Below, in pieces: positions 1 to 64,000 of a DNA stretch of 64,000 nucleotides. The first letter of the stretch is position 1. Each line of letters begins with the position of its first letter. The stretch is taken from NCBI GenBank assembly GCA_945862145.1, contig CAMAXE010000023.1, positions 1 to 64,000 of the forward strand, read 5' to 3'. This stretch comes from Klebsiella pneumoniae (GTDB taxonomy: Bacteria > Pseudomonadota > Gammaproteobacteria > Pseudomonadales > UBA5518). Both the position numbers and the translations under genes were made by a program. Below the pieces are notes generated by a model. It was not told the origin of the DNA and made no database searches. It saw only the letters and a program-made list of their open reading frames with translations.

Positions 1-443
1 AGCAGCGCTCCGGCGCCATCGCGCAGCACCTCCAGCGTCTCGTAGGCACCCGCGCCATCGGTGGAAATGTACTTGCCCGTTGCCGCATCCAGCGCGTACT
101 CGAACACCGAGCCCTCGCCGTAGCGCACCTGGTAGCGCGTGCTCGTGCCCGTGCCGATCACGCTAAGGCTCACCGTGCTCGACACACCCCAGCGCGCATC
201 GTTGAAAGCACCGCCCGTGGTGACGGCACCGCGCGAGTTGTAAGTGCGCAGCAGCGAGTAATCATCCCCCCGGCTCGGCAGGTACGCGTCCTGGTGCGCG
301 TACAGCAGGTTGCCGCTCGCCACGTTGACGAACAGCGCATCCCCGTTGTCGGTGGTTGCCGTGCTGGTCTGGTCGTTGCGCCCGAGGAGCGCCTGGGAGC
401 TGTCGAGAAGGCCCGTGGGGGCGCCGCCGATCAGAATGGTCAT
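1..443 (-). CDS. RHS/YD-repeat-type large protein, N-terminal part (runs off window)
   Basis: An open reading frame on the minus strand starts at an ATG (441-443) and stays open to the window edge, giving the first 147 codons. A GGAGAG Shine-Dalgarno-like sequence lies just upstream. The peptide begins MTILIGGAPTGLLDSS and then reads FVNVASGNLLYAHQDAYLPS followed by RGDDYSLLRTYNSRG. That 'NxxxGNL...LPxxGxxxxLxRTYNS' pattern is typical of the start of RHS/DUF6531-like and other giant YD-repeat or cadherin-like secreted proteins. There is no classical signal peptide, which fits type I or other non-Sec export, but export is inference. Total length and C-terminal domains are outside the window, so toxin, adhesin or other function cannot be decided. 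Confidence 0.6.
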   Translation of the reverse strand, partial: MTILIGGAPTGLLDSSQALLGRNDQTSTATTDNGDALFVNVASGNLLYAHQDAYLPSRGDDYSLLRTYNSRGAVTTGGAFNDARWGVSSTVSLSVIGTGTSTRYQVRYGEGSVFEYALDAATGKYISTDGAGAYETLEVLRDGAGAL

Positions 444-825
444 AGGGAGCTCTCCGAGAGCAAGCCGGTGCTGGCATCAGGACGCTAACGTATTGGTAGG
501 TAGAAAGCTTTTCCCCTTGGGGCAAGATCCTGATCTTTTTTCTCTCGGCAGGCGCTGTGATTGGCTCTCAGCCACGCCCGCGACGCTACTGGTCGTGGGC
601 CTGGGGCGCGCTTACACAGGAATGGGGCGCAGCGTTTGCTGGGGGCCGGGGATGAGAAATGGAAGACCTGACCCCGCCTTCCCTTCCCGCCTTCCCGGGG
701 ATCGTGGCGCGGGGCACGGGTAGCCTTTGCTACCTGTACTTTCGGCAGGCTTGGGCACATTATCCATTGATCATAAAACGAGCCGCGGGAACCAAACCGC
801 GGGCAATGCAACGGAAACTCCCTCA
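444..825. other. Intergenic region between the RHS-like gene and devB
   Basis: No convincing gene lies in these 382 bases; the open frames present are short and overlap one another on both strands. The stretch separates two divergent genes and must hold both promoters. It carries one copy (657-675) of a short dispersed motif that recurs near 39.1 and 44.7 kb. Confidence 0.5.
657..675 (+). repeat. Dispersed 19-bp motif, copy 1 (AAATGGAAGACCTGACCCC)
   Basis: The 19-base motif AAATGGAAGACCTGACCCC lies here. Near-identical copies (18/19) are at 39102-39120 (inverted) and 44748-44766. All copies are outside intact genes. Function unknown. Confidence 0.6.
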
Positions 826-1605
826 ATGAATTTTCGCCTGGCACAGTGGACGCTGCTCGTAAGCATCGTCGGCGCCTGCACCACGCTGGCGGCGGGTGAG
901 CGAGCAATATCCAGTCTGGGCCGTATCGAACCGCATAACGGCGTGTACCGACTCGCGGGCCCCTCGGAAATATCCGTTGTCGCGACTCTCACGGTGGAAG
1001 AGGGCGACCAGGTTGCCGCCGGGCAGGTCCTCGCGACCCTGGATACCCACGATCTGCGGGCGGCCGAAGTCCGGCGGGCCGAGGTCGATCTGGAGCATGC
1101 GCGCCGCGTGCTCTCGCGCCAGGAGACGCTGAGGAACAACTCCTTCCAGTCCGAAGCCGCTTTTGACAAGGCCGGGCGCGACGTCCACCTGAAGCAAGCG
1201 GGCGTGGCCGCCGCCAAGGCGCGCCTCGCGCTGGCAAGCGTTCGCGCGCCCAGCAGCGGTGAAGTGCTGGCCATCCATGCCCGCGAGGGCGAGCGCATCG
1301 GCCCCGAAGGCCTGCTGGAGCTTGGCAGGACCGACCGCATGTACGCCGTGGCGGAAGTCTACGAGACCGATATAGGCCGCGTGGCACTCGGGCAGACTGC
1401 ACGCATCACGAGCCTCTCGCTGCAGGGCACGTTGACGGGCAAAGTCGAGCGGATCGGGCACCTGGTGGCGCGCAACGAAGCACTGGGGCTCGACCCCGTG
1501 GCACGCATCGACTCGCGCATCGTCGAGGTGTTCATACTGCTCGATGATCCGAAGGCGGTCGCATCGCTCACCAACCTGCAGGTTGACGTCGAGATCGGTG
1601 GCTGA
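826..1605 (+). CDS. devB: HlyD/DevB-family membrane fusion protein of an ABC exporter
   Basis: The periplasmic adaptor of a DevBCA-type exporter: it links the inner-membrane permease to an outer-membrane channel. The 259-residue product starts at MNFRLAQW, has a hydrophobic N-terminal segment (about residues 5-22), then a biotinyl-lipoyl-like half-motif (EGDQVAAGQVLATLDT), an alpha-helical hairpin (about 75-130) and the returning lipoyl/beta-barrel half (VRAPSSGEVLAIHAREGERI). This ATG was preferred over an in-frame start 99 bases upstream because it places the signal/anchor at the N-terminus. It is shorter than cyanobacterial DevB, mostly in the helical hairpin. The stop overlaps the start of the permease gene (TGATG), indicating translational coupling. 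Substrate unknown. Confidence 0.8.
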   Translation: MNFRLAQWTLLVSIVGACTTLAAGERAISSLGRIEPHNGVYRLAGPSEISVVATLTVEEGDQVAAGQVLATLDTHDLRAAEVRRAEVDLEHARRVLSRQETLRNNSFQSEAAFDKAGRDVHLKQAGVAAAKARLALASVRAPSSGEVLAIHAREGERIGPEGLLELGRTDRMYAVAEVYETDIGRVALGQTARITSLSLQGTLTGKVERIGHLVARNEALGLDPVARIDSRIVEVFILLDDPKAVASLTNLQVDVEIGG

Positions 1606-2762
1606 TGGCGCGCGGCATCCCCTACGCATGGCTGCAGTTGTCGCACGACAAGCTGAAGCTGCTCGCGGCGGTGGGTGGCATCAGCTTTGCGATCATGCTG
1701 GTCTTCATGCAGCTCGGGTTGCGCGCAGCGCTGTTTGACAGCTCGGTGCGCCTCCACCGCACCATGGACTATGACCTGATCATGCTGAGCCCGCGCACGC
1801 CGTTCCTCAGCCAGAGCCGGAGCTTCCCCCGCAACCGCCTGCAGCAAGTGCTCGGTATTCCCGGGGTTGAGAGCGTCTCGCCCATGTACGTGGCGCAGGC
1901 CCGCTATTACTACGAGGGCTCCCCGGGAACACACCGCAACGCGCTGACCTTCGGCATCGACCCGCGTCGCCAGAAAATGCATCTCCCGGGCGTGCAGGAA
2001 CAGCTGGCGCTGCTCGAGCGGCCCGATGTGGTGCTGATGGACAAGTTCTCGCGCTCCGAGTTCGGGCCTGCCGTGAGGGCGAGGGCGGCGGGAGAATCGA
2101 TCGAGCTCCAGCTGAACGACCGGCACGTCACCGTCGTGGGCCTCTTCGCGCTGGGCACCTCCTTCGGCATCGACGGATCGATCATCACCTCTGACCTGAA
2201 TTTTCAGCGCATCTTCCCGACCCGCGAGCCCGGAATGATTGAGCTCGGGCTGATCAGCCTGAAAGCCGGCGCCAACGTCGCAGCGGTGCAGGAGGCCATT
2301 CGCGCCGGGACGCCACGGGACGTGCTGGTGCTCACCGTCGCGGAATACGTGGCGCGCGAGATCGCCTACTGGAACGGCAGCACGCCGATCGGCTATGTGT
2401 TCAGCCTCGGGGCTGTCATCGGCGTTCTGGTCGGCCTGATCATCGTCTACCAGATACTGTTTTCGGATGTGCAGAGTCATCTCGCCGAATACGCCACGCT
2501 GAAGGCAATGGGCTATACGCAGGGCTTCTTGCGGAACCTGATATTCAAGGAGGCGGCGATCCTGTCGGTGCTCGGCTTCGTGCCGGCGCTGGGGCTGTCG
2601 ATCCTGCTCTACGACCAGACGGCGCGCGCCACGCAACTGCCGATGACCATGACGCTGGAACGCGGGGGGATGGTGTTTGGCGTCACGCTTGCGATGTGTG
2701 CGCTCTCGGGACTGCTCGCCATACGCAAGCTCCATGGCATCGACCCGGCCGAGGTGTTCTGA
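1605..2762 (+). CDS. devC: DevC-family ABC exporter permease
   Basis: The 385-residue inner-membrane permease has the FtsX/MacB-type layout: one N-terminal membrane helix (about residues 20-42), a large periplasmic domain, then three C-terminal helices (about 265-285, 312-335 and 350-372). The N-terminus (YAWLQL...FMQLGLRAALFDS) and the 'DYDLIMLSPRTPFLSQSRSF' segment are characteristic of the DevC family known from cyanobacterial glycolipid export. It overlaps devB upstream and devA downstream by one base each (TGATG), so the three genes form a coupled operon. What is exported cannot be read from the sequence; a lipid or hydrophobic molecule would fit the family. Confidence 0.85.
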   Translation: MARGIPYAWLQLSHDKLKLLAAVGGISFAIMLVFMQLGLRAALFDSSVRLHRTMDYDLIMLSPRTPFLSQSRSFPRNRLQQVLGIPGVESVSPMYVAQARYYYEGSPGTHRNALTFGIDPRRQKMHLPGVQEQLALLERPDVVLMDKFSRSEFGPAVRARAAGESIELQLNDRHVTVVGLFALGTSFGIDGSIITSDLNFQRIFPTREPGMIELGLISLKAGANVAAVQEAIRAGTPRDVLVLTVAEYVAREIAYWNGSTPIGYVFSLGAVIGVLVGLIIVYQILFSDVQSHLAEYATLKAMGYTQGFLRNLIFKEAAILSVLGFVPALGLSILLYDQTARATQLPMTMTLERGGMVFGVTLAMCALSGLLAIRKLHGIDPAEVF

Positions 2763-3805
2763 TGCGCGAGTCGCTGGTCGAGGTGCGCGACCTCTGCTTT
2801 GCGCGCCGTCAGGGCGGTCATGTGCAGCAGATTCTGCGCAATCTCACGCTCGAGCTTGCTGCAGGGGAAGTGGTGGTGTTGACGGGACCTTCAGGATCCG
2901 GCAAGAGCACGCTGCTCACCATTGCCGGGGGCTTGCGCTCCGCAACCGAGGGCAGCGTGCGCGTGCTCGGCACCGAGGTGGTGAACTCGCGCGAGCGCGA
3001 CCGGGTGGCGCTGCGCCGTCGCATAGGATTCATTTTCCAGCAGCACAACCTGGCGCCGGCGCTCACGGTGGCCCAGAACATCCAGATGGGGCTGCAGCTC
3101 TCGGGTGATCACCGCCGCAAGGATGCAAAGCAGCGGATCCAGCAGGCGGCGGAAGCCATCGGGCTGGGTGCTCACCTGCACAAGCTGCCGCGGCAGCTCT
3201 CCGGCGGACAACAACAGCGTGCGGGGATCGCACGCGCGCTGATCAACGAGCCCAAGCTGGTGCTCGCCGACGAGCCCACCGCCTCGCTGGACCGGACCTC
3301 CGGCGAACTGGTGGTCGGGCTGTTCAACCAGCTGGCCGCAAGCGGCAGCGCCGTGGTGCTGGTCACCCACGACAAGCGCATCATCGAGCAGGCCGACCGC
3401 ATCCTGATGATGGAGGAAGGCGTGCTGGTGCCCGCAGCCGATCGCATCATGAAGGACGTTAGTGGGAGCCTGCGCGCGCTGAGCGGAATCGACCCCAAGC
3501 GGCTCGGCCGCATGATGAGTTTTGGCCATGCACTGGCTCGGGTAGCGCTGGCAGACGGCAAGGTCGACAACGACGAGCGGCAGGCAATCGCCGATGCGCT
3601 GCGAGCGCGCAAGCTCTTCAGCGGCGCCGAGATCGAACTGATCGTCGATCTCGCGCTGGCGCAGGCACAGGCCTGGGAAGTGACCAGCAATTCGAGCGCG
3701 GAGCGGGAAGACCTTGCCGCCGCGCTCGAGGCCGTTGCGGCGGCCGATTCGGTGGTGAGCGATGCCGAGCGCGCGGTGATCGCAGAGCTGCTGGGGCGAC
3801 GCTGA
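2762..3805 (+). CDS. devA: DevA-type ABC ATPase with C-terminal TerB-like domain
   Basis: The ATPase energises the DevBC exporter. Walker A (GPSGSGKST, residues 42-50), the signature [15 protein letters not shown], Walker B ([12 protein letters not shown]) and the H-loop (LVTHD) are all present in the first ~230 residues, as in MacB/LolD/DevA proteins. These normally end there, but this 347-residue protein continues for about 110 residues. The tail (FGHALARVALADGKVDNDERQAI and a second half ending AAADSVVSDAERAVIAELLG) resembles the all-helical TerB/DjlA-N fold, including the acidic 'ADGxxxxxE' helix starts. Such domains are proposed metal-binding or docking modules. The ATG at 2762 overlaps the devC stop. 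An in-frame upstream ATG inside devC was rejected. Confidence 0.85.
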   Translation: MRESLVEVRDLCFARRQGGHVQQILRNLTLELAAGEVVVLTGPSGSGKSTLLTIAGGLRSATEGSVRVLGTEVVNSRERDRVALRRRIGFIFQQHNLAPALTVAQNIQMGLQLSGDHRRKDAKQRIQQAAEAIGLGAHLHKLPRQLSGGQQQRAGIARALINEPKLVLADEPTASLDRTSGELVVGLFNQLAASGSAVVLVTHDKRIIEQADRILMMEEGVLVPAADRIMKDVSGSLRALSGIDPKRLGRMMSFGHALARVALADGKVDNDERQAIADALRARKLFSGAEIELIVDLALAQAQAWEVTSNSSAEREDLAAALEAVAAADSVVSDAERAVIAELLGRR

Positions 3806-3886
3806 AGAGGCGTCTGGCCGTTCGACTACACGCGAACAACCCGAGAAACTGCCTATCGTGGCGCTGGGAACAGCGCCAGGGCGATA

Positions 3887-5557
3887 TCAGTCGGGAAGAC
3901 CTGCGCGAGGCACTTCTGTCAGCTCGTCGGTTTCCCATGCTTTTCCAGCAAAAGCCGCAGGCGTCAGTTCGGGCTCCTGCAACTGCAATACCTGTGGCAG
4001 TACCTGACGTGCCCGGGAGAGCAGGAGTTCCGCCCGCCCGGCGTCACCCCTGGCGAGCGCCGCACGCACCAGTTCGGCGTAGCGCTGGACTACGCGCCTC
4101 AGGCCCTGTTCGGCACCCGCATGGTTGGCGTCGATCGCCAGCACAGCGAGGTAGTTGGCCATGGCGCTGTCGACGAAAGGCAGGGTCAATCGCAGTTCCG
4201 CGAGCGCCGTATCGCCGCGCTGCATCTGCACATTCAACTGCTCCAGCACCTTGGCATCACGAGGCGGCACCTCGGTTTCTGGCGGCACGACATCGACCGA
4301 TGTATCGGGCCCGGCCACCGGCGCTACGGGTAACTCCGGGGCAACTACCGGCTGAGCGGAAAGTTCTGGCGCTGCTGTTGCCTGAATCGATGGCTCCGGC
4401 GCTGCCGCAGGTTGGACGGTTACCTCTGGCGCCACGGTGGACTCGATCGATACCTCCGGCGCTGCCGCAGGCAGCGGGGCGGCCTGCATGGATTCGGCTG
4501 CGGGCGGCGGGGCGAAGACTTCGGGCTCTGCGAGCTGCGCAGTACGCGCGGTCTCTACGGGTTCGGGTTGGTCCATGGCGCTCGTGATGGAGCGCGGTGC
4601 TGCGGCTGTCTCGGCTTTCTCGTTGGCCTCGACACGTGCCGCCCCGGCCGGTGACTGATCCTGCAGGAGCAGCGGACGAGCAAAGGCCATTGCACTTTCC
4701 AGAGCCTGCCGCACGGTCTGCGGATAGAAAAGCGGCACTGCCGTGATGCCTGCCAGCAACGCCAGCCCCAGCGTGACTGCCAACCACCTGCGCGAGCCTT
4801 GTCTGGTCGCAGTCGAGACCGCATCAACTGCGGCCACGCGCGGCAAAGCGGCCGGTTCCTCGATGCGCGTCGGCACCTCGGGGAGCTGCTCGGGTTCAAT
4901 GATGGGCTCTGGCTCGATCACGGGCTCGGGCTCGATCACGGGCTCGGGTTCGGGTTCGGGTTCGGGTTCGATCAGCGGCTCGGATTCGGGTTCTATCCGC
5001 AGTTCGGGTTCGTCGACGCCTGCAGGCGGCACCTGCCGTTCGCAATCTTCGCTGCTCGTATCAACGAGAATCGAAGGCAGCAACTGTGCCGGCGATGTGG
5101 CGTCGGCGCTTGCATCCGGAAAGCTCATTTCCGACACCGCAAACACGTGGCGGGCAAATGCGGCATCCAGGATGCAACGCTGCTCCTCGCTCATTGCCAA
5201 GAGCAAACACCGCTGCGCGAGGGCATTCTGAAGGCGTAGCTGCCATGATTCCTGAGACGCGGGATCGCTCTCGACGGGCGCCCCCAGCCCCGCCGCACCC
5301 GGCCCGGGACCCGGCAACGCAAGATCGGCGCAAATGCTCTCGATAATCGCTTTCTGCCGCGGGCATGTGCGGCGCAGTAACGCCAGGTTTGCCACCTGCC
5401 GCTGCTCGGAGTCTTCCTCGAAGGCGGCATCAAAGAGGCCGTCGTAAAAATCGGCGAATACCTGTTTCAGGATCCTGCCCAGCGTGGCGCTGTCAGGGCA
5501 ACTCATCGCCACAGTCGACTCCGGGTCAGGGGCAGACGTGGTTTCTGATACAGACAT
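3887..5557 (-). CDS. Glu-Pro-rich single-pass membrane protein of unknown function
   Basis: I do not recognise this 556-residue protein. In order it shows a helical N-terminal domain with several cysteines (about 20-145), an acidic Glu-Pro repeat tract (about 184-223, encoded by a GGGTTC/GGGCTC-type DNA repeat), a single transmembrane helix (about 259-278), a second Pro/Ala-rich linker built from roughly 11-residue units containing 'APE' (about 365-425), and a C-terminal helical domain (about 440-556) that resembles tetratricopeptide-type repeats. The tract suggests a rigid spacer between cytosolic and periplasmic domains. It is convergent with devBCA. There is no clear Shine-Dalgarno at the first ATG; a second ATG at codon 18 is possible. 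Confidence 0.7.
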   Translation of the reverse strand: MSVSETTSAPDPESTVAMSCPDSATLGRILKQVFADFYDGLFDAAFEEDSEQRQVANLALLRRTCPRQKAIIESICADLALPGPGPGAAGLGAPVESDPASQESWQLRLQNALAQRCLLLAMSEEQRCILDAAFARHVFAVSEMSFPDASADATSPAQLLPSILVDTSSEDCERQVPPAGVDEPELRIEPESEPLIEPEPEPEPEPVIEPEPVIEPEPIIEPEQLPEVPTRIEEPAALPRVAAVDAVSTATRQGSRRWLAVTLGLALLAGITAVPLFYPQTVRQALESAMAFARPLLLQDQSPAGAARVEANEKAETAAAPRSITSAMDQPEPVETARTAQLAEPEVFAPPPAAESMQAAPLPAAAPEVSIESTVAPEVTVQPAAAPEPSIQATAAPELSAQPVVAPELPVAPVAGPDTSVDVVPPETEVPPRDAKVLEQLNVQMQRGDTALAELRLTLPFVDSAMANYLAVLAIDANHAGAEQGLRRVVQRYAELVRAALARGDAGRAELLLSRARQVLPQVLQLQEPELTPAAFAGKAWETDELTEVPRAGLPD

Positions 5558-5888
5558 TCGATGGATACAGCCAGACTCGGATGCATTGACGCACTTACCT
5601 TGGACGATACGCCAGCAATGCCACGGGGCCGGAGCATCAGGCGCACTTCTCTACCAGACAGGCCGCAGATTAACGCCCGCCTTCCATCAGGGCCATCCTC
5701 CCACATCAAATTTTCACGCGTCGACACCGAACAAGCCCACCTCGGCGCATGCGGCTGCCGGCAGCCCGCCGGGCGCCGCTTCTTTCACGCACTCTAGAGA
5801 TGCGTGAGTGGATTGCGGCGCTCGAGCAGGGTTGACAAGATAGTCTCGACACCCAAGTGTGCATCGCAACCTTTCCAAGGCTACGCTC
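5558..5888. other. Divergent intergenic region upstream of the TonB receptor
   Basis: These 331 bases hold no supportable gene. They separate the divergent Glu-Pro-rich gene and the TonB receptor gene. A TTGACA hexamer at 5832-5837 could be a -35 element for the receptor gene, but no good -10 sequence follows at the usual distance. An AAGG preceding the ATG at 5889 decides the start chosen for the receptor. Confidence 0.4.
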
Positions 5889-8069
5889 ATGCGAACTCCG
5901 CAACGCACCCTCGCAACGCTGGCGCTCGGACTGACCGGAATCAGCGCGCTGGCGGGCGCACAGGCCAATAACACGGCCGCGCAGCAGGCGGCCGCCCAAC
6001 CGGGGGAAATGGTAGTCACTGCAACCAAGCGCGAGGCCCGCATTTACGATGTGCCGATGGCCATCAGTGCGTTCAGCGCAAAGAACCTCGAACTGGCCGG
6101 GATTAGCGATCTGGTCGACATCGGCAAGTTCGTCCCCAATCTGAATGTCACCGAGTATTCCGCGGGGCACACGGCGTCGGTCAACCCCTTCATCCGCGGC
6201 ATCGGTCTGCAGGATCATCTAATCACCACCGACCCCGGCGTTGGAGTCTACGTCGATGGCGTCTACCTCGGCCGTCAGGTTGGTCAGAACTGGAGCCTGT
6301 CCAGCATCGAGCGCGTCGAAGTGCTGCGCGGACCGCAAGGCACCCTGTACGGACGCAACTCGATCGGCGGCGCAATCAACCTGATCACCCGTCAGCCCGG
6401 CGATGAGCAAAGCGGCAGGGTGACGCTGGAGGCCGGGTCGCGCGGGCGATTCAACGGCGATTTCTACCTGAACACGCGCCTGAGCGAGCAGTGGGCGCTG
6501 TCGGTCAACGGCGCCCACAAACAGCGCGACGGGCTGGGCGAGTTCCTGCTGCTGGACCATCCGCGCAAAGAAGTGGGTGAACTCGCGGACGATTCTGCTC
6601 GCGTGGCGCTGAAATGGACGCCTGGCGAGCGCTTTTCGCTGCTGCTGGTCGGCGATGGCAACAAGGGCGACAACGGACTGCGACCGTACACCACGCTGAT
6701 CGACCAACTGCCCAACGGCGCGCTCTATCGCGCCGGGTTCCGCAATGCGGATATCGCCGCCGACCCCTACGACAACAACACCGCTCAGGCGGATCTGACC
6801 GCAGTCACCAATTCCTCGCATGGCGTCGCGCTGACAGCGGAATGGGTGATCTCGGATTACCTCAGCAGCAAGCTCATTTACAGCGACCGCCATTCAGAAT
6901 ACGAGGCCGGTCTGGATGATGATGGCCTGTTTGAAAATTATCTGGCGTTTCCCGAGGATGGCGAGGCGGACCAAACATCCGCCGAGTTCCAGCTGCGCGG
7001 CATTTACGACCGCTGGGATTTTGTCGCAGGCCTGTATTATTTCGAAGAGGACGGCGCCAATGTTCAGGATCCGAACGTATTCCTCGGCGACCCAGGCACC
7101 TATTACCTGGATCAATCGGTCAGCAGCACAGCCATCTACGGAAATCTGGGGTACCAGCTGACCGAGCGCCTGCGCCTGGCCGGCGGCCTGCGTTTCACGC
7201 GGGACGAAAAAGACGCCTTCGTCGACATCAACAACTTCATCTCCGCGCACGGTGCCCGCGACTGGTCAGAAACCAGTTGGGAGTTCTCCGGTGTCTATGC
7301 TTTGAGCGAGCGTATGAGCCTGTATGGCTCGCTGCAAAACGGCTACCAGTCCGGGCAGTTCCCACCGCGCGCCTATTGCCTGTTCGGCGACCTGCAGATC
7401 GGCGAACCCGGCAACCTCAGCGCCGACAACTGCTTCGTGGCCGGCGACAACGTCACTGCCCAGAACTACGAAGTCGGACTCAAGGGCCGCCCGCTCGAGC
7501 AACTCAGCATGAGCCTGGGGCTGTTTTACACCCAATATCAAGATCTGCCCTACCAGGTAAACACGAGTTCGGGCGTCGGCTTTGATACACGCAATATCAT
7601 CGTCGACCAGGATTCAGCGGGGGTTGAGTGGGAGAGCACGCTGCTGCTGGGGGAGCGTTTCCGGGTGCATGCCTCGCTGGGATACATCCACGTAGACGTG
7701 GATGACCCGGTCGCGGTGGCACCGCTGACACCCGAATGGACTGCCTCGATCAGCCCCGAATACACCATCCCGCTCGCTGATGGCGGGCGACTGCTGCTAC
7801 GCGCCGACTGGTCGTACCGCGACGAGATGTACGGCGAACCCACCCCCGACGCAGGTCGCTTCACAGGCATCGATTCACGCAGCCTGCTGAACCTTGATGC
7901 CACCTACACCCCGGCTGCAGGAAACTGGACCCTGAGTGCTTATGGACGCAATGTCACGGATGAGCGCTATGACCAAGGACGCCTGAATACCGGCGATTAT
8001 GTGCTGGTCATGCTCAGCAACGACGCCAGCGAGTTCGGCTTGCGCGTCACCTATGATTTTGGTTTTTGA
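5889..8069 (+). CDS. TonB-dependent outer-membrane receptor
   Basis: An outer-membrane beta-barrel that imports a ligand using TonB energy. The 726-residue product starts MRTPQRTLATLALGL with a signal peptide ending near ALAGAQA, then a TonB-box region (EMVVTATKREARIYDVPMA), a plug domain with the usual VEVLRGPQGTLYGRNSIGGAINL motif (about 145-170), and a barrel ending in the C-terminal phenylalanine (RVTYDFGF) required for outer-membrane assembly. The in-frame ATG 30 bases upstream would add MHRNLSKATL before the signal peptide and is less likely. It belongs to the broad FecA/CirA-like group abundant in marine gammaproteobacteria and sphingomonads. No ligand can be inferred. It converges with the kinase gene that follows, 23 bases away. 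Confidence 0.9.
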   Translation: MRTPQRTLATLALGLTGISALAGAQANNTAAQQAAAQPGEMVVTATKREARIYDVPMAISAFSAKNLELAGISDLVDIGKFVPNLNVTEYSAGHTASVNPFIRGIGLQDHLITTDPGVGVYVDGVYLGRQVGQNWSLSSIERVEVLRGPQGTLYGRNSIGGAINLITRQPGDEQSGRVTLEAGSRGRFNGDFYLNTRLSEQWALSVNGAHKQRDGLGEFLLLDHPRKEVGELADDSARVALKWTPGERFSLLLVGDGNKGDNGLRPYTTLIDQLPNGALYRAGFRNADIAADPYDNNTAQADLTAVTNSSHGVALTAEWVISDYLSSKLIYSDRHSEYEAGLDDDGLFENYLAFPEDGEADQTSAEFQLRGIYDRWDFVAGLYYFEEDGANVQDPNVFLGDPGTYYLDQSVSSTAIYGNLGYQLTERLRLAGGLRFTRDEKDAFVDINNFISAHGARDWSETSWEFSGVYALSERMSLYGSLQNGYQSGQFPPRAYCLFGDLQIGEPGNLSADNCFVAGDNVTAQNYEVGLKGRPLEQLSMSLGLFYTQYQDLPYQVNTSSGVGFDTRNIIVDQDSAGVEWESTLLLGERFRVHASLGYIHVDVDDPVAVAPLTPEWTASISPEYTIPLADGGRLLLRADWSYRDEMYGEPTPDAGRFTGIDSRSLLNLDATYTPAAGNWTLSAYGRNVTDERYDQGRLNTGDYVLVMLSNDASEFGLRVTYDFGF

Positions 8070-8092
8070 CGCCGCGTTCCTCGGCCAGAGGA

Positions 8093-9199
8093 TCAACAGC
8101 CACGCGAGACCGATCGCAGCGCCGTCCAGCGGCTGATATGACCCGCGAGGATGTCAGCCACTGGCAGGCGCGCGCCGAGGCGGTAGAGGTTCCAGTAGTG
8201 GCCTTCCAGCGTACGGTTGACCAGCAGGGTCCCGGGGGCCGGTTGCAGGCTGCCGAGGGCGGCAAACAGGTGCACATAGGCATCGAGCAGCGCCGGCTCG
8301 ACTGGGTACACGGCACCGAAGTCATACACCACCAGTTCGCCTGAATCGGTCCAGGCCAGGTTGCCGGGGTGCGGATCGGCGTGCAGCAGACCGAGCCCGA
8401 ACACCTGCTCGCACAACCAGTCGCACAGGCGCAGGGCCAGGCGTTCATGCACGGCGGTCGGGGCGCGTCCGACCTCGTCCATGGAATGCCCTGGCACCTC
8501 GTGCAGCACCAGCACGCCGGGGCGGCACAACTCGGGTACGGGCTGCGGCAGGCGCAGCCCCGGCCAGCCGTCAAAGTGGTTGCAGAAGCGCTGCAGGCTG
8601 ATCTGCTCGGCGTGGTAATCGAGTTCCGCCTGGATGCTGCCGTGCAGTTCGTTGTAGAGCGCTTCCAACTGTTCGGCCGGCGCGCGGAACAAGCGGCCCA
8701 GAGGCAGCAGGCGACGCAACTGCTTGAGATCGGCAGCGCAGATCTCACGGATGCCCGGGTACTGGATCTTCAGCACCAAGGCCCGGCCCCGGGCGTCGCG
8801 GGCGCGGTGAACCTGCCCCAACGACGCAGCCGCGCAGGGCTCGGTCTCGACAGGCTGGAACAGCTGGTGCAGCTGGCCGCAGTAGAGCTGCTGCAAGTGC
8901 TCTTCCAGGGCGCTGAAGGGCAAGGCCGGGACTTGGTTCTGCAGGCGCGCAAGAGCCTCGCGGATCGGCTCGGGCAGTACCCCCTGCCACTGCGAGGCTT
9001 GCTGGCCGAGCTTGAGCACCGGGCCTTTCATCTGCCCCAGCACATCGCCGAGCAGATCGCCCACCGGTTGCCAATCGAGGCCCGCATTGCCGGGCTTAAG
9101 GCCCTGCAGCATGAGATTGCCGGCGATGCGCGCGCCGGTGCTGCCCAGACGCAGGAAACGGCCCAGGGCGGAAACACGAGGTGGCCATGAACGCGGCAT
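8093..9199 (-). CDS. ABC1/AarF/UbiB-family atypical kinase
   Basis: A 368-residue member of the ABC1 (ADCK/UbiB) protein-kinase-like family. Visible family marks are the KxGQ motif (KLGQQASQW), the Ala-rich loop replacing the P-loop (AAASLGQVHRA), the ATP-binding Lys (LVLKIQYPG), the ELDYHAE motif, the catalytic-loop variant HADPHPGNL and the metal-binding DFG (VYDFGAV). It lacks the C-terminal membrane helices of true UbiB and is shorter, so it is more likely a relative than the ubiquinone-synthesis UbiB itself. It is divergent from an ABC exporter/AttH-like operon and shares a 130-base promoter region with it, which hints at a linked role in lipid or quinone handling. That link is inference. 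Confidence 0.85.
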   Translation of the reverse strand: MPRSWPPRVSALGRFLRLGSTGARIAGNLMLQGLKPGNAGLDWQPVGDLLGDVLGQMKGPVLKLGQQASQWQGVLPEPIREALARLQNQVPALPFSALEEHLQQLYCGQLHQLFQPVETEPCAAASLGQVHRARDARGRALVLKIQYPGIREICAADLKQLRRLLPLGRLFRAPAEQLEALYNELHGSIQAELDYHAEQISLQRFCNHFDGWPGLRLPQPVPELCRPGVLVLHEVPGHSMDEVGRAPTAVHERLALRLCDWLCEQVFGLGLLHADPHPGNLAWTDSGELVVYDFGAVYPVEPALLDAYVHLFAALGSLQPAPGTLLVNRTLEGHYWNLYRLGARLPVADILAGHISRWTALRSVSRGC

Positions 9200-9329
9200 G
9201 CTGCTGGTCTGTGACAGGGCAAAGACCGATCATGGGCCCACTTGCCGGTGCCGCCAAGGCGAGAACGCTCTACGGCGCTTGCACGTCTGCCAACCCGGAC
9301 GGGTGCACCCGGCGTACCTGAGGCTACGT

Positions 9330-9995
9330 ATGCTGATCGTCGAGAACCTGCACAAGTCCTTCGCCACCGCTCAGGGCAAGCTGGCGGTGTTGCGTGGCGT
9401 GGATCTGCAATTGCCGAGCGGCAGCAGTCTGGCGCTGATGGGTGAGTCCGGCAGCGGCAAGAGCACCTTGTTGCATCTGGTAGCCGGTCTGGAACGGCCT
9501 GACAGCGGGCGGATCCTGGTCGAGGGCGTGCCGCTCGAGGGGCGCGGCGAGGCCGAACTGGCACGCTGGCGCCGCGAGGGCATCGGGCTGGTGTTCCAGC
9601 AGTACAACCTGATCAGCAGCTTGAGCGTGGCGGCCAATCTGGCGTTTCAGGCGCGTCTGGCCGCCCGCCATGATCACGCCTGGGTCAGCTATCTGGCCGA
9701 GCGCCTTGGCCTGACACCGCTGTTGCAGCGCTACCCGGAACAGCTCTCCGGCGGCCAGCAACAGCGTGTGGCCATCGGCCGGGCCCTGGCCGCACGACCG
9801 TTGCTGGTGCTGGCCGATGAACCCACCGGCAGCCTGGACGAGTCGAGCAGCGATGTGGTGCTAGAACTGCTCCTGCAACTGGTCGGCGAGGCTGGCAGCA
9901 GTCTGCTCCTGGTCACCCACAGCGCACGTCTGGCAGCACGTCTGGAACACCGCCTCTACCTGCACCTTGGCCAGGTCGCAGCAGCGCAGGCCTGA
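9330..9995 (+). CDS. ABC transporter ATP-binding protein (LolD/MacB/AttE-like)
   Basis: A 221-residue ATPase with Walker A (GESGSGKST), Q-loop (FQQYNLI), signature [15 protein letters not shown], Walker B ([13 protein letters not shown]) and H-loop (LVTHS). The LolD/MacB-type signature and the adjacent FtsX-fold permease make it the motor of an exporter or lipoprotein/lipid extraction system rather than an importer. The ATG at 9330 starts the conserved [11 protein letters not shown]; a longer upstream in-frame extension runs through the promoter region and was rejected. Its TGA overlaps the ATG of the permease gene (TGATG). Confidence 0.9.
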
Positions 9996-12466
9996 TGGGC
10001 ATGCTACGCATCAGTCTCGAGGCGCTGCTCAGCCACTGGCGCCGCCATCCGCTACAGTTCTTCAGCATCCTCACCGGCTTGTGGCTGGCTACCGCACTCT
10101 GGACCGGGGTACAGGCGCTGAACACGCAGGCGCGCGCAGACTACGCCCGCGCCAGCGCCGTGCTGACAGGGCCGGCCGAGGCGCAGCTGTTGCCGCGCAA
10201 GGGTCCGCGTTTTGCCCAGTCCGCCTATGTGCAGCTGCGCCGCAGCGGATGGCCGGTGTCGCCGGTGCTGGAGGGACGCCTGCGTTTCGCGGGCGAGGAG
10301 CCGTTGTCGGTGCAACTGCTGGGCATCGAGCCGCTCAGCCTGCCACGCGCGAGCGAGGTGGCAGGACGCCCTGCCGAAGACATGGATATCGTCAGCTTCC
10401 TCGGCAGCCCGGGCCAGGCCTGGATTGCCGCCGACACCCTGCAGCGCCTCGGCCTGCAACCGGGCCAGGAGGCGCTCACGGCGGACGGCCAGCGCTTGCC
10501 GCCGCTGCAAGTGCAGGCGCAACTGGCACCGGGTGTGATCGTGGTCGATATAGGCGTAGCTCAGCGCCTGTTGCAGGCGCCCGAACAATTGTCGCGCCTG
10601 CTCTTGCCGGCCGCATTCAGCACGCCTGCGCTGCCGCACGAGCTGGAGGCTGTGCTGCAGCTGCAACCGGTAGCGGACGGCGACGACTTGCAGCGCCTCA
10701 CCGAGAGCTTTCACCTCAACCTCACGGCCCTCGGCCTGCTGGCCTTCATCGTCGGACTGTTCATCGTGCATGCGGCCATCGGCCTTGCCCTGGAGCAACG
10801 TCGCGGCCTGCTGCGAACCCTGCGCGCCTGCGGCGTCAGCCTGGGCGGGTTGATCGGTGCACTGGCCATCGAGCTGGGTCTGTTCGCCCTGCTGAGCGGT
10901 CTCGCCGGGGTAGCCAGCGGTTATCTGCTGGCCAGCCTGTTACTGGCCGATGTGGCTGCCAGCCTGCGTGGCCTGTATGGCGCCGAAGTGGCCGGCCACC
11001 TGAGCCTCGCGCCGCAGTGGTGGCTGGCGGGGCTTGCCATCAGCCTGCTCGGGGCGTTGCTCGCTGGCGCTGGCAGCCTTCTGCGTGCGGCCAAGCTGCC
11101 GTTGCTGGCCTTGGCCCAGCCGCAGGCCTGGCGCCTGGCTCAAGGCCTGTGGCTACGGCGCCAGGCATGGCTGGCTGCCGGGCTACTGGTGCTGGCGCTG
11201 GCCTGCTGGCGTTTCGGCGACAGCCTGCTGAGTGCCTTCGCGCTGCTCGCCGCCTTGCTGTTGGCCGCGGCGCTACTGCTGCCGGCCTTGCTGGATGGCG
11301 CCCTGGCGCTGCTCGCTCGCCGCTGTCGCGGACCCTTGAGCGAGTGGTTTGTCGCCGACAGTCGCCAACAGCTGCCGGCGCTTTCCCTGGCACTGATGGC
11401 CCTGCTGCTGGCGCTGGCCGCCAGCGTCGGTGTAGGCAGCATGACCGAGGGCTTCCGGCAGACGTTTACGGGTTGGCTCGACCAGCGCCTGTCTGCAGAC
11501 CTGTATCTGGCGCCGCGTGATACCGCCGAGGCCGAGCAAATCCGCGCCTGGCTCGAGGCACAGCCCGGCATCGAGGCGATCCTGCCACACTGGCGCGTTG
11601 ATCTGCGCCTGCAGGGCTGGCCAGCGCAGATGCAGGGCATCGTCGATCACCCCAGCTACCGCCAGCATTGGCCGCTGCTCGAGCAGCAGGATGGGGTCTG
11701 GACGCAATTGATGTCGGGACGTGGCGTGCTGCTCAGCGAGCAACTGGCGCGCCGGCTGAAGCTCGCGCTGGGCGACACGCTGGCGCTACCAGCAGCGGAC
11801 GGCGAGCAGCGCCTGCCAGTGCTCGGCCTGTACGCCGATTACGGCAACCCCAAGGGCCATGTGTTGGTGAGCGCCCCCTGGCTGCGCCGGCACTGGCCGG
11901 ACGCCAGGCTGAGTGACCTCAGCCTGCGCCTGCCGGCCGCGCGCGTGGCGCCGCTCAAGGCCGAACTGGAGCAGCGCTACGCCCTGGATGGTACCCGGCT
12001 GATCGATCAGACCTCGCTCAAACGCTGGTCGACCCGGGTGTTTGAACGCACCTTCGCCGCCACCGCTGCGTTGAACAGCCTCACCCTCGGTGTGGCGGGT
12101 GTCGCGCTGTTTATCAGCCTGCTGACTCTGGGCCAAAGCCGACTGGGCCAACTGGCGCCGCTCTGGGCCCTTGGGCTGGGGCGGCGGCAACTTGCCTGGT
12201 TCAGCCTGGCGCAGACGCTGCTGCTCGCCAGCCTCACCGTGCTGCTGGCCATGCCCCTTGGCTTGCTGCTGGCCTGGTGCCTGGTAGCCGTGGTGAATGT
12301 GCAGGCTTTCGGCTGGCGACTGCCGCTGCATGTCTTCCCCGCTCAGTTGCTGCAGTTGGGCCTGCTGGGTCTGCTCACCAGCCTGTTGGCTGCCGCCGGA
12401 CCACTGTGGCAACTCGCTCGCAGCCAACCGGCCGATCTGTTGAGGCAATTCGCCGATGAACGCTAG
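9995..12466 (+). CDS. FtsX-family ABC permease, double-length (AttF/AttG-like)
   Basis: An 823-residue inner-membrane permease made of two FtsX-like halves: an N-terminal helix (about 18-38) plus periplasmic domain and helices near 240-265, 285-325 and 345-370, then a second set beginning near 395-435 with another periplasmic domain and terminal helices near 700-800. It is rich in Leu and Ala. This duplicated layout is found in permeases of the LolCE-related family with AttEFGH-like gene order. It is coupled upstream to the ATPase (TGATG) and downstream overlaps the lipoprotein gene by 11 bases. The substrate is probably hydrophobic, but this is inference from family. Confidence 0.88.
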   Translation: MGMLRISLEALLSHWRRHPLQFFSILTGLWLATALWTGVQALNTQARADYARASAVLTGPAEAQLLPRKGPRFAQSAYVQLRRSGWPVSPVLEGRLRFAGEEPLSVQLLGIEPLSLPRASEVAGRPAEDMDIVSFLGSPGQAWIAADTLQRLGLQPGQEALTADGQRLPPLQVQAQLAPGVIVVDIGVAQRLLQAPEQLSRLLLPAAFSTPALPHELEAVLQLQPVADGDDLQRLTESFHLNLTALGLLAFIVGLFIVHAAIGLALEQRRGLLRTLRACGVSLGGLIGALAIELGLFALLSGLAGVASGYLLASLLLADVAASLRGLYGAEVAGHLSLAPQWWLAGLAISLLGALLAGAGSLLRAAKLPLLALAQPQAWRLAQGLWLRRQAWLAAGLLVLALACWRFGDSLLSAFALLAALLLAAALLLPALLDGALALLARRCRGPLSEWFVADSRQQLPALSLALMALLLALAASVGVGSMTEGFRQTFTGWLDQRLSADLYLAPRDTAEAEQIRAWLEAQPGIEAILPHWRVDLRLQGWPAQMQGIVDHPSYRQHWPLLEQQDGVWTQLMSGRGVLLSEQLARRLKLALGDTLALPAADGEQRLPVLGLYADYGNPKGHVLVSAPWLRRHWPDARLSDLSLRLPAARVAPLKAELEQRYALDGTRLIDQTSLKRWSTRVFERTFAATAALNSLTLGVAGVALFISLLTLGQSRLGQLAPLWALGLGRRQLAWFSLAQTLLLASLTVLLAMPLGLLLAWCLVAVVNVQAFGWRLPLHVFPAQLLQLGLLGLLTSLLAAAGPLWQLARSQPADLLRQFADER

Positions 12467-13526
12467 GGCTCTACTGCTACTGGCCGCCTTTGTGGTTTGC
12501 GGTTGTGACCGGGCGCCCGCGCCGAGCGCGGGTTTTGCCGGCCTCGGCCAGGTGGCAGCCGGCTTCAGCGCTGTAGAGCCCGGCCGTGAACTACAGTTCC
12601 CGGTCGATCACGGCGCCCACCACGGCTATCGCGTCGAGTGGTGGTACGTCACCGCCACCCTGACTGACGAGCGGGGACGCGATTGGGGCGTGCAGTGGAC
12701 GCTGTTTCGCTCGGCGCTGCGCCCCGGTGCCGAGAAGGCTGGCTGGGACAGCCCCAACCTGTGGCTGGGCCACGCCGGCTTGACCGGGCCTTCAGGCCAC
12801 CAGTTTGCCGAACGTCTGGCCCGTGGTGGCATCGACCAGGCGGGGGTGGTGGCGCAGCCATTCAACGCCTGGATCGACGACTGGTCATTGCGCAGCACGG
12901 GTCGCGAGGACTTGCAGCAACTGCAGTTGGAGGCCTCAGGCGAGGACTTTGGATACAACCTGGAACTGCTCACCGACGGCCCACTGGTGCTGCACGGCGC
13001 GCAGGGCTACAGCGAGAAATCCGGCCAAGGCCGCGCGTCCTATTACTACAGCCAGCCGTTCTATCAGGTTCGCGGCGAAGTCTGGCGCGCCGGCCAGCGT
13101 TACCGCGTAACCGGCCAGGCATGGCTCGACCGCGAGTGGAGCAGCCAGCCACTGGCGGCCGAGCAGCAGGGCTGGGACTGGTTCTCCTTGCATCTGGACG
13201 GTGGCGCCAAGCTGATGCTGTTCCAGGTGCGTCAGACCGAGGGCCAGCCCTACCGCGCGGGCACCTGGATCGGCGCCGACGGCCGCACCGAAGCGCTGCA
13301 CGGTGAGCAGATCCAGTTGAGCCCGCTCGCCATTACCAACCTCGACCGCGGCCGCAAGGTGCCGACCCGCTGGCGCGTGCAAGTGGCGGCGCGCGGCATA
13401 GACATCGAGGTTGAGGCTTTGCAGCCGCAGGCCTGGATGGGCACCACACCTCCGTACTGGGAAGGGCCGGTGCGTCTGCGGGGCAGCACCGGAGGGCGCG
13501 GCTATCTGGAGATGACCGGGTATTGA
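12456..13526 (+). CDS. AttH-like lipocalin-fold lipoprotein (carotenoid 1,2-hydratase family)
   Basis: A 356-residue protein of the AttH/CrtC-like double-lipocalin family, annotated elsewhere as 'lipocalin-like' or 'carotenoid 1,2-hydratase'. The N-terminus MNARALLLLAAFVVCGC has a short hydrophobic stretch and a lipobox ending in Cys17, so it is likely a lipoprotein. Diagnostic stretches are FPVDHGAHHGYRVEWWYVTA, the repeated Trp-rich beta strands and WLDREWSSQPL. The family typically follows an ATPase and FtsX-like permease exactly as here, so it probably works at the cell envelope with that exporter, perhaps as a lipid-binding partner. A hydratase activity is not established. The start overlaps the permease gene by 11 bases. 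Confidence 0.82.
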   Translation: MNARALLLLAAFVVCGCDRAPAPSAGFAGLGQVAAGFSAVEPGRELQFPVDHGAHHGYRVEWWYVTATLTDERGRDWGVQWTLFRSALRPGAEKAGWDSPNLWLGHAGLTGPSGHQFAERLARGGIDQAGVVAQPFNAWIDDWSLRSTGREDLQQLQLEASGEDFGYNLELLTDGPLVLHGAQGYSEKSGQGRASYYYSQPFYQVRGEVWRAGQRYRVTGQAWLDREWSSQPLAAEQQGWDWFSLHLDGGAKLMLFQVRQTEGQPYRAGTWIGADGRTEALHGEQIQLSPLAITNLDRGRKVPTRWRVQVAARGIDIEVEALQPQAWMGTTPPYWEGPVRLRGSTGGRGYLEMTGY

Positions 13527-13656
13527 GTGCTGCGCCGCGCCAGAGCTGGGCTGAACCGTATCCGCGCGCGGGCTAGCCGCAGGATCGTCTCTTCGGATGC
13601 TTATGGCGCAGGAAGATTGCTGGTAGCCTACGGCCCTTTACAACGGGAGGGGTGCG

Positions 13657-15285
13657 ATGAGTAGGGAGCAGCAGGCTGACTATGATGTGATTGCGGTAGG
13701 TGCAGGGTTTGCTGGTCTGGCCCTGATCCATCAGGCGCGTGAAGCGGGCTTGTCGATCCGCGTGTTCGACAAGGCCTCCGATATCGGTGGTACCTGGACC
13801 TGGAACCGTTACCCGGGCGCGGCAAGCGACAGCGAGTGCTACTACTACTGCCTGACGTTCTCCAAGGAACTTCTGCAAGACTGGTCCTGGTCCGTCCGCT
13901 ACCCTGGCTGGGAAGAAAATCTGCGCTACATGCACTTCGTGGCTGACCGCTGCAACATGTGGCCGCACATCCAGCTCAATACGCCGGTGGCAAGAGCCGA
14001 CTTCCAGGAAGATACCGGGCTATGGCGCATCCGCACGGCCGGAGGAGAGGACTTCACCTGCCGCTACTTCGTCAGCGCGATGGGCATGATCTCGGAGCCG
14101 GTAATCCCGGCGTTCAAGGGAACAGATACCTTCAAAGGACCGCTGTTTCACTCCGCCCGCTGGCCGGCTGAAGGCCTCGACTACGCGGGCAAGCGCGTAG
14201 CAATCATAGGCAGCGGCTCAACAACCGTGCAGCTGCTGCCGGTGATGGCGCAGACGGCGGCTAGCGTGACTGTTTTTCAGCGCACCGCGAATTTCGTCAT
14301 GCCGGCGGTACAGAAACCGATGACGCCGGAATGGGAGCAGGAGATCAAGGCCAACTACGACGCGATCATCGCCAAGTGCCGCAATCACGTGTTCGGCATG
14401 GCCTTCGACAGCCCGGTGGGGCGCAACATCGCGGACACGTCCCCCGATGAAGTACAACGCATCCTCGAAGAGCACTGGCCCCGAGGCAGCTTCCGCTTCG
14501 TCTTCGAGACCTTCGATGACCTCCTGACCAATCCGGAGTCCAACCAGATCATCGGCGATTTCGTGGTTCGCAAGATGCTCGAGAATGTGCAGGATCCCGA
14601 CGTACGCGAGATGCTGACACCCAAAGGCTACCCGTTCTTCGCCAAGAGGCCTCCGCTCGATCACGGCTTCTTCGAGGCCTTCAACCGGGACAACGTCAAG
14701 CTGGTGGATATCGGCAATCGCGAGCCGATCGTCGAGATCACGGAAACCGGCATTCGCACGGACAAGCAGCACTACGAGTTTGACATCATCGTGCTGGCCA
14801 CCGGATTCCAGGCCTACACCGGCGCCCAGGAAGCGCTGCCGATCCGCGGCAGCAACGGCCTGCTGCTGCGGGACAAGTGGGAAGACGTCTCCGGTTCGAT
14901 CATGGGCGTGTTCGCGGCGGGTTTCCCCAACTTCTTCATGGTCACCGGGCCGCAGGCGCCGTTCGCAAATCTCCCGGTATCCATCGAGGAGAACGCGATT
15001 TACATCGTCAACTGCATCAAAAAAATGAAAGCGGAGGGCCACGCGCTGTGCGTGCCGAAGCTCGATGCGGAGGACGCGTGGGTGGCTGAGACGGCGGATA
15101 TTCACCGCCAGACGTTGATGGCACAGGGCGGCAAAGTGCACTCGTGGATGATGGGCGCGAATCTCGCGAACCGGAGTCCCCGGGTCTTGATTTACTTCGG
15201 TGGCGCCAACGTCTACTACGACAAGCTCCGCCAGTCCGCCGCTGCGGGATTTCCGGAGGTCGACTTCGAAGCGGTGGCCGGATAG
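13657..15285 (+). CDS. Baeyer-Villiger-type flavin monooxygenase
   Basis: A 542-residue FAD- and NADPH-dependent enzyme that would insert oxygen next to a ketone, making an ester or lactone. It has the N-terminal FAD Rossmann motif (GAGFAG, residues 15-20), the conserved DIGGTWTWNRYPG segment, the type I BVMO fingerprint F-x-G-x3-H-x3-W-P (FKGPLFHSARWP, residues 159-170), and the second, NADPH-binding Rossmann motif near 185 (GSGSTT). Sequence features resemble cyclohexanone/cyclopentadecanone-type monooxygenases rather than simple FMOs. A GGGAGGGG ribosome-binding site precedes the ATG by a few bases. It stands alone with about 130 bases upstream and is followed by a REP array. Cyclic or steroid ketones are plausible substrates but not shown. 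Confidence 0.9.
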   Translation: MSREQQADYDVIAVGAGFAGLALIHQAREAGLSIRVFDKASDIGGTWTWNRYPGAASDSECYYYCLTFSKELLQDWSWSVRYPGWEENLRYMHFVADRCNMWPHIQLNTPVARADFQEDTGLWRIRTAGGEDFTCRYFVSAMGMISEPVIPAFKGTDTFKGPLFHSARWPAEGLDYAGKRVAIIGSGSTTVQLLPVMAQTAASVTVFQRTANFVMPAVQKPMTPEWEQEIKANYDAIIAKCRNHVFGMAFDSPVGRNIADTSPDEVQRILEEHWPRGSFRFVFETFDDLLTNPESNQIIGDFVVRKMLENVQDPDVREMLTPKGYPFFAKRPPLDHGFFEAFNRDNVKLVDIGNREPIVEITETGIRTDKQHYEFDIIVLATGFQAYTGAQEALPIRGSNGLLLRDKWEDVSGSIMGVFAAGFPNFFMVTGPQAPFANLPVSIEENAIYIVNCIKKMKAEGHALCVPKLDAEDAWVAETADIHRQTLMAQGGKVHSWMMGANLANRSPRVLIYFGGANVYYDKLRQSAAAGFPEVDFEAVAG

Positions 15286-15295
15286 GTATACGGGC

Positions 15296-15698
15296 TGGGG
15301 TTCCCGCGGGCGTGGTGTCGCGGGAGTGGTGCGCTCCAACCTGAAAATCGCGGGCATGGCCCGCTCCTACAACCGGAGGGCGTGGCGTCGCGGGGTGGTG
15401 CGCTCCAACCTGAAAATCGCGGGCATGGCGCGCTCCTACAACCGGAGGGCGTGGCGTCGCGGGGGTGGTGCGCTCCAACCTGAAAATCGCGGGCATGGCC
15501 CGCTCCTACAACCGGAGGGCATGGCGCCGCGGGGGTGGACCGCTCCTACCTGAAAATCGCGGGCATGGCCCGCTCCTACAACCGGATGGCATGGCGCCGC
15601 GGGGGTGGACCGCTCCTACAACCGGCGGGCGGGGCGTCGCGGGCATGGCCCGCTCCTACGGAAAACGTTCCGGGTAGGAGCGGGCCATGCCCGCGAAG
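15296..15698. repeat. Tandem REP-like palindrome array, 70-bp period
   Basis: Four units begin with CTGAAAATCG at 15341, 15410, 15480 and 15550 (spacing 69, 70, 70), each carrying the palindrome core CGCGGGCATGGCCCGCTCC and a second, degenerate GGTGGACCGCTCC half. The array ends in an inverted copy, GTAGGAGCGGGCCATGCCCG (15675-15694), immediately before the icmF stop codon. It fills the space between the convergent BVMO and icmF genes and could form strong hairpins on both strands, acting as a bidirectional terminator or mRNA-stabilising element. The open frames across it are repeat artefacts. Confidence 0.9.
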
Positions 15699-15700
15699 GC

Positions 15701-18700
15701 TCACATATTGCGCCGGTAAATCCCGCCAACTTCGTACAACGCCCCCGAGATCTGCCCCAGTGAGCACACCTTCCCCGCGCTCATCAGCTCGTTGAAGATA
15801 TTGCCGCGTTCCTCGGCCACCTGCTGCAGGCTCGCGATCGCGGCCGGTGATGCATCGGCGTGGCGCGACTGGAAAGCCGCGAGGTACGCAATCTGCTCGT
15901 CTTTCTCGTCATCCGAGGAGCGCATCAGTTCGCGGCCTTCGATGGTTTCTTCCTGCCCCGCAGGCGGCAGGAAGGTGTTCACGCCGATCAGCGGCAGCGA
16001 GCCGTCGTGCTTCTTGCTCTCGTAATACAGGCTCTCGTCCTGGATCTTGGAGCGCTGATACATCGTGTCCATCGCGCCCAGCACGCCACCGCGCTCCGAG
16101 ATGCGCTCGAACTCCGCGTACACCGCCTCCTCCACCAGATCGGTGAGTTCATCGACGATGAACGAACCCTGCAGCGGGTTCTCGCAGAAGTTCAGACCGA
16201 ACTCACGGTTGATCACCAGCTGTATGGCCAGTGCTCGGCGCACGCTCTCCTCGGTGGGCGTGGTGATCGCCTCGTCGTAGGCATTGGTGTGCAGGCTGTT
16301 GCAGTTGTCGAAGATCGCGCAGAGCGCCTGCAGCGTGGTGCGGATGTCGTTGAAGCTCATCTCCTGCGCGTGGAGGCTGCGACCGGAAGTCTGAATGTGA
16401 TACTTCAGCATCTGGCTGCGCGGCGCCGCGCCATAGCGCTCCCTCATGGCGCGGGCCCAGATACGGCGCGCCACGCGCCCGATCACCGTGTACTCCGGGT
16501 CCATGCCGTTCGAGAAGAAGAACGAGAGGTTCGGTGCAAAATCGTCGATGCCCATCCCGCGCGAGAGGTAGTACTCGACGATCGTGAAGCCATTCGAGAG
16601 CGTGAAGGCAAGCTGCGAGATCGGGTTCGCGCCGGCTTCTGCAATGTGGTAGCCGCTGATCGAGACCGAGTAGTAGTTGCGCACGTTGTTGTCGATGAAA
16701 AACTGCTGCACGTCGCCCATCATCTTCATGGCAAAGCCAGTGCTGAAAATGCAGGTGTTCTGCGCCTGGTCTTCCTTGAGGATGTCGGCCTGTACCGTGC
16801 CGCGCACTTTCGAGAGCGTGTCCTTGCGGATGCGGGCATAGGTCTCGGCATCCACCACCATGTCACCGGACACGCCGAGCAAGCCAAGGCCAAGTCCGTC
16901 GCTGCCTTCGGGCAGATCGCCCTGATACTGCGGGCGCTCACGGCCGGCGAAGTGGCCGTGGATCTGCTGCTGCACCGCATCCCATTGACTCGTAACCTTC
17001 AGGTGCTTCTCGATCTGCTGGTCGATCGCCGCGTTCATGAAGAACGCCAGGATGATCGGCGCCGGGCCGTTGATCGTCATCGAGACCGAGGTGGCGGGGT
17101 CGCAGAGATCGAAGCCCGAATAGAGCTTCTTCATGTCGTCGACGGTGGCGATGGAGACGCCCGAGTTGCCGACTTTTCCGTAGATGTCGGGGCGCACTGC
17201 GGGGTCTTCGCCGTACAGCGTCACGGAATCAAATGCAGTCGACAGACGGTTCGCCGGCTGCCCGCGTGCAACGAAGTGGAAACGGCGGTTGGTGCGCTCC
17301 GGCGTGCCCTCGCCCGCGAACATGCGCGCAGGATCCTCGCCGTCGCGACGGTACGGGAACACGCCCGCGGTGTAGGGGTAGAAGCCCGGCAGGTTGTGCT
17401 TCAGCAGGAAGCGCAGTTGCTCGCCCCAACCCTTGTAGCCGGGTGCGCCGATCTTGGGGATCTGCAGCCGCGAGAGGCTTTCCTTGTAGTTGTCGCCACG
17501 GACTTCCTTGCCACGCACCGTGTAGCTGTACTGCTCGGTGCGGATGCCCGCGAGACGCTCGGGCCACTCGCGCAGCAACGCCAGCGAATCCGCGCCGAGG
17601 GCGTCGATCGCGGCCTGGTAGCGCTGGCGGATGGTGCGCAGGCTGTTGTCGACGCTCTTGTCCACGAGAAGCTCGGCGGCAAAGCCGGTGAGTGCTGCGG
17701 GCAGGGCCACATCAGCGAGTTCGCGCAGCGTCTCGAACAGGTGCTGCGCGCGGTCGGCAATATCAGACTGCGATTCCGCGCGGGCGTTCTCGGCGCGGCC
17801 ACCCTCGGCGATATCGGCGAGGTAGCGCTGACGATTGCCGGGGATAAGCGCCACGGATTTGGGCTCGCGCAGGTCCGTGTTGATCGAGGGCTCCCAACGA
17901 CCAGCGGGCAGTTTCAGCTTGGTGGCCATGCGCAGGCACAGGCTGCGGAACGCCCAGTTGACACCCGGATCATTGAACTGGCTGGCGATAGACGGGAATA
18001 CCGGGATGTCGGCTTCTGCCACGTCAAAGGCGTTGTGGTTGCGGCGCCACTGCTTGCGCACATCGCGCAGCGCATCCTCGGCGCCGCGCTTGTCGAACTT
18101 GTTCAGGATGATCATGTCGGCGAAGTCGAGCATGTCGATCTTCTCGAGCTGGCTCGCGGCGCCGTATTCGCTGGTCATCACGTAAACCGAGAAATCCACC
18201 AGGTCCACGATTTCCGAGTCGCTCTGGCCGATGCCCGCGGTCTCGACGATCACCATGTCGAAGCCGAGCGACTTGAGGAACAGGATCACGTCGCCCAGCA
18301 TCTCGTTGGTGGCGAGGTGCTGACGCCGCGTGGCCATCGAACGCATGTAGAGCCGGTCGGAGATCAGGCTGTTCATGCGGATGCGGTCGCCGAGCAGCGC
18401 ACCACCCGTGCGACGGCGCGTGGGGTCCACGGCAAGCACGGCGATACGACGATCGGGGAAAAACCGCAGCAATCGCGAGAGGATTTCGTCGGTGACAGAG
18501 CTCTTGCCCGCGCCACCGGTGCCCGTGATACCCACCACCGGCACCTGGCCTGCGCGCAGGGTCCATTCCTTGCGCCGCCGCGCGAGTTCCGGCTCGCTGA
18601 AAAGGCCTTCCTCGATGGCCGAGACCATCTGCGCCACGGCGATCTCGTCGTCGATGTGCGTCTCATCCGGGCGCGCCGAGGGCTTGCGAACGGCAGCGGT

Positions 18701-19153
18701 GCGCTGCACGAGATCGTCGATCATGCCGAGCAGACCCATCGTCATGCCGTCGCGCGGGTGATAGATGCGCTCGACGCCGTAGGCTTGCAGCTCGTCGATC
18801 TCCTCAGGCGTGATGGTGCCGCCGCCGCCGCCGAAGACGCGGATATGCGGGGCATTCAGCTCCTTCAGCATGTCGACCATGTAGCGGAAGAATTCGTTGT
18901 GACCGCCCTGATAAGAGCTGATGGCGATGCCGTCGGCGTCTTCCTGCAACGCTGCGCGCACGATCTCGCGTACGCCGCGGTTGTGGCCGAGGTGAATGAC
19001 CTCGGCGCCTTGCGCCTGGATCAGGCGACGCATCACGTTGATGGCGGCGTCGTGGCCGTCGAACAGCGAGGCGGCGGTAATGAAGCGCAGGGGTTTGGCT
19101 GTGCCCGAGGCGTCAGGGGTGTTCGCCGAGGCGGGCGTGGGTGCAGTGGCCAT
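15701..19153 (-). CDS. icmF: Fused isobutyryl-CoA mutase with MeaI-like GTPase
   Basis: A single 1150-residue polypeptide combining the three parts of an adenosylcobalamin acyl-CoA mutase. The B12-binding domain is first ([14 protein letters not shown], base-off His motif, about residues 30-40), then a G3E P-loop chaperone GTPase (GTGGAGKSS near 215 and [15 protein letters not shown]), a helical linker, and the C-terminal TIM-barrel mutase ([57 protein letters not shown]). This order is diagnostic of IcmF, which interconverts isobutyryl- and butyryl-CoA and in some members isovaleryl-/pivalyl-CoA. It is slightly longer than typical IcmF. Divergent acyl-CoA dehydrogenases and a regulator with a matching palindrome at the promoter support a role in branched short-chain acyl-CoA breakdown. 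Confidence 0.95.
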
Positions 19154-19239
19154 GGGATGGATCTCCGGCGTGGCTCGGGGGATTGGAAACGGGCAGGAAA
19201 ACCCGGCCGCTTTGAATCAGGTTTTGCAGATATTGCCCT

Positions 19240-19252
19240 ATTGTCGGACAAT
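19240..19252. promoter_or_regulatory. Predicted GntR/FadR-type operator (icmF / acyl-CoA dehydrogenase)
   Basis: The sequence ATTGTCGGACAAT is a palindrome except for its centre base and matches the general TNGTNNNACNA pattern bound by FadR-subfamily GntR regulators. It lies between divergent icmF (start 19153) and the acyl-CoA dehydrogenase gene (start 19396). Its core TTGTCGGACAA is repeated exactly 10 bases upstream of the gntR-type gene at 21814. Confidence 0.65.
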
Positions 19253-19395
19253 GGGTCAATCATCAGCTGCCGCGCCTCGCAGCAATCCATGCGCGACCCG
19301 TTCAGGCTGTTTTTTATCTGCTGCAAATGTTTGCGAATCCCGACGAGCGTTGAGGACGAGACCGACCATTCCGGGCAACTGCGGAGACCTTCCAA

Positions 19396-20523
19396 GTGAT
19401 CCTGAGCGAGCAACAGACCAGCATCCGTGACGCCGTCCGCGCCTTCGCCGGAGAGCGGATCCGTCCGCGGTCGATGGAGTTCGAGCGCGATGCGGCTTTC
19501 CCTCCGCAGCTTTTTCTGGAACTGGGCGAACTGGGCCTGATGGGCATGATGGCGCCCGAGTCTTATGGCGGCGCCGGGGCTGACTGTGTGAGCTATGCGC
19601 TCGCACTGATCGAACTCGCTGCAGCAGACGGCGCCCTCTCGACGATCGTCTCGATCCAGAACTCGATCATGGTGAGCGGTCTGCTCGTCGAAGGCAGCGA
19701 GGCGCAGCGCGAGCGCTGGTTACCGGATCTCGTATCGGGAATGCTGATTGGCGCCTTCGCGCTCACCGAGTCCGACGCCGGTTCCGACGCCGGCGCCATC
19801 CGTACCCGGGCGCGGCGTATCGAGGGTGGCTGGCAACTCGACGGCAGCAAGCAGTTCATTACTTCGGGGCGTATCGCAGGCCTCGCGATGGTGATCGCCG
19901 TGAGCGACCCGGAGGCAGGCCGCAAGGGCATGTCCGCCTTTCTGGTACCCACCGACACACCCGGTTACCGCGTCGACAAGATCGAACACAAACTCGGGCA
20001 ACAGGCCTCCGACACCTGCTCGCTGCGCTTCGAGAGCTGCCGTATCGGCGACGACGCCCTGCTCGGCACCGCCGGGCGCGGCTACGCGATAGCGCTATCG
20101 AACCTCGAATCCGGGCGCATTGGCATCGCGGCGCAATCCGTGGGCATGGCGCAGGCGGCGCTCGAGATCGCGGTGAACTACGCGCGCGATCGCCGCTCCT
20201 TCGGCAAGCCCATCATCGAGCACCAGGCGGTGGGGTTCCGGCTCGCGGATCTGGCGACGCAACTCGCTGCCGCGCGCGAACTTGTGCTCCACGCTGCCGC
20301 CATGAAAGATGCCGGCCTGCCCTGCCTCAAGGAAGCGGCCATGGCCAAGCTCTTCGCCTCCGAGGCCGCCGAGACCATCACCAGCGGCGCTATCCAGACG
20401 CTCGGCGGCTACGGCTATCTGGAAGAGTTCGGTCTGGCGAAAATCTACCGCGACGCTCGCGTTTGCCAGATCTACGAAGGAACCTCCGACATCCAGCGCC
20501 TGCTGATCGCACGCGCACTCTGA
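19396..20523 (+). CDS. Acyl-CoA dehydrogenase
   Basis: A 375-residue flavoprotein that introduces an alpha,beta double bond into an acyl-CoA and passes electrons to ETF. It has the standard N-terminal helical, central beta and C-terminal helical domains, FAD/substrate signature ALTESDAGSDAGAIRT, the QTLGGYGYLEEF motif and the catalytic-base region YEGTSDIQRLLIAR (Glu361). The GTG at 19396 fits the usual family start (ILSEQQTSIRDAVRAFA). Short- or branched-chain acyl-CoA specificity is suggested by its position opposite icmF with a shared operator-like site. It is followed after 15 bases by a second, divergent-type acyl-CoA dehydrogenase. Confidence 0.92.
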   Translation: MILSEQQTSIRDAVRAFAGERIRPRSMEFERDAAFPPQLFLELGELGLMGMMAPESYGGAGADCVSYALALIELAAADGALSTIVSIQNSIMVSGLLVEGSEAQRERWLPDLVSGMLIGAFALTESDAGSDAGAIRTRARRIEGGWQLDGSKQFITSGRIAGLAMVIAVSDPEAGRKGMSAFLVPTDTPGYRVDKIEHKLGQQASDTCSLRFESCRIGDDALLGTAGRGYAIALSNLESGRIGIAAQSVGMAQAALEIAVNYARDRRSFGKPIIEHQAVGFRLADLATQLAAARELVLHAAAMKDAGLPCLKEAAMAKLFASEAAETITSGAIQTLGGYGYLEEFGLAKIYRDARVCQIYEGTSDIQRLLIARAL

Positions 20524-20538
20524 GAAGGAAACACTGAT

Positions 20539-21726
20539 ATGACAGCCGAAACCCACACTGGCGCTGGCCCGGAACTCACCGCTGCCATCGCGGCACGCAT
20601 CGAGAGCTTCGTGCGGGAGGTCGTGATTCCCTACGAGGGCGATCCGCGCCGCGACCACCACGGCGCACCCACCGACGAGCTCGTCAACGAGTTGCGGGAA
20701 CTCGCCCGCCGCGCCGGCGTACTCACACCGCATATCCTCGCTGACGGGCGCCACTTGACCCAACGCGAAACCGCCGTGGTCCTTGAGAAATCCGGTCTGT
20801 CGCTGCTCGGGCCGCTCGCTGTGAACACCGCCGCGCCCGACGAGGGAAACATGTTCCTGCTGGGGCGCATCGCGAGCCCGGAACTGCAGGAAAAATTCCT
20901 GCGCCCGCTCGTCGAAGGCCGCACGCGCTCTGCCTTTTTCATGTCCGAACCTGCGCTCGAAGGCGGTGCGGGCTCCGATCCCTCGATGATGCAGACACGC
21001 TGCTGGCAGGAAGGCGAGGAATGGGTGATCGAGGGCCGCAAAGCGTTCATCACCGGCGCCAAGGGCGCGGGCGTGGGCATCGTGATGGCGAAAGCCGAGG
21101 CCGGTGCCTGCATGTTCCTGGTTGAACTTCCGCATCCGGCGATCGTGATCGAGCACATCCCCAACACCATCGACAACTCCATGCCCGGCGGCCATGCCAC
21201 CCTGCGCATCGACAGGATGCGCGTGCCGGCCTCACAGATGCTTGGCAAGGCAGGCCAGGGCTTTGACTATGCGCAGGTGCGCCTTGCGCCTGCGCGGCTC
21301 TCGCACTGCATGCGCTGGCTGGGCGCCTGCCGTCGCGCGCAGGAAATCGCGGTGGACTACGCCAACCGCAGGCAGGCCTTCGGCAAGCAATTGATCGAGC
21401 ACGAGGGCGTGGGCTTCATGCTGGCGGAGAACGTGATCGACCTGCAGCAGAGCACACTGATGATCGACTGGTGCGCCGGCGTGCTGGACAGCGGCTCAGC
21501 CGGCATCGCCGAAAGCTCGATGGCCAAAGTGGCGGTATCGGAGGCGCTGATGCGCATCGCCGACCGCTGCGTGCAAGTGATGGGCGGCCGCGGCGTGACG
21601 GGCGACACCATCGTCGAGCAGGTCTTCCGGGAAATCCGCGCCTTCCGCATCTACGACGGCCCCACCGAGGTCCACAAGTGGAGCCTCGCGAAGCGCATTC
21701 GCCGCGAGTGGAAGGCCGCTCAGTGA
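20539..21726 (+). CDS. Acyl-CoA dehydrogenase, ACAD10/11-like branch
   Basis: A 395-residue acyl-CoA dehydrogenase relative. The N-terminal domain is longer than in the upstream gene, with the FAD-site motif MSEPALEGGAGSDPSMMQT and the C-terminal IYDGPTEVHKWSLAKRIRREW. In this branch the catalytic Glu of the 'YEGT' motif is replaced by Asp (YDGPTEVHK), as in ACAD10/11-type enzymes, so catalysis or substrate may differ from the classical enzymes. An AGAAGGA ribosome-binding site precedes the ATG. It lies 15 bases after the first dehydrogenase, so they are very likely co-transcribed. Substrate unknown. Confidence 0.9.
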   Translation: MTAETHTGAGPELTAAIAARIESFVREVVIPYEGDPRRDHHGAPTDELVNELRELARRAGVLTPHILADGRHLTQRETAVVLEKSGLSLLGPLAVNTAAPDEGNMFLLGRIASPELQEKFLRPLVEGRTRSAFFMSEPALEGGAGSDPSMMQTRCWQEGEEWVIEGRKAFITGAKGAGVGIVMAKAEAGACMFLVELPHPAIVIEHIPNTIDNSMPGGHATLRIDRMRVPASQMLGKAGQGFDYAQVRLAPARLSHCMRWLGACRRAQEIAVDYANRRQAFGKQLIEHEGVGFMLAENVIDLQQSTLMIDWCAGVLDSGSAGIAESSMAKVAVSEALMRIADRCVQVMGGRGVTGDTIVEQVFREIRAFRIYDGPTEVHKWSLAKRIRREWKAAQ

Positions 21727-21793
21727 GCGAATCAGGCGCTGCGAGCAGTGCTGTCACCCGTGCGGTCTTGGCGTCCGGATCGACGTTGACCCG

Positions 21794-21804
21794 TTGTCGG
21801 ACAA
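21794..21804. promoter_or_regulatory. Predicted GntR/FadR-type operator at the regulator's own gene
   Basis: TTGTCGGACAA occurs here, identical to the core at 19241-19251. It sits 10 bases before the chosen start codon of the GntR-type gene, a position suited to autorepression. Confidence 0.6.
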
Positions 21805-21813
21805 TCGATCACC

Positions 21814-22620
21814 ATGCTGCCTAATCCCCAGTTGGAACTGCCATCGTCGCCCATGACCAGCCGAGCGCCGGCCCAGTTCGCAACGCTCAAGCGTGTGCCC
21901 GCCTACCTGCAGGTGAGCGAGCGTATACGCGCGGCGATACTCGGCGGCGAGATTCCCGCAGGCGAGCTTCTGCCCACCGAGACCGAGCTCGCCACCCAGT
22001 TCGGCGTGACACGCTCCACCGTGCGCGAGGCCATCAGGTTGCTGGAGCAAGGTGGCCTGCTGGGCCGCGCGGGGCGCAAACGGCTGGCGGTGCGGCTGCC
22101 CTCGCTGGAATCCGCCTCGCGCTCGATCAGCGTGGCAATGCAGATGCACCGCGTGACCTTCAAGGACCTGTGGGAAATCTCGATGGGGCTCGAGCCGCTC
22201 GCGGCCCGACTCGCCTGCGCCACGCTCGATGCGCAGTACACGGCGCTGCTGGCGGCCAACCTGGAGCGTACCCGCGCGGCCTTTGACGACGATCTGGAAA
22301 TGCTCGAGGCCGAAATCGAGTTCCACGACCTCGTAGCCCGCGCAACGCGCAACCACGCGCTGCTGCTGGCACGCGAACCGCTCAACCTGCTCTTCTACCC
22401 CGCCTACCGCCCGGTGATCGAGCGCCTGAAGCCCGGCAAGCGGATCCTCGAATCGCACCAGAAAATCTTCGAGGCGATCCGCCGCAATGACCCCGACACC
22501 GCCGCCGAGTGGGCCGAGAAACATATGCGCGACTTCCGCCGGGGGATCCTGATGGCCAAGCTCGACTTCGACGGCCCGGTCGCGGCCACGTACGCGGAAG
22601 GCACAAGCCGGACCGCTTGA
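21814..22620 (+). CDS. GntR-family (FadR subfamily) transcriptional regulator
   Basis: A 268-residue regulator with an N-terminal winged helix-turn-helix (about 30-90: YLQVSERIRAAILGGEIPAG, then TETELATQFGVTRSTVREAI and LEQGGLLGR) and a C-terminal all-helical FCD ligand-binding domain (about 105-245). FCD proteins sense organic acids or acyl-CoAs. Two identical palindromes, one at its own promoter and one between icmF and the acyl-CoA dehydrogenases, are the obvious operator candidates, suggesting local control of branched acyl-CoA metabolism. A second in-frame ATG at 21853 (MTSRAP) is an alternative start; with it the upstream palindrome would lie in the leader. The ligand is not determinable. 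Confidence 0.88.
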   Translation: MLPNPQLELPSSPMTSRAPAQFATLKRVPAYLQVSERIRAAILGGEIPAGELLPTETELATQFGVTRSTVREAIRLLEQGGLLGRAGRKRLAVRLPSLESASRSISVAMQMHRVTFKDLWEISMGLEPLAARLACATLDAQYTALLAANLERTRAAFDDDLEMLEAEIEFHDLVARATRNHALLLAREPLNLLFYPAYRPVIERLKPGKRILESHQKIFEAIRRNDPDTAAEWAEKHMRDFRRGILMAKLDFDGPVAATYAEGTSRTA

Positions 22621-22653
22621 CGCCGACCCGCCCCGGACGCGACATTGCGTGGC

Positions 22654-23679
22654 ATGAAAGCAGACTTCTCCCGGACCATCGACATCGCCACTGCACTGCT
22701 CTTCGGCACGGGGCTTTTCCTCAGCCTGTACCTGCACCTGCTGCCGGCACTGATAGCCGGCCTGCTGGTCTATTCGCTGGTGCATGCGCTGGTGCATGCG
22801 CTGGTGCCGCTGCTGCGGGCCGGCATCCTGGACCATCAGGCCTCACGCCTGCTCGCGGTATGGCTGATTGCCGCCGTCGTCATCGCCCTGGTCGCGGTCG
22901 GGGGCGTGGCGCTCAGCTCGCTGCTGCGCAACAGCGGCGAGAGCATCCCGCAGCTGATAACCCGCATGGCCGAAATCATCGAGGGCTCGCGCGGCAAGCT
23001 GCCCGGATGGCTGCTCGAGAACGTACCCCATGACGCCGACGAACTTCGGCTCGCGATCGTCGTTTGGCTGAAGGAACACGCCGGCACGTTTCAGGTCGCG
23101 GGCACCGGCCTTGGGCGGGCGCTGGCGCATATCCTGATCGGTATGGTGATTGGTGGCCTGCTGTCACTAGACGCCGCCCTGAAGCCACATCGCGACGCGC
23201 CACTGTCAGCGGCCATCGGTGAGCGCGGGCAGCGCCTGGCCGAGGCGTTCCGGCGCGTGGTGTTCGCGCAGTTCTGGATCTCGGCGCTCAACACGCTGTT
23301 CACCGGGCTCTTCATCGCCGGGGTGCTGCCGCTGCTAGGCGTACAACTGCCCTTTATCAAAACCCTTCTGCTGGTCACTTTCGTGGCGGGGCTGATACCC
23401 ATCCTCGGCAACCTGATCTCGAACACGGTGATTTTCGTCGTAGGACTCAGCCAGTCGCTAGCGGTGGCGATGGGAGCACTGATCTACCTGATCGTGATCC
23501 ACAAATTCGAGTATTTCCTGAACGCAAGAATTGTCGGCAGCCACATCAATGCCCGCGCGGCCGAGTTACTGCTCGCGATATTGCTGATGGAAGCGGCCTT
23601 CGGTATTCCAGGTCTGATTGCCGCGCCGATTTTCTACGCCTACCTGAAGGAAGAGTTGCGCAGCCGCGCGCTGGTGTAG
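22654..23679 (+). CDS. AI-2E/PerM-family membrane transporter
   Basis: A 341-residue polytopic inner-membrane protein with about seven or eight hydrophobic segments: two at the N-terminus (12-55), one near 68-90, then after a soluble region (95-155) clusters at 158-175 and 215-325. The tail motif FVAGLIPILGNLISNTVIF and the 'LNARIVGSHINARAAELLLAIL' region resemble the PerM/AI-2E transporter family (TqsA, PerM). Members export varied substrates, so autoinducer export should not be assumed. The ATG at 22654 was chosen over an in-frame TTG nine bases upstream. The stop codon TAG is part of a REP palindrome (GTAGGAGCGGGCC). Confidence 0.82.
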   Translation: MKADFSRTIDIATALLFGTGLFLSLYLHLLPALIAGLLVYSLVHALVHALVPLLRAGILDHQASRLLAVWLIAAVVIALVAVGGVALSSLLRNSGESIPQLITRMAEIIEGSRGKLPGWLLENVPHDADELRLAIVVWLKEHAGTFQVAGTGLGRALAHILIGMVIGGLLSLDAALKPHRDAPLSAAIGERGQRLAEAFRRVVFAQFWISALNTLFTGLFIAGVLPLLGVQLPFIKTLLLVTFVAGLIPILGNLISNTVIFVVGLSQSLAVAMGALIYLIVIHKFEYFLNARIVGSHINARAAELLLAILLMEAAFGIPGLIAAPIFYAYLKEELRSRALV

Positions 23680-24140
23680 GAGCGGGCCATGCCCGCGACC
23701 TCAGCGCCTGTCGCGCGCATTGCGCACTCCTACACGGATACGTTGCGCGGACCAAAAACCGACCTGCCCAGCAGGGCTCCGGCGTAGGAGCGGGCCATGC
23801 CCGCGAGCTCGGCGCCTGTGGCGGGCGTCACGCGCGCCGTGCGAGGCCTCTGTCGCGGGCATGGCCCGCTCCTACGGGGATGTCCCGAGCGTCGCCCGCG
23901 ACCTCAGCGTCTGTCGCGCGCATGGCGCGCTCCTACACGGATACGTTGCGCGGACCAAAAACCGAACTGCCCAGGGCTCCGGTGTAGGAGCGGGCCATGC
24001 CCGCGAGCTCGGCGCCTGTGGCGGGCGTCACGCGCGCCGTGCGAGGCCTCTGTCGCGGGCATGGCCCGCTCCTACGGGGATGTGTCCCGCGCATCGTCCG
24101 CGACCTCAGCGTCTGTCGCGCGCATGGCGCGCTCCTACAG
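23676..24140. repeat. REP-like repeat array, 203-bp composite unit
   Basis: The region between two convergent genes is a tandem of a roughly 203-base unit: equivalent points fall at 23714, 23917 and 24119. Each unit contains GTAGGAGCGGGCCATGCCCG in one orientation, its inverse CGCGGGCATGGCCCGCTCCT, and a GCGCGCATGGCGCGC palindrome. The core is the same as in the array at 15296-15698. The outermost copies supply the stop codons of both flanking genes. Long open frames here are artefacts of the repeat. Confidence 0.9.
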
Positions 24141-25151
24141 CAGTTCCTTGGCCAGAAACTCCATGTTGCGCACCGTGAGATCGAAGTCCGAGCTGTGGCC
24201 GATCAACAGCGAGGTTACGCGAGTTTTCTTCCAGTCCTGCAGGCGCTCGCGCACGCGGCCCTCGGGGCCGGCGAGCGAGATCTCGTCGACGAGCTGCTCC
24301 GGAACGGCTTCCACCGCTTCCATCTGCTTGCCTGCCAGAAACAGGTCCTGGATCTCCTGCGCGGCATCCGCATAACCCATGCGACCGAGCAGGTTCTTGT
24401 GGAAGTTCATGCCCTTGGCGCCCATGCCGCCCAGGTAGAGCGCCATGGTCCATTTGCCGGGGAGCAGCGCCTGCTTGAGGTCGTCGTTGATGCTGAGGTT
24501 CACCATCGCAGCCACTTCGAAATCAGGCCCTACGGGCGCCAGGCTCTCATCGAAAATATCCATCTTGTACGGCGAGCAGAAGATCGGCAGCCAGCCGTCG
24601 AAACACTCGGCCGAGAGCGCGACGTTCTTCGGCCCTTCGGCACCCAGCAGCACCGGGATGCGCTTGCGCAACGGGTGCGTGATGCTTTTCAGCGCCTTGC
24701 CGAGACCCATGCCGTTCTCACAGGGCAGGTGATACTGCTGGCCGTGGAACTCCACCGGCTCCTCGCGGGCGATCACCTTGCGGAAGATCTCGAGCCACTC
24801 GCGGGTACGTTCCAGAGGCTTCGCGAACGGCTGCCCGTACCAGCCTTCGACCACCTGCGGCCCGGAGACACCCACGCCCAGCATGAGGCGCCCATTGGAG
24901 AGATGGTCCAGCGTGAGCGCCGTCATCGCGGCACACGTTGGCGTACGCGCCGAGATCTGCATCACGCCGGTGGCGAGGCGGATCTTGCTGGTGTGTGCGG
25001 CGATGGCCGCGAGCGGCGTGAAGCAATCCGAGCCGTAGGCCTCCGCCGTCCACACCGAGTCAAAGCCGATACTCTCGGCTGCCTTGGCCAGCTCGATGAA
25101 GCGCGGCGTAGGTCCTTTCTGCCAGTAACCGAGCTGGAGTCCGAGTTTCAT
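24135..25151 (-). CDS. LLM-class flavin-dependent oxidoreductase (F420-type family)
   Basis: A 338-residue member of the luciferase-like monooxygenase superfamily, with the TIM-barrel start MKLGLQLGYWQKGPTPRFIE, the typical FDSVWTAEAYGSDCFTPLAAIA segment, and LGVGVSGPQVVEGWYG. It most resembles the 'LLM class F420-dependent oxidoreductase' group, although proteobacterial members may use FMN. The reaction is unknown; family members oxidise or reduce diverse organic substrates. The stop codon is contributed by the flanking REP element (CTCCTA on the plus strand). It is divergent from the SnoaL-like gene at 25300 across a 148-base promoter region. Confidence 0.85.
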   Translation of the reverse strand: MKLGLQLGYWQKGPTPRFIELAKAAESIGFDSVWTAEAYGSDCFTPLAAIAAHTSKIRLATGVMQISARTPTCAAMTALTLDHLSNGRLMLGVGVSGPQVVEGWYGQPFAKPLERTREWLEIFRKVIAREEPVEFHGQQYHLPCENGMGLGKALKSITHPLRKRIPVLLGAEGPKNVALSAECFDGWLPIFCSPYKMDIFDESLAPVGPDFEVAAMVNLSINDDLKQALLPGKWTMALYLGGMGAKGMNFHKNLLGRMGYADAAQEIQDLFLAGKQMEAVEAVPEQLVDEISLAGPEGRVRERLQDWKKTRVTSLLIGHSSDFDLTVRNMEFLAKELL

Positions 25152-25299
25152 GAGGGTGTGTCCGGGTGGAGTGACGGCCGAGTATAGACGGGGCCCTCCG
25201 CCCGGGCAGTGGCACGAACAGCCGTCTGCGGTTGACCGATCTGCTCAGGCACGGGCGCGGTTAGACTTCGCGTCTCGATCATTTTCCACGGAGCCGTCA

Positions 25300-25749
25300 A
25301 TGGATCAGCTTGCCGCCAACAAGGCCTTGGTGTCGCAGTTCTGGCAGGAGGTCTACGAGGGTCGCAACTACGATCTCATCGGGGACTTCTTCGCGACCGA
25401 CGGCGAGTACGTGGATGTGGCGATGCCGGATTCCGTGGCGCGCGGGCCGGGCGCGGTGGCCAAACGGCTGCGTATCGGGCACGAACCGGTGGAGCGTTTC
25501 ACGCATGTGGTGCACCGCATGATCGCGGAAGGCTCCACGGTGATGACGGAACATACCGAGACCTGGTACTTCCATACCGGCGAGGTGGTCGCCCTGCCGT
25601 TTGTTTCGGTGATGGAAATCGGCGACGGGAAAATCCGCCTCTGGCACGACTACTCCAACCTCGACACCCTGCTGAAAGGCGCGCCCGCATGGTGGATCGA
25701 GCACATCATGACCTTCACTGTGGAGGACTTTGGGTCGGCGTCTCCGTGA
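25300..25749 (+). CDS. SnoaL/NTF2-like protein (limonene-epoxide-hydrolase-like)
   Basis: A 149-residue small alpha+beta-barrel protein: N-terminal helices (NKALVSQFWQEVYEGRNYDLIGDFF), then antiparallel strands with EYVDVAMPD, VVHRMIAEGSTVMTEHTETW and IRLWHDYSNLDTLL. This matches the SnoaL/limonene-1,2-epoxide hydrolase-like branch of the NTF2 superfamily. A GGAG seven bases before the ATG and the conserved fold support the start; the longer in-frame extension upstream has no family similarity. The 3' end overlaps the convergent cytochrome gene by 35 bases. Either an isomerase/hydrolase role or a binding role is possible. Confidence 0.8.
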   Translation: MDQLAANKALVSQFWQEVYEGRNYDLIGDFFATDGEYVDVAMPDSVARGPGAVAKRLRIGHEPVERFTHVVHRMIAEGSTVMTEHTETWYFHTGEVVALPFVSVMEIGDGKIRLWHDYSNLDTLLKGAPAWWIEHIMTFTVEDFGSASP

Positions 25750-26212
25750 ACTGCATCAGGTAGGCGATAAGGTCAGCCCGGTCCTGCGGATCGGGCACGC
25801 CGAGGCTCATCATCATGTTGCCCGGAATGAAGCCCGACGGGTCCGCGAGCCAGGCGTCCAGGTACTCCGGGCTCCACACCAGCCCGGAATCCTTCAGCGC
25901 CCGGGAGTAATAGGCAAAACCCGCCTGCGTGCCGGCCTGCTTGCCAAAAACGCTCCACAGCGAGGGGCCGTTCTGGTGCCCGGCACCCCGGTCGGGATAG
26001 TGGCAGGTGCGGCAGGCACCGAAAACAACGCGCCCGCGCACCAGATCGGCCGCCTCAAGGCGCTCGGCAAACGCCGGCACTGCGGCGGGAGCAGCGGCAT
26101 CGGCTGCCATGAGGCGTGGCGATGGCAAAAGCGCCAGCACCACGAGGGCTGCTGCGATCATCGCCGCGCGCGCCTTGCCGCCGGAAATAACGTGGCTCGT
26201 AAATGCGCTCAT
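25715..26212 (-). CDS. Exported c-type cytochrome, probable partner of flavoprotein
   Basis: A 165-residue monoheme cytochrome c. It has a signal peptide (about residues 14-36, ending AADA), one CxxCH heme motif (CRTCH, residues 67-71), and Met-rich C-terminal sequence (PGNMMMSLGV) able to give the distal Met ligand, followed by DRADLIAYLMQF typical of class I cytochromes. The ATG overlaps the stop of the upstream flavoprotein gene by four bases (ATGA), strongly suggesting coupled translation and a two-subunit periplasmic flavocytochrome dehydrogenase in which this subunit carries electrons to the respiratory chain. A longer in-frame upstream extension lies within the flavoprotein gene and was rejected. 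Confidence 0.88.
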   Translation of the reverse strand: MSAFTSHVISGGKARAAMIAAALVVLALLPSPRLMAADAAAPAAVPAFAERLEAADLVRGRVVFGACRTCHYPDRGAGHQNGPSLWSVFGKQAGTQAGFAYYSRALKDSGLVWSPEYLDAWLADPSGFIPGNMMMSLGVPDPQDRADLIAYLMQFTETPTQSPPQ

Positions 26213-27735
26213 GCCGCTACCTCCTCTCGCGCTGCGTGGATGCCAGCCTGCCGGCCGAAAAAGCTGCAATCCCCGATCGACACGCCGCTGGCAATGTAAG
26301 GCGCGCTCGGCATTCCCGCGCTGGTGCGCCCGGCGGCATAGAGCCCGGGGATCACCTCCCCCGACACATCCAGGACCTGCCCGTGCACGGTGGTTTCGAG
26401 CCCGCCGAAGGTGTGCGCGGGACAGAAGGCGGAGCGCACGGAAAGGTCGTAGAGACGGAACGGCGGCTTGGCGAGCGGCGTAACCCACTTGGGGTGCTTG
26501 TGCCAGAGCGGATCCACCGAGCGCTCGGCGTGCCGGTTGTAGAAATCCACGGTCTGTTGCAGCGCACCCTCAGCAAAACCGCCCGCCTGCTCGAGCCCCG
26601 CAATCGACGCGGCCTCGGCGAGCAGCGGCATACGGAAGTCACCCTCGTCGTAGCTGGAATCCGCGTCCGTCACCAGATAGGCCACGCCGTGCTGGTTGTA
26701 GGCTGTCTCGTGGCCGGCGTAGGCGTAGTAGGAATCTTCCGGCAGGAAGCGCTGCGCGGTGCGGTTTACCACGATGCCGTGGATGGTTCGCTCGGGCGGA
26801 TACAGCGGCAGGATCGCAAAGCCCTGGTTCATGCGGATGGCGGCGGCTCCTACGCCCATGCCCATGCGGATGCCGATGCCCATATCGCCCGCGCCGGCCC
26901 AGGGAACCGAGCACTCGTAGAGTTCAGGCGCGTAACGCTTGAGCATTTCGCGGTTCTGTATGAAACCACCACAGGCGAGCACCACGCCGCGGCGCGCACG
27001 CACGGCGATGGTCTGGTCACCCTGCTGGACCAGGACACCCACGATACGCCCGTCGTCCTCGCGCACCAGGCGCTCGGCAGAGGCGCCCAGCAGTGTCTTC
27101 ACACCAGCACTCTCGGCTGCCGGCAGCAGGGCCTCCATCAATGTGCGCCCGCCGGTGTGGCCTGCCGTGGTGGGCACGTGGCCACGCGGGGCAGGACGGG
27201 CGATATCACGCCAGGGCGCGGCCAGTTCGCAGCCGGAAAAATACAGCGACGAGCCGTCAAGCGGCAGCTCCTTCGACTCGCTGAATTTCTGCACGTACTT
27301 CACGCCGTGCGCCACCAGCCAGTCGAAGTGCTCCAGGCTGTGCTCGCAGTAGAGTTCGATCTTGTCGCGCGCAGGATGCAGGCCTCCGGCGGCCAGCATG
27401 AAATCCCGCATCGCCTCGATGGAGTCCTCGAAACCCAGCGCTTTCTGCAGCGGCGTGCCGCCACCCAGATAACACACACCACCGGACATCGCAGACGAGC
27501 CGCCGGTCTTGGCCAGGCGCTCGAGCAACAGCACCTCGGCGCCTGCGGCGCGCGCCTCGATGGCCGCACACACCCCGGCTGCACCGGAGCCGGCCACCAC
27601 GACATCCGCGGTGTAGTCCCAGTGGGGCAGTGCACGGCGGTCGACCGCATCACGCAGCCCGCAGCCGGTAGCGGCAAGCCCTGCCACCGCGAGTCCTGAC
27701 ATAAAGCGGCGCCGGCCAGTGTTACGGGTGCTCAT
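26209..27735 (-). CDS. Tat-exported FAD-dependent dehydrogenase (ketosteroid dehydrogenase/fumarate-reductase flavoprotein fold)
   Basis: A 508-residue FAD_binding_2 family protein. It opens with a twin-arginine signal (TGRRRFMSGLAVAG, residues 6-19) followed by ATGCG, then the FAD Rossmann motif VVVAGSGAAGVCAAIEA and LLLERLAKTGGSSAMSGG. The C-terminal FAD region GLYAAGRTSAGMPSAPYIAS is also present. The fold is that of 3-ketosteroid delta-1-dehydrogenases and fumarate/urocanate reductases, but the Tat signal and the coupled downstream cytochrome c gene point to a periplasmic dehydrogenase donating electrons to a cytochrome. It is followed by the cytochrome (4-base overlap) and preceded by an Old Yellow Enzyme gene 39 bases away. 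Substrate unknown. Confidence 0.88.
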   Translation of the reverse strand: MSTRNTGRRRFMSGLAVAGLAATGCGLRDAVDRRALPHWDYTADVVVAGSGAAGVCAAIEARAAGAEVLLLERLAKTGGSSAMSGGVCYLGGGTPLQKALGFEDSIEAMRDFMLAAGGLHPARDKIELYCEHSLEHFDWLVAHGVKYVQKFSESKELPLDGSSLYFSGCELAAPWRDIARPAPRGHVPTTAGHTGGRTLMEALLPAAESAGVKTLLGASAERLVREDDGRIVGVLVQQGDQTIAVRARRGVVLACGGFIQNREMLKRYAPELYECSVPWAGAGDMGIGIRMGMGVGAAAIRMNQGFAILPLYPPERTIHGIVVNRTAQRFLPEDSYYAYAGHETAYNQHGVAYLVTDADSSYDEGDFRMPLLAEAASIAGLEQAGGFAEGALQQTVDFYNRHAERSVDPLWHKHPKWVTPLAKPPFRLYDLSVRSAFCPAHTFGGLETTVHGQVLDVSGEVIPGLYAAGRTSAGMPSAPYIASGVSIGDCSFFGRQAGIHAAREEVAA

Positions 27736-27774
27736 CGTTCACTCCTCTGGAGCCGTGGAGACCGGCAGCACGGA

Positions 27775-28860
27775 TCACCCGCAGGCCGCGGCTGCACGAG
27801 GCGCGGGCGGATAGTCCGTGTAACCCTGTGGGCCGGGGCTGTAGAGCGTCTTGACGTCAAAGCCGGCGAGCGGGATTCCCTCGCGCAGGCGACGCACCAC
27901 GTCCGGGTTGCCGATGAACGCCCGCCCGAAGGACAGTGCATCTGCTTCGCCGGAGGCAAGGGCCTTGTCGCCCGACTTGCCGTTGTTGTTATCGTTCACC
28001 AGCAGCGGCCTGCCGAAGTGCCGGGCCGCGAGATCCACCACGTCCAGATCAGGGACCGGGAAACGGATCACGTGGAGGTAGGCAAGCCCCAGCGGACGCA
28101 CCGCATCGAGCAGCGCGGCAAAGGTTTCGCGCGGATTATCGTCGTACAGATCATTGAAGGGATTGCCGGGGCAGATGCGCATGCCCAGACGATCGAAACC
28201 CGCTACCTCGCCCATCGCCGCCAGCACCTCGAGCGGGAAACGGATGCGATTCTGCAAGCTGCCACCGTAGGCATCCTCGCGCTGGTTGGTGCCGGTCGAG
28301 AGAAACTGCACCGGGAGGTAGCCGCTGGTGCAGTGCAACTCCACCCCGTCGAAGCCGGCCTCCATCGCGCAGCGCGTGGCGTGGCGATACTCCTCGATGA
28401 CCGCCGGTATCTCGTCCGTGCGCAGCGCCCGTGGCAGATCGAAGTCGACCATGCCGGCGGCATCGGAATACATCTGGCCCTTGGCGCGTATGGCCGAGGG
28501 CGCGACGGTCTCGGTGCCGGGCTCTTTGTTGTGATGGCTGCCGATACGCCCGCAATGCATGATCTGGGCGACGATCCTGCCGCCCTCTGCGTGCACCGCC
28601 GAGGTCACAGCCCGCCAGCCGGCCACTTGCGCGGCCGAGTAGAGGCCGGGCGAGCGGCAGTAGCCCTTGCCGTTCGCGCTGGGCTGCACACCCTCGGTGA
28701 TGATGAGTCCGGCGCTGGCGCGCTGGCGGTAGTAGTCGACGTTCATGGCGGTGGGCGCATCGCCGCCACCGGCGCGGCTGCGCGTCATCGGCGCCATCAC
28801 AATACGGTTGGCAAGCTCGAGAGCGCCGAGACGCACGGGATCGAAAAGGCTGGCGCTCAT
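27775..28860 (-). CDS. Old Yellow Enzyme-family NADH:flavin oxidoreductase (alkene reductase)
   Basis: A 361-residue FMN TIM-barrel enzyme with the family start LFDPVRLGALELANRIVMAPMTRSRA, the HCGRIGSHHN segment, and GFDGVELHCTSGYLPVQFLS followed by TNQREDAYGGSLQNRIRF, which is the OYE substrate/FMN-site block. Such enzymes reduce activated C=C bonds of enones, nitro compounds or cyclic ketones. In the canonical motif the residues are 'HGAHGYL'; here it is HCTSGYL, so the flavin surroundings differ slightly. It lies in a same-strand run with the Tat flavoprotein (39 bases downstream) and a SnoaL-like gene (48 bases upstream), so probably one operon for a cyclic or unsaturated ketone. Confidence 0.9.
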   Translation of the reverse strand: MSASLFDPVRLGALELANRIVMAPMTRSRAGGGDAPTAMNVDYYRQRASAGLIITEGVQPSANGKGYCRSPGLYSAAQVAGWRAVTSAVHAEGGRIVAQIMHCGRIGSHHNKEPGTETVAPSAIRAKGQMYSDAAGMVDFDLPRALRTDEIPAVIEEYRHATRCAMEAGFDGVELHCTSGYLPVQFLSTGTNQREDAYGGSLQNRIRFPLEVLAAMGEVAGFDRLGMRICPGNPFNDLYDDNPRETFAALLDAVRPLGLAYLHVIRFPVPDLDVVDLAARHFGRPLLVNDNNNGKSGDKALASGEADALSFGRAFIGNPDVVRRLREGIPLAGFDVKTLYSPGPQGYTDYPPAPRAAAACG

Positions 28861-28908
28861 CGCGGGTTTGCTCCTGGCGAAACGTGAAAGGAAAAGAATG
28901 CGGCGGAA

Positions 28909-29538
28909 TCAGCGCACGCGCAGGCGCGGCTCTGGCGCGTCCGCACGCATGCGCTTCAGGAACTCACCCACCGGTGCGGGCGCGGCGACTTCCGGCTCCT
29001 CGGCCGACGGCGGGTTGGCCCAGAAGGACTGCCACGAAGGAAACAGCGCATGGAAGGCGCCGTCGTAGCGCTCGCGGCCCGGCCAGCGCATTTTCTTGTC
29101 GCCGATGGGTGGCTTGTTCAGGTCGGTGGCGTACCAGTAGCAGGGCAGCCGGCGCCGGAAGTACCAGCGCCCGTCGATGCGCTGGTAGTTGTCCCAGTAG
29201 AGCATCTGCATGATCACCCACTCGGGACCGGTCTCGTGCTCGTTCTTGGAATAGACCACGCCGTGCGCGTTGTCGGCGTCGTCGAACTCGATGATGTGAT
29301 TGCCGATGTGGTGCGAAGTGCCGGTGAACTGCAGCCGCAGGGTGTCGTCCAGCCAGCGCTTGAGATGCGCGCGGCCGGTTTTTTCGCGGCTCACGCGGAT
29401 GTCGGGCGCGAAGAGGTTCACATGGGCGTCGAGGTCGCGCATGTCGAGGGTCAACGCATAGCGCGCCGCGAGCTGGCGGATCGCCTCGGTGGACTCGAGC
29501 CGGTCGATGCGTGCGAGGAGATCGGTGTCGTTCGTCAT
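28909..29538 (-). CDS. SnoaL-like (NTF2-superfamily) protein
   Basis: A 209-residue protein of the SnoaL-like PF13577-type family: helix LLARIDRLESTEAIRQLAAR, then YALTLDMRDLDAHVNLFAPD and the beta-sheet strands HIGNHIIEFDDADNAHGVVY and WYFRRRLPCYWYATD. Members are found beside SDRs and flavoenzymes in steroid, terpenoid and aromatic degradation clusters, where some act as dehydratases or isomerases and others have no known activity. The Pro/Glu-rich C-terminus (NPPSAEEPEVAAPAP) is an extension of the domain. It sits 40 bases after the SDR gene and 48 bases before the OYE gene on the same strand. Confidence 0.82.
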   Translation of the reverse strand: MTNDTDLLARIDRLESTEAIRQLAARYALTLDMRDLDAHVNLFAPDIRVSREKTGRAHLKRWLDDTLRLQFTGTSHHIGNHIIEFDDADNAHGVVYSKNEHETGPEWVIMQMLYWDNYQRIDGRWYFRRRLPCYWYATDLNKPPIGDKKMRWPGRERYDGAFHALFPSWQSFWANPPSAEEPEVAAPAPVGEFLKRMRADAPEPRLRVR

Positions 29539-29578
29539 GGATATGCCTGCGGAGGATGCGTTGACGATGCCGCGCCGC

Positions 29579-30406
29579 TCAGATCATGTGCATGCCGCCG
29601 TTGGCGGCGAGTGTCTGGCCGGTGAAAAACGAGGCCTCGTCACTCGCCAGGAACAGCGCGGTGGCGGCCACCTCATCGGGCTCGCCGATGCGCCCCAGCG
29701 GGATCGACTGGATCATCGCCTTCGCATAGTCCGGGCTGATACCGGCCATCATGCGGGTGTTGGTGGGGCCCGGGCAGATGGCGTTCACGCGGATGCCGCG
29801 GCCACCGAGTTCCCGCGCGAGGCATTTGGTGAAGCCGAGCACCGCCGCCTTGGACGCGCAGTAGTGCACGGCGCCCGTACCGTTCAGGCCCGAGGTGCTG
29901 GAGATGTTGACGATGGAGCCCTTGGCGCCTGAGCGGATCATCAGGCGAGCGGCCTCGCGACAGTTGTAGAACAGGCCGTTCAGGTTGATGTCGATCACGC
30001 GCTGCCAGCCGTCGTCCTGCATGTCGATGATGTGGTCGAGGTGCACGGTGGGGGTTTCGCCCCGGGCGAGTTGCTCGTTCATCAGGCCCATGCGCTCGTA
30101 GAACTTGTCGTAGCCGTCGTTGGGCGCGGAACCGATTCCCGCGTTGTTCACCAGCACGTCGAGACGGCCGTAGCGCGCCTCGACCGCCGCATACACCGCT
30201 GCCACCTGCCGGCTGTCGGAAACGTCTGCCACCGCGCTCATGCAGTCGCCACGCGCATTGATGAGCGCGAGCGTGTCATCGGCGTCCGTGGCGGTGACAT
30301 CCATCGCGACCACCGCGGCGCCTTCCCGCGCGAACATCTCGGCCATGCTGCGGCCCATGCCCAGACCCGCACCCGTTACCAGCGCTACCTTGCCCTGCAG
30401 GCGCAT
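29579..30406 (-). CDS. Short-chain dehydrogenase/reductase
   Basis: A 275-residue NAD(P)-dependent SDR. It has the Rossmann motif TGAGLGMG (10-17), the NNAG motif (VLVNNAGIGS), the catalytic Ser-Tyr-Lys set (NISSTSG and YCASK) and the PGPTNT segment. An insertion around residues 100-125 (DGYDKFYERMGLMNEQLARG, then TVHLDHIIDM) is longer than in classical family members. The ATG at 30406 is preceded by AAAGGAGA and begins the conserved MRLQGKVALVTG; a longer extension upstream was rejected. It belongs to the same-strand cluster with SnoaL-like, OYE and flavoprotein genes, consistent with oxidation of a hydroxyl group on a common substrate. Confidence 0.92.
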   Translation of the reverse strand: MRLQGKVALVTGAGLGMGRSMAEMFAREGAAVVAMDVTATDADDTLALINARGDCMSAVADVSDSRQVAAVYAAVEARYGRLDVLVNNAGIGSAPNDGYDKFYERMGLMNEQLARGETPTVHLDHIIDMQDDGWQRVIDINLNGLFYNCREAARLMIRSGAKGSIVNISSTSGLNGTGAVHYCASKAAVLGFTKCLARELGGRGIRVNAICPGPTNTRMMAGISPDYAKAMIQSIPLGRIGEPDEVAATALFLASDEASFFTGQTLAANGGMHMI

Positions 30407-30493
30407 GCAAATCTCCTTTCCTTTGGTCAGATTGCGGGGACTATAGCGCCGGCCACGGGCCGGCGACAGCACCGAACGGACTAGAAAACGGGG

Positions 30494-31624
30494 CTAGAGT
30501 TTGAGATTCCAGAACAGCGGCGCGGTGATGCCGTAATGCGCGAACGGGCCGATGAAGCAGTACTCGAACAGGCCCCAGCCGACATCCGTGCCGGTCTCGA
30601 ACCGGCAGGGCGCATCGACCAGACCGAAGAAGCGGGCGCGGTCGCGCTCATGATCGAGCGTGAGGCCCTCGACTACCAGCGGCCCCTTGTACATGCCGTG
30701 CTTCCAGTCCGCGTCGAGGCCATAGCCGGTGCCGATCATCACGTACATGGGCAGCATGGGCGTGCAACGCACCTCGAGCGGACCGCCCGGGGCCTCGGGA
30801 AAGGAAATCGTGGACGAGACCACGAACTCGCGCGCCTCGTCGAAAACATGCTCGTGCCGCGGCGTGCCCAGCCACTCCGGCTCGCGCTCCGGATCGGCCC
30901 AGACACGCACCGCCTCCTCGAGTTCGCGCTTGCCGCCGTCCAACTCGTTGCAGATGTAGAGAATCGAGTAATCATCAAACTGCATGGGGCAGTAGTTCCA
31001 CATGCCGCGCATGCTGTGGGTGCCCTGGTGGATACCAGCTGGCTCGTGCTCGCCCACCGGGCGGATGCCCCAGGAGCGGTCGCGGCTGCCCTTCCAGCGG
31101 TCGGGCGTGACGGCGATGCGCTCGCCGTCGATCTCGAGCCAGCCCGTCCAGCAGCCGGTCTGGGCGAAGCGCACCGAATCGAAGAACACCCGGCCCTTAC
31201 GGCGCACGTACTGGCGCGGCTCGAGGAAAGCGGGAATAGCGCCTTCCCAGGTGACATCCATGGCGATGCCCCACTCGTTGGGCTCGAGCACGAAGCGCAC
31301 CCGCTGCAGGCCCTCAAGCACCTCGACGCGGATAGGGCCCACGGCGGTGTCGGCGCGGTCTGCGAGCTCGCGCGATGCGCGCACCACGCGGTGGGTATCG
31401 CCCTTGCGCAGCGCCACGAAGGCATCCTGCACGGCGAGCGTGGGGTACTGGCCCAAGCCCATCACCATGAACAACTCGCCGCTTGAGTTGTGCATGTTGA
31501 AGTAATAACGATCGTAGAAATTACGGTCGGAGCTGCCGACGTTGCGGATGGTGTCCGCGATCTGGTGCAAGGGGTAGTCGTCCATCGGCGAGAGCGACTG
31601 CTCCGCCTGCCAGCGCGTCACCAT
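30494..31624 (-). CDS. Conserved protein of unknown function
   Basis: I do not recognise a named family for this 376-residue protein. It has no signal peptide or membrane segment. It is rich in aromatic residues and beta-strand-like sequence (DRYYFNMHNSSGELFMVMG, WTGWLEIDGERIAVTPDRW, SRDRSWGIRPVGEHEP). The 'GSRDRSWGIRP' and 'HG' segments recall lipocalin-like/AttH or DUF7064-type beta-barrels, so a double-lipocalin fold is a guess. Its start overlaps the Nudix gene stop by seven bases, and it is 87 bases upstream of the SDR gene, so it likely belongs to the redox operon. Such proteins often sit beside SDRs and acyl-CoA enzymes in degraders. Confidence 0.75.
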   Translation of the reverse strand: MVTRWQAEQSLSPMDDYPLHQIADTIRNVGSSDRNFYDRYYFNMHNSSGELFMVMGLGQYPTLAVQDAFVALRKGDTHRVVRASRELADRADTAVGPIRVEVLEGLQRVRFVLEPNEWGIAMDVTWEGAIPAFLEPRQYVRRKGRVFFDSVRFAQTGCWTGWLEIDGERIAVTPDRWKGSRDRSWGIRPVGEHEPAGIHQGTHSMRGMWNYCPMQFDDYSILYICNELDGGKRELEEAVRVWADPEREPEWLGTPRHEHVFDEAREFVVSSTISFPEAPGGPLEVRCTPMLPMYVMIGTGYGLDADWKHGMYKGPLVVEGLTLDHERDRARFFGLVDAPCRFETGTDVGWGLFEYCFIGPFAHYGITAPLFWNLKL

Positions 31625-32301
31625 GATATGACTCCGTCGTTGAGATATTGCCAGTTGCCGCGCGCCAGCACCATGCGGTGGTGACGCGCGTGTATGTCGG
31701 GATCCGATGATGCGTAACCCGAGTCACCCTCGTAGATCGACACGGTGGGCAGGCCCTCGCGGATCACGAAGTGCGGCTCGAATACAGGCACCGGGCGGCG
31801 TGCGGCGCGCGCGAGCGCTTCGGCCACGCTGCTGCAGGCCGCGAGCTCTGTCAGGGTAACGAAGGTAGGGGGAAGCATCTCGATCTCTTCGCGGCGCTGG
31901 CGCAGGAGGGCCTCGGCCGGTCGCACCCACAAGTGATCGTCGATCTCGCCGCCGTCCACCGTTACCGCATCCAGGACGGGCGCACGAGCGGCGAAGAACC
32001 AGGTCGCGTAACGCCTCGGCATAATGGGCGGCGTGGTCCAGTGGGAGTAATAGGCCAGCGCCTCGGAGGAGGCGATCAGGATCTGGGCTTCCTCGCGGGT
32101 CTCGCGCACGGCAGCAAGCCGCGCTGCCGCGAGCGCGTCACCGGTGCGTGCAATCTCTCCGGCATCGACTCCGCCGCCCGGAAACACCCACTGGCCAGCC
32201 GCAAATCCGAGCGCCGAGTTTCGTCGCAGCAACAGCACATGCACGCCGTCTGGCGCATCCCGGAGCAGGATCACCGTTGCGGCGGGGCGGATCTCGGCCA
32301 T
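31618..32301 (-). CDS. NUDIX hydrolase, NUDT19/NUDT7-like with extended box
   Basis: A 227-residue Nudix protein (RPAATVILLRDAPDGVHVLL; GQWVFPGGGVD; AAVRETREEAQILIA). The Nudix box is recognisable, but the gap between the glycine/Glu part and the REXXEE helix is lengthened by several residues (GEIARTGDALAAARL), as in NUDT19/NUDT7-like peroxisomal CoA diphosphatases and their bacterial relatives. Hydrolysis of acyl-CoA or CoA diphosphate is therefore plausible, which would fit the acyl-CoA context, but this is inference. The ATG at 32301 starts the conserved part; 24 further upstream codons seem non-coding. The stop overlaps the unknown gene downstream by seven bases. Confidence 0.85.
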   Translation of the reverse strand: MAEIRPAATVILLRDAPDGVHVLLLRRNSALGFAAGQWVFPGGGVDAGEIARTGDALAAARLAAVRETREEAQILIASSEALAYYSHWTTPPIMPRRYATWFFAARAPVLDAVTVDGGEIDDHLWVRPAEALLRQRREEIEMLPPTFVTLTELAACSSVAEALARAARRPVPVFEPHFVIREGLPTVSIYEGDSGYASSDPDIHARHHRMVLARGNWQYLNDGVISW

Positions 32302-32411
32302 CGAAACTCCCGGACTGCGCTTGGCGGCTTGCCGGCGAGAGTGCCAGCACTGCGTCGCATTGTAGCGGCGCACCGCCGGGCGCAGGGATTACCGTCCTTA
32401 AACCTCAAGCG

Positions 32412-33749
32412 TCAGACGTTCAGCAGCAGGTGCTCGCGCTCCCAGGAGCTGATGGTGCGGTTGAAGGCCTCGTACTCAGTGAGTTTCACCGAGCGGTAGG
32501 CGCGGATGAAGTTCTCGCCAAGGATCTCGACCACCGCGTCGTCCTGGTCGATGGTGCGCAGGGCCTCTTCGAGAGAGCGCGCCACCGTGATCTCTTCCTG
32601 GTAGGCGTTGCCCGGATAAGGGTCGGTGGGATCGAGCTTCTGCTTCATGCCGAGATAACCGGCCACCAGCGTGCCCGCGATCGCCAGATAGGGGTTGGCA
32701 TCGGCACCGGCGAAGCGGTTCTCCACCCGGCGGTTAATGTAATTGCTCTCGGGGACGCGGAACCCGACGGTGCGGTTGTCGTGGCCCCAGTGCAGGCTGA
32801 TGGGCGCCGCGATCTCGCGGGTGAAGCGCCGGTAGGCATTCACGTTGGGAGCGAACAGCGCGATCAGCAGGGGCACGTATTTCTGCAGCCCACCGATGTA
32901 GTGCAGGAACCGCTGCGTGTCCTGGCCATCGGGGTGGGAGAAAATGTTGGTGCCGTCATCGGCGCGCAACACGCTCTGATGGATATGCATCGCGCTGCCG
33001 GGCTCCGTGGCCATGGGGCGCGACATGAAAGTGGCATAAACGTTATGGCGCAGCGCCGTCTCACGCATGGTGCGTTTGAAGGTAAACACCTGGTCGGCCA
33101 GGTTGATGGCGTCGCCGTGCAGGAAGTTCACCTCGAGCTGCGCAGCGCCCGCCTCATGGATCAGCGTGTCCAGATCGAGCTTCTGCTGCTCGCAGAATCG
33201 ATACATGTCCTCGATGATCGGGTCGAACTCGTTGGCCGCGTCGATCGAGTAAGACTGCCGGGCGGACTCGGGCCGACCCGAGCGGCCGATCGGCGGCTCC
33301 AGCTCGTAGTCGGGATCGATGTTCTTCTTGACGAGGTAAAACTCCACCTCCGGCGCCACCACCGGCCTCAGGCCATCTTTCTCGTAGAGAGCCAGTACGC
33401 GCCGCAGCACGTTGCGCGTGGAGAGCGGGTGCAGATTGCCTTCCATGTCGTAGCAGTCGTGGATGATCTGCGCGGTGGGCTCATTCGCCCAGGGGACCAG
33501 GCGCATCGTGTTGGGGTCGGCGCGCAGGTTCATGTCGCGGTCCCGGGGATCGATCAACTCCCAGTAATCATCCGGGTAATCGCCGTTCACCGCCTGGGCG
33601 AGGATGCCCTCAGGCAGGCGCGGGTTGTCCTGCCTGATGAACTTGTCCGCGGGGATGAATTTCCCGCGCGCGTTACCCGTCATGTCGGGGACCAGCACCT
33701 CCACTTCGGAGATGCGGTTGTCGAGAAGCCACTTGTGGATAATATCCAT
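32412..33749 (-). CDS. Glutamine synthetase family, gamma-glutamylpolyamine synthetase-like
   Basis: A 445-residue GS-fold enzyme that ligates glutamate to an amine using ATP. Motifs include the metal/glutamate-site APEVEFYL, EVNFLHGDA, MHIHQS (ATP/metal-binding helix), NRTVGFRVPE, and ANPYLAIAGTLVAG. The N-terminus MDIIHKWLLDNRISEVEVLVPD matches the PuuA/GlnA4-like branch rather than GlnA of nitrogen assimilation, which is usually longer. It is divergent from an FAD-dependent amine oxidase similar to gamma-glutamylputrescine oxidase; together they look like the first two steps of a gamma-glutamyl polyamine route. The ATG at 33749 was chosen because family similarity begins there; the upstream in-frame extension is low-complexity. 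Confidence 0.88.
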   Translation of the reverse strand: MDIIHKWLLDNRISEVEVLVPDMTGNARGKFIPADKFIRQDNPRLPEGILAQAVNGDYPDDYWELIDPRDRDMNLRADPNTMRLVPWANEPTAQIIHDCYDMEGNLHPLSTRNVLRRVLALYEKDGLRPVVAPEVEFYLVKKNIDPDYELEPPIGRSGRPESARQSYSIDAANEFDPIIEDMYRFCEQQKLDLDTLIHEAGAAQLEVNFLHGDAINLADQVFTFKRTMRETALRHNVYATFMSRPMATEPGSAMHIHQSVLRADDGTNIFSHPDGQDTQRFLHYIGGLQKYVPLLIALFAPNVNAYRRFTREIAAPISLHWGHDNRTVGFRVPESNYINRRVENRFAGADANPYLAIAGTLVAGYLGMKQKLDPTDPYPGNAYQEEITVARSLEEALRTIDQDDAVVEILGENFIRAYRSVKLTEYEAFNRTISSWEREHLLLNV

Positions 33750-33863
33750 GGATGTCACTTGCTGTTGCCGGGAGAAGTCTCCGATATCGCCCCGCCGCGC
33801 GGGAATCCGGCCCGAAGGCAAACAGATCCACCGATTCAGACGTTGTTGCGCTAGGGCATAAAC

Positions 33864-33877
33864 CGAATTATTATTCG
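33864..33877. promoter_or_regulatory. A/T-rich imperfect palindrome in the divergent puuA/puuB-like promoter
   Basis: CGAATTATTATTCG is a 14-base inverted repeat (CGAAT/ATTCG arms) in an unusually A/T-rich stretch between the glutamine-synthetase-like and FAD oxidase genes. A second CGAATTAATG follows at about 33886. It is a plausible operator for the nearby TetR regulator, but this is inference. Confidence 0.4.
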
Positions 33878-33952
33878 ACTCTAATCGAATTAATGTTCAG
33901 TTTAGTGAGGCTCATCGCCGATTGCAAGCGAGCCCGCGATGGAGCGATTGCC

Positions 33953-35233
33953 ATGAGCACCTACGGCCACGTGGCCTCCTATTACGCCGCCACGGCGAAC
34001 GTGGACATCGAGTTCCCGCCCCTGCACGGCAACACCCGGGCAGACGTCTGCGTGATCGGCGGTGGCTACACGGGACTATCGACCGCTCTGCACTTGCGCG
34101 AGAGGGGCTACGACGTGGTGCTGCTGGAGGCCGAACGGATCGGCTGGGGCGCATCGGGGCGCAACGGTGGCCTGGTCGGCACCGGGCAGCGTCGCCCCCA
34201 GAAAGAACTCGAGGAACGCGTGGGCAAAGGCCATGCGCGGCTTCTCTGGGACCTCAGCCTGGAGGGGGTCGCCCTCGTTGGAGAACTGATCGACCGACAC
34301 GGCATCGACTGCGACTTGAACCCGGGGGTCATGCACCTCGGCTGGAAGGCTCGCGATGCCGAGTGGTTCCGCTCCGAGGTAGAGCATCTGCGCGAGGTCT
34401 ACGACTACGATCGTATGCGTGTGGTGCCGCGGGAGGAAGCCCGCGCACTGTGCGGCAGCGACGTGTTTGTTGGGGGAATGCTGGATGCAGGCTCGACCCA
34501 TCTGCACCCGCTCAATTACGCGCTCGGCCTTGCGGCCGCCGCGCAGCGTGCCGGGGTGCGGATGCACGAGTCCTCACGGGTTACGGCCTATGGCGGCAAC
34601 AACCGCGTGCGTGTGCGAACTACCCAGGGAGAGGTCGATGCCGGGTACGTCGTGCTCGCCTGCAACGCCCACTTGGGCGGGCTCGAACCACGCGTGGCCG
34701 GGCAGATCCTGCCAATCAACAATTTCATTCTGGCCACCGAGCCTCTGGATGACGAGACCATCGCCCAGATCAATCCCCGCAACCTCGGGATGCAGGACTC
34801 GCGCTTCGTGATCAACTACTGGCGCCTCTCACGTGACCGGCGCCTGCTGTTCGGCGGCGGCGAGACCTACAGCCGACGCTTCCCCGCCGATATCCGCGGC
34901 TTCGTACGCAAGTACATGCTCGCGATCTATCCCCAACTCGCCGCACGGCGCATCGACTATGGCTGGGGCGGCACGCTCGCGATCACATTGAATCGCATGC
35001 CTGCGTTCGGCAGGCTGCCCCACAACGTCTTCTACGCCCTCGGGTATTCGGGGCACGGCATCTCCATTGCCACGCTCGCCGGAAAATTGCTGGCCGAGGC
35101 CATCGCCGGGAGCGCGGAACGCTTCGATGTCATGGCAAAAATCCCGACGTCGAAGTTTCCGGGCGGTACGCTCTTCAGACACCCGGGGCTGGTCGCCGGC
35201 ATGCTCTGGTACGGGCTGCGGGACAGGCTGTGA
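33953..35233 (+). CDS. FAD-dependent amine oxidoreductase (gamma-glutamylputrescine oxidase-like)
   Basis: A 426-residue DAO-family flavoprotein: FAD motif DVCVIGGGYTGLSTALHLRE, VVLLEAERIGWGASGRNGG, and the terminal FAD block YALGYSGHGISIATLAGKLL. It resembles PuuB/OrdL-type enzymes that oxidise gamma-glutamylated amines to aldehydes and release ammonia and peroxide or reduce an acceptor. It is divergent from the GS-like gene across about 200 bases, consistent with a polyamine utilisation pair. The ATG at 33953 has a GGAG upstream and starts the usual MSTYGHVASYYAATAN sequence; 67 codons of upstream open frame are non-conserved. The TetR gene follows after 97 bases. Confidence 0.88.
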   Translation: MSTYGHVASYYAATANVDIEFPPLHGNTRADVCVIGGGYTGLSTALHLRERGYDVVLLEAERIGWGASGRNGGLVGTGQRRPQKELEERVGKGHARLLWDLSLEGVALVGELIDRHGIDCDLNPGVMHLGWKARDAEWFRSEVEHLREVYDYDRMRVVPREEARALCGSDVFVGGMLDAGSTHLHPLNYALGLAAAAQRAGVRMHESSRVTAYGGNNRVRVRTTQGEVDAGYVVLACNAHLGGLEPRVAGQILPINNFILATEPLDDETIAQINPRNLGMQDSRFVINYWRLSRDRRLLFGGGETYSRRFPADIRGFVRKYMLAIYPQLAARRIDYGWGGTLAITLNRMPAFGRLPHNVFYALGYSGHGISIATLAGKLLAEAIAGSAERFDVMAKIPTSKFPGGTLFRHPGLVAGMLWYGLRDRL

Positions 35234-35330
35234 GCACCGGCGGCACGCACGCTGGCGCCTGCTGCGGCGCGTCCCTAGACTGCGCGCGCATCAAGGTGTT
35301 CGGAACAGACCGGGAAACACAGTCACGCGG

Positions 35331-35987
35331 ATGAAAACAGGCACGCCGACCGTACGCGGCCAGAAGCTTAGCCCCCGGCGGGAACCGCTGCAGCAGCGCT
35401 CCGTGGCACGCGCGCAGCAGATCCTGCAGATCACCGCGGAGCTCCTCGAACAGGTCGGGCTCGATGCGCTCACGACCATCCTCATCGCGCGCGAGATCGG
35501 GATCTCAGTCGGCACGCTCTATCACTACTACCCGAACAAGCACGCCATCATGTATGCAATGGCGGAACGCTGGCTGCGCGAGGTGGAGCGCTCGCTGGAG
35601 GAGCTGGAAAGCTGGCCCCTCGCAGAGCTGCCGTTGCCGGAACTGGTCCATCGACTGGTCGACCGGCAACTGGTGGTCTACCGCGAGCAGCAGGGCATAC
35701 TCCACCTGGTGCAGGCGATGTTCTCGATCCCGGAACTGCGAGAGCTCGACCAGCGCCACGACGCGCTGGTGATAGATCGCATGACCCGGGCGTTTGCCCG
35801 CCACGGCCTGCAGGGCACACATACCGGCCTTAGCCGGCTGGCACGGACATACCTCGAACTCACGCATGCCCTGCTGCTGGTCGTGGTCAATCAGGCAGGC
35901 TCGCGCTCGCGGCGGACATTGGCGGATCTCAAGCGCGTCACCACCGCCCTGCTCGAACCCTACTTGGTAGAGGAATCGCCGTCTTGA
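35331..35987 (+). CDS. TetR-family transcriptional regulator
   Basis: A 218-residue protein with an N-terminal TetR helix-turn-helix (about 25-75: RAQQILQITAELLEQVGLDA, TTILIAREIGISVGTLYHYY, PNKHAIMYAMAERW) and a helical ligand-binding C-terminal domain. The charged N-terminal tail (about 20 residues) precedes the DNA-binding region. It is the only regulator in the polyamine-like cluster and lies 97 bases after the amine oxidase gene, so control of the divergent promoter at 33864 is plausible. Its stop overlaps the start of the small gene that follows. Confidence 0.88.
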   Translation: MKTGTPTVRGQKLSPRREPLQQRSVARAQQILQITAELLEQVGLDALTTILIAREIGISVGTLYHYYPNKHAIMYAMAERWLREVERSLEELESWPLAELPLPELVHRLVDRQLVVYREQQGILHLVQAMFSIPELRELDQRHDALVIDRMTRAFARHGLQGTHTGLSRLARTYLELTHALLLVVVNQAGSRSRRTLADLKRVTTALLEPYLVEESPS

Positions 35988-36277
35988 AGACTATTTTCGT
36001 GATCCGCAACCAGAACGGCCATTACCTCGGGCGTCATGGTGAGTGGCTGGATGGCAGCCATGTGCCCGGACTTTTCCGCACCGAGCATCGCGACGCCGCC
36101 GTGAACGAACTGGTGGAAGTGAACCTGCGCGACTTCGACCTGCGCGGGGAGATCATCGTCTGCGAGGCCGCAAGCGGCGACTACCCGGTGGTCGAGGTGC
36201 TGAATCCCATCGTAGCTTCAGAGCCCGCGGAGCACGAGGAGCACGAGGAGCCTGGCCCGACAGAAGACACCCCTTGA
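35984..36277 (+). CDS. Small conserved protein of unknown function
   Basis: A 97-residue protein translated from a TTG that overlaps the tetR stop (TTGA), with AGAGGA upstream acting as ribosome-binding site, so it is probably translationally coupled. It begins [20 protein letters not shown] and has a mixed alpha/beta core ([20 protein letters not shown]) and an acidic C-terminal tail containing EHEEHEE. I do not know the family by name, but the core looks like a compact conserved fold and no signal or membrane segment is seen. No function is assigned. Confidence 0.7.
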
Positions 36278-36338
36278 AACCCCCGGAAGCGCCCTCACTT
36301 CAAGAGCTGCGTTTTTCTACCCTTGGAGATGCGACCTC

Positions 36339-37226
36339 ATGATGCGGATAGGCCTGTTCTTACTGACCAACCTCGCGGTGCTGGTGCTGGCGAGCATCAC
36401 GCTCAACATCCTCGGCTTCGACTCGATCATGGCCAACAACGGAGTTGACCTGAACCTGCAGGCGCTACTGGTGTTCTGCGCCGTATTCGGCATGGCCGGC
36501 TCGGTGATATCCCTGCTGATGTCCAAGTGGCTCGCCAAGCGCTCCACCGGCACCCGCCTGATCACCGAACCCAGCGGCGAAGGCGAGCGCTGGCTGGTGC
36601 AGACGGTGGAGCAACTCTCCCGCGATGCCGGGATCGGTATGCCGGAAGTGGGCGTATTCCCCTCCGAGGCCTCCAATGCCTTCGCCACCGGCTGGAATCG
36701 TAACGCTGCACTCGTGGCGGTGAGCAGCGGGCTGCTCTCGCGCTTCGAGCGCAACGAGATCAAGGCCGTGCTGGCGCATGAGATCGGCCACGTTGCTAAC
36801 GGCGACATGGTCACGCTTGCTCTGATCCAGGGCGTCGTGAACACCTTCGTGATGTTCTTCGCACGCATCATCGGCCACACCGTCGACCGCGTGGTGTTCA
36901 AGACCGAGCGCGGCCTCGGCATCGGCTACTACATCGTCACCTTCGTAGCAGAAATGATTCTCGGCGTCCTCGCCTCGATGGTGGTCATGTGGTTCAGCCG
37001 CCGCCGCGAGTTCCGTGCCGATCATGCCGGCGCACAGCTCGCTGGCAAGGGCGCCATGATCGCCGCCTTGCAGCGTCTGCAGGCCGAACAGGGCCTGCCC
37101 AAGGAAATGCCCGCCACCCTCACCGCCTTCGGCATCAGCGGTGATCTGAAGCAGGGCCTGGGAGCGTTGCTGCGCACGCACCCCTCCCTGGATGACCGCA
37201 TCCGGACGCTGCGCGAGGCGCCTTGA
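36339..37226 (+). CDS. htpX: Membrane zinc metalloprotease HtpX
   Basis: A 295-residue inner-membrane M48 protease that degrades misfolded membrane proteins with FtsH. It has two N-terminal transmembrane helices (5-24 and 40-62), the zinc-binding HEIGH motif at residues 147-151, two further helices (about 158-175 and 193-212), and the downstream Glu in the [11 protein letters not shown] motif. The N-terminus [17 protein letters not shown] closely resembles E. coli HtpX, which supports this start, and the length is standard. No regulatory sequence was identified. Confidence 0.97.
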
Positions 37227-37248
37227 GCGCCAAGGCAGTGCGCGTGGG

Positions 37249-37284
37249 CTGAGCCAAGGCGGCTAGAATGCCGCCTGGCCTCAG
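37249..37284 (+). promoter_or_regulatory. Hairpin with -10-like TAGAAT in its loop, upstream of ggt
   Basis: CTGAGCCAAGGCGGC and GCCGCCTGGCCTCAG form an imperfect stem with TAGAAT in the 6-base loop (37264-37269). It lies between htpX and ggt, 17 bases before the ggt start. It may be a terminator for htpX or part of the ggt promoter; either reading is tentative. Confidence 0.35.
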
Positions 37285-37300
37285 CTACCGGACTCATCGC

Positions 37301-39079
37301 ATGAAAACGCTGCTCTCCCGGCTTGTCGCCATAGGTCTGCTGTGCGTGCTGCCTCTGGCGCAGGCGCAGCAGAAAGCGCCCGCCCTGCCGCCGATCATCG
37401 GCTACGACTCCCGCTTCCAGCCCGTGCCCTCGCGCGAAGGGCTGGTGGTGTCGAGCGATGTTATCGCGAGCCGCGTTGGGGCACGCATCCTTGCAGAAGG
37501 CGGCAATGCCATCGACGCCGCCGTGGCCACCGGCTTCGCGCTGGCGGTGAGCTACCCGCAGGCGGGAAATATCGGCGGCGGCGGCTTCATGCTGCTGCAC
37601 CTGGCCCAAGGCAAGCGGCAGGTCGCGATCGATTACCGCGAAACCGCGCCCAAGGCGGCGCGCCGCGACATGTTTCTGGACGCGCAGGGCAACGTGATCG
37701 AGGAGAGCTCGCAGCTCACGCATCTTGCCTCCGGCGTGCCGGGCAGCGTGGCCGGCCTGCTGCACGCACAGGAGCACTACGGGCGGCTCGCGCGCGCACA
37801 GGTTATGGCCCCGGCCATCGCACTGGCTGAAAACGGTTTCCCGGTCAATTTCGCCATGTCGGCGCTGCTCTCGGGCCCCTGGGGTCAGCGGCTTCTGGGC
37901 AACGCCGCCGCCAAGCAGGCCCTCTTCAAGCCCGACGGCTCGGCCTATCAGCCCGGCGAAGTGCTGCGGCAGCCCGATCTGGCATGGACTCTGCGCCAGA
38001 TCGCGGAGCGCGGAAGCGCGGGCTTCTACCGTGGCCCGGTGGCCGATCGCCTGGTGGCCGAGATGGAGCGTGGCGGTGGACTGATCACGCATGCGGACCT
38101 CGCCGCTTACCGGGCCATCGAGCGCGCACCGGTGCGCGGCCGCTTCCACGGTTTCGAGATCGTCTCGATGCCGCCACCATCCTCCGGTGGCGTGCACCTG
38201 GTGCAGATGCTGAACGTACTCGAGGGCATACCGCTCGCCGACATGGGACACAACAGCGCGGCCTACATCAACACGCTGGCCGAGACCATGAAGCGCGCCT
38301 ATGCCGACCGCAGCAAGCACCTCGGCGACCCCGATTTCTTTGACGTGCCGGTTGCCGGCCTGACCAGCCCCGACTACGCCCGAAAGATACGCGCGTCCAT
38401 CGATCCCGCGCGTGCCACGCCCTCGGAACAAATCGCTCCGGCCAACGAGTTCCCGCGTGAGAGCACGCAAACCACCCACTTCAGTGTGATGGACCGCGAC
38501 GGCAACGTCGTCACCAACACCTACACACTGAACTATTCGTTCGGCAATGGAATTGCCGTTCCGGGCGCAGGCTTCTTCCTGAACAATGAAATGGACGATT
38601 TTGCCGTGAAGGCCGGCGTGCCAAATGCCTTCGGCCTGATCGGCGATACCGCCAACGCCGTCGCGGCCAACAAGCGGCCACTGTCGTCGATGACGCCGAC
38701 CCTGGTGCTGAAAGACGGCGAGCCGTGGCTGGCCACCGGCGCACCGGGCGGCTCGCGCATCATCACCATCGTGTTGCAGATCATTCTCAACACCACGGTG
38801 TTCGACATGAACATCGCGGATGCCACCGCGCAGTCACGTATCCATCACCAGTGGCTGCCCGATCAACTCGATCTTGAACCCGGCATCAGCGCGGATACGG
38901 TTCGACTGCTGAAAGGCATGGGACAGCACCCGGTCGAGGGCGGGCTGTTGCTCGGCAACTCGCAGTCCATCGCCGTGCGCGGGGGCTATATGTTCGGCAC
39001 CAGCGACACACGACGCCCGGGCGGCGGCGTGGCAACCGTGGAAGAACTGCGCTGGCCTGTGGCCGGTCAGGCGCGCTGA
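37301..39079 (+). CDS. ggt: Gamma-glutamyltranspeptidase precursor
   Basis: A 592-residue periplasmic enzyme that cleaves gamma-glutamyl bonds of glutathione and related compounds and transfers the glutamyl group. It has a signal peptide (MKTLLSRLVAIGLLCVLPLAQAQ) and matures by self-cleavage: the ESTQTTHFSVMDRDGN motif puts the catalytic threonine at residue 391, the same number and context (Gln390-Thr391) as E. coli GGT. Further marks are SMPPPSSGG, NNEMDDF, NKRPLSSMTPT and APGGSRI. The last 20 codons are duplicated 1075 bases downstream, where a copy overlaps roxA. It may complement the gamma-glutamylamine route in this window, but that is only suggestive. Confidence 0.95.
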   Translation: MKTLLSRLVAIGLLCVLPLAQAQQKAPALPPIIGYDSRFQPVPSREGLVVSSDVIASRVGARILAEGGNAIDAAVATGFALAVSYPQAGNIGGGGFMLLHLAQGKRQVAIDYRETAPKAARRDMFLDAQGNVIEESSQLTHLASGVPGSVAGLLHAQEHYGRLARAQVMAPAIALAENGFPVNFAMSALLSGPWGQRLLGNAAAKQALFKPDGSAYQPGEVLRQPDLAWTLRQIAERGSAGFYRGPVADRLVAEMERGGGLITHADLAAYRAIERAPVRGRFHGFEIVSMPPPSSGGVHLVQMLNVLEGIPLADMGHNSAAYINTLAETMKRAYADRSKHLGDPDFFDVPVAGLTSPDYARKIRASIDPARATPSEQIAPANEFPRESTQTTHFSVMDRDGNVVTNTYTLNYSFGNGIAVPGAGFFLNNEMDDFAVKAGVPNAFGLIGDTANAVAANKRPLSSMTPTLVLKDGEPWLATGAPGGSRIITIVLQIILNTTVFDMNIADATAQSRIHHQWLPDQLDLEPGISADTVRLLKGMGQHPVEGGLLLGNSQSIAVRGGYMFGTSDTRRPGGGVATVEELRWPVAGQAR

Positions 39080-39093
39080 AGGGCGCCACGCAC
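39021..39093. repeat. 73-bp direct repeat, copy A (ggt 3' end)
   Basis: This segment, covering the last 20 codons of ggt, its stop and 14 following bases, is repeated at 40096-40168 with a single mismatch (39071 G versus 40146 A). The pair encloses a ~1-kb segment with a toxin-antitoxin module. Confidence 0.92.
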
Positions 39094-39101
39094 GGTGGAC
39101 A

Positions 39102-39120
39102 GGGTCAGGTCTTCCATTTT
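39102..39120 (-). repeat. Dispersed 19-bp motif, copy 2
   Basis: Inverse of the motif at 657-675 (18/19 match), just inside the left end of the inserted segment. Confidence 0.55.
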
Positions 39121-39147
39121 CCAGGCGTGGGAATGGAAACCTCCGTT

Positions 39148-39209
39148 CATAAATGGGGTCAGACCCCATTTAAAACCGCCAGCCTCATAAATGGGGTCAG
39201 ACCCCATTT
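39148..39209. repeat. Two copies of a perfect-arm palindrome, 38-bp period
   Basis: The palindrome AATGGGGTCAGACCCCATT with extra A/T flanks occurs at 39152-39170 and again at 39190-39208, each preceded by TCATA and followed by TAAAAC. Arms are fully complementary around the centre base. Similar GGGGTCAG-centred palindromes are widespread in some gammaproteobacterial genomes; they may serve as terminators or transposase targets. Confidence 0.8.
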
Positions 39210-39239
39210 AAAACTGCTGGTCGAGCCGCGGCCCGCGCT

Positions 39240-39350
39240 TCAAGCAATGTCGACTTCCGCGCTGAAGGTGCCGAACCACCGGTCCCAGAGGATAAGTGTG
39301 GTGCCGTGGTTGCGGTAGAGATAGCGCACGGTGTGGTTGCCGCGGGTAAT
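39240..39350 (-). pseudogene. C-terminal fragment of a sterol desaturase/fatty-acid hydroxylase
   Basis: Reading the minus strand from about 39350 to the TGA at 39240 gives VRYLYRNHGTTLILWDRWFG followed by TFSAEVDIA. This is the conserved C-terminus of the fatty-acid hydroxylase (sterol desaturase) superfamily, whose members end with '(Y/N)YGxxLxxWDRLFGTF'. No start or the His-rich N-terminal two thirds are present; the fragment abuts and slightly overlaps the stop of the Doc gene, in another frame. It is a decayed remnant, probably truncated when the toxin-antitoxin segment arrived. Confidence 0.7.
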
Positions 39351-39736
39351 CAGCACCTGACCGAGTGCTCACGTACCCATGTTGCTAACGCAGCTTCGTC
39401 CAAATCGCCCGCGGCGAGAGAAAGCATGGTCAGCACGCAGTCTGCGTCGTCGGCCGCGAGTTCGTAGCCGTTGATGGCAAGGAACAGTTCCACGGAGACG
39501 AAAGCCGTACGTTTGTTGCCATCGATGAACGGATGGTTGCGGGCAATCCCGAAACCGTGCGCCGCAGCCAGATCGGCAAAATCCGGGTTGCCGTAAGCGA
39601 CAAGGTTAAGGGGCCTTGCCAGTGCCGACTCAAGCAAACCCTCGTCCCTGATTCCCGCGCGCCCTCCGTGCTCGGCGAGTTGCTCGTTGTGCACGGCAAA
39701 GATAATCGCGCGCTCGATCCAGACCCAAGCACTCAT
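39350..39736 (-). CDS. doc: Doc-type (Fic-fold) toxin
   Basis: A 128-residue Doc-family protein. The Fic/Doc active-site motif HPFIDGNKR (residues 68-76) is intact, matching HxFx(D/N)GNKR of Doc, which phosphorylates and inactivates elongation factor Tu. The start overlaps the stop of the antitoxin gene by four bases (ATGA), as expected for a toxin-antitoxin operon. Length equals that of phage P1 Doc (126). The usual partner is a Phd antitoxin; here it is an AbrB-type protein. The module lies inside a ~1-kb segment flanked by 73-bp direct repeats, so it was probably acquired by recombination. Confidence 0.9.
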   Translation of the reverse strand: MSAWVWIERAIIFAVHNEQLAEHGGRAGIRDEGLLESALARPLNLVAYGNPDFADLAAAHGFGIARNHPFIDGNKRTAFVSVELFLAINGYELAADDADCVLTMLSLAAGDLDEAALATWVREHSVRC

Positions 39737-39957
39737 TTCGCCAGTTCGCGCAGCACGGCCCGGCGCTTCCTCATGATCTTCTGCGCCGCCTTCATTTGCT
39801 CCTCGAACGCTGGATCATGGGCGGTGATCGACAAGCCGTCGGGCGTCTCGGTGACGAAGAGCGAATCACCCTTCTCCACTTTGAGACGCGCGAGTATCTC
39901 CTTGGGCAGGATGACGCCAACCGAATTGCCAATCTGGGTGAGTTTGAGTGTGTGCAT
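39733..39957 (-). CDS. AbrB/SpoVT-type antitoxin
   Basis: A 74-residue protein with an N-terminal AbrB/MazE swapped-hairpin DNA-binding domain (LKLTQIGNSVGVILPKEILA, KVEKGDSLFVTE) and a short helical C-terminal tail rich in Lys/Arg that would bind and neutralise the toxin. It is encoded upstream of doc with a four-base overlap. AbrB antitoxins usually autorepress their promoters; an imperfect palindrome upstream at 39973 is a likely operator. Confidence 0.88.
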   Translation of the reverse strand: MHTLKLTQIGNSVGVILPKEILARLKVEKGDSLFVTETPDGLSITAHDPAFEEQMKAAQKIMRKRRAVLRELAK

Positions 39958-39972
39958 GGGTGCCCCACAGTT

Positions 39973-39986
39973 ATAACGTTCGTAAT
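39973..39986. promoter_or_regulatory. Palindrome upstream of the antitoxin gene
   Basis: ATAACGTTCGTAAT reads as an imperfect inverted repeat (ATxACG/CGTxAT) sixteen bases upstream of the antitoxin start, in an A/T-rich promoter-like stretch. Suits AbrB-type autoregulation. Confidence 0.4.
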
Positions 39987-40095
39987 ACTATTTCCCGGGG
40001 TGTCGTATTTCAAGAATTCCCGGAGTGGGTTCGAAACCTTATTGACCTGCAGGCTGTCTGCGAGCCCTTCACCGCCGCCCGGGCAAGACGCTCGC

Positions 40096-40168
40096 GCGGC
40101 GGCGTGGCAACCGTGGAAGAACTGCGCTGGCCTGTGGCCGGTCAGACGCGCTGAAGGGCGCCACGCAC
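40096..40168. repeat. 73-bp direct repeat, copy B (ggt 3' fragment overlapping roxA 3' end)
   Basis: Same 73 bases as 39021-39093 with one mismatch. Here the fragment encodes an orphan ggt tail on the plus strand and, on the minus strand, the last nine codons and stop of roxA. Before the insertion ggt and roxA therefore probably overlapped at their 3' ends. Confidence 0.92.
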
Positions 40169-41314
40169 CAACAACGTATCGAGCACCAGGCGGGAGGCCC
40201 TGGCGCGCAGCCAGGGCCGCAGTGCGGCGGCGTCCAGCACATTGCCCGAGCAGAGCAACGCAGCCAGCGCTGCGGGGCACGGCAGGCACTCGCCATCGAC
40301 ATAGAGGCTCGCCGGATCGCCCTCCACCCACGCAAAGCGTGAGGCCGGGTGGCGCTCCACGCCTCGCCCTGCCGACACGATCGCGCGCATGCCACCGGCG
40401 GGAACGCGTCGTGGCGCGATCTCGAGCTCGGGGTACTTGCGGGCGCTCATGTATCGGCCCAGCCAGTCCGCGAGCAGGGCATCGTCGGCGCCGCGCAGCG
40501 CATCCAGCGCGCGGCGCACTTCCGCAATGGCCTGCGCGGGAATGCGACCGTCCGCGGGGTAGCTGCGACCCGCATCTCCGAACCTGCGGTGCTCCGGAAT
40601 CAGCTCGGCCACTTGGGCCGCGATCTCCTGCACGATCTCGGCATGCGAAGGCGCCCTGAAGCCCACCGACCAGGTCATGCATTCGCCCTCGGCAATGCCC
40701 CAGTGCGCCACACCGGGTGGCACGTAGAGCATGTCGCCCGGCTCAAGCACATGCTCCTCCTGCGTGTCGAAGCGCTGGAGGATGCGCAGTTCGGCATCGC
40801 TGCGGAGCGGCGTATCTGCGTCGCAGTGCTGCCCGATGCGCCAGCGCCGCCGACCGCTCGCCTGGATCAAGAACACATCGTAGTAATCGAAGTGTGGCCC
40901 TACGCCACCACCGTCCGTGGCGTAGCTCACCATGATGTCGTCGAAGCGCCAGCCGGGCAGGAAACCGAAACGCGCACGCACGTCGGCGGCCGCCGGGAGC
41001 CACTGGTCAACGGCCTGCACCAGCAGCGTCCAGCGGGATTTCGGCAAGTGCGCGAAGTCGTCTTCCGTGAACGGGCCACGCCGCAGCTCCCACGGCTTGC
41101 GCCCTTTCTCGAGCACGATGCGCGATTCCACTTCCGGCTCGAGTGCCAGACCGGCGAGTTCATCGGCAGGCAGCAGCGCTTCGAGGCCCGGAAGTGCTCC
41201 GCGCAGCAGCAGCGGTTTGCGCTGCCAGTACTCGCGCAGGAAACGGCGCGCAGAGAAGCCGCCCGGCAGTTGGTCCGCGCCACGCTTAGGCACCGGCGGA
41301 AAACTCGCGCACAC
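40142..41314 (-). CDS. roxA: JmjC ribosomal oxygenase RoxA (50S uL16 arginine hydroxylase)
   Basis: A 390-residue cupin dioxygenase related to E. coli YcfD, which hydroxylates Arg81 of ribosomal protein uL16 using Fe(II) and 2-oxoglutarate. Iron ligands are visible as the HxD pair in PHFDYYD (His141, Asp143) and the distal His204 in PGVAHWG. The N-terminal region ([17 protein letters not shown]) and the C-terminal winged-helix-like dimerisation part match the family. The C-terminus is encoded inside a 73-bp direct repeat; since the frame remains intact, the protein appears functional. Its start overlaps the end of rraA. Confidence 0.92.
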
Positions 41315-41774
41315 TTACGATGACGCCGTTAACATCCGCATACACGAACTGTCCCGGCAGGAAGTCGACGCCGGCAAAACGCACAGGAACATCGCGTTCA
41401 CCGAGGCCTTTCTTGTCGGTTTTGATGGGAATTGCGCCGAGTGCCTTGATGCCGATATCCATGGTGCAGAGCGCTTCCACGTCACGCACCGCGCCAAAGA
41501 TCAATATACCTTCCCAGCCGTTGGCGACGGCTTTTGCCGCGAGTTGGTCGCCGAGCAGCGCGCGACGGAGCGATCCGCCGCCATCCACCACCAGCACCGA
41601 GCCGCGGCCATCCTCCGCGACGAGCTCACGCACACGGGAATTGTCCTCATGGCACTTGATGGTGACGATGCGGCCGCCGAACTGCGCGCGTGCGCCGAAA
41701 TCGCGAAAAAGGGGATCGGTAACCTGCACTTCGTCAGGAAAATCATCGCAGAGATCGCAGGTGCTGCGCGGCAT
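41286..41774 (-). CDS. rraA: RraA-family protein (ribonuclease E activity regulator A)
   Basis: A 162-residue protein of the RraA family: [60 protein letters not shown] and [18 protein letters not shown]. coli RraA (161 residues) binds the C-terminal scaffold of RNase E and inhibits the degradosome; other family members are oxaloacetate decarboxylases or aldolases with a conserved RD pair, so the assignment rests on its length and the CDLCDDF start. The ATG at 41774 starts this motif; a longer open frame upstream was rejected. The 3' end overlaps roxA by 29 bases, so the two genes are likely co-transcribed. Confidence 0.9.
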
Positions 41775-41883
41775 GGGGTTGCTCCGGGGGACGGCGGGCA
41801 GCACGATTATAGCCACCTCCCCTGCTGTGCAGCGCCCCGTGCGCTCACCATAATCGGCCTTACGCAACTGCAACGAGCCACCC

Positions 41884-43116
41884 ATGAACGCCGAGTCCGT
41901 TACACCCGAAGCCTGCGGCATGAGCAGCGAGCGCCTCGCGCGCATCACCCCCTTCCTCGCGAGTTATCTGGAGAAGCGGCGCATCCCGGGATATGCGCTG
42001 CTGCTCGCGCGCCGCGGCGAAGTGGTGTTCCGCAGCGAACAGGGTGTGAAGGACTGGGACACCCAGGAAGCGATCACGCCAGACACGATCTACCGCATCT
42101 ACTCGATGACCAAGCCCATCACCTCGGTGGCGCTGATGATGCTCTGTGAGGAGGGCCTGATCCGGCTCGAACACGAGGTGAGTCGCTACATCCCCTGCTT
42201 CGAACACCTCGAGGTCTTCGACGGCGGCGACGCCGATACCTACCGCACGCGCAAACCCGCGCGCCCCGTGCGCGTACACGACCTCCTGACGCACACCGCA
42301 GGCCTCACCTACGGCTTCATGCACCAGCACCCGGTGGATGCGCTCTACCGGAAACGCGGACTGGGCCAGTGGAATGCGCGCGGCGGCACGCTGGCGGAAT
42401 TCGTCGAGGCGCTCGCAGAATTGCCGCTGCTGTTCTCGCCCGGCGAGCGCTGGAACTATTCGGTGGGTACCGATGTGGTGGGGCGGTTGGTGGAGGTGGT
42501 GTCCGGCATGGCTCTGGACCGGTTCCTGGAGGAGCGCATCCTCTCCCCGCTCGGCATGCGCGACACCGCGTTCTCGATCAGCGATGAGCAGCTTCCGCGC
42601 CTCGCGACCTGTTACGAAAAATCCTTCGCCGGCGGGGCCACACGCCGCCAGGACGGCGTGCAAGACAGCAGTTACCGCGGCGCGCAGAGTTTTCTCTCCG
42701 GCGGCGGCGGGTTGCTGTCGACCGTCGATGATTACCTGCGTTTCTGCCGCATGCTCGCGAACGGCGGCGCGCTGGACGGCATGCGGCTGCTTTCCCCCAC
42801 CACCGTAAGGTTGATGCTGCGCAACCACTTGCCGGGCAACCAGAGTCTCGAGCACATGGGGGATTCGCTGTTCACCGAGACGCAGACCCGCGGCGCAGGT
42901 TTCGGACTCGGCTTCTCGATCGTTCTGGACGGTGTGGCATCACTCAGCGCCGCAGGCGCGGGCACTTACTCGTGGGGAGGCATGGCCTCGACGTACTTCT
43001 GGGGCGATCCGGTGGAGGATCTGATCGGGATATTCATGACGCAGCTGATGCCCTCCGGGAGTTACCCCATCAGGCCGCAGATCCAGAGCCTTGCCTACGC
43101 TGCGATAGAGGAGTGA
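41884..43116 (+). CDS. Serine hydrolase, beta-lactamase fold (class C/EstB-like)
   Basis: A 410-residue protein of the beta-lactamase/penicillin-binding-protein-like esterase family. The nucleophile motif SxxK is present as SMTK (Ser74, Lys77) and the second motif as YSV in [10 protein letters not shown]; a GGxxxS-type third motif is less clear ([10 protein letters not shown]). There is no signal peptide, so it acts in the cytoplasm, which favours an esterase role (EstB/family VIII) over antibiotic resistance. It is divergent from rraA. The stretch 43117-43409 that follows has no gene that I can support; it is visibly less G+C-rich toward its end. Confidence 0.88.
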
Positions 43117-43409
43117 ACACGGCGGTGGCGCGGTGCATTGCATGTGTCAGGCCTTGCGACAGGAGTCGGTCGCTTGACATCACGTGCAGCGATACGCAGG
43201 CTTGTCCCTCCAAGGCCTTCCATACGACTCTCGACTATCCGGGCAGGTACTTGCCCTGCCATGTCATCGAGTAGCGATGTGAGCGGCTGGGCACGGCATT
43301 ACGACTTTAACAGCCCAGTGGATTTTCTATGAGCCCCCGGGGAGCGGCACAAGAAAAATAGCTGTCTACCGACCACAGCGATACTACGCAAACGTCAAAA
43401 GGAAAGAAT

Positions 43410-44585
43410 ATGAACCAAGCAATAGTCAGAACTGCTGTCGTTTCCGCGTTATGCGTTGCTCTATGGGGGTATGCCGGTGCCAACGCGCTGGAGGCTCCTC
43501 TCTCCGGTTCGTCTGTGAGTGTCGCCGAACCCCTGAAAGTGATCATCAATAAGAGCTTCATCAGCCCGCTAGTCGAGATTTTTGGCGACGTCAATGTAGG
43601 CGAAAAGATATTCATTGCAGGCAACACGATTGTGCGTGCCGATCCCGAAACGCGCATTTGTATTGGTAGTGAAACCAATATTCAGGATAACACCCTGTTT
43701 CTCGCCCTTAGACCTAATCCCGGCCCGGTGTCGGCGTGCGGCCCTCGTTCGAGCAGCACACAGAATCGCGTAAGTATTGCGCATCAGGCGGTTGTTATTA
43801 ATTCCAGCATCGGAAACTTCAGCTTTATCGGTTTTCACGCACATATCGAAAACTCTGTGCTTGAAGACGGGGTCTTCGTGCTACATGGCGCGACTGTCGC
43901 TAATGTGCGTGTCCCCAAAGACCGAATTGTTCCAATTGGCGCGGTAATCAAAACGCAACGCGACGCCGATGCTCTGCCTTTGAAGACCGATGCCCACGCC
44001 AAATTTCAAAAGGATGTGCTGCACGTGAATCTCGAATTCGCGGAGCAATATGCCGTGCTTTATGAACAGAACGGTTTCGATGCAGTATCGGGGGTCTCCG
44101 TTGCACCAAAGACATCGTTCAATGCGAAGCAGGTGAAGCCGAGTTTAGGGAAAAACGTGCGACTTTCTGAGTTCGTCCGCATCGTCGGCGATGTCAGGAT
44201 TGGTGATAACAGCGTGATCGGTCGACGCGCTGCGATACGCGCCGATGAAGGCACTCCGATTATCATCGGTGAGAATGCGGACATCGATCACCGCGTGACG
44301 TTTCATGCGCTCGAGTATTCGAGCTTGAAGATCGGAAGAAACCTCAAAGCCGCGCACAATGTTGTCTTTCATGGTCCTCTTGAGGTGGGCGATAACCTCA
44401 ATATCGGCCACGATGCCACCCTTTTCCGCTCCAAAGTCGGGAACAATGTCACTATTGGAGCGCGAGCAATTGTCGTTGATGTGACGCTGCGCGACGGCGT
44501 CGAGGTCCCGGACAACGCAATCATCACCAGCCAAGACAAAGCCGATGCCCTCTACTGGCCGCCCTACCGGTTGTACCTCGATTGA
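43410..44585 (+). CDS. Exported tandem gamma-carbonic-anhydrase-like beta-helix protein
   Basis: A 391-residue protein with a signal peptide (MNQAIVRTAVVSALCVALWG, cleaved near NALEA) followed by two left-handed beta-helix domains made of hexapeptide repeats. The first (about 40-175) carries IVRADPETRICIGSETNIQD, and the second (about 230-391) carries AAIRADEGTPIIIGENADID, then RVTFHALEYS, VVFHGPLEVGDNLNIGHDAT. The RxDxxxIxIGxxxNIQD and IGH motifs are those of gamma-class carbonic anhydrases, whose three histidines bind zinc. The second domain keeps more of these His residues; the first has lost the one after NIQD. The gene is A/T-richer than its neighbours, suggesting transfer. It could be a periplasmic carbonic anhydrase, or a binding or structural derivative. 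Confidence 0.8.
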   Translation: MNQAIVRTAVVSALCVALWGYAGANALEAPLSGSSVSVAEPLKVIINKSFISPLVEIFGDVNVGEKIFIAGNTIVRADPETRICIGSETNIQDNTLFLALRPNPGPVSACGPRSSSTQNRVSIAHQAVVINSSIGNFSFIGFHAHIENSVLEDGVFVLHGATVANVRVPKDRIVPIGAVIKTQRDADALPLKTDAHAKFQKDVLHVNLEFAEQYAVLYEQNGFDAVSGVSVAPKTSFNAKQVKPSLGKNVRLSEFVRIVGDVRIGDNSVIGRRAAIRADEGTPIIIGENADIDHRVTFHALEYSSLKIGRNLKAAHNVVFHGPLEVGDNLNIGHDATLFRSKVGNNVTIGARAIVVDVTLRDGVEVPDNAIITSQDKADALYWPPYRLYLD

Positions 44586-44655
44586 AGACCGCCACACTGA
44601 GGAGAGGGCTAAAGTGTCGGTGTCTAAGGGAAGGCGAGGGCAGGCCTTCCATTTT

Positions 44656-44961
44656 TCATTTGCCTTGCCTGTGTTTTTTGGTTAGTACCTTTGATAATTG
44701 CCTTGAGCCGCTTTCCGATGTGCCGGACTCCTTGGGTTCATTTTGCAAAATGTAAGACCTGACCCCATCTGTTTTCATCTGTTTTCCTTCTCTCGACTCA
44801 CCATGTTCGAGTCGCTCTGCCAACACCCGTAGCGCCAGCACTTTTGCGCTCGCCGTGGCCGCCTCTGCCGATGAGCCCTAGACAAGCACGCCCGGCAAGT
44901 CGGGGACCTCTGCAATCCAGCGTCCGTCCTGCTCCTGCTCGCATTCGATGGTGTAGTGCAT
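44656..44961 (-). pseudogene. HicB-family antitoxin gene broken by an in-frame amber codon
   Basis: From the ATG at 44961 (AGGGGAG ribosome-binding site) the frame reads MHYTIECEQEQDGRWIAEVP and DLPGVLV, then TAG at 44878-44880, and in the same frame continues GSSAEAATASAKVLALRVLA and ERLEHGE. Both halves are adjacent parts of the HicB/UPF0150 fold, where a tyrosine is commonly found at the site of the stop, so one base change has created an amber codon. After ERLEHGE the sequence diverges into repeat-derived sequence. No HicA toxin gene is seen downstream. Confidence 0.78.
44748..44766 (+). repeat. Dispersed 19-bp motif, copy 3
   Basis: AAATGTAAGACCTGACCCC; 18 of 19 bases match the motif at 657-675. 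Lies in the degenerate tail of the HicB pseudogene. Confidence 0.5.
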
Positions 44962-45227
44962 GGATGCTCCCCTTGCCTGAATGTCAGTGAACCCTACGGC
45001 ACGCGGGCCATGTGACCCAAGCGTTCGCGTCAGTGGGCCTCCGGCGACATCGACGCCCACGCCACCCCTTTGATGTGCCAACCGGGTCCTCCTCGATGGG
45101 CGGCAGGTCCAGCCACCAACGACAAACCTCGCCCGCAGGGCCTGCCGATGCAAACGCTCACCGATATGGCTTCAAGCGGGCTTGAGCCTTATGCTCAGCA
45201 CACAACCAATAACACGGAGAATCCTGC

Positions 45228-45839
45228 ATGAACCTCGAATCCCTCATCGAAGAAGTCGCCGCACTGCGCGCCGAAGTCACGCGCCTCACCGCCATCGAAG
45301 ACGTGCGCCGCTGCAAGCACCAGTACTGGCGCTGCTTCGACACGGCCAACATCGACGGGATGCGCGAAGTGCTGCACCCCGATGTAGTGCTGAGCGTGGA
45401 AGCTGGCATCTATTCGATGCGTTACGAGGGACGTGAACCGTATCTCGAGATGGTACGCACCGGTGCGCACGCAGACATGATCTCGCACCACAACGGGCAT
45501 CACCCGGAAATCGACATCGTCGGGCCCGAAGAGGCGATTGGCACCTGGTACCTGTACGACGATCTCTTCGAGTACCGCCGTGGCATACGCCTTTACGGCA
45601 CTGCTTTTTACCGCGACCGTTACGTCAAGCACGAAGGCCGCTGGAAGGTCATTTACAGCCAGTTCCACCGGCTCTACGAGATCGTGGCCGAGCTGCCGCC
45701 GCGCGAGAGCATCCAGGCGCATTACCTCGCCACCCACGGCTACAAGCATCCCGGAACGGATCCGCTGCCTCCCTTCCCCAAGGTCAAAAGCTACAAACAC
45801 GAAACCGGCGTGATGCCGCCCTTCCTCGACGCGAAGTGA
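45228..45839 (+). CDS. SnoaL-like (NTF2-superfamily) protein
   Basis: A 203-residue SnoaL-like protein: an N-terminal coiled/helical part (LIEEVAALRAEVTRLTAIED, VRRCKHQYWRCFDTANIDGM) and a cone-shaped beta-sheet with HHNGHHPEIDIVGPEEAIGT and RLYGTAFYRDRYVKHEGRW. Similar proteins are linked to catabolic dehydratases or isomerases, but many are uncharacterised. The TGA overlaps the GTG start of the GMC gene by four bases (GTGA), so it is translationally coupled to it. The ribosome-binding sequence ACGGAGAA lies seven bases before the ATG. Confidence 0.85.
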   Translation: MNLESLIEEVAALRAEVTRLTAIEDVRRCKHQYWRCFDTANIDGMREVLHPDVVLSVEAGIYSMRYEGREPYLEMVRTGAHADMISHHNGHHPEIDIVGPEEAIGTWYLYDDLFEYRRGIRLYGTAFYRDRYVKHEGRWKVIYSQFHRLYEIVAELPPRESIQAHYLATHGYKHPGTDPLPPFPKVKSYKHETGVMPPFLDAK

Positions 45840-47392
45840 TCGACGGTCGGTGGGATGTGATCGTGGTCGGCGCCGGCTCCTCCGGCGCCGTAGTGGCCGC
45901 ACGCATCACCGATGACCCTCGACTCAGGGTACTGCTGCTCGAGGCTGGACCGGAGTACTCCTCATCAGCAGCGCCGGCGGAAATGCAGCGCGGTCATTGG
46001 ACCGGCATCGTCGACCGTGATCGTTTTCCCCAGTTCCAGTGGATGTCGCTCGCCGCGAAACGCAGGCCGGAACGAGATCCAGAACCGCTGTGGCAGGGAC
46101 GCGGTGTAGGCGGTAGTTCTGCCATCAACGGGCAAGTTGCACTACGGCCCCCGCTGGAGGAATTCGACGAGTGGGCCGCAGCAGGCGCGCCGGAGTGGAG
46201 CGCCGCGATGGCGCTTGCGGGTTTCCGCGCCATCGAGAGCGATCTTACCTTTGGTAATGCGCCCTTCCACGGCGATGCGGGCCCCATTCCCATCGCACGC
46301 GCAGCGTTCACCGACTGGAGTGCGCTCGACCGTGCAGTGCATTCAGCGTTCCACGCCTGCGGCCTGCCCGTGATCGAGGACTGCAACGCGCCCGGTGTGA
46401 TCGGTCTGTGCGCCCTGCCCTACAACGCCCTCGACGAACGGCGCATCGCGGCTAACGAGGCCTACCTCGAGCCCATCCGCACGCGGCCCAACCTTCGGAT
46501 CGTTGGGAACGCGCTGGTCGATCGCGTGGTGATCGAGTCCGGACGCGCCTGCGGTGTAATCGCGCTAATCGGCCGAGCGGAAGTGCCCATTGCAGCGGAT
46601 CGTGTGGTGCTCTCCGCCGGGGCGATTCAATCGCCCGCGATCCTGTTCCGCTCGGGCGTGGGCCCTGCGGCAGAGCTACACGCGCTGGGCATCAGGCCCC
46701 GGCTCGATCTTCCCGTGGGACGTCGTTACCAGGAGCACCCGCATGTGTTCTTCGGCTTCCGCGTCGACCCTGCGGATGCCGTAGCACGGAATGGGCGCCA
46801 CACGAACCTTTGCGCGCGTTGGTCGTCTGGCACTGCGGGAACGGGGTTCGGCGACATGATGGCCGTTGTGAACGGCCCGGCACCCGGTGCTGAACCACTG
46901 GCGGGCATCGGCTTCAGCATCAACCAGACGTTCTCGATGGGCACGCTATGCCTCGCATCGCGCGATCCGCGCATCGACCCTCGGGTAGACATGAACCTGG
47001 CGACGGACCCGCGGGACCGTCACCGCCTGCGTGAGGCCACTGCATTCTTCCGGCGCCTCGCAGCGACGCCCGCGCTGGCCGGTATGCTCCGGGGCGAGAT
47101 CGTGGACCGCCGGGGCGAGGCCTTCCTCGCGGCATCAGACGACGCTCTCGACACGTGGATCGACGCCACCGTCGACGGGTCTGCGCACTCCGCAGCGACC
47201 TGTCCACTGGACGCGCCGGAGCGCGCTGTGGTGGGTGCCAACGCGGGCGTGCTGGGCTTAAACGGGCTTCACGTGGTGGACATGTCGATCACGCCCCGGA
47301 GCCCGCGCGCCAACACCAACCTCACGGCCTTCATGATCGGCGAGCATTTCGGCCGTCGCATCCGTGCACTTCACCTCCGGAGCACCGCATGA
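45836..47392 (+). CDS. GMC-family FAD oxidoreductase
   Basis: A 518-residue GMC (glucose-methanol-choline) flavoprotein that oxidises an alcohol to an aldehyde or ketone. The FAD Rossmann motif is VIVVGAGSSGAVVAARITDD; GMC signature 1 lies in WQGRGVGGSSAINGQVALRP and signature 2 in GAIQSPAILFRSGVGP. The active-site histidine region is AHSAATCPLDAPERAV and the second catalytic residue falls in PRANTNLTAFMIGEHFGRR. The start is a GTG overlapping the SnoaL-like gene's TGA. Its own TGA overlaps the ATG of the VOC gene. Choline-type, aryl-alcohol and terpene-alcohol substrates are all possible. Confidence 0.9.
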   Translation: MIDGRWDVIVVGAGSSGAVVAARITDDPRLRVLLLEAGPEYSSSAAPAEMQRGHWTGIVDRDRFPQFQWMSLAAKRRPERDPEPLWQGRGVGGSSAINGQVALRPPLEEFDEWAAAGAPEWSAAMALAGFRAIESDLTFGNAPFHGDAGPIPIARAAFTDWSALDRAVHSAFHACGLPVIEDCNAPGVIGLCALPYNALDERRIAANEAYLEPIRTRPNLRIVGNALVDRVVIESGRACGVIALIGRAEVPIAADRVVLSAGAIQSPAILFRSGVGPAAELHALGIRPRLDLPVGRRYQEHPHVFFGFRVDPADAVARNGRHTNLCARWSSGTAGTGFGDMMAVVNGPAPGAEPLAGIGFSINQTFSMGTLCLASRDPRIDPRVDMNLATDPRDRHRLREATAFFRRLAATPALAGMLRGEIVDRRGEAFLAASDDALDTWIDATVDGSAHSAATCPLDAPERAVVGANAGVLGLNGLHVVDMSITPRSPRANTNLTAFMIGEHFGRRIRALHLRSTA

Positions 47393-47862
47393 GCACCCGC
47401 AAGCCGGTCTTCTACCATCTCTGCATCTGCGTCTCCGACCTGGAGCGGTCGCTCCGCTTCTATTGCGAGGGGCTGGGTTTCACCCGCAACGAGAGCTTCC
47501 GGATCGGCTCCGACATGGCGCCACTGATCCAGCTCGAGGGAGAGGTGGCGCTCAGCTCGGTCTACCTCGGCCTGAGCGGCATGCGGCTCGAGCTCTGGCA
47601 TTTCGAACAGCCGGTTGCGGAACGCACGGCGGCTCGGCCGATGAACAGTATCGGCCTCACCCACTTCGCGCTGCGTGTGGATGACATCGATGCCGCGATC
47701 GCCCGCGCGGAAGCTCATGGCGGACGCTGCCTGCCTGCGACACGCACGCGCGCCAACACCGACGGATTCCAGAGCGATATCGTTTATGTGCTGGATCCGG
47801 ACGGAGTGCGGGTGGAACTCCTCTGGATGCCGGAGGGAACGGATCTCGCCGTGACATCCTGA
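47389..47862 (+). CDS. VOC-family (glyoxalase/dioxygenase-fold) protein
   Basis: A 157-residue vicinal-oxygen-chelate protein made of two beta-alpha-beta-beta-beta units: FYHLCICVSDLERSLRFYCE and GLTHFALRVDDIDAAIARAE, closing with VYVLDPDGVRVELLWMPEG. The metal-binding pattern H(FYH)...E(ELW)...H(THF)...E(VELLW) is preserved. It starts with ATG overlapping the GMC stop by four bases. It could be an isomerase, a glyoxalase or an extradiol-type enzyme; the coupled GMC dehydrogenase suggests it acts on the oxidation product or removes a toxic aldehyde. Confidence 0.88.
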   Translation: MSTRKPVFYHLCICVSDLERSLRFYCEGLGFTRNESFRIGSDMAPLIQLEGEVALSSVYLGLSGMRLELWHFEQPVAERTAARPMNSIGLTHFALRVDDIDAAIARAEAHGGRCLPATRTRANTDGFQSDIVYVLDPDGVRVELLWMPEGTDLAVTS

Positions 47863-47911
47863 GCCCCGACCAGGCTACCGCAGCGGTTTGCGCGCCTTCC
47901 ATGCGCACCGC

Positions 47912-48360
47912 TCATGCACTCACCGGTGGCCCCGTCGACGGCGGACCGAGCGAGGCGGTATCGCTCTCGGCTTTCCCACGCACCTGCGCCAGGATCCGCT
48001 CGATCAGCGCCGGCTCCTCGATGCTCGCTACGACCCGCACAGCCTTGCCGCAGCGCACGCAGCTCTCCACGTCGATACCGAAGACCCGCTTCAGCCGTTG
48101 TGCCCACCTCATCGCCGCATGGCACTCGATCGCGGAGCGCTCGGGCTGTGCACCTGCCCTGCCATTCCCCCGGCCCCTGCCCGAGGATGTCACCTCGGCG
48201 CGGCACCAGTGCTGCCAGCCGGGCGATAAAGTCCAGTGAATCGAAAACGACATGCGTCCCGTCCCGGTACGGGATCTTCAGCAGGCACATGACCTTCCCC
48301 TGCGCAGTCACCGAGAGCCGCTTTTCGGCCACCGTCAGCTGCGCCTTGCGACTGGCGCCG
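47912..48360 (-). mobile_element. Degenerate IS91-family (HUH) transposase remnant, copy 1
   Basis: Minus-strand peptides match the C-terminal end of IS91/IS801-type transposases in two frames: LTVAEKRLSV, TAQGKVMCLLKIPYRDGTHV, VFDSLDFIARLAALVPRR, then after a break MRWAQRLKRVFGIDVES, CVRCGKAVRVVASIEEPALI. The zinc-ribbon-like CVRCG and the conserved 'RLKRVFxID' are typical. Frameshifts and a deletion of about 60-70 bases near 48195 relative to copy 2 show it is dead. The last codons of livH run into this element. It borders the liv cassette on one side. Confidence 0.75.
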
Positions 48361-49222
48361 GGATCAGCCCATCCGGCCGCCAGATGAGGATGAGGATCAC
48401 GAAGCCCAGCACGAAGGCATCGCGGAAAGGGAGCGCGGCATCGGGCAGAAAAGCCTGGAACAGCACCTCTAGCATGCCGAGCGCAAAGCCTCCCGCCACG
48501 GCGCCGGTGAGCGAGCCCAAGCCCCCGATGACGGCGGCGACGAAGGCCTTGAGCACCGGAACGACGCCCATCAGCGGGTCGACCGAGCCGCGCTGCGCGA
48601 TCCACAATACAGCCGCCACGCCAGCAAGCGCGCCGGAAACGGCGAAGGCCACGGCGATCACCCGGTTGGCCTTGATGCCCATCAACCGCAGCACCTGGAA
48701 GTCCTCTGCCGCGGCTCGCATCGCCTTGCCCAGCGTGGTGCGGTTGAGGAACAGGGTGAGCGCTGCAAGCGACAGCGCTGTCATGACGATCGACAGGAGC
48801 GGCACGATGCCGATGTGCAGGAAGCCGATATCAATGACGCCGGCAAAGCCCGAGGGCAGTGGCACGGGCTTGGGCCGCGCCGAAATGCCATTCTGGAAGA
48901 TCACGCGCAGGATGGCGGAGACAGCGAAACTGGTGAGCAGAAGCCCGGTCGCATCGGCTTTGCGCATGGGGCGGAATGCAAAGCGCTCGGTCAGCAGCGC
49001 CGCGATGACGGCGACTAGCACGGCGATACAGACCGCAAAAGGGAATGGCAGCGACACGGCGGCCGCGAAGAACAAGCCATAGCCTGCCACGGTCATCAGC
49101 TCTCCATGCGCGAAGTTGACGAGGGAAACAATGGAGAAGACCACCGCAAGGCCCAGTGCCAGCAGCGCATAGATTCCGCCGAGACTGATGGCGTTGACGA
49201 TTTGCTGCAGGACGACGTCCAT
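48335..49222 (-). CDS. livH: Branched-chain amino-acid ABC transporter permease LivH
   Basis: A 295-residue inner-membrane permease with about eight hydrophobic segments; MDVVLQQIVNAISLGGIYAL, then AVVFSIVSLVNFAHGELMTV (the family's NFAHGE motif), and LIWRPDGLIPAP at the C-terminus. It pairs with the LivM-like half of the fusion protein encoded upstream. The ATG at 49222 follows the livF stop by four bases. The terminal residues AP-VARRS are encoded by IS-derived sequence at the junction (48335-48360), where LivH proteins normally end after 'RPxGLxG', so the original end is truncated or altered. Confidence 0.9.
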   Translation of the reverse strand: MDVVLQQIVNAISLGGIYALLALGLAVVFSIVSLVNFAHGELMTVAGYGLFFAAAVSLPFPFAVCIAVLVAVIAALLTERFAFRPMRKADATGLLLTSFAVSAILRVIFQNGISARPKPVPLPSGFAGVIDIGFLHIGIVPLLSIVMTALSLAALTLFLNRTTLGKAMRAAAEDFQVLRLMGIKANRVIAVAFAVSGALAGVAAVLWIAQRGSVDPLMGVVPVLKAFVAAVIGGLGSLTGAVAGGFALGMLEVLFQAFLPDAALPFRDAFVLGFVILILIWRPDGLIPAPVARRS

Positions 49223-49226
49223 AACT

Positions 49227-49928
<702 letters not shown>

Positions 49929-49955
49929 CGGGCGTCCTTCGCGTGCGGGCCAGCA

Positions 49956-51113
49956 TCAGGGCTTCGGGACGTCGGCCGGATCCGGCATGCCGGTCAGGAT
50001 CGGCTTGCGCTTGCCATCCTCGATTTCGACGATGGTGATGTCGCGGGTCGGCATGCGGTTGGTACCGGCATAGGTCACCTTTCCTGTGAGCACCTCGACG
50101 TCCTTGAGGTTCGCCAGCGCGTCGCGCAGTGCCGGGCCGTCCACCGAACCCGCCGCCCTCACAGCCGCATCGAGGATGTAGGGGATCTCATAGCCGGTTG
50201 CGACATAGACCGTCTCTGGTGCTGCACCCGTCTTCTCCTTGAACTTGTCGTAGAAGGCGGCGAGCTTCGAGCCTTCGACGGGCGAACCCGCCGTGGTGTG
50301 CACGATGCCATTGGCAATGGCACCCAGCCCAGTGATGGTCGGGCTGTCTATTCCGTCAGAGCCGATGATCGGCGCCGTCACGCCAGCACCGCGCAGCTGC
50401 TGCAGAAAAGCCGGGAAGTCCGGCTCATAGGCAGCGGTCATGATGGCGTCAGGCTGCGGGTTCAGCGCCTTGATCTTGGTAACCTCGGCGGCGAAGTCCT
50501 GCTGGCCCATGGTGTAGGTGCCTTCGCCCTCGATGGTGCCGCCCTTCTTTTTGAATACCTCTTCAAAATACTCCGGCAGCCGCAGCGTATAGGCACTGTC
50601 AGGCGACTTCAGGATGTAGATGTTCTTGTAGCCCTTCTTGGCGGCGTAGTCGGCGAGCAGCGCTGCCTGGGCGTTGTCAGCCGGATAGGTGCCGAACATG
50701 TAGTCGCCCACGGCTTCGGTGATGGTCGGCGTGGTGCCGCAGAAGGTGAGAGTGGGGATTTGTGCCGGTTGGCTGATTTGGCCTGCGGCGATCGAAGGGT
50801 CCGCGTCGCAGGGGGTGATCATCACCTTCACGCCCTCGGCAACGAGTTCCTGTGCGGCCTGCACAGTGGCGGCCGTGTCGGTGCGTGTGTCTTTGATGTC
50901 GAGAACGATCTTGTACTTGCCGGCAAGTCCGCCCGTGGCATTGAGTTCGTCGACCGCCATCTTGAAGCCGGCAAGCGAGGGCTGGTCTGAATAGGCGAGA
51001 GCGCCGGTCTGGCCGGTAGCAAGGCCGATCGTGATGTCCTCGGCGGCAGCTGCCGTGGTGAGGCCGGCGAGACCCACGGCACTGGCCAGCATGGCGAAGC
51101 GGAAGTTCGTCAT
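49956..51113 (-). CDS. Periplasmic substrate-binding protein, branched-chain amino-acid type
   Basis: A 385-residue type I periplasmic binding protein with signal peptide MTNFRFAMLASAVGLAGLTT ending in AAAAED. Family sequence: DITIGLATGQTGALAYSDQP, DSAYTLRLPEYFEEVFKKKG and GQQDFAAEVTKIKALNPQPD. The cluster context (livH, livF, livMG) assigns it as the ligand receptor of the same importer. Relatives bind branched-chain amino acids, amides, urea or aromatic compounds, so the ligand is open. It precedes livF by 27 bases and follows the livMG fusion by 26 bases. Confidence 0.92.
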   Translation of the reverse strand: MTNFRFAMLASAVGLAGLTTAAAAEDITIGLATGQTGALAYSDQPSLAGFKMAVDELNATGGLAGKYKIVLDIKDTRTDTAATVQAAQELVAEGVKVMITPCDADPSIAAGQISQPAQIPTLTFCGTTPTITEAVGDYMFGTYPADNAQAALLADYAAKKGYKNIYILKSPDSAYTLRLPEYFEEVFKKKGGTIEGEGTYTMGQQDFAAEVTKIKALNPQPDAIMTAAYEPDFPAFLQQLRGAGVTAPIIGSDGIDSPTITGLGAIANGIVHTTAGSPVEGSKLAAFYDKFKEKTGAAPETVYVATGYEIPYILDAAVRAAGSVDGPALRDALANLKDVEVLTGKVTYAGTNRMPTRDITIVEIEDGKRKPILTGMPDPADVPKP

Positions 51114-51139
51114 GGTGGTTTCCTCCTGTTGTGTTTTTA

Positions 51140-52936
51140 TCAGTGTTTTGCCCGTTTGGTTCCAATATAGGCCTCGATAACCTTCGGGTCGCCGCGGATC
51201 TCCTGCGGCGTACCCTCGGCAATCTTCTGGCCCTTGTTCAGCACCACCATACGGTCGGACAGCCGCATGATGAGCCGCATGTCATGCTCCACAACAAGGA
51301 GACCGATCTCGTGGTCGGCGCGGATCGACTCGAGCACGCGGATGAGCGCATCCGTCTCCGCCGGGTTCATGCCGGCGGCAGGCTCATCGAGCAACAGGAA
51401 CTTCGGCTCGAGCGCCAGCGCACGGGCGATCTCCAGGCGCCGCCGATCACCATAGGCGAAGGAGCCAGCCAGATCCTCGGCGCGGTGCGCGAGCCCCAGA
51501 CGGGCAAGCTCGGCGAGGGCGACGCGGCGGGCATTCGCAGCATCGTGGCCCTTGGAGAGGGCGGCGACGGTGACATTTTCCAGCGCCGACATACGGTCAA
51601 AGAGCCGGATGTTCTGAAAGGTACGTCCGAGCCCTGCCACCGCCACGCGGTGCGGGGCCTCGCCCGTCATTTCCGTACCGCCGATGACGATGCGGCCCGC
51701 GGTGGGCTTCGTCTGGCCACAGATGATGTTGATGAGCGTCGTCTTGCCTGCGCCGTTGGGCCCGATGAGCCCGGTGACCTGCCCTGGCGGCACGACGAAG
51801 CTGATGTTGTCGAGCGCCACCAGCCCACCGAAGCGCATGGTGATGGAGTCAATCTCAAGCGGGGCACCGGCGGGCGCTGTGTGGAGGGCGTCGGACGGAA
51901 TGGGCTCCAGCTTGCGCCGCGGCCAGTCAGGACCTATCTCGCGAAGCCCCATGAGACCCAGTGGACGGCGCCAGATGGTCAGCAGGAGTGCCAGCCCCAT
52001 GCCGAGTTGCGGCAGGCCGAAAATGCCGGGAATGTGCAGCGACCCGAGATCGACGCCGGTTTCTGCCTGGCGCAGGATCTGCACCACTCCAGCAAGCAGC
52101 ACCGTGCCCGCGACCGCACCGCTCACGGTCAGCATGCCGCCGACGATCAGCATGGCTATAAGCGTGAAGATCAGGTCAAAGTAGAAGTCCTTAGGCGAAA
52201 AGGCGCCGAGGAAGCTGCCATAGAGAGCACCGATCACCACGCTCATGGTGATGCTCAATGCCCAGCCCTGGTGCCGCGACAGGCGGACATTGACGCCCGA
52301 GGCCGCCGCCGCCACCTCGTTCTCGCGCGCCGCTCGCAGCCTGAGGCCCAGCGGCGTTTCGCGCAGGATGCGGGCAATAAGGATGAATACCCCCGCGGCG
52401 AGGAAGGCGACGTAAACGGTGGTGAGGCGCGGGACACCGTAGAAGGTTTGGCTGCCGCGGGTGAAGTCACGCGCACCGACCAACGTCACGTGGATGATGA
52501 TCAGAAAGGCCAGCGTGCCGATCGCCGCGGAGCCGGTCGCAAGCCTGGCCAGCGGAAAACCGGAGAGGATGCCGACGACGAGACCCGCCGCTGCCACAAG
52601 GAGAAGTGCTGCTGCCAGCGACATCTGGTGGCCCAGCAACCACACCGGCAGGTCAGGCAGGGCGGAGGCCTGAATGGCCTTGGGCATCACGAGTACGCCG
52701 AAGACATAGGCCCCGATCCCCATGAAGGCGGAATGGCCGAAGGACACGATCCCCGAATTGCCACTGAAAGTGGCGAGTGCCAGCACGGCCGAGACCTGTA
52801 GCAGCGTCAGGGTGGCGATGTTGACCCCGGTGTTGCCGAAGATCAGCGACACCACCAGCGCAAGCGCGCCAACGCCTGCAATGAGCAGCAAGGCGCTGGT
52901 CCATGCTCGTGGCGGAACGCCGGTCCAGGGGAGCAT
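51140..52936 (-). CDS. LivM-LivG fusion: permease and ATPase in one polypeptide
   Basis: A 598-residue protein combining an N-terminal LivM-type permease (about 1-325; hydrophobic segments near 14-35, 40-60, 64-85, 96-125, 135-155, 160-180, 205-225, 240-275 and 285-305, with the family motif GNSGIVSFGHSAFMGIGAYV) and a C-terminal LivG-type ATPase (about 350-598; Walker A GPNGAGKTT, Walker B KFLLLDEPAAGMNP, H-loop VVEHDM). Separate livM and livG genes are the usual arrangement; fusions are known but uncommon. It is the first gene of the minus-strand operon with the binding protein, livF and livH. A transposase remnant lies just upstream. Confidence 0.92.
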   Translation of the reverse strand: MLPWTGVPPRAWTSALLLIAGVGALALVVSLIFGNTGVNIATLTLLQVSAVLALATFSGNSGIVSFGHSAFMGIGAYVFGVLVMPKAIQASALPDLPVWLLGHQMSLAAALLLVAAAGLVVGILSGFPLARLATGSAAIGTLAFLIIIHVTLVGARDFTRGSQTFYGVPRLTTVYVAFLAAGVFILIARILRETPLGLRLRAARENEVAAAASGVNVRLSRHQGWALSITMSVVIGALYGSFLGAFSPKDFYFDLIFTLIAMLIVGGMLTVSGAVAGTVLLAGVVQILRQAETGVDLGSLHIPGIFGLPQLGMGLALLLTIWRRPLGLMGLREIGPDWPRRKLEPIPSDALHTAPAGAPLEIDSITMRFGGLVALDNISFVVPPGQVTGLIGPNGAGKTTLINIICGQTKPTAGRIVIGGTEMTGEAPHRVAVAGLGRTFQNIRLFDRMSALENVTVAALSKGHDAANARRVALAELARLGLAHRAEDLAGSFAYGDRRRLEIARALALEPKFLLLDEPAAGMNPAETDALIRVLESIRADHEIGLLVVEHDMRLIMRLSDRMVVLNKGQKIAEGTPQEIRGDPKVIEAYIGTKRAKH

Positions 52937-52989
52937 TGGGTGCCCTTGGTGTGCAAGGCCTCGAGCCTACCATGGGCGTGCTCGGCGCG

Positions 52990-53400
52990 AGCCATTGGAC
53001 TTTATCGCCCGGGCCGTCGGCACCGCTCCTCGGCACAGCACCACCCCCTGCCGATCCCCGATAGCAGCCTCCCGGCTCCTCGATTCACGCACTTCACGCA
53101 CTGTCCGTGTGCGCCACGCACGCACACCCGGCGGTCTTGACCAGACGCAGCCATGTCATACCGCACGATGAGGGAGTGACGGGCTTCGTCAGCTGGCGCT
53201 GCCCGCCTTGCGGCCCCTGCCCGAGGACGTCACCTGGGCCTGCCAGCTGTGGTTCGGTGCCAGCACACCGTGGGATCGGGTATCGGGTGCGGTTCACCCG
53301 TGGGCGCGGCACCAAGGCTGCCAGCCGGGCGATAAAGTCCAGTGGATCGAAAACCACCTGCGTGCCTCCAGTACCAGGGCGGACCGAAACCCGTGGTCGA
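52990..53400 (-). mobile_element. Degenerate IS91-family transposase remnant, copy 2
   Basis: On the minus strand (about 53370 to 53137) the peptide reads VFDPLDFIARLAALVPRPRV then NRTRY, the same IS91/IS801 transposase region as copy 1, and GGQRQLTKPVTPSSCGMTWL follows. The DNA is alignable with copy 1 (CGGCCCCTGCCCGAGGA at 48171-48187 and 53211-53227; CCGGGCGATAAAGTCCA at 48219-48235 and 53325-53341). A third, inverted piece TGGACTTTATCGCCCGG lies at 52996-53012. No complete transposase is present. The full 587-base stretch 52937-53523 holds only these fragments. Confidence 0.72.
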
Positions 53401-53523
53401 GGATCTGAGCACCGAGAAACACGCCGCGACGCCAGGTGGGGGCGGTGGCGCGAGTGCGCGCTTCGCCGTCTAAAGATCGTCCCGCTGGAGACCGGTGTTC
53501 TTTGCGATACGCGCCGGCGGCAG

Positions 53524-54447
53524 TCAGAAAGTCACAGCAACGCCCGAGCCCTCACTCGCCATGGTGAGCATCTTGGCGACATGTTCACCTCCACTGTTCA
53601 TCGCCTGCTCGACAGTCGTGTTCGCGATCTGCATCCAGTTTTTGACTATCTGCTCTGCGGTCTGTTCTGCGACGGGCAGCCACAGACCCCGGCTCTCCAC
53701 CAGACGTGTGATCGAGAAGCTTCCCGCCTGCGCGTTGAGAATGCACCGGTTGGGAGCATCTGCGTGGCAAAGCGCAACCATAGCCTCTGCAACCGGCTCC
53801 ACACGCAGCAGCTGCTTTAACCCGTCCGAGAGGAGATTTTCGGTCATGCGGGTCGCCGCGCCTGGCGCGAGTGCATTGATCCGTATATTCGCTTTCTCGC
53901 CCTCCAGTCCGAGGGTGTTCATCAAACCCAGCACAGCCATCTTGGCGGCGCCGTAATTCGATTGGCCGAAATTTCCGTACATGCCACTGCTTGATGTCGT
54001 CATGACGATACGGCCGTACTCCTGCCGCCGCATGGTCTCCCAGACCGCCTTGGTGCAGTTCACCGAGCCCATCAGGTGCACGTCAGACACGAGCTGGAAG
54101 TCCGGGATCTCCATCTTGGAAAAGGATCTGTCCCGCAATATGCCGGCATTGTTTACGAGTACGTCGATGCGCCCCCACTTTTCGAGAGCTTGCCCCACCA
54201 TGGCTTCGACCTCGTCGAAACGCGCAACGTTGGCTCCATTACCAATGGCCTCTCCACCACTTTGCTCGATAAGGTCCACCACCTTGAGTGCCGCCTCAGA
54301 GGACTGCCCCTGACCGTCGGAGGTGCTTCCCAGGTCATTGACAAGAACCCTGGCCCCCCGGGACGCGAGAGCGACCGCATGGGCTCTGCCGAGTCCGGTT
54401 CCGGCACCGGTGACGATCGCCACTTGCCCATCAAATCGAATGGTCAT
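53524..54447 (-). CDS. Short-chain dehydrogenase (MFE2/3-hydroxyacyl-CoA dehydrogenase-like)
   Basis: A 307-residue SDR with the long C-terminus of the 3-hydroxyacyl-CoA-dehydrogenase-type group. The Rossmann motif is TGAGTGLGRAHAVALASRGA followed by VLVNDLG, NNAG occurs in VDVLVNNAGILRDRSF, and the catalytic set is TTSSSGMYG...SNYGAAK. It begins 17 bases within the end of the AtuA-like gene, an overlap suggesting coupled translation; GGAGA precedes the ATG at 54447. It would supply a 3-hydroxyacyl-CoA dehydrogenase step for the catabolic cluster upstream on the same strand. The last 70 residues beyond the core are moderately conserved. Confidence 0.9.
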   Translation of the reverse strand: MTIRFDGQVAIVTGAGTGLGRAHAVALASRGARVLVNDLGSTSDGQGQSSEAALKVVDLIEQSGGEAIGNGANVARFDEVEAMVGQALEKWGRIDVLVNNAGILRDRSFSKMEIPDFQLVSDVHLMGSVNCTKAVWETMRRQEYGRIVMTTSSSGMYGNFGQSNYGAAKMAVLGLMNTLGLEGEKANIRINALAPGAATRMTENLLSDGLKQLLRVEPVAEAMVALCHADAPNRCILNAQAGSFSITRLVESRGLWLPVAEQTAEQIVKNWMQIANTTVEQAMNSGGEHVAKMLTMASEGSGVAVTF

Positions 54448-56284
54448 GGATATTCTCCGTATCAATTGTCTCAGTCCCGGGCACGGGTATCCTCTTCAGG
54501 GTGCCGTACGCCGCCATTGCTCGCGGAACGAAAATCATTTCGGCCATCAGGATCTGTGAGTAGGCCTTTCCCTGCGGATCAGAACGCAGGCTGGCAACCC
54601 CACCACCGCCGAGCACTTCGTGAAGGACGAAATTGAAGGCATGAGTCCCCGGCAGGTAGTAGCGATCTACCACACTGCGCTCGCTCAGGAAGTGAGCAAA
54701 GCGTGAGACCACGCGCTCAGCCGTCAGCGCGGCGCCAATGAAAGGGGTGAAAGCAGGATCACGCGATATGACCCCGATGTTTGAAGTATTACCCTTGTCG
54801 CCGCTACGGAGGAACGCGAGGGACTCCAAGGGCACCTCGACCGTCGCTTCCTCCGCACTGACCGGTGGCGTGTGCGGCTCGACAGATGCGATGCCTGCAT
54901 CCGTTGGGTCCTCTACATCGAACGTCACATGATCGAGTTCGACACGGATACTCACCTCACGCTTGGGCAATACCATCGAGTGCAGCCGGATCACCGGCGA
55001 AGCCTTTGGTCTGGCACCCGCGAAACCGGTGAGCCCCGGCGGGGCCGTCAGCGCCATCCCTGTCATTTCCCTGATGAAAACGTTGATTCCAGCTGCGGTT
55101 GCATGCCTGGCGGCAATCTTGATGTCAGCCTCACGCACATCAGCAGACATCCTGCGCCCTCCGAAGTGTGAATCGGCACCCATGATCTCGACGCAGTGCT
55201 CAGAGAGCTGCGTCAGTCCCATGGCCTTGAGCTGGCCGTTGGTGCGTCGGATGACCGCGCGCGCGAACAGCGCCGCCTTCGTTGCCGCTGCGCGGCCGTA
55301 CATGCTCCAGATCTGACCGGCACGGAACCCGTCCGCCCAAGTGACGCTCAGTTTGTAACTGTCAGGGGCCCCACGACCAAGGGCTCCATGTACCCGAACT
55401 CGATCCGTCCCGACCTGCTCGATCCTCACACGGGAGAAGTCGCAGACTACATCGGGCAAGAGGTAGCGCTGTGGATCGCCGATCTCGTAGAGCATTTGTT
55501 CGGCGATAGTGCCAACGGATACCAAACCGGAGGTTCCCGGCGGTTTGGTCACGACGAACTCGCCCTCATCGTCAATCTCCGCAACCGGATAACCCGTTTC
55601 ATCAAGGTCAACAGCCACGGCCTCCCAATCCGTGAAGTTCCCTCCTGTGGCCTGGGTGCCACACTCGAGAATGTGGCCGGCCAGGCTGCCGCCTGCGAGT
55701 TTGTTGTAGTCATTGCAGCGCCAACCGAAGGCGTGTATGCACGCGCCGAGCGTGACCGCGCTGTCGACGCAGCGGCCGGTGATCACGATGTCCGCTCCGT
55801 GATCCAGCGCCATCGCAATCGGGAAAGCGCCGAGGTAGGCGTTGATGCTCACGATGGATTCAGGATCGGGAAACGGCTCGCCCGTGAACATCTCGGCAGT
55901 GCCAACGAACTCAGACGCACGGACCGTCAGGTCGTCCCCACTGACAACTCCGACTTTCAGTGATAGCCCCTGCTCCGCGATGATCCCACGCAGCGCAGCC
56001 GCGCACCCGGCGGGGTTCAATCCACCGGCGTTGGAGATCACCTTGACGCCCTGTTTGGCGATCTCCCGAAGATTCGGCTTCATCACCGCCGTGACGAAGT
56101 CCGGAGCATAGCCTCGTGTGATATCCGTCGCGCGTGCGCGCGCAAGGATCGAAAGGGAGACCTCGGCAAGGTAGTCGTAGATCAGGTAATCGAGCTTGGC
56201 CGAAGCGAGCAACCGCGCTGTCGCGAGCGTTGCATCGCCCCAGAACCCGGAGGCTCCTCCGACCGTGATCTTTCGAACGCCCAC
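54431..56284 (-). CDS. AtuA-family protein (DUF1446, acyclic terpene utilisation)
   Basis: A 617-residue member of the AtuA family. The N-terminal DUF1446 part starts GVRKITVGGASGFWGDATLA and contains GVKVISNAGGLNPAGCAAAL, FTGEPFPDPESIVSINAYLG and GADIVITGRCVDSAVTLGAC; a C-terminal AtuA-like domain of about 100 residues follows (ESLAFLRSGDKGNTSNIGVI). AtuA is encoded in the acyclic terpene (citronellol/geraniol) catabolic gene set of Pseudomonas; its molecular function is not known. Here it is flanked by thiolase and SDR genes rather than by a geranyl-CoA carboxylase, so the pathway may be a different isoprenoid or branched compound. Confidence 0.92.
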   Translation of the reverse strand: MGVRKITVGGASGFWGDATLATARLLASAKLDYLIYDYLAEVSLSILARARATDITRGYAPDFVTAVMKPNLREIAKQGVKVISNAGGLNPAGCAAALRGIIAEQGLSLKVGVVSGDDLTVRASEFVGTAEMFTGEPFPDPESIVSINAYLGAFPIAMALDHGADIVITGRCVDSAVTLGACIHAFGWRCNDYNKLAGGSLAGHILECGTQATGGNFTDWEAVAVDLDETGYPVAEIDDEGEFVVTKPPGTSGLVSVGTIAEQMLYEIGDPQRYLLPDVVCDFSRVRIEQVGTDRVRVHGALGRGAPDSYKLSVTWADGFRAGQIWSMYGRAAATKAALFARAVIRRTNGQLKAMGLTQLSEHCVEIMGADSHFGGRRMSADVREADIKIAARHATAAGINVFIREMTGMALTAPPGLTGFAGARPKASPVIRLHSMVLPKREVSIRVELDHVTFDVEDPTDAGIASVEPHTPPVSAEEATVEVPLESLAFLRSGDKGNTSNIGVISRDPAFTPFIGAALTAERVVSRFAHFLSERSVVDRYYLPGTHAFNFVLHEVLGGGGVASLRSDPQGKAYSQILMAEMIFVPRAMAAYGTLKRIPVPGTETIDTENIHDHSI

Positions 56285-56335
56285 GGCCGACTCTTCCTCG
56301 CCTGTTGTTCTGGTTGCTGTGGTGCGCCGGAATGA

Positions 56336-57526
56336 CTAGAGGATCGCCTCGAACAGGCCCGCACCGCCCATACCTCCGCCGATACACATGCTGACCATCC
56401 CGAACTTCTTCTTGCGCCGTCTAAGCTCCCGGATGATGTGTCCGGTCATTCGGGAGCCGGTCATGCCGAACGGGTGACCGATGGATATGGAGCCACCATT
56501 GACGTTGTAGATCTCGGGATCTATTCCCAGCGCATCACGGCAGTAGAGGCACTGGCTCGCGAAGGCCTCGTTCAATTCGACGAGATCGAGGTCCGATATC
56601 CTGAGTCCGTTCGCCTTGAGGAGTTTGGGCACTGCGAACACTGGGCCGATGCCCATCTCGTCCGGCGCGCAACCCGCCACGGCAAATCCACGGAAATACG
56701 CGAGCGGCGTCAATCCCAATTCGACAGCGCGGCTCTCGCTCATCACCAGCGTCATCGAAGCGCCGTCGGAGAGTTGCGAGGCGTTACCCGCCGTGACAGT
56801 GCCATCGTCCTCGAATGCTGGCGGGAGTCTCGCAAGGCCCTCCAGGGTGGTGTCGGCACGGCTGCATTCATCCCGATCCACGACGCCCTCGACGATAGCG
56901 GTCTCGCCGGTCCGCTTGTCGACGATCTTCTGCCACTTCACGGACATCGGGTGGATCTCGTCAGCGAACAAGCCACCGTGCTGGGCTGCTGCGGTGCGAC
57001 GCTGGCTCTCCAGAGCGTACATGTCCTGGTCCTGACGGCTTAGCTTGTACCGGCGCGCCACCACCTCCGCCGTGTTGCCCATCTCCATGAAGATATCGGG
57101 GGTTTTGTCCAGCAGGACCGGATTCATGGCGAATTTTTCCGGCGTCGAACGCGCATTTGCAGAAATGGACTCCACACCTCCTGCGATGACGATCTCGGAA
57201 CAACCACTAGCCACCTGATTGGCTGCAAATGCGATGGCGTTCAGCCCGGAAGAACAGGCCCGGCTGATCGTCACCCCGGACGTCGTGACGGGAAGACGGG
57301 AGAGCATCACGGCCATACGCGCGATGTTGAGCCCTTGCTCGCCCGTCTGTCGCGCGCAGCCGACGATGACGTCGTCCACCTCGGCAGGGTCGATCGAAGC
57401 GCTTCTGCCCAGCAGACCGTCAATGCAGTGCGCAACCATGTCATCGGGACGCGTCAGGTTAAAGGTGCCCCTGAAGGACTTCGCAAGACCGGTTCGCAGG
57501 CTGTCGACGATGACTACGTTACGCAC
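56336..57526 (-). CDS. Acetyl-CoA acyltransferase (thiolase)
   Basis: A 396-residue thiolase that cleaves 3-ketoacyl-CoA with CoA. The nucleophilic Cys91 is in SRACSSGLNAIAF, the catalytic His351 in NVNGGSISIGHPFGMTGSRM, and the second cysteine Cys381 in SMCIGGGMGGAGLFE, all intact. Sequence around the active site is that of degradative FadA-like thiolases (NGGSISIGHP rather than biosynthetic PhaA type). It sits 21 bases downstream of the PQQ dehydrogenase gene and 51 bases upstream of the AtuA-like gene on the same strand, giving the beta-oxidation end step of the cluster. Confidence 0.94.
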   Translation of the reverse strand: MRNVVIVDSLRTGLAKSFRGTFNLTRPDDMVAHCIDGLLGRSASIDPAEVDDVIVGCARQTGEQGLNIARMAVMLSRLPVTTSGVTISRACSSGLNAIAFAANQVASGCSEIVIAGGVESISANARSTPEKFAMNPVLLDKTPDIFMEMGNTAEVVARRYKLSRQDQDMYALESQRRTAAAQHGGLFADEIHPMSVKWQKIVDKRTGETAIVEGVVDRDECSRADTTLEGLARLPPAFEDDGTVTAGNASQLSDGASMTLVMSESRAVELGLTPLAYFRGFAVAGCAPDEMGIGPVFAVPKLLKANGLRISDLDLVELNEAFASQCLYCRDALGIDPEIYNVNGGSISIGHPFGMTGSRMTGHIIRELRRRKKKFGMVSMCIGGGMGGAGLFEAIL

Positions 57527-57547
57527 GTTCTTCTCCTCGGAAAGCTG

Positions 57548-59647
57548 TTAATCAGACGGACTAAGCAGGGCTTGCGGACGCGTTTCGGGGTCGAGGTGCC
57601 CGCGCCAGGCTTGCTCGACGATGTAGGCGGCAATCGCGGGAATATCCTGGTCCGTGAGAATCTCGCGATAGTCAGGCATCCCGGCGTTGGTCAGGAGTCC
57701 CCCGCGGAGGATCTGCGGGAGCAGCGCTAGCCGCTCGGCACTGATCCGCCGTAGATCCGGCACCGAACCCGGGCCTCCGATCGCATCTGCGCCATGGCAG
57801 TACGCGCAGCCAGCAGCATCCCACGTGTGCTTGCCCTTCTCCGCCAGGTCAGCAGACGGCCTTTCGACCACAGGTTTCGGCACGGTTTCGTCCCAACGCT
57901 CCCCGGGCGGCAAAACTGCCTTGCCGTCAAGCGCGAAAGCCAGCAATCGCGAAGGCCCACCCGTGTTCGCCCCAAGCAGCGGCGCGTAGCCGATCGACGA
58001 CGTCGTACCAGACCCCGTGGGCACCAGCACCAATTGGCGGCCATCAACTTCCACGGTGCTGGGGGCGCCCAGGATTCCGGCGCCCACATCGAAGGACCAC
58101 AGCCGCTCACCGTTATCGGCCCGGTAGGCAGAGAACTTCCCTTCTGTCGAGCCCTGGAACACCACATTCCCGGCCGTAGCGAGTGTTCCCCCTTGGTAGG
58201 GAGCTCCGATGTCGCGCTCCCACCGGGCGGCCTGTTTCACCGGGTCCCACGCGACCAGCTTGCCCTTGTAGGAGCCACCGTTACGCAGGTTGTAGTAATT
58301 GTCATAGGCGAATCCGCCACCCATGGAGTGCGCCTTCGCGGGATCCTGGGCATACCACGTGGCGAGATCAGTAGCGGGGATAAAGACCAGTCCTGAAACC
58401 GGGCTGAAGGCCATTGGCTGCCAGTTGTGTGCCCCCATGCCAAAGGGGTACACCACCGCCCCCTCAGGCCCCTTCTCCCACCACTTCCCATCGGGAAGCA
58501 TGACCGGACGTCCGGTTTTCATGTCGATGTGCGAGGCCCAGTTGACCGTGGTGATGGGTTGGGGCTGATTGGCCAGCTTGCCCGTTTGAGCATCGAGCAC
58601 GTAGAAGAATCCGTTTTTCGGCGCCGTCATGACGACTTGGGTCGCCTGCCCACCGATGGGCAGGTCTGCCAAAACGAGCGGCATGGCTGCCGCGTAGTTC
58701 CAGCCGTCACCGGGGGTCGTCGAGTAATGCCAGACGTACTCGCCTGTATCAGCCCGGACGGCCACGATGGCATTGGTGAACAACTCATCTCCCGGACCTT
58801 CCCCCCGCGCCAGGGGTGAGAGTACCGGCGGCCCATCCGTCCCGAAGATCAGCAAATCGGTGCGCGGGTCATAGGTCATGGCTTCCCAGGCATTTCCGCC
58901 ACCACCCAGTATGTATTTCCAGTACTCCTTGCCCCAGGTCTTGGACGCCATTTCCATGGCAGGGGACTCGAAGCCGTCTGCCGGGTTGCCGGGTACCGTG
59001 TAGAAACGCCAGAGATGCTTTCCCGTTTCGGCATCGAACCCGTTCACATGCGATCTGCCGCTACCGGAGTCACCGTCGGCGGTGCCGATGAAAACCTTGC
59101 CATCACCAACGCGCGGCGCCCCTGTTATCGTCTTGCCCTGGGCGACATCGCAAGCCTGTGCCTCCCAAACCTTCTTGCCCGTATCGCGGCTGATCGCGAT
59201 CAGCCGGCAGTCTCCCGTCGCGCGGATGACTTTGTCTTTCCAGATGGCTAGCCCGCGGCTCAGTCGGGCCCCCCAGGAAGGCACGATACCCATCGGGAAC
59301 TTCAGGCCCGAATCAAACGTCCAGAGCAGCTTGCCGGTCTGAAGGTCATTCGCAAAAACGAACCCGAGTGGACCGCTCTGGTAAACAACATCGTCGGCCA
59401 CGAGAGGCACGCCCACCAGTCCATCGCGACTAGGCATGTCGGAAGACCATGCAAGCCCCAGTCGGGAAGCATTTTGGTCGTTGATTGTCGCGAGCGGACT
59501 GTAGTGGTGGCTGTAGGGATCGTTACCGATAAGACGCCATTCGGAATGCTCCGATTGCTGAGCCGCGAAAACATCCGCAACCAGGCAGGGGAAAACCAAC
59601 GCTGCAAACGAGATTCCTAACCGACAGGCTGCGCCACACTTCATCAT
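57548..59647 (-). CDS. PQQ-dependent quinohemoprotein dehydrogenase, altered active site
   Basis: A roughly 700-residue exported protein: signal peptide MMKCGAACRLGISFAALVFP ending near VFA, eight-bladed quinoprotein propeller with W-motifs, and a C-terminal monoheme domain with CAYCH. It resembles type II quinohemoprotein alcohol dehydrogenases (periplasmic oxidation of alcohols, electrons to cytochrome). Unusual: where relatives carry the vicinal disulfide Cys-Cys, it reads PSWGARLSRGL; the catalytic 'WDYT' Asp is Asn in TPGDGWNYAA; and the Ca-ligand Asn of 'TGNGSPW' is Asp in GTDGPP. Two adjacent ATGs (59647 and 59644) both follow AGAGGA. It is the entry enzyme of the cluster if active. 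Confidence 0.9.
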   Translation of the reverse strand: MMKCGAACRLGISFAALVFPCLVADVFAAQQSEHSEWRLIGNDPYSHHYSPLATINDQNASRLGLAWSSDMPSRDGLVGVPLVADDVVYQSGPLGFVFANDLQTGKLLWTFDSGLKFPMGIVPSWGARLSRGLAIWKDKVIRATGDCRLIAISRDTGKKVWEAQACDVAQGKTITGAPRVGDGKVFIGTADGDSGSGRSHVNGFDAETGKHLWRFYTVPGNPADGFESPAMEMASKTWGKEYWKYILGGGGNAWEAMTYDPRTDLLIFGTDGPPVLSPLARGEGPGDELFTNAIVAVRADTGEYVWHYSTTPGDGWNYAAAMPLVLADLPIGGQATQVVMTAPKNGFFYVLDAQTGKLANQPQPITTVNWASHIDMKTGRPVMLPDGKWWEKGPEGAVVYPFGMGAHNWQPMAFSPVSGLVFIPATDLATWYAQDPAKAHSMGGGFAYDNYYNLRNGGSYKGKLVAWDPVKQAARWERDIGAPYQGGTLATAGNVVFQGSTEGKFSAYRADNGERLWSFDVGAGILGAPSTVEVDGRQLVLVPTGSGTTSSIGYAPLLGANTGGPSRLLAFALDGKAVLPPGERWDETVPKPVVERPSADLAEKGKHTWDAAGCAYCHGADAIGGPGSVPDLRRISAERLALLPQILRGGLLTNAGMPDYREILTDQDIPAIAAYIVEQAWRGHLDPETRPQALLSPSD

Positions 59648-59871
59648 GATTCCTCTCCGAAAACCCTGAGCCGGGAGAAGTCTAGGATTGCGCCTGTGCT
59701 GCCATAGCCGGGATCGGCAAGACACTGCGTCGACGAGAAGAAAGGGCGAGCGAATGTGAACGCACCTCTGTCCCCGAGTATGCGGAATCCGCTATCCGGG
59801 ACGCGACTCGACGCATTCCGCCCGGCTGGCGTGCGTGGGCAGCACACCAGCTTCCCGAAGATGGCCTCCCG

Positions 59872-62151
59872 TCAGAATGATTTGCGCACCGATAGCCCAG
59901 CCCAGCGCGAAGCCGTGTACTGATCCGCCACGTAGCCGCCGGTGGAAATCAGGTCGTAGCGGAATGTCTGCCGATCTTCGTCGGTGAGGTTGTTCACAAA
60001 CACTTTCATACTGACACCCATCGAATCGATATCCCATGTGACACTCGCATTGTGGACGAGGGAATCCTCGACTGCCGTCGCAGGGCTGTTCTCGATCGAT
60101 GCGTAATAGTCATCCACATAATCAAGACTCCACTGCATGAGGATGCTCCCACCCTCTACTTGGAAGCTTTTCTGGATCATCCCGTTGATGGTCCACTGGG
60201 GAGCCATGACTGAATCCGCATCACGCACACCGAAATACAGATTCGGTACATCTTCGAGCTCGGATTCCAGGTAGGCAATTCCCAGGCTGATCAGGGTGTC
60301 ATAGGGCAGTTGCTGCTCGATCTCGAGCTCGCCGCCAAACATGCTGCCATCGTAGTTTTCGAGGACGCCCTGAATGCCATTGAACGCATAGCCCTGAAAG
60401 TCGCTGTAGTCATAGTAGAAGGCGGATGCGTTGATGCGCATGGCGCCATCACTTAAATCGAACTTCCCGCCGAGTTCATATGCGATGACCGCTTCGTCGG
60501 CGAAGGGCGTTCCCTCGATGGTTAGCCCCCCCCCAAGATTGGTATTGAAACCCGACCCTTTAACACCGCGAGAAATCCCCGCATACACAAAAGCACTTTC
60601 AGACGCCGTATATTCGAGCTGCAGCTTTCCGGACCAAAGATCATCTTCCAGTTTTGCAAGATCTCCGACAGTAGCCTTGCTGAAATCGTAAACGAGGAGC
60701 GGATCGTCGAAGACCGAGGAGCCGACGCCGCCAAAATAACCATTACCTAGTTCGTTGAAGTACACCTTTGAATCGAACGTCTTCTCGTCGCGGGTGTATC
60801 TCAGCCCGGCGATCAGGCGAAACGCATCAGCGAAGGACCACTCAACCTGACCAAAGGTGGCCCAGGACTCTGTCTGCTGGTCCGCAGTGTTGAAATCCTT
60901 GAACGCATAGTCGCTACCGCTCAAAAGCGGGAAGTCAAATACCTGCGTGAGGTCAATATCGATGTCCAGATAGTAGAGCCCGGCAGTCCACACCAAGGGC
61001 CCATCCTCGGCAGTCAGGCGAAATTCCTGCGACCACTGGGAAAGGCCCTGGGTCGATCCGCTGAGACAGAAGTCGATTGGCGAACCATCGCACTCATCGA
61101 GGTAGTCGAAATCAAAGTCCGTGTAGTTTGTAAGCGAGCTAAAGCTGAGACTGTCTCGCGACCACGTCAGCGCCAACGTGGAAAGCAGATTGTCGTTCTC
61201 GAAGAATCCGATACTGTCGAACGCCCCTTGGGCCCCTCCTCCAGTGTCGTCGCGATAACCTATCAGGTTGGCACCCGGACCCGTGCCATAGACATCGAGG
61301 TCGGGTGGCTGGGGGACAGGCACGCCGTTTGTGTCGATGTAAAAATTTGAGATGCTGTACGTCCCTGCACGTGCATTGGGCCGCTCGTTGTAGGCGACGG
61401 ACAGGCGTGCCAGCAACTCTTCCGTAACGTCGAACTCCAGTTGGCCGCGGACACCGCGCGCATCGCTTTCGAAAGTATCTTTTTCACCGGGCTGGCGATT
61501 CTTCCAATAACCGTCATCCTGCTCCCAACGCCCCGCGAGCCTGCCGCGAACACGATCCGAGATCGGGCCGCTGACTGCGCCTTCCAGCCAGTACTGACCA
61601 TATTCGCCGATACCCAACTCGCCATAGCCCTCAAAGTCCTCGGTAGGCTTCGCCGAAATGAAATGCGCCAGCCCACCGGTCGAGTTCCGACCGTACAGGG
61701 TCCCTTGGGGCCCTCTGAGGACCTCTACGCGCGCCAGGTCGTAGGTTGCGAATGCCGCTGCAGCGTTACTCGCAAGGTAGACCTCATCGAAATAGATTGC
61801 GTTCGGAGATTCCTGGTTCGATGCGTAATCGGTTTGCGCTACGCCGCGAACACTGATGGTGCCGAATGCGTTCCCCCCGGTGGTCGTCACGAACTCAACG
61901 CCCGGCACGACACGTCCAATCTCCGTCGCATCGGTAATGCCCATGTCACGGAGCCTCTGACCGGTGATTGCCGTTGCGGAGACACCAACGTCCTGCAAAC
62001 TCTGTTCACGTCGCTGCGCCGTTACCGTGATCTCTTCGAGAATCATGCGGTCGGATTGTGCGAACACTTCAAGGGTGGGAAAGACCAAAGCGGCGAAGAG
62101 CAAGGATTCCATGGCACGGACAAGACGCTTTTTTGAATTTGGTTTTTTCAT
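59872..62151 (-). CDS. TonB-dependent outer-membrane receptor
   Basis: A 759-residue TonB-dependent receptor with a signal sequence (MKKPNSKKRLVRAMESLLFA, cleaved near VFAQS), TonB box EEITVTAQRREQSLQDVGV, plug (VVPGVEFVTTTGGNAFGTIS, VRGVAQTDY, VEVLRGPQGTLYGRNSTGG) and barrel ending in Phe (LSVRKSF). Its codon use and A/T content appear slightly different from the neighbouring genes. It lies between the PQQ dehydrogenase and the FadB/FadJ-like gene on the same strand, so it probably imports the substrate of this catabolic cluster. The 226 bases between it and the next gene contain no supportable gene. Confidence 0.93.
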   Translation of the reverse strand: MKKPNSKKRLVRAMESLLFAALVFPTLEVFAQSDRMILEEITVTAQRREQSLQDVGVSATAITGQRLRDMGITDATEIGRVVPGVEFVTTTGGNAFGTISVRGVAQTDYASNQESPNAIYFDEVYLASNAAAAFATYDLARVEVLRGPQGTLYGRNSTGGLAHFISAKPTEDFEGYGELGIGEYGQYWLEGAVSGPISDRVRGRLAGRWEQDDGYWKNRQPGEKDTFESDARGVRGQLEFDVTEELLARLSVAYNERPNARAGTYSISNFYIDTNGVPVPQPPDLDVYGTGPGANLIGYRDDTGGGAQGAFDSIGFFENDNLLSTLALTWSRDSLSFSSLTNYTDFDFDYLDECDGSPIDFCLSGSTQGLSQWSQEFRLTAEDGPLVWTAGLYYLDIDIDLTQVFDFPLLSGSDYAFKDFNTADQQTESWATFGQVEWSFADAFRLIAGLRYTRDEKTFDSKVYFNELGNGYFGGVGSSVFDDPLLVYDFSKATVGDLAKLEDDLWSGKLQLEYTASESAFVYAGISRGVKGSGFNTNLGGGLTIEGTPFADEAVIAYELGGKFDLSDGAMRINASAFYYDYSDFQGYAFNGIQGVLENYDGSMFGGELEIEQQLPYDTLISLGIAYLESELEDVPNLYFGVRDADSVMAPQWTINGMIQKSFQVEGGSILMQWSLDYVDDYYASIENSPATAVEDSLVHNASVTWDIDSMGVSMKVFVNNLTDEDRQTFRYDLISTGGYVADQYTASRWAGLSVRKSF

Positions 62152-62377
62152 GGGGGGGAGTCTTCCTTTGGAGTGTTATAACAAGCTGAATACCGCCTAC
62201 CGTCCAGCCTAGAGCACCGCATGCGCAGCGATTGACCGATATCGGCAATTCATCTCCATCACCGGGTGTACCCGCGGACGTACTCACTGCAGCTGGATTG
62301 AATCGGGAAATGGGAGGTCAATCTGCGCGCGAGACTGCCGTAGCGCCGCGGGATACCCCGTAAAACGATGAACAAAA

Positions 62378-64000
62378 TCACCGTATGAAGCGAACTCCCG
62401 CCGCCGCTAGCTGGGCCAGATTGGGGGCCATCTCCCAACCGAACCCAAGTCTCGGTTCATGGGCTCGGAGTGCCTCGACGATTGCCGGAAGGCCCGTCTG
62501 ATCAGCCCAATACATGGGTCCCCCCCTGTACGCGGGCCAACCGTAGCCGTTGACCCAAATGACATCGATGTCACTGGCCCGCTGCGCGATCCCCTCATGG
62601 AGGATCATGGCACCCTGGTTCACCAGAGTGTACAGGCAACGCTCGAGTATTTCCGTGTCACTCACCTGCCGTTGTTCGCGCGCGGAACGGATCGCGTACT
62701 CGTTTACGAGGTCCCCTATCAGGCCATCGACTGACCGTGCTCGAGTCTCTGGATCATAGGTGTAGTACCCGGCGCCGGCCTTCTGACCGCGACGACCGAG
62801 TTCACAGAGGCGATGCCTGAGGAAAGTCCCGGGCTGAGAGGTTTCTGCAGACCACCCGATGTCCAGACCCGCGAGATCGGCCATTGCGAACGGCCCCATC
62901 GGCATACCGAACTCCTCGAGCACGCGATCGACATCCCACGGCATTGCCCCCTCCTGAATCAAAGAGAGGGCCTGGTCTCGCATCGCCGAATACATCCGGT
63001 TACCGACGAATCCGTGACACACACCGACGACGACGGGTACCTTCCCGATACTCTTTGCGAGCGCGACCGTCGTAGCGAGGACTTCATCACTCGTGGCCCT
63101 TCCTCGCACGACTTCTAGCAATCGCATCACGTTGGCAGGGCTGAAAAAGTGCATCCCGATGACATCGTCGGGCCTGCGCAGGCAGCCGGCGATGTCGTTC
63201 ACGTCGAGGAAGCTCGTGTTCGTCGCAAGGATGGCGCCCTCCCTCGCAACCTGATCCAAGGCCCCGAATACACGTTTTTTGAGCGTCATGTCCTCGAACA
63301 CTGCTTCGATGACAAGATCACAGTCAGCTAACGCAGCAATATCCAGCGATGGGGTGATCAATGCGAGCCGTTCCTCCACGTCCGCCTGCTCGAGCTTGCC
63401 CTTGCGGGCCGATCGCTCGTAGTTTCGACGTATGTTCTTGAGTCCCCTGTCGAGAGCGGCTTGTTCGGCCTCCACCAGCACAACAGGGGTTCGCTTGTTG
63501 AGGAAGTTCATCGCTATGCCACCCCCCATGGTGCCGGCTCCGATGACTCCGACGGTGCGGATCTGTCTGGGTTGGATACCCTCGGGAAGGCCCCGGACCT
63601 TCATGGCCTCCCGCTCCGCGAGGAAGCAGTACCGTTGTGCGGCTGATTGAGGGCTGTCGCGCAGTTCCACGAAAGCAGCTCGCTCGAATGCCAGCCCCTC
63701 GTCAAAGGGCTTGTTGATGGCTGCCACGACACACTGGACGATAAGTTCCGGCGCGGGGGAACCCTGCTGGGCCTTCGCAAGGCCCCCCATGCGAGCCACC
63801 AGACTTTCGGCTGCAACACCTCTCGTTCGCTCACTCATGTCCCGGACCCTGCGCGTCCCTCTTGCCGTGGCGACGACCGAGCGGGCGAACTCGATCGCAC
63901 CGGCCTCGAGATCACCCTCCAGAACCGCGTCGATCAGACCCGTCTCCAGCGCTTCGTCTGTCTGGATCGTGTCACCCGTCAACATGAGGTCCAGCGCACG
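62378..64000 (-). CDS. FadB/FadJ-type multifunctional 3-hydroxyacyl-CoA dehydrogenase (partial)
   Basis: The C-terminal 540 codons of a multifunctional beta-oxidation enzyme; the frame stays open to the right edge. It begins in the tail of the enoyl-CoA hydratase domain (RALDLMLTGDTIQTDEALET), then has the NAD-binding Rossmann of the dehydrogenase (TVGVIGAGTMGGGIAMNFL), FEDMTLKKRVFGALDQ, TNTSFLDVNDIA with GMHFFSPANVM, and the C-terminal 3HCDH helices. This is FadB/FadJ-like; the missing N-terminal hydratase domain is outside the window. It is in the same strand and neighbourhood as the thiolase and receptor genes, fitting beta-oxidation of the imported compound. Confidence 0.93.
   Translation of the reverse strand, partial: RALDLMLTGDTIQTDEALETGLIDAVLEGDLEAGAIEFARSVVATARGTRRVRDMSERTRGVAAESLVARMGGLAKAQQGSPAPELIVQCVVAAINKPFDEGLAFERAAFVELRDSPQSAAQRYCFLAEREAMKVRGLPEGIQPRQIRTVGVIGAGTMGGGIAMNFLNKRTPVVLVEAEQAALDRGLKNIRRNYERSARKGKLEQADVEERLALITPSLDIAALADCDLVIEAVFEDMTLKKRVFGALDQVAREGAILATNTSFLDVNDIAGCLRRPDDVIGMHFFSPANVMRLLEVVRGRATSDEVLATTVALAKSIGKVPVVVGVCHGFVGNRMYSAMRDQALSLIQEGAMPWDVDRVLEEFGMPMGPFAMADLAGLDIGWSAETSQPGTFLRHRLCELGRRGQKAGAGYYTYDPETRARSVDGLIGDLVNEYAIRSAREQRQVSDTEILERCLYTLVNQGAMILHEGIAQRASDIDVIWVNGYGWPAYRGGPMYWADQTGLPAIVEALRAHEPRLGFGWEMAPNLAQLAAAGVRFIR

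Follow-up and report, generated by a model that had tools for sequence, protein, structure and literature searches.

Palindromic sites beside icmF and gntR as predicted operators of a local FCD-domain GntR regulator

Operators of the FadR (FCD) subfamily of GntR regulators follow a palindromic GT-N3-AC consensus (PMC4494728). In AlkR of Pseudomonas aeruginosa SJTD-1 the core footprinted with DNase I is ATTGTCAGACAAT (PMC12042122), and the DNase I footprint of LhgR at its own promoter contains TTGTCTGACAA (PMC8206213). Seven ligand-domain helices characterize the FadR group of these regulators and six the VanR group (PMC12042122). No paper naming a GntR regulator together with isobutyryl-CoA mutase turned up in our literature search. 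The type of site presented here is already known, and the proposed repressor circuit is of an ordinary, local kind; the new element is the target, icmF.

The window (the whole 64-kb stretch of DNA that was analysed) contains two copies of TTGTCNGACAA. Both read TTGTCGGACAA exactly, one at 19241-19251 in the gap between icmF and acd1, the other at 21794-21804 before gntR. The earlier note had claimed identical palindromes at these positions and a shape that fits the family consensus, and both statements hold: the copies are exact and TTGTCGGACAA follows the GT-N3-AC pattern of the FadR subfamily. The predicted operator core 1, ATTGTCGGACAAT (19240..19252), lies between the divergent icmF and acd1. 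With its outer arms the site occupies 19233..19259; the acd1-side arm reads TTGCCC and the icmF-side arm, on the minus strand, TTGACC. The predicted operator core 2, GTTGTCGGACAAT (21793..21805), is found upstream of gntR. Judging from the sequence, the two palindromes very probably serve as operators for the FCD-domain GntR protein encoded next to them, which would repress both icmF and its own gene.

The first of these genes, icmF (15701..19153, minus strand), encodes a fused isobutyryl-CoA mutase/G-protein chaperone. Its product scores 1672 bits against the NCBIfam IcmF model NF045497 (cut-off 1500), and the B12, MeaB and mutase domains were all found. The active-site stretches MFAGEG and DQAQNT match Cupriavidus metallidurans IcmF (DQGQNT there); the RMFAGEG and QNT stretches are as in the 4XC6 structure and include the Phe and Gln which we take to be markers of the isobutyryl-CoA type. 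On the plus strand, between icmF and gntR, lie acd1 (19396..20523), a short-chain-type acyl-CoA dehydrogenase gene with SCAD and butyryl-CoA dehydrogenases among its solved relatives, and acd2 (20539..21726), which is ACAD11-like and was seen solely alongside acd1. The regulator gene, gntR (21814..22620, plus strand), probably starts at the second Met, 21853, and not at 21814; the start at 21853 follows from the ortholog alignment and places the operator ~49 bp upstream. Tandem arrays lie on either side of the icmF-gntR region, at 15308-15616 and 23691-24139, with repeat units of 70 bp and 200 bp. The second array contains GTAGGAGCGGGCCATGCCCGCGA-type palindromes, presumably REP-like.

The bare 11-mer is not enriched in the source genome (4,375,170 bases): TTGTCNGACAA occurs five times and its reversed control pattern four times, which taken alone would suit a chance pair in the window. 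Against this, two copies were reached in none of 100 dinucleotide shuffles of the window (mean 0.01). A motif scattered without relation to the locus was looked for and is not what the genome contains. The remaining three copies are all inside long ORFs (one cysM-like, one lycopene-cyclase-like, and one further long ORF), so within the 4.4-Mb genome only the two window copies are intergenic; a distance of 2.55 kb separates them within a single gene group. Without genome-wide enrichment of the 11-mer, its significance comes from where it lies and how it is conserved, not from how often it occurs. No wider regulon is visible in the source genome: with up to two mismatches allowed, the 13-mer has 28 genome matches, about as many as the reversed control with 27.

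The survey covered 390 genomes of the same order, 52 of which contain icmF. Twelve genomes have both icmF and a close regulator ortholog (G005 is counted among them, although its icmF is truncated at the end of a contig), and in all 12 the exact ATTGTCNGACAAT 13-mer lies 5' of icmF. Where the regulator is lacking, none of the 40 icmF upstream regions that could be used has it (L094, at a contig edge, was left out). The Fisher value of 5e-12 for this difference ignores relatedness and so overstates it, as the genomes are mostly related MAGs and the counts are not independent. This objection is partly answered by the IcmF tree: the regulator pairing is seen in two distinct lineages, and the well-supported branches require it to have changed at least twice. 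The conservation pattern 5' of icmF refutes a chance origin of the palindromes, whose probability we put close to nil. The same co-occurrence makes the local FCD GntR protein the likely binder and supports icmF as its probable target, as had been claimed. Because the core also serves other FCD regulators, a second GntR protein of the cell could compete for the sites.

Regulator orthologs were detected at four MAG loci of the same genus and, in other families of the order, at seven more. Those families have gntR and icmF as immediate divergent neighbours with a single ATTGTCNGACAAT in between, and the wider operator consensus of these loci is TTGACATATTGTCSGACAATATGTCAA. The distance from site to icmF is 72-149 bp, and 431 bp in G001. 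A Gammaproteobacteria-wide search of 369 genomes detected no further regulator ortholog at E 1e-50. In G342 and G159 GntR homologs of 46-47% identity were found, with no icmF nearby and no exact site. Other exact W-flanked matches in relatives (L054, L057-L059, L069, L070) are without TTGAC arms. The operon of G116 runs icmF-thiolase-acyl-CoA dehydrogenase-SDR, a predicted gene content that fits butyryl-CoA beta-oxidation. In two regulator-linked IcmF proteins RMFAGEG is replaced, by RMLQESG in L044 (G116) and by RMIQNAG in L048 (G368), hinting at a possibly different substrate range.

Within the genus the locus has been rearranged several ways. The acd1-acd2 pair lies between icmF and gntR in the window, G005 and G003, and was not found at E 1e-130 in G001, G002, G004, G116, G137 and G241. 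As it was not found in G001, G002 and G004, the pair is most simply an insertion and looks like a later one; the negative result in all six genomes speaks against the two dehydrogenase genes as core targets. Of the regulon proposed earlier (icmF, the acyl-CoA dehydrogenases and gntR), icmF and gntR are therefore kept as the predicted conserved core. Control of acd1-acd2 would be secondary and is less certain, because the pair was not found in these three relatives and the arm facing acd1 has degenerated.

In G004 icmF and gntR are immediate divergent neighbours. In G001 the two genes are on different contigs and an exact site is retained at each. In this genome the operator is separated from the icmF start by seven copies of a 35-bp hairpin-like repeat (L116:1310-1559), and this array accounts for the 431-bp spacing. 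G002 possesses icmF without gntR and without the site. In G045, a small genome, gntR was not found at the search threshold (other genus members have the pair), and ATTATCGGACAAT, with one mismatch, is kept 5' of icmF (L109); it is likely a fossil operator. Core 2 is retained in G005 (L014) and was lost from G003 (L015). In G003 gntR overlaps the end of acd2, behind site 1, and would therefore be transcribed from the icmF/acd1 region, through which autoregulation could still operate. The genus shows stepwise how a divergent promoter outlasts gene insertion, gene separation and regulator loss.

At divergent icmF<>gntR loci both arms around the core match the sigma-70 -35 box TTGACA at 5 or 6 of 6 positions. 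At gntR-only sites the gntR-upstream arm is kept (5-6/6) and the opposite arm has decayed (2-3/6). At the icmF/acd1 site the icmF-side arm scores 5/6 and the acd1-side TTGCCC 4/6, and at the separated icmF site of G001 both arms score 5/6, with TTGAC only in the upstream arm. This pattern suggests a -35 role for the TTGAC arms on either side of the operator core, with TTGACC the likely -35 box both on the icmF side of site 1 (minus strand) and, for gntR, at 21786..21791 (plus strand); a bound dimer would then block the promoters. We consider it less likely that the outer TTGAC/GTCAA arms are instead extra operator half-sites of a long, 27-29-bp operator. The arms are near-symmetric in the divergent icmF<>gntR loci, and a good -10 was not seen (the promoter scan gave no sigma-70 match, and a consensus -10 was not evident). 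However, where the neighbour has changed, the arm in front of the original partner gene is kept better than, or as well as, the other, and the footprint of AlkR covers only the 13-bp core (PMC12042122).

With the arms read as -35 boxes, a regulator dimer would bind each ATTGTCSGACAAT core in the promoter region. Occupancy of site 1 would block transcription of icmF and probably also that of acd1-acd2; occupancy of site 2 would block transcription of gntR itself. A metabolite of the isobutyryl-/butyryl-CoA route would release the regulator, and the mutase would be made when branched short-chain acyl-CoA needs rearranging to butyryl-CoA for beta-oxidation. An autoregulated repressor had been postulated before; autoregulation is plausible, and repression of both gntR and icmF is inferred with good support. 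The opposite sign, activation of icmF from the site, is quite improbable. Some FCD proteins do activate, CitO among them, and activators too occur in divergent regulator-target layouts. Here, however, the core is flanked by the TTGAC arms and lies within the presumed promoters, so that a bound regulator should keep RNA polymerase out, and AlkR represses from the same core (PMC12042122).

The regulator consists of an N-terminal GntR winged helix (PF00392, 66.7 bits, cut-off 27) and a C-terminal FCD domain (PF07729, 78.2 bits, cut-off 24.3). In the structural model the ligand domain (residues 98 to 247, pLDDT mostly >80) has seven helices, and the protein is classified by sequence and model as an FCD-domain GntR of the FadR subgroup. 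The FadR-type label given earlier is appropriate at the subfamily level but not in the sense of an E. coli FadR ortholog, which the FadR equivalog profiles ruled out (27.0 bits against a cut-off of 189 and 27.7 against 249). E167, H171, H215 and H237 are conserved across the ortholog group, and their 44/22 spacing is that of the Ni site of Ps5454. At the sequence level the regulator thus carries the signature of the metal-binding FCD group, three His plus an acid or Asn at the Ps5454 spacing. Structure comparison of the model returned DhdR, PdhR and DgoR as the closest ligand-domain folds.

The ligand is taken to be either a short branched acyl-CoA or its acid, the latter as a metal-chelated carboxylate. 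There is almost an even chance that the operators act as proposed but that the ligand is a small carboxylate on a bound metal ion, as in DgoR, and not an acyl-CoA. The conserved metal-site residues and the nearest folds point this way, and E. coli FadR has Phe/Tyr at the corresponding positions. For an acyl-CoA, on the other hand, speak AlkR, also an FCD protein and released by C16/C18-CoA (PMC12042122), the neighbouring enzymes, which all act on CoA esters, and the related L019 and L020 proteins, which are without two of the His ligands. A more specific version of the repressor circuit is proposed tentatively and with some doubt: a dedicated isobutyryl-CoA mutase regulator, sensing short branched acyl-CoA (or isobutyrate) via a metal-containing FCD pocket, may have been paired at least two times with icmF of separate lineages.

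More distant regulator homologs (34-42% identity) are found in Zhengella (Alphaproteobacteria), a Hyphomonadaceae MAG and an unclassified proteobacterial MAG. Their genomes have TTGTCCGACAA sites near acyl-CoA genes; in L019 and L020 TTGTCCGACAA is beside acd-gntR and a carboxyltransferase gene. As these homologs share the core with AlkR and LhgR, it belongs to a type of FCD regulator. In Zhengella (L018) three exact operator cores lie in one acyl-CoA cluster, with genes for an APH-like kinase, an ACAD-type dehydrogenase, an acyl-CoA ligase and a related GntR. With a B12 enzyme of branched-acid metabolism as the predicted target, the icmF locus offers a set of regulator, operator and target that is concrete and cheap to test; its regulator is a possible sensor for short branched acyl-CoA.

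Among the known systems AlkR is similar in several respects. It is a GntR/FCD protein with the same palindrome, its own gene is divergent from its target, the target belongs to alkane/fatty catabolism, and an acyl-CoA releases it. However, AlkR is placed in the VanR group (PMC12042122), its target is alkB2, its ligand is C16/C18-CoA, no icmF is involved, and its structural match to the window regulator is at only 18% identity. LhgR, the L-2-hydroxyglutarate regulator, is likewise a GntR protein with the same core at its own promoter, but it has another ligand and another target gene (lhgO). E. coli FadR shares the GntR winged helix, the helical ligand domain and an TNGTNNNACNA-type operator; unlike the window regulator, which remains below the equivalog cut-off, it is a global fatty-acid regulator without a metal site. 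The ligand domains of DhdR, DgoR, CGL2915 and Ps5454 are the closest in fold (Z ~15-18), Ps5454 also shares the metal His pattern, and DgoR binds its carboxylate ligand with such a metal, but the ligands and targets of all four are different. On the target side, C. metallidurans IcmF (4XC6) belongs to the same fused mutase/G-protein family and has the same active-site stretches, whereas the window IcmF falls in a longer-form clade, which the tree separates from the order's shorter forms.
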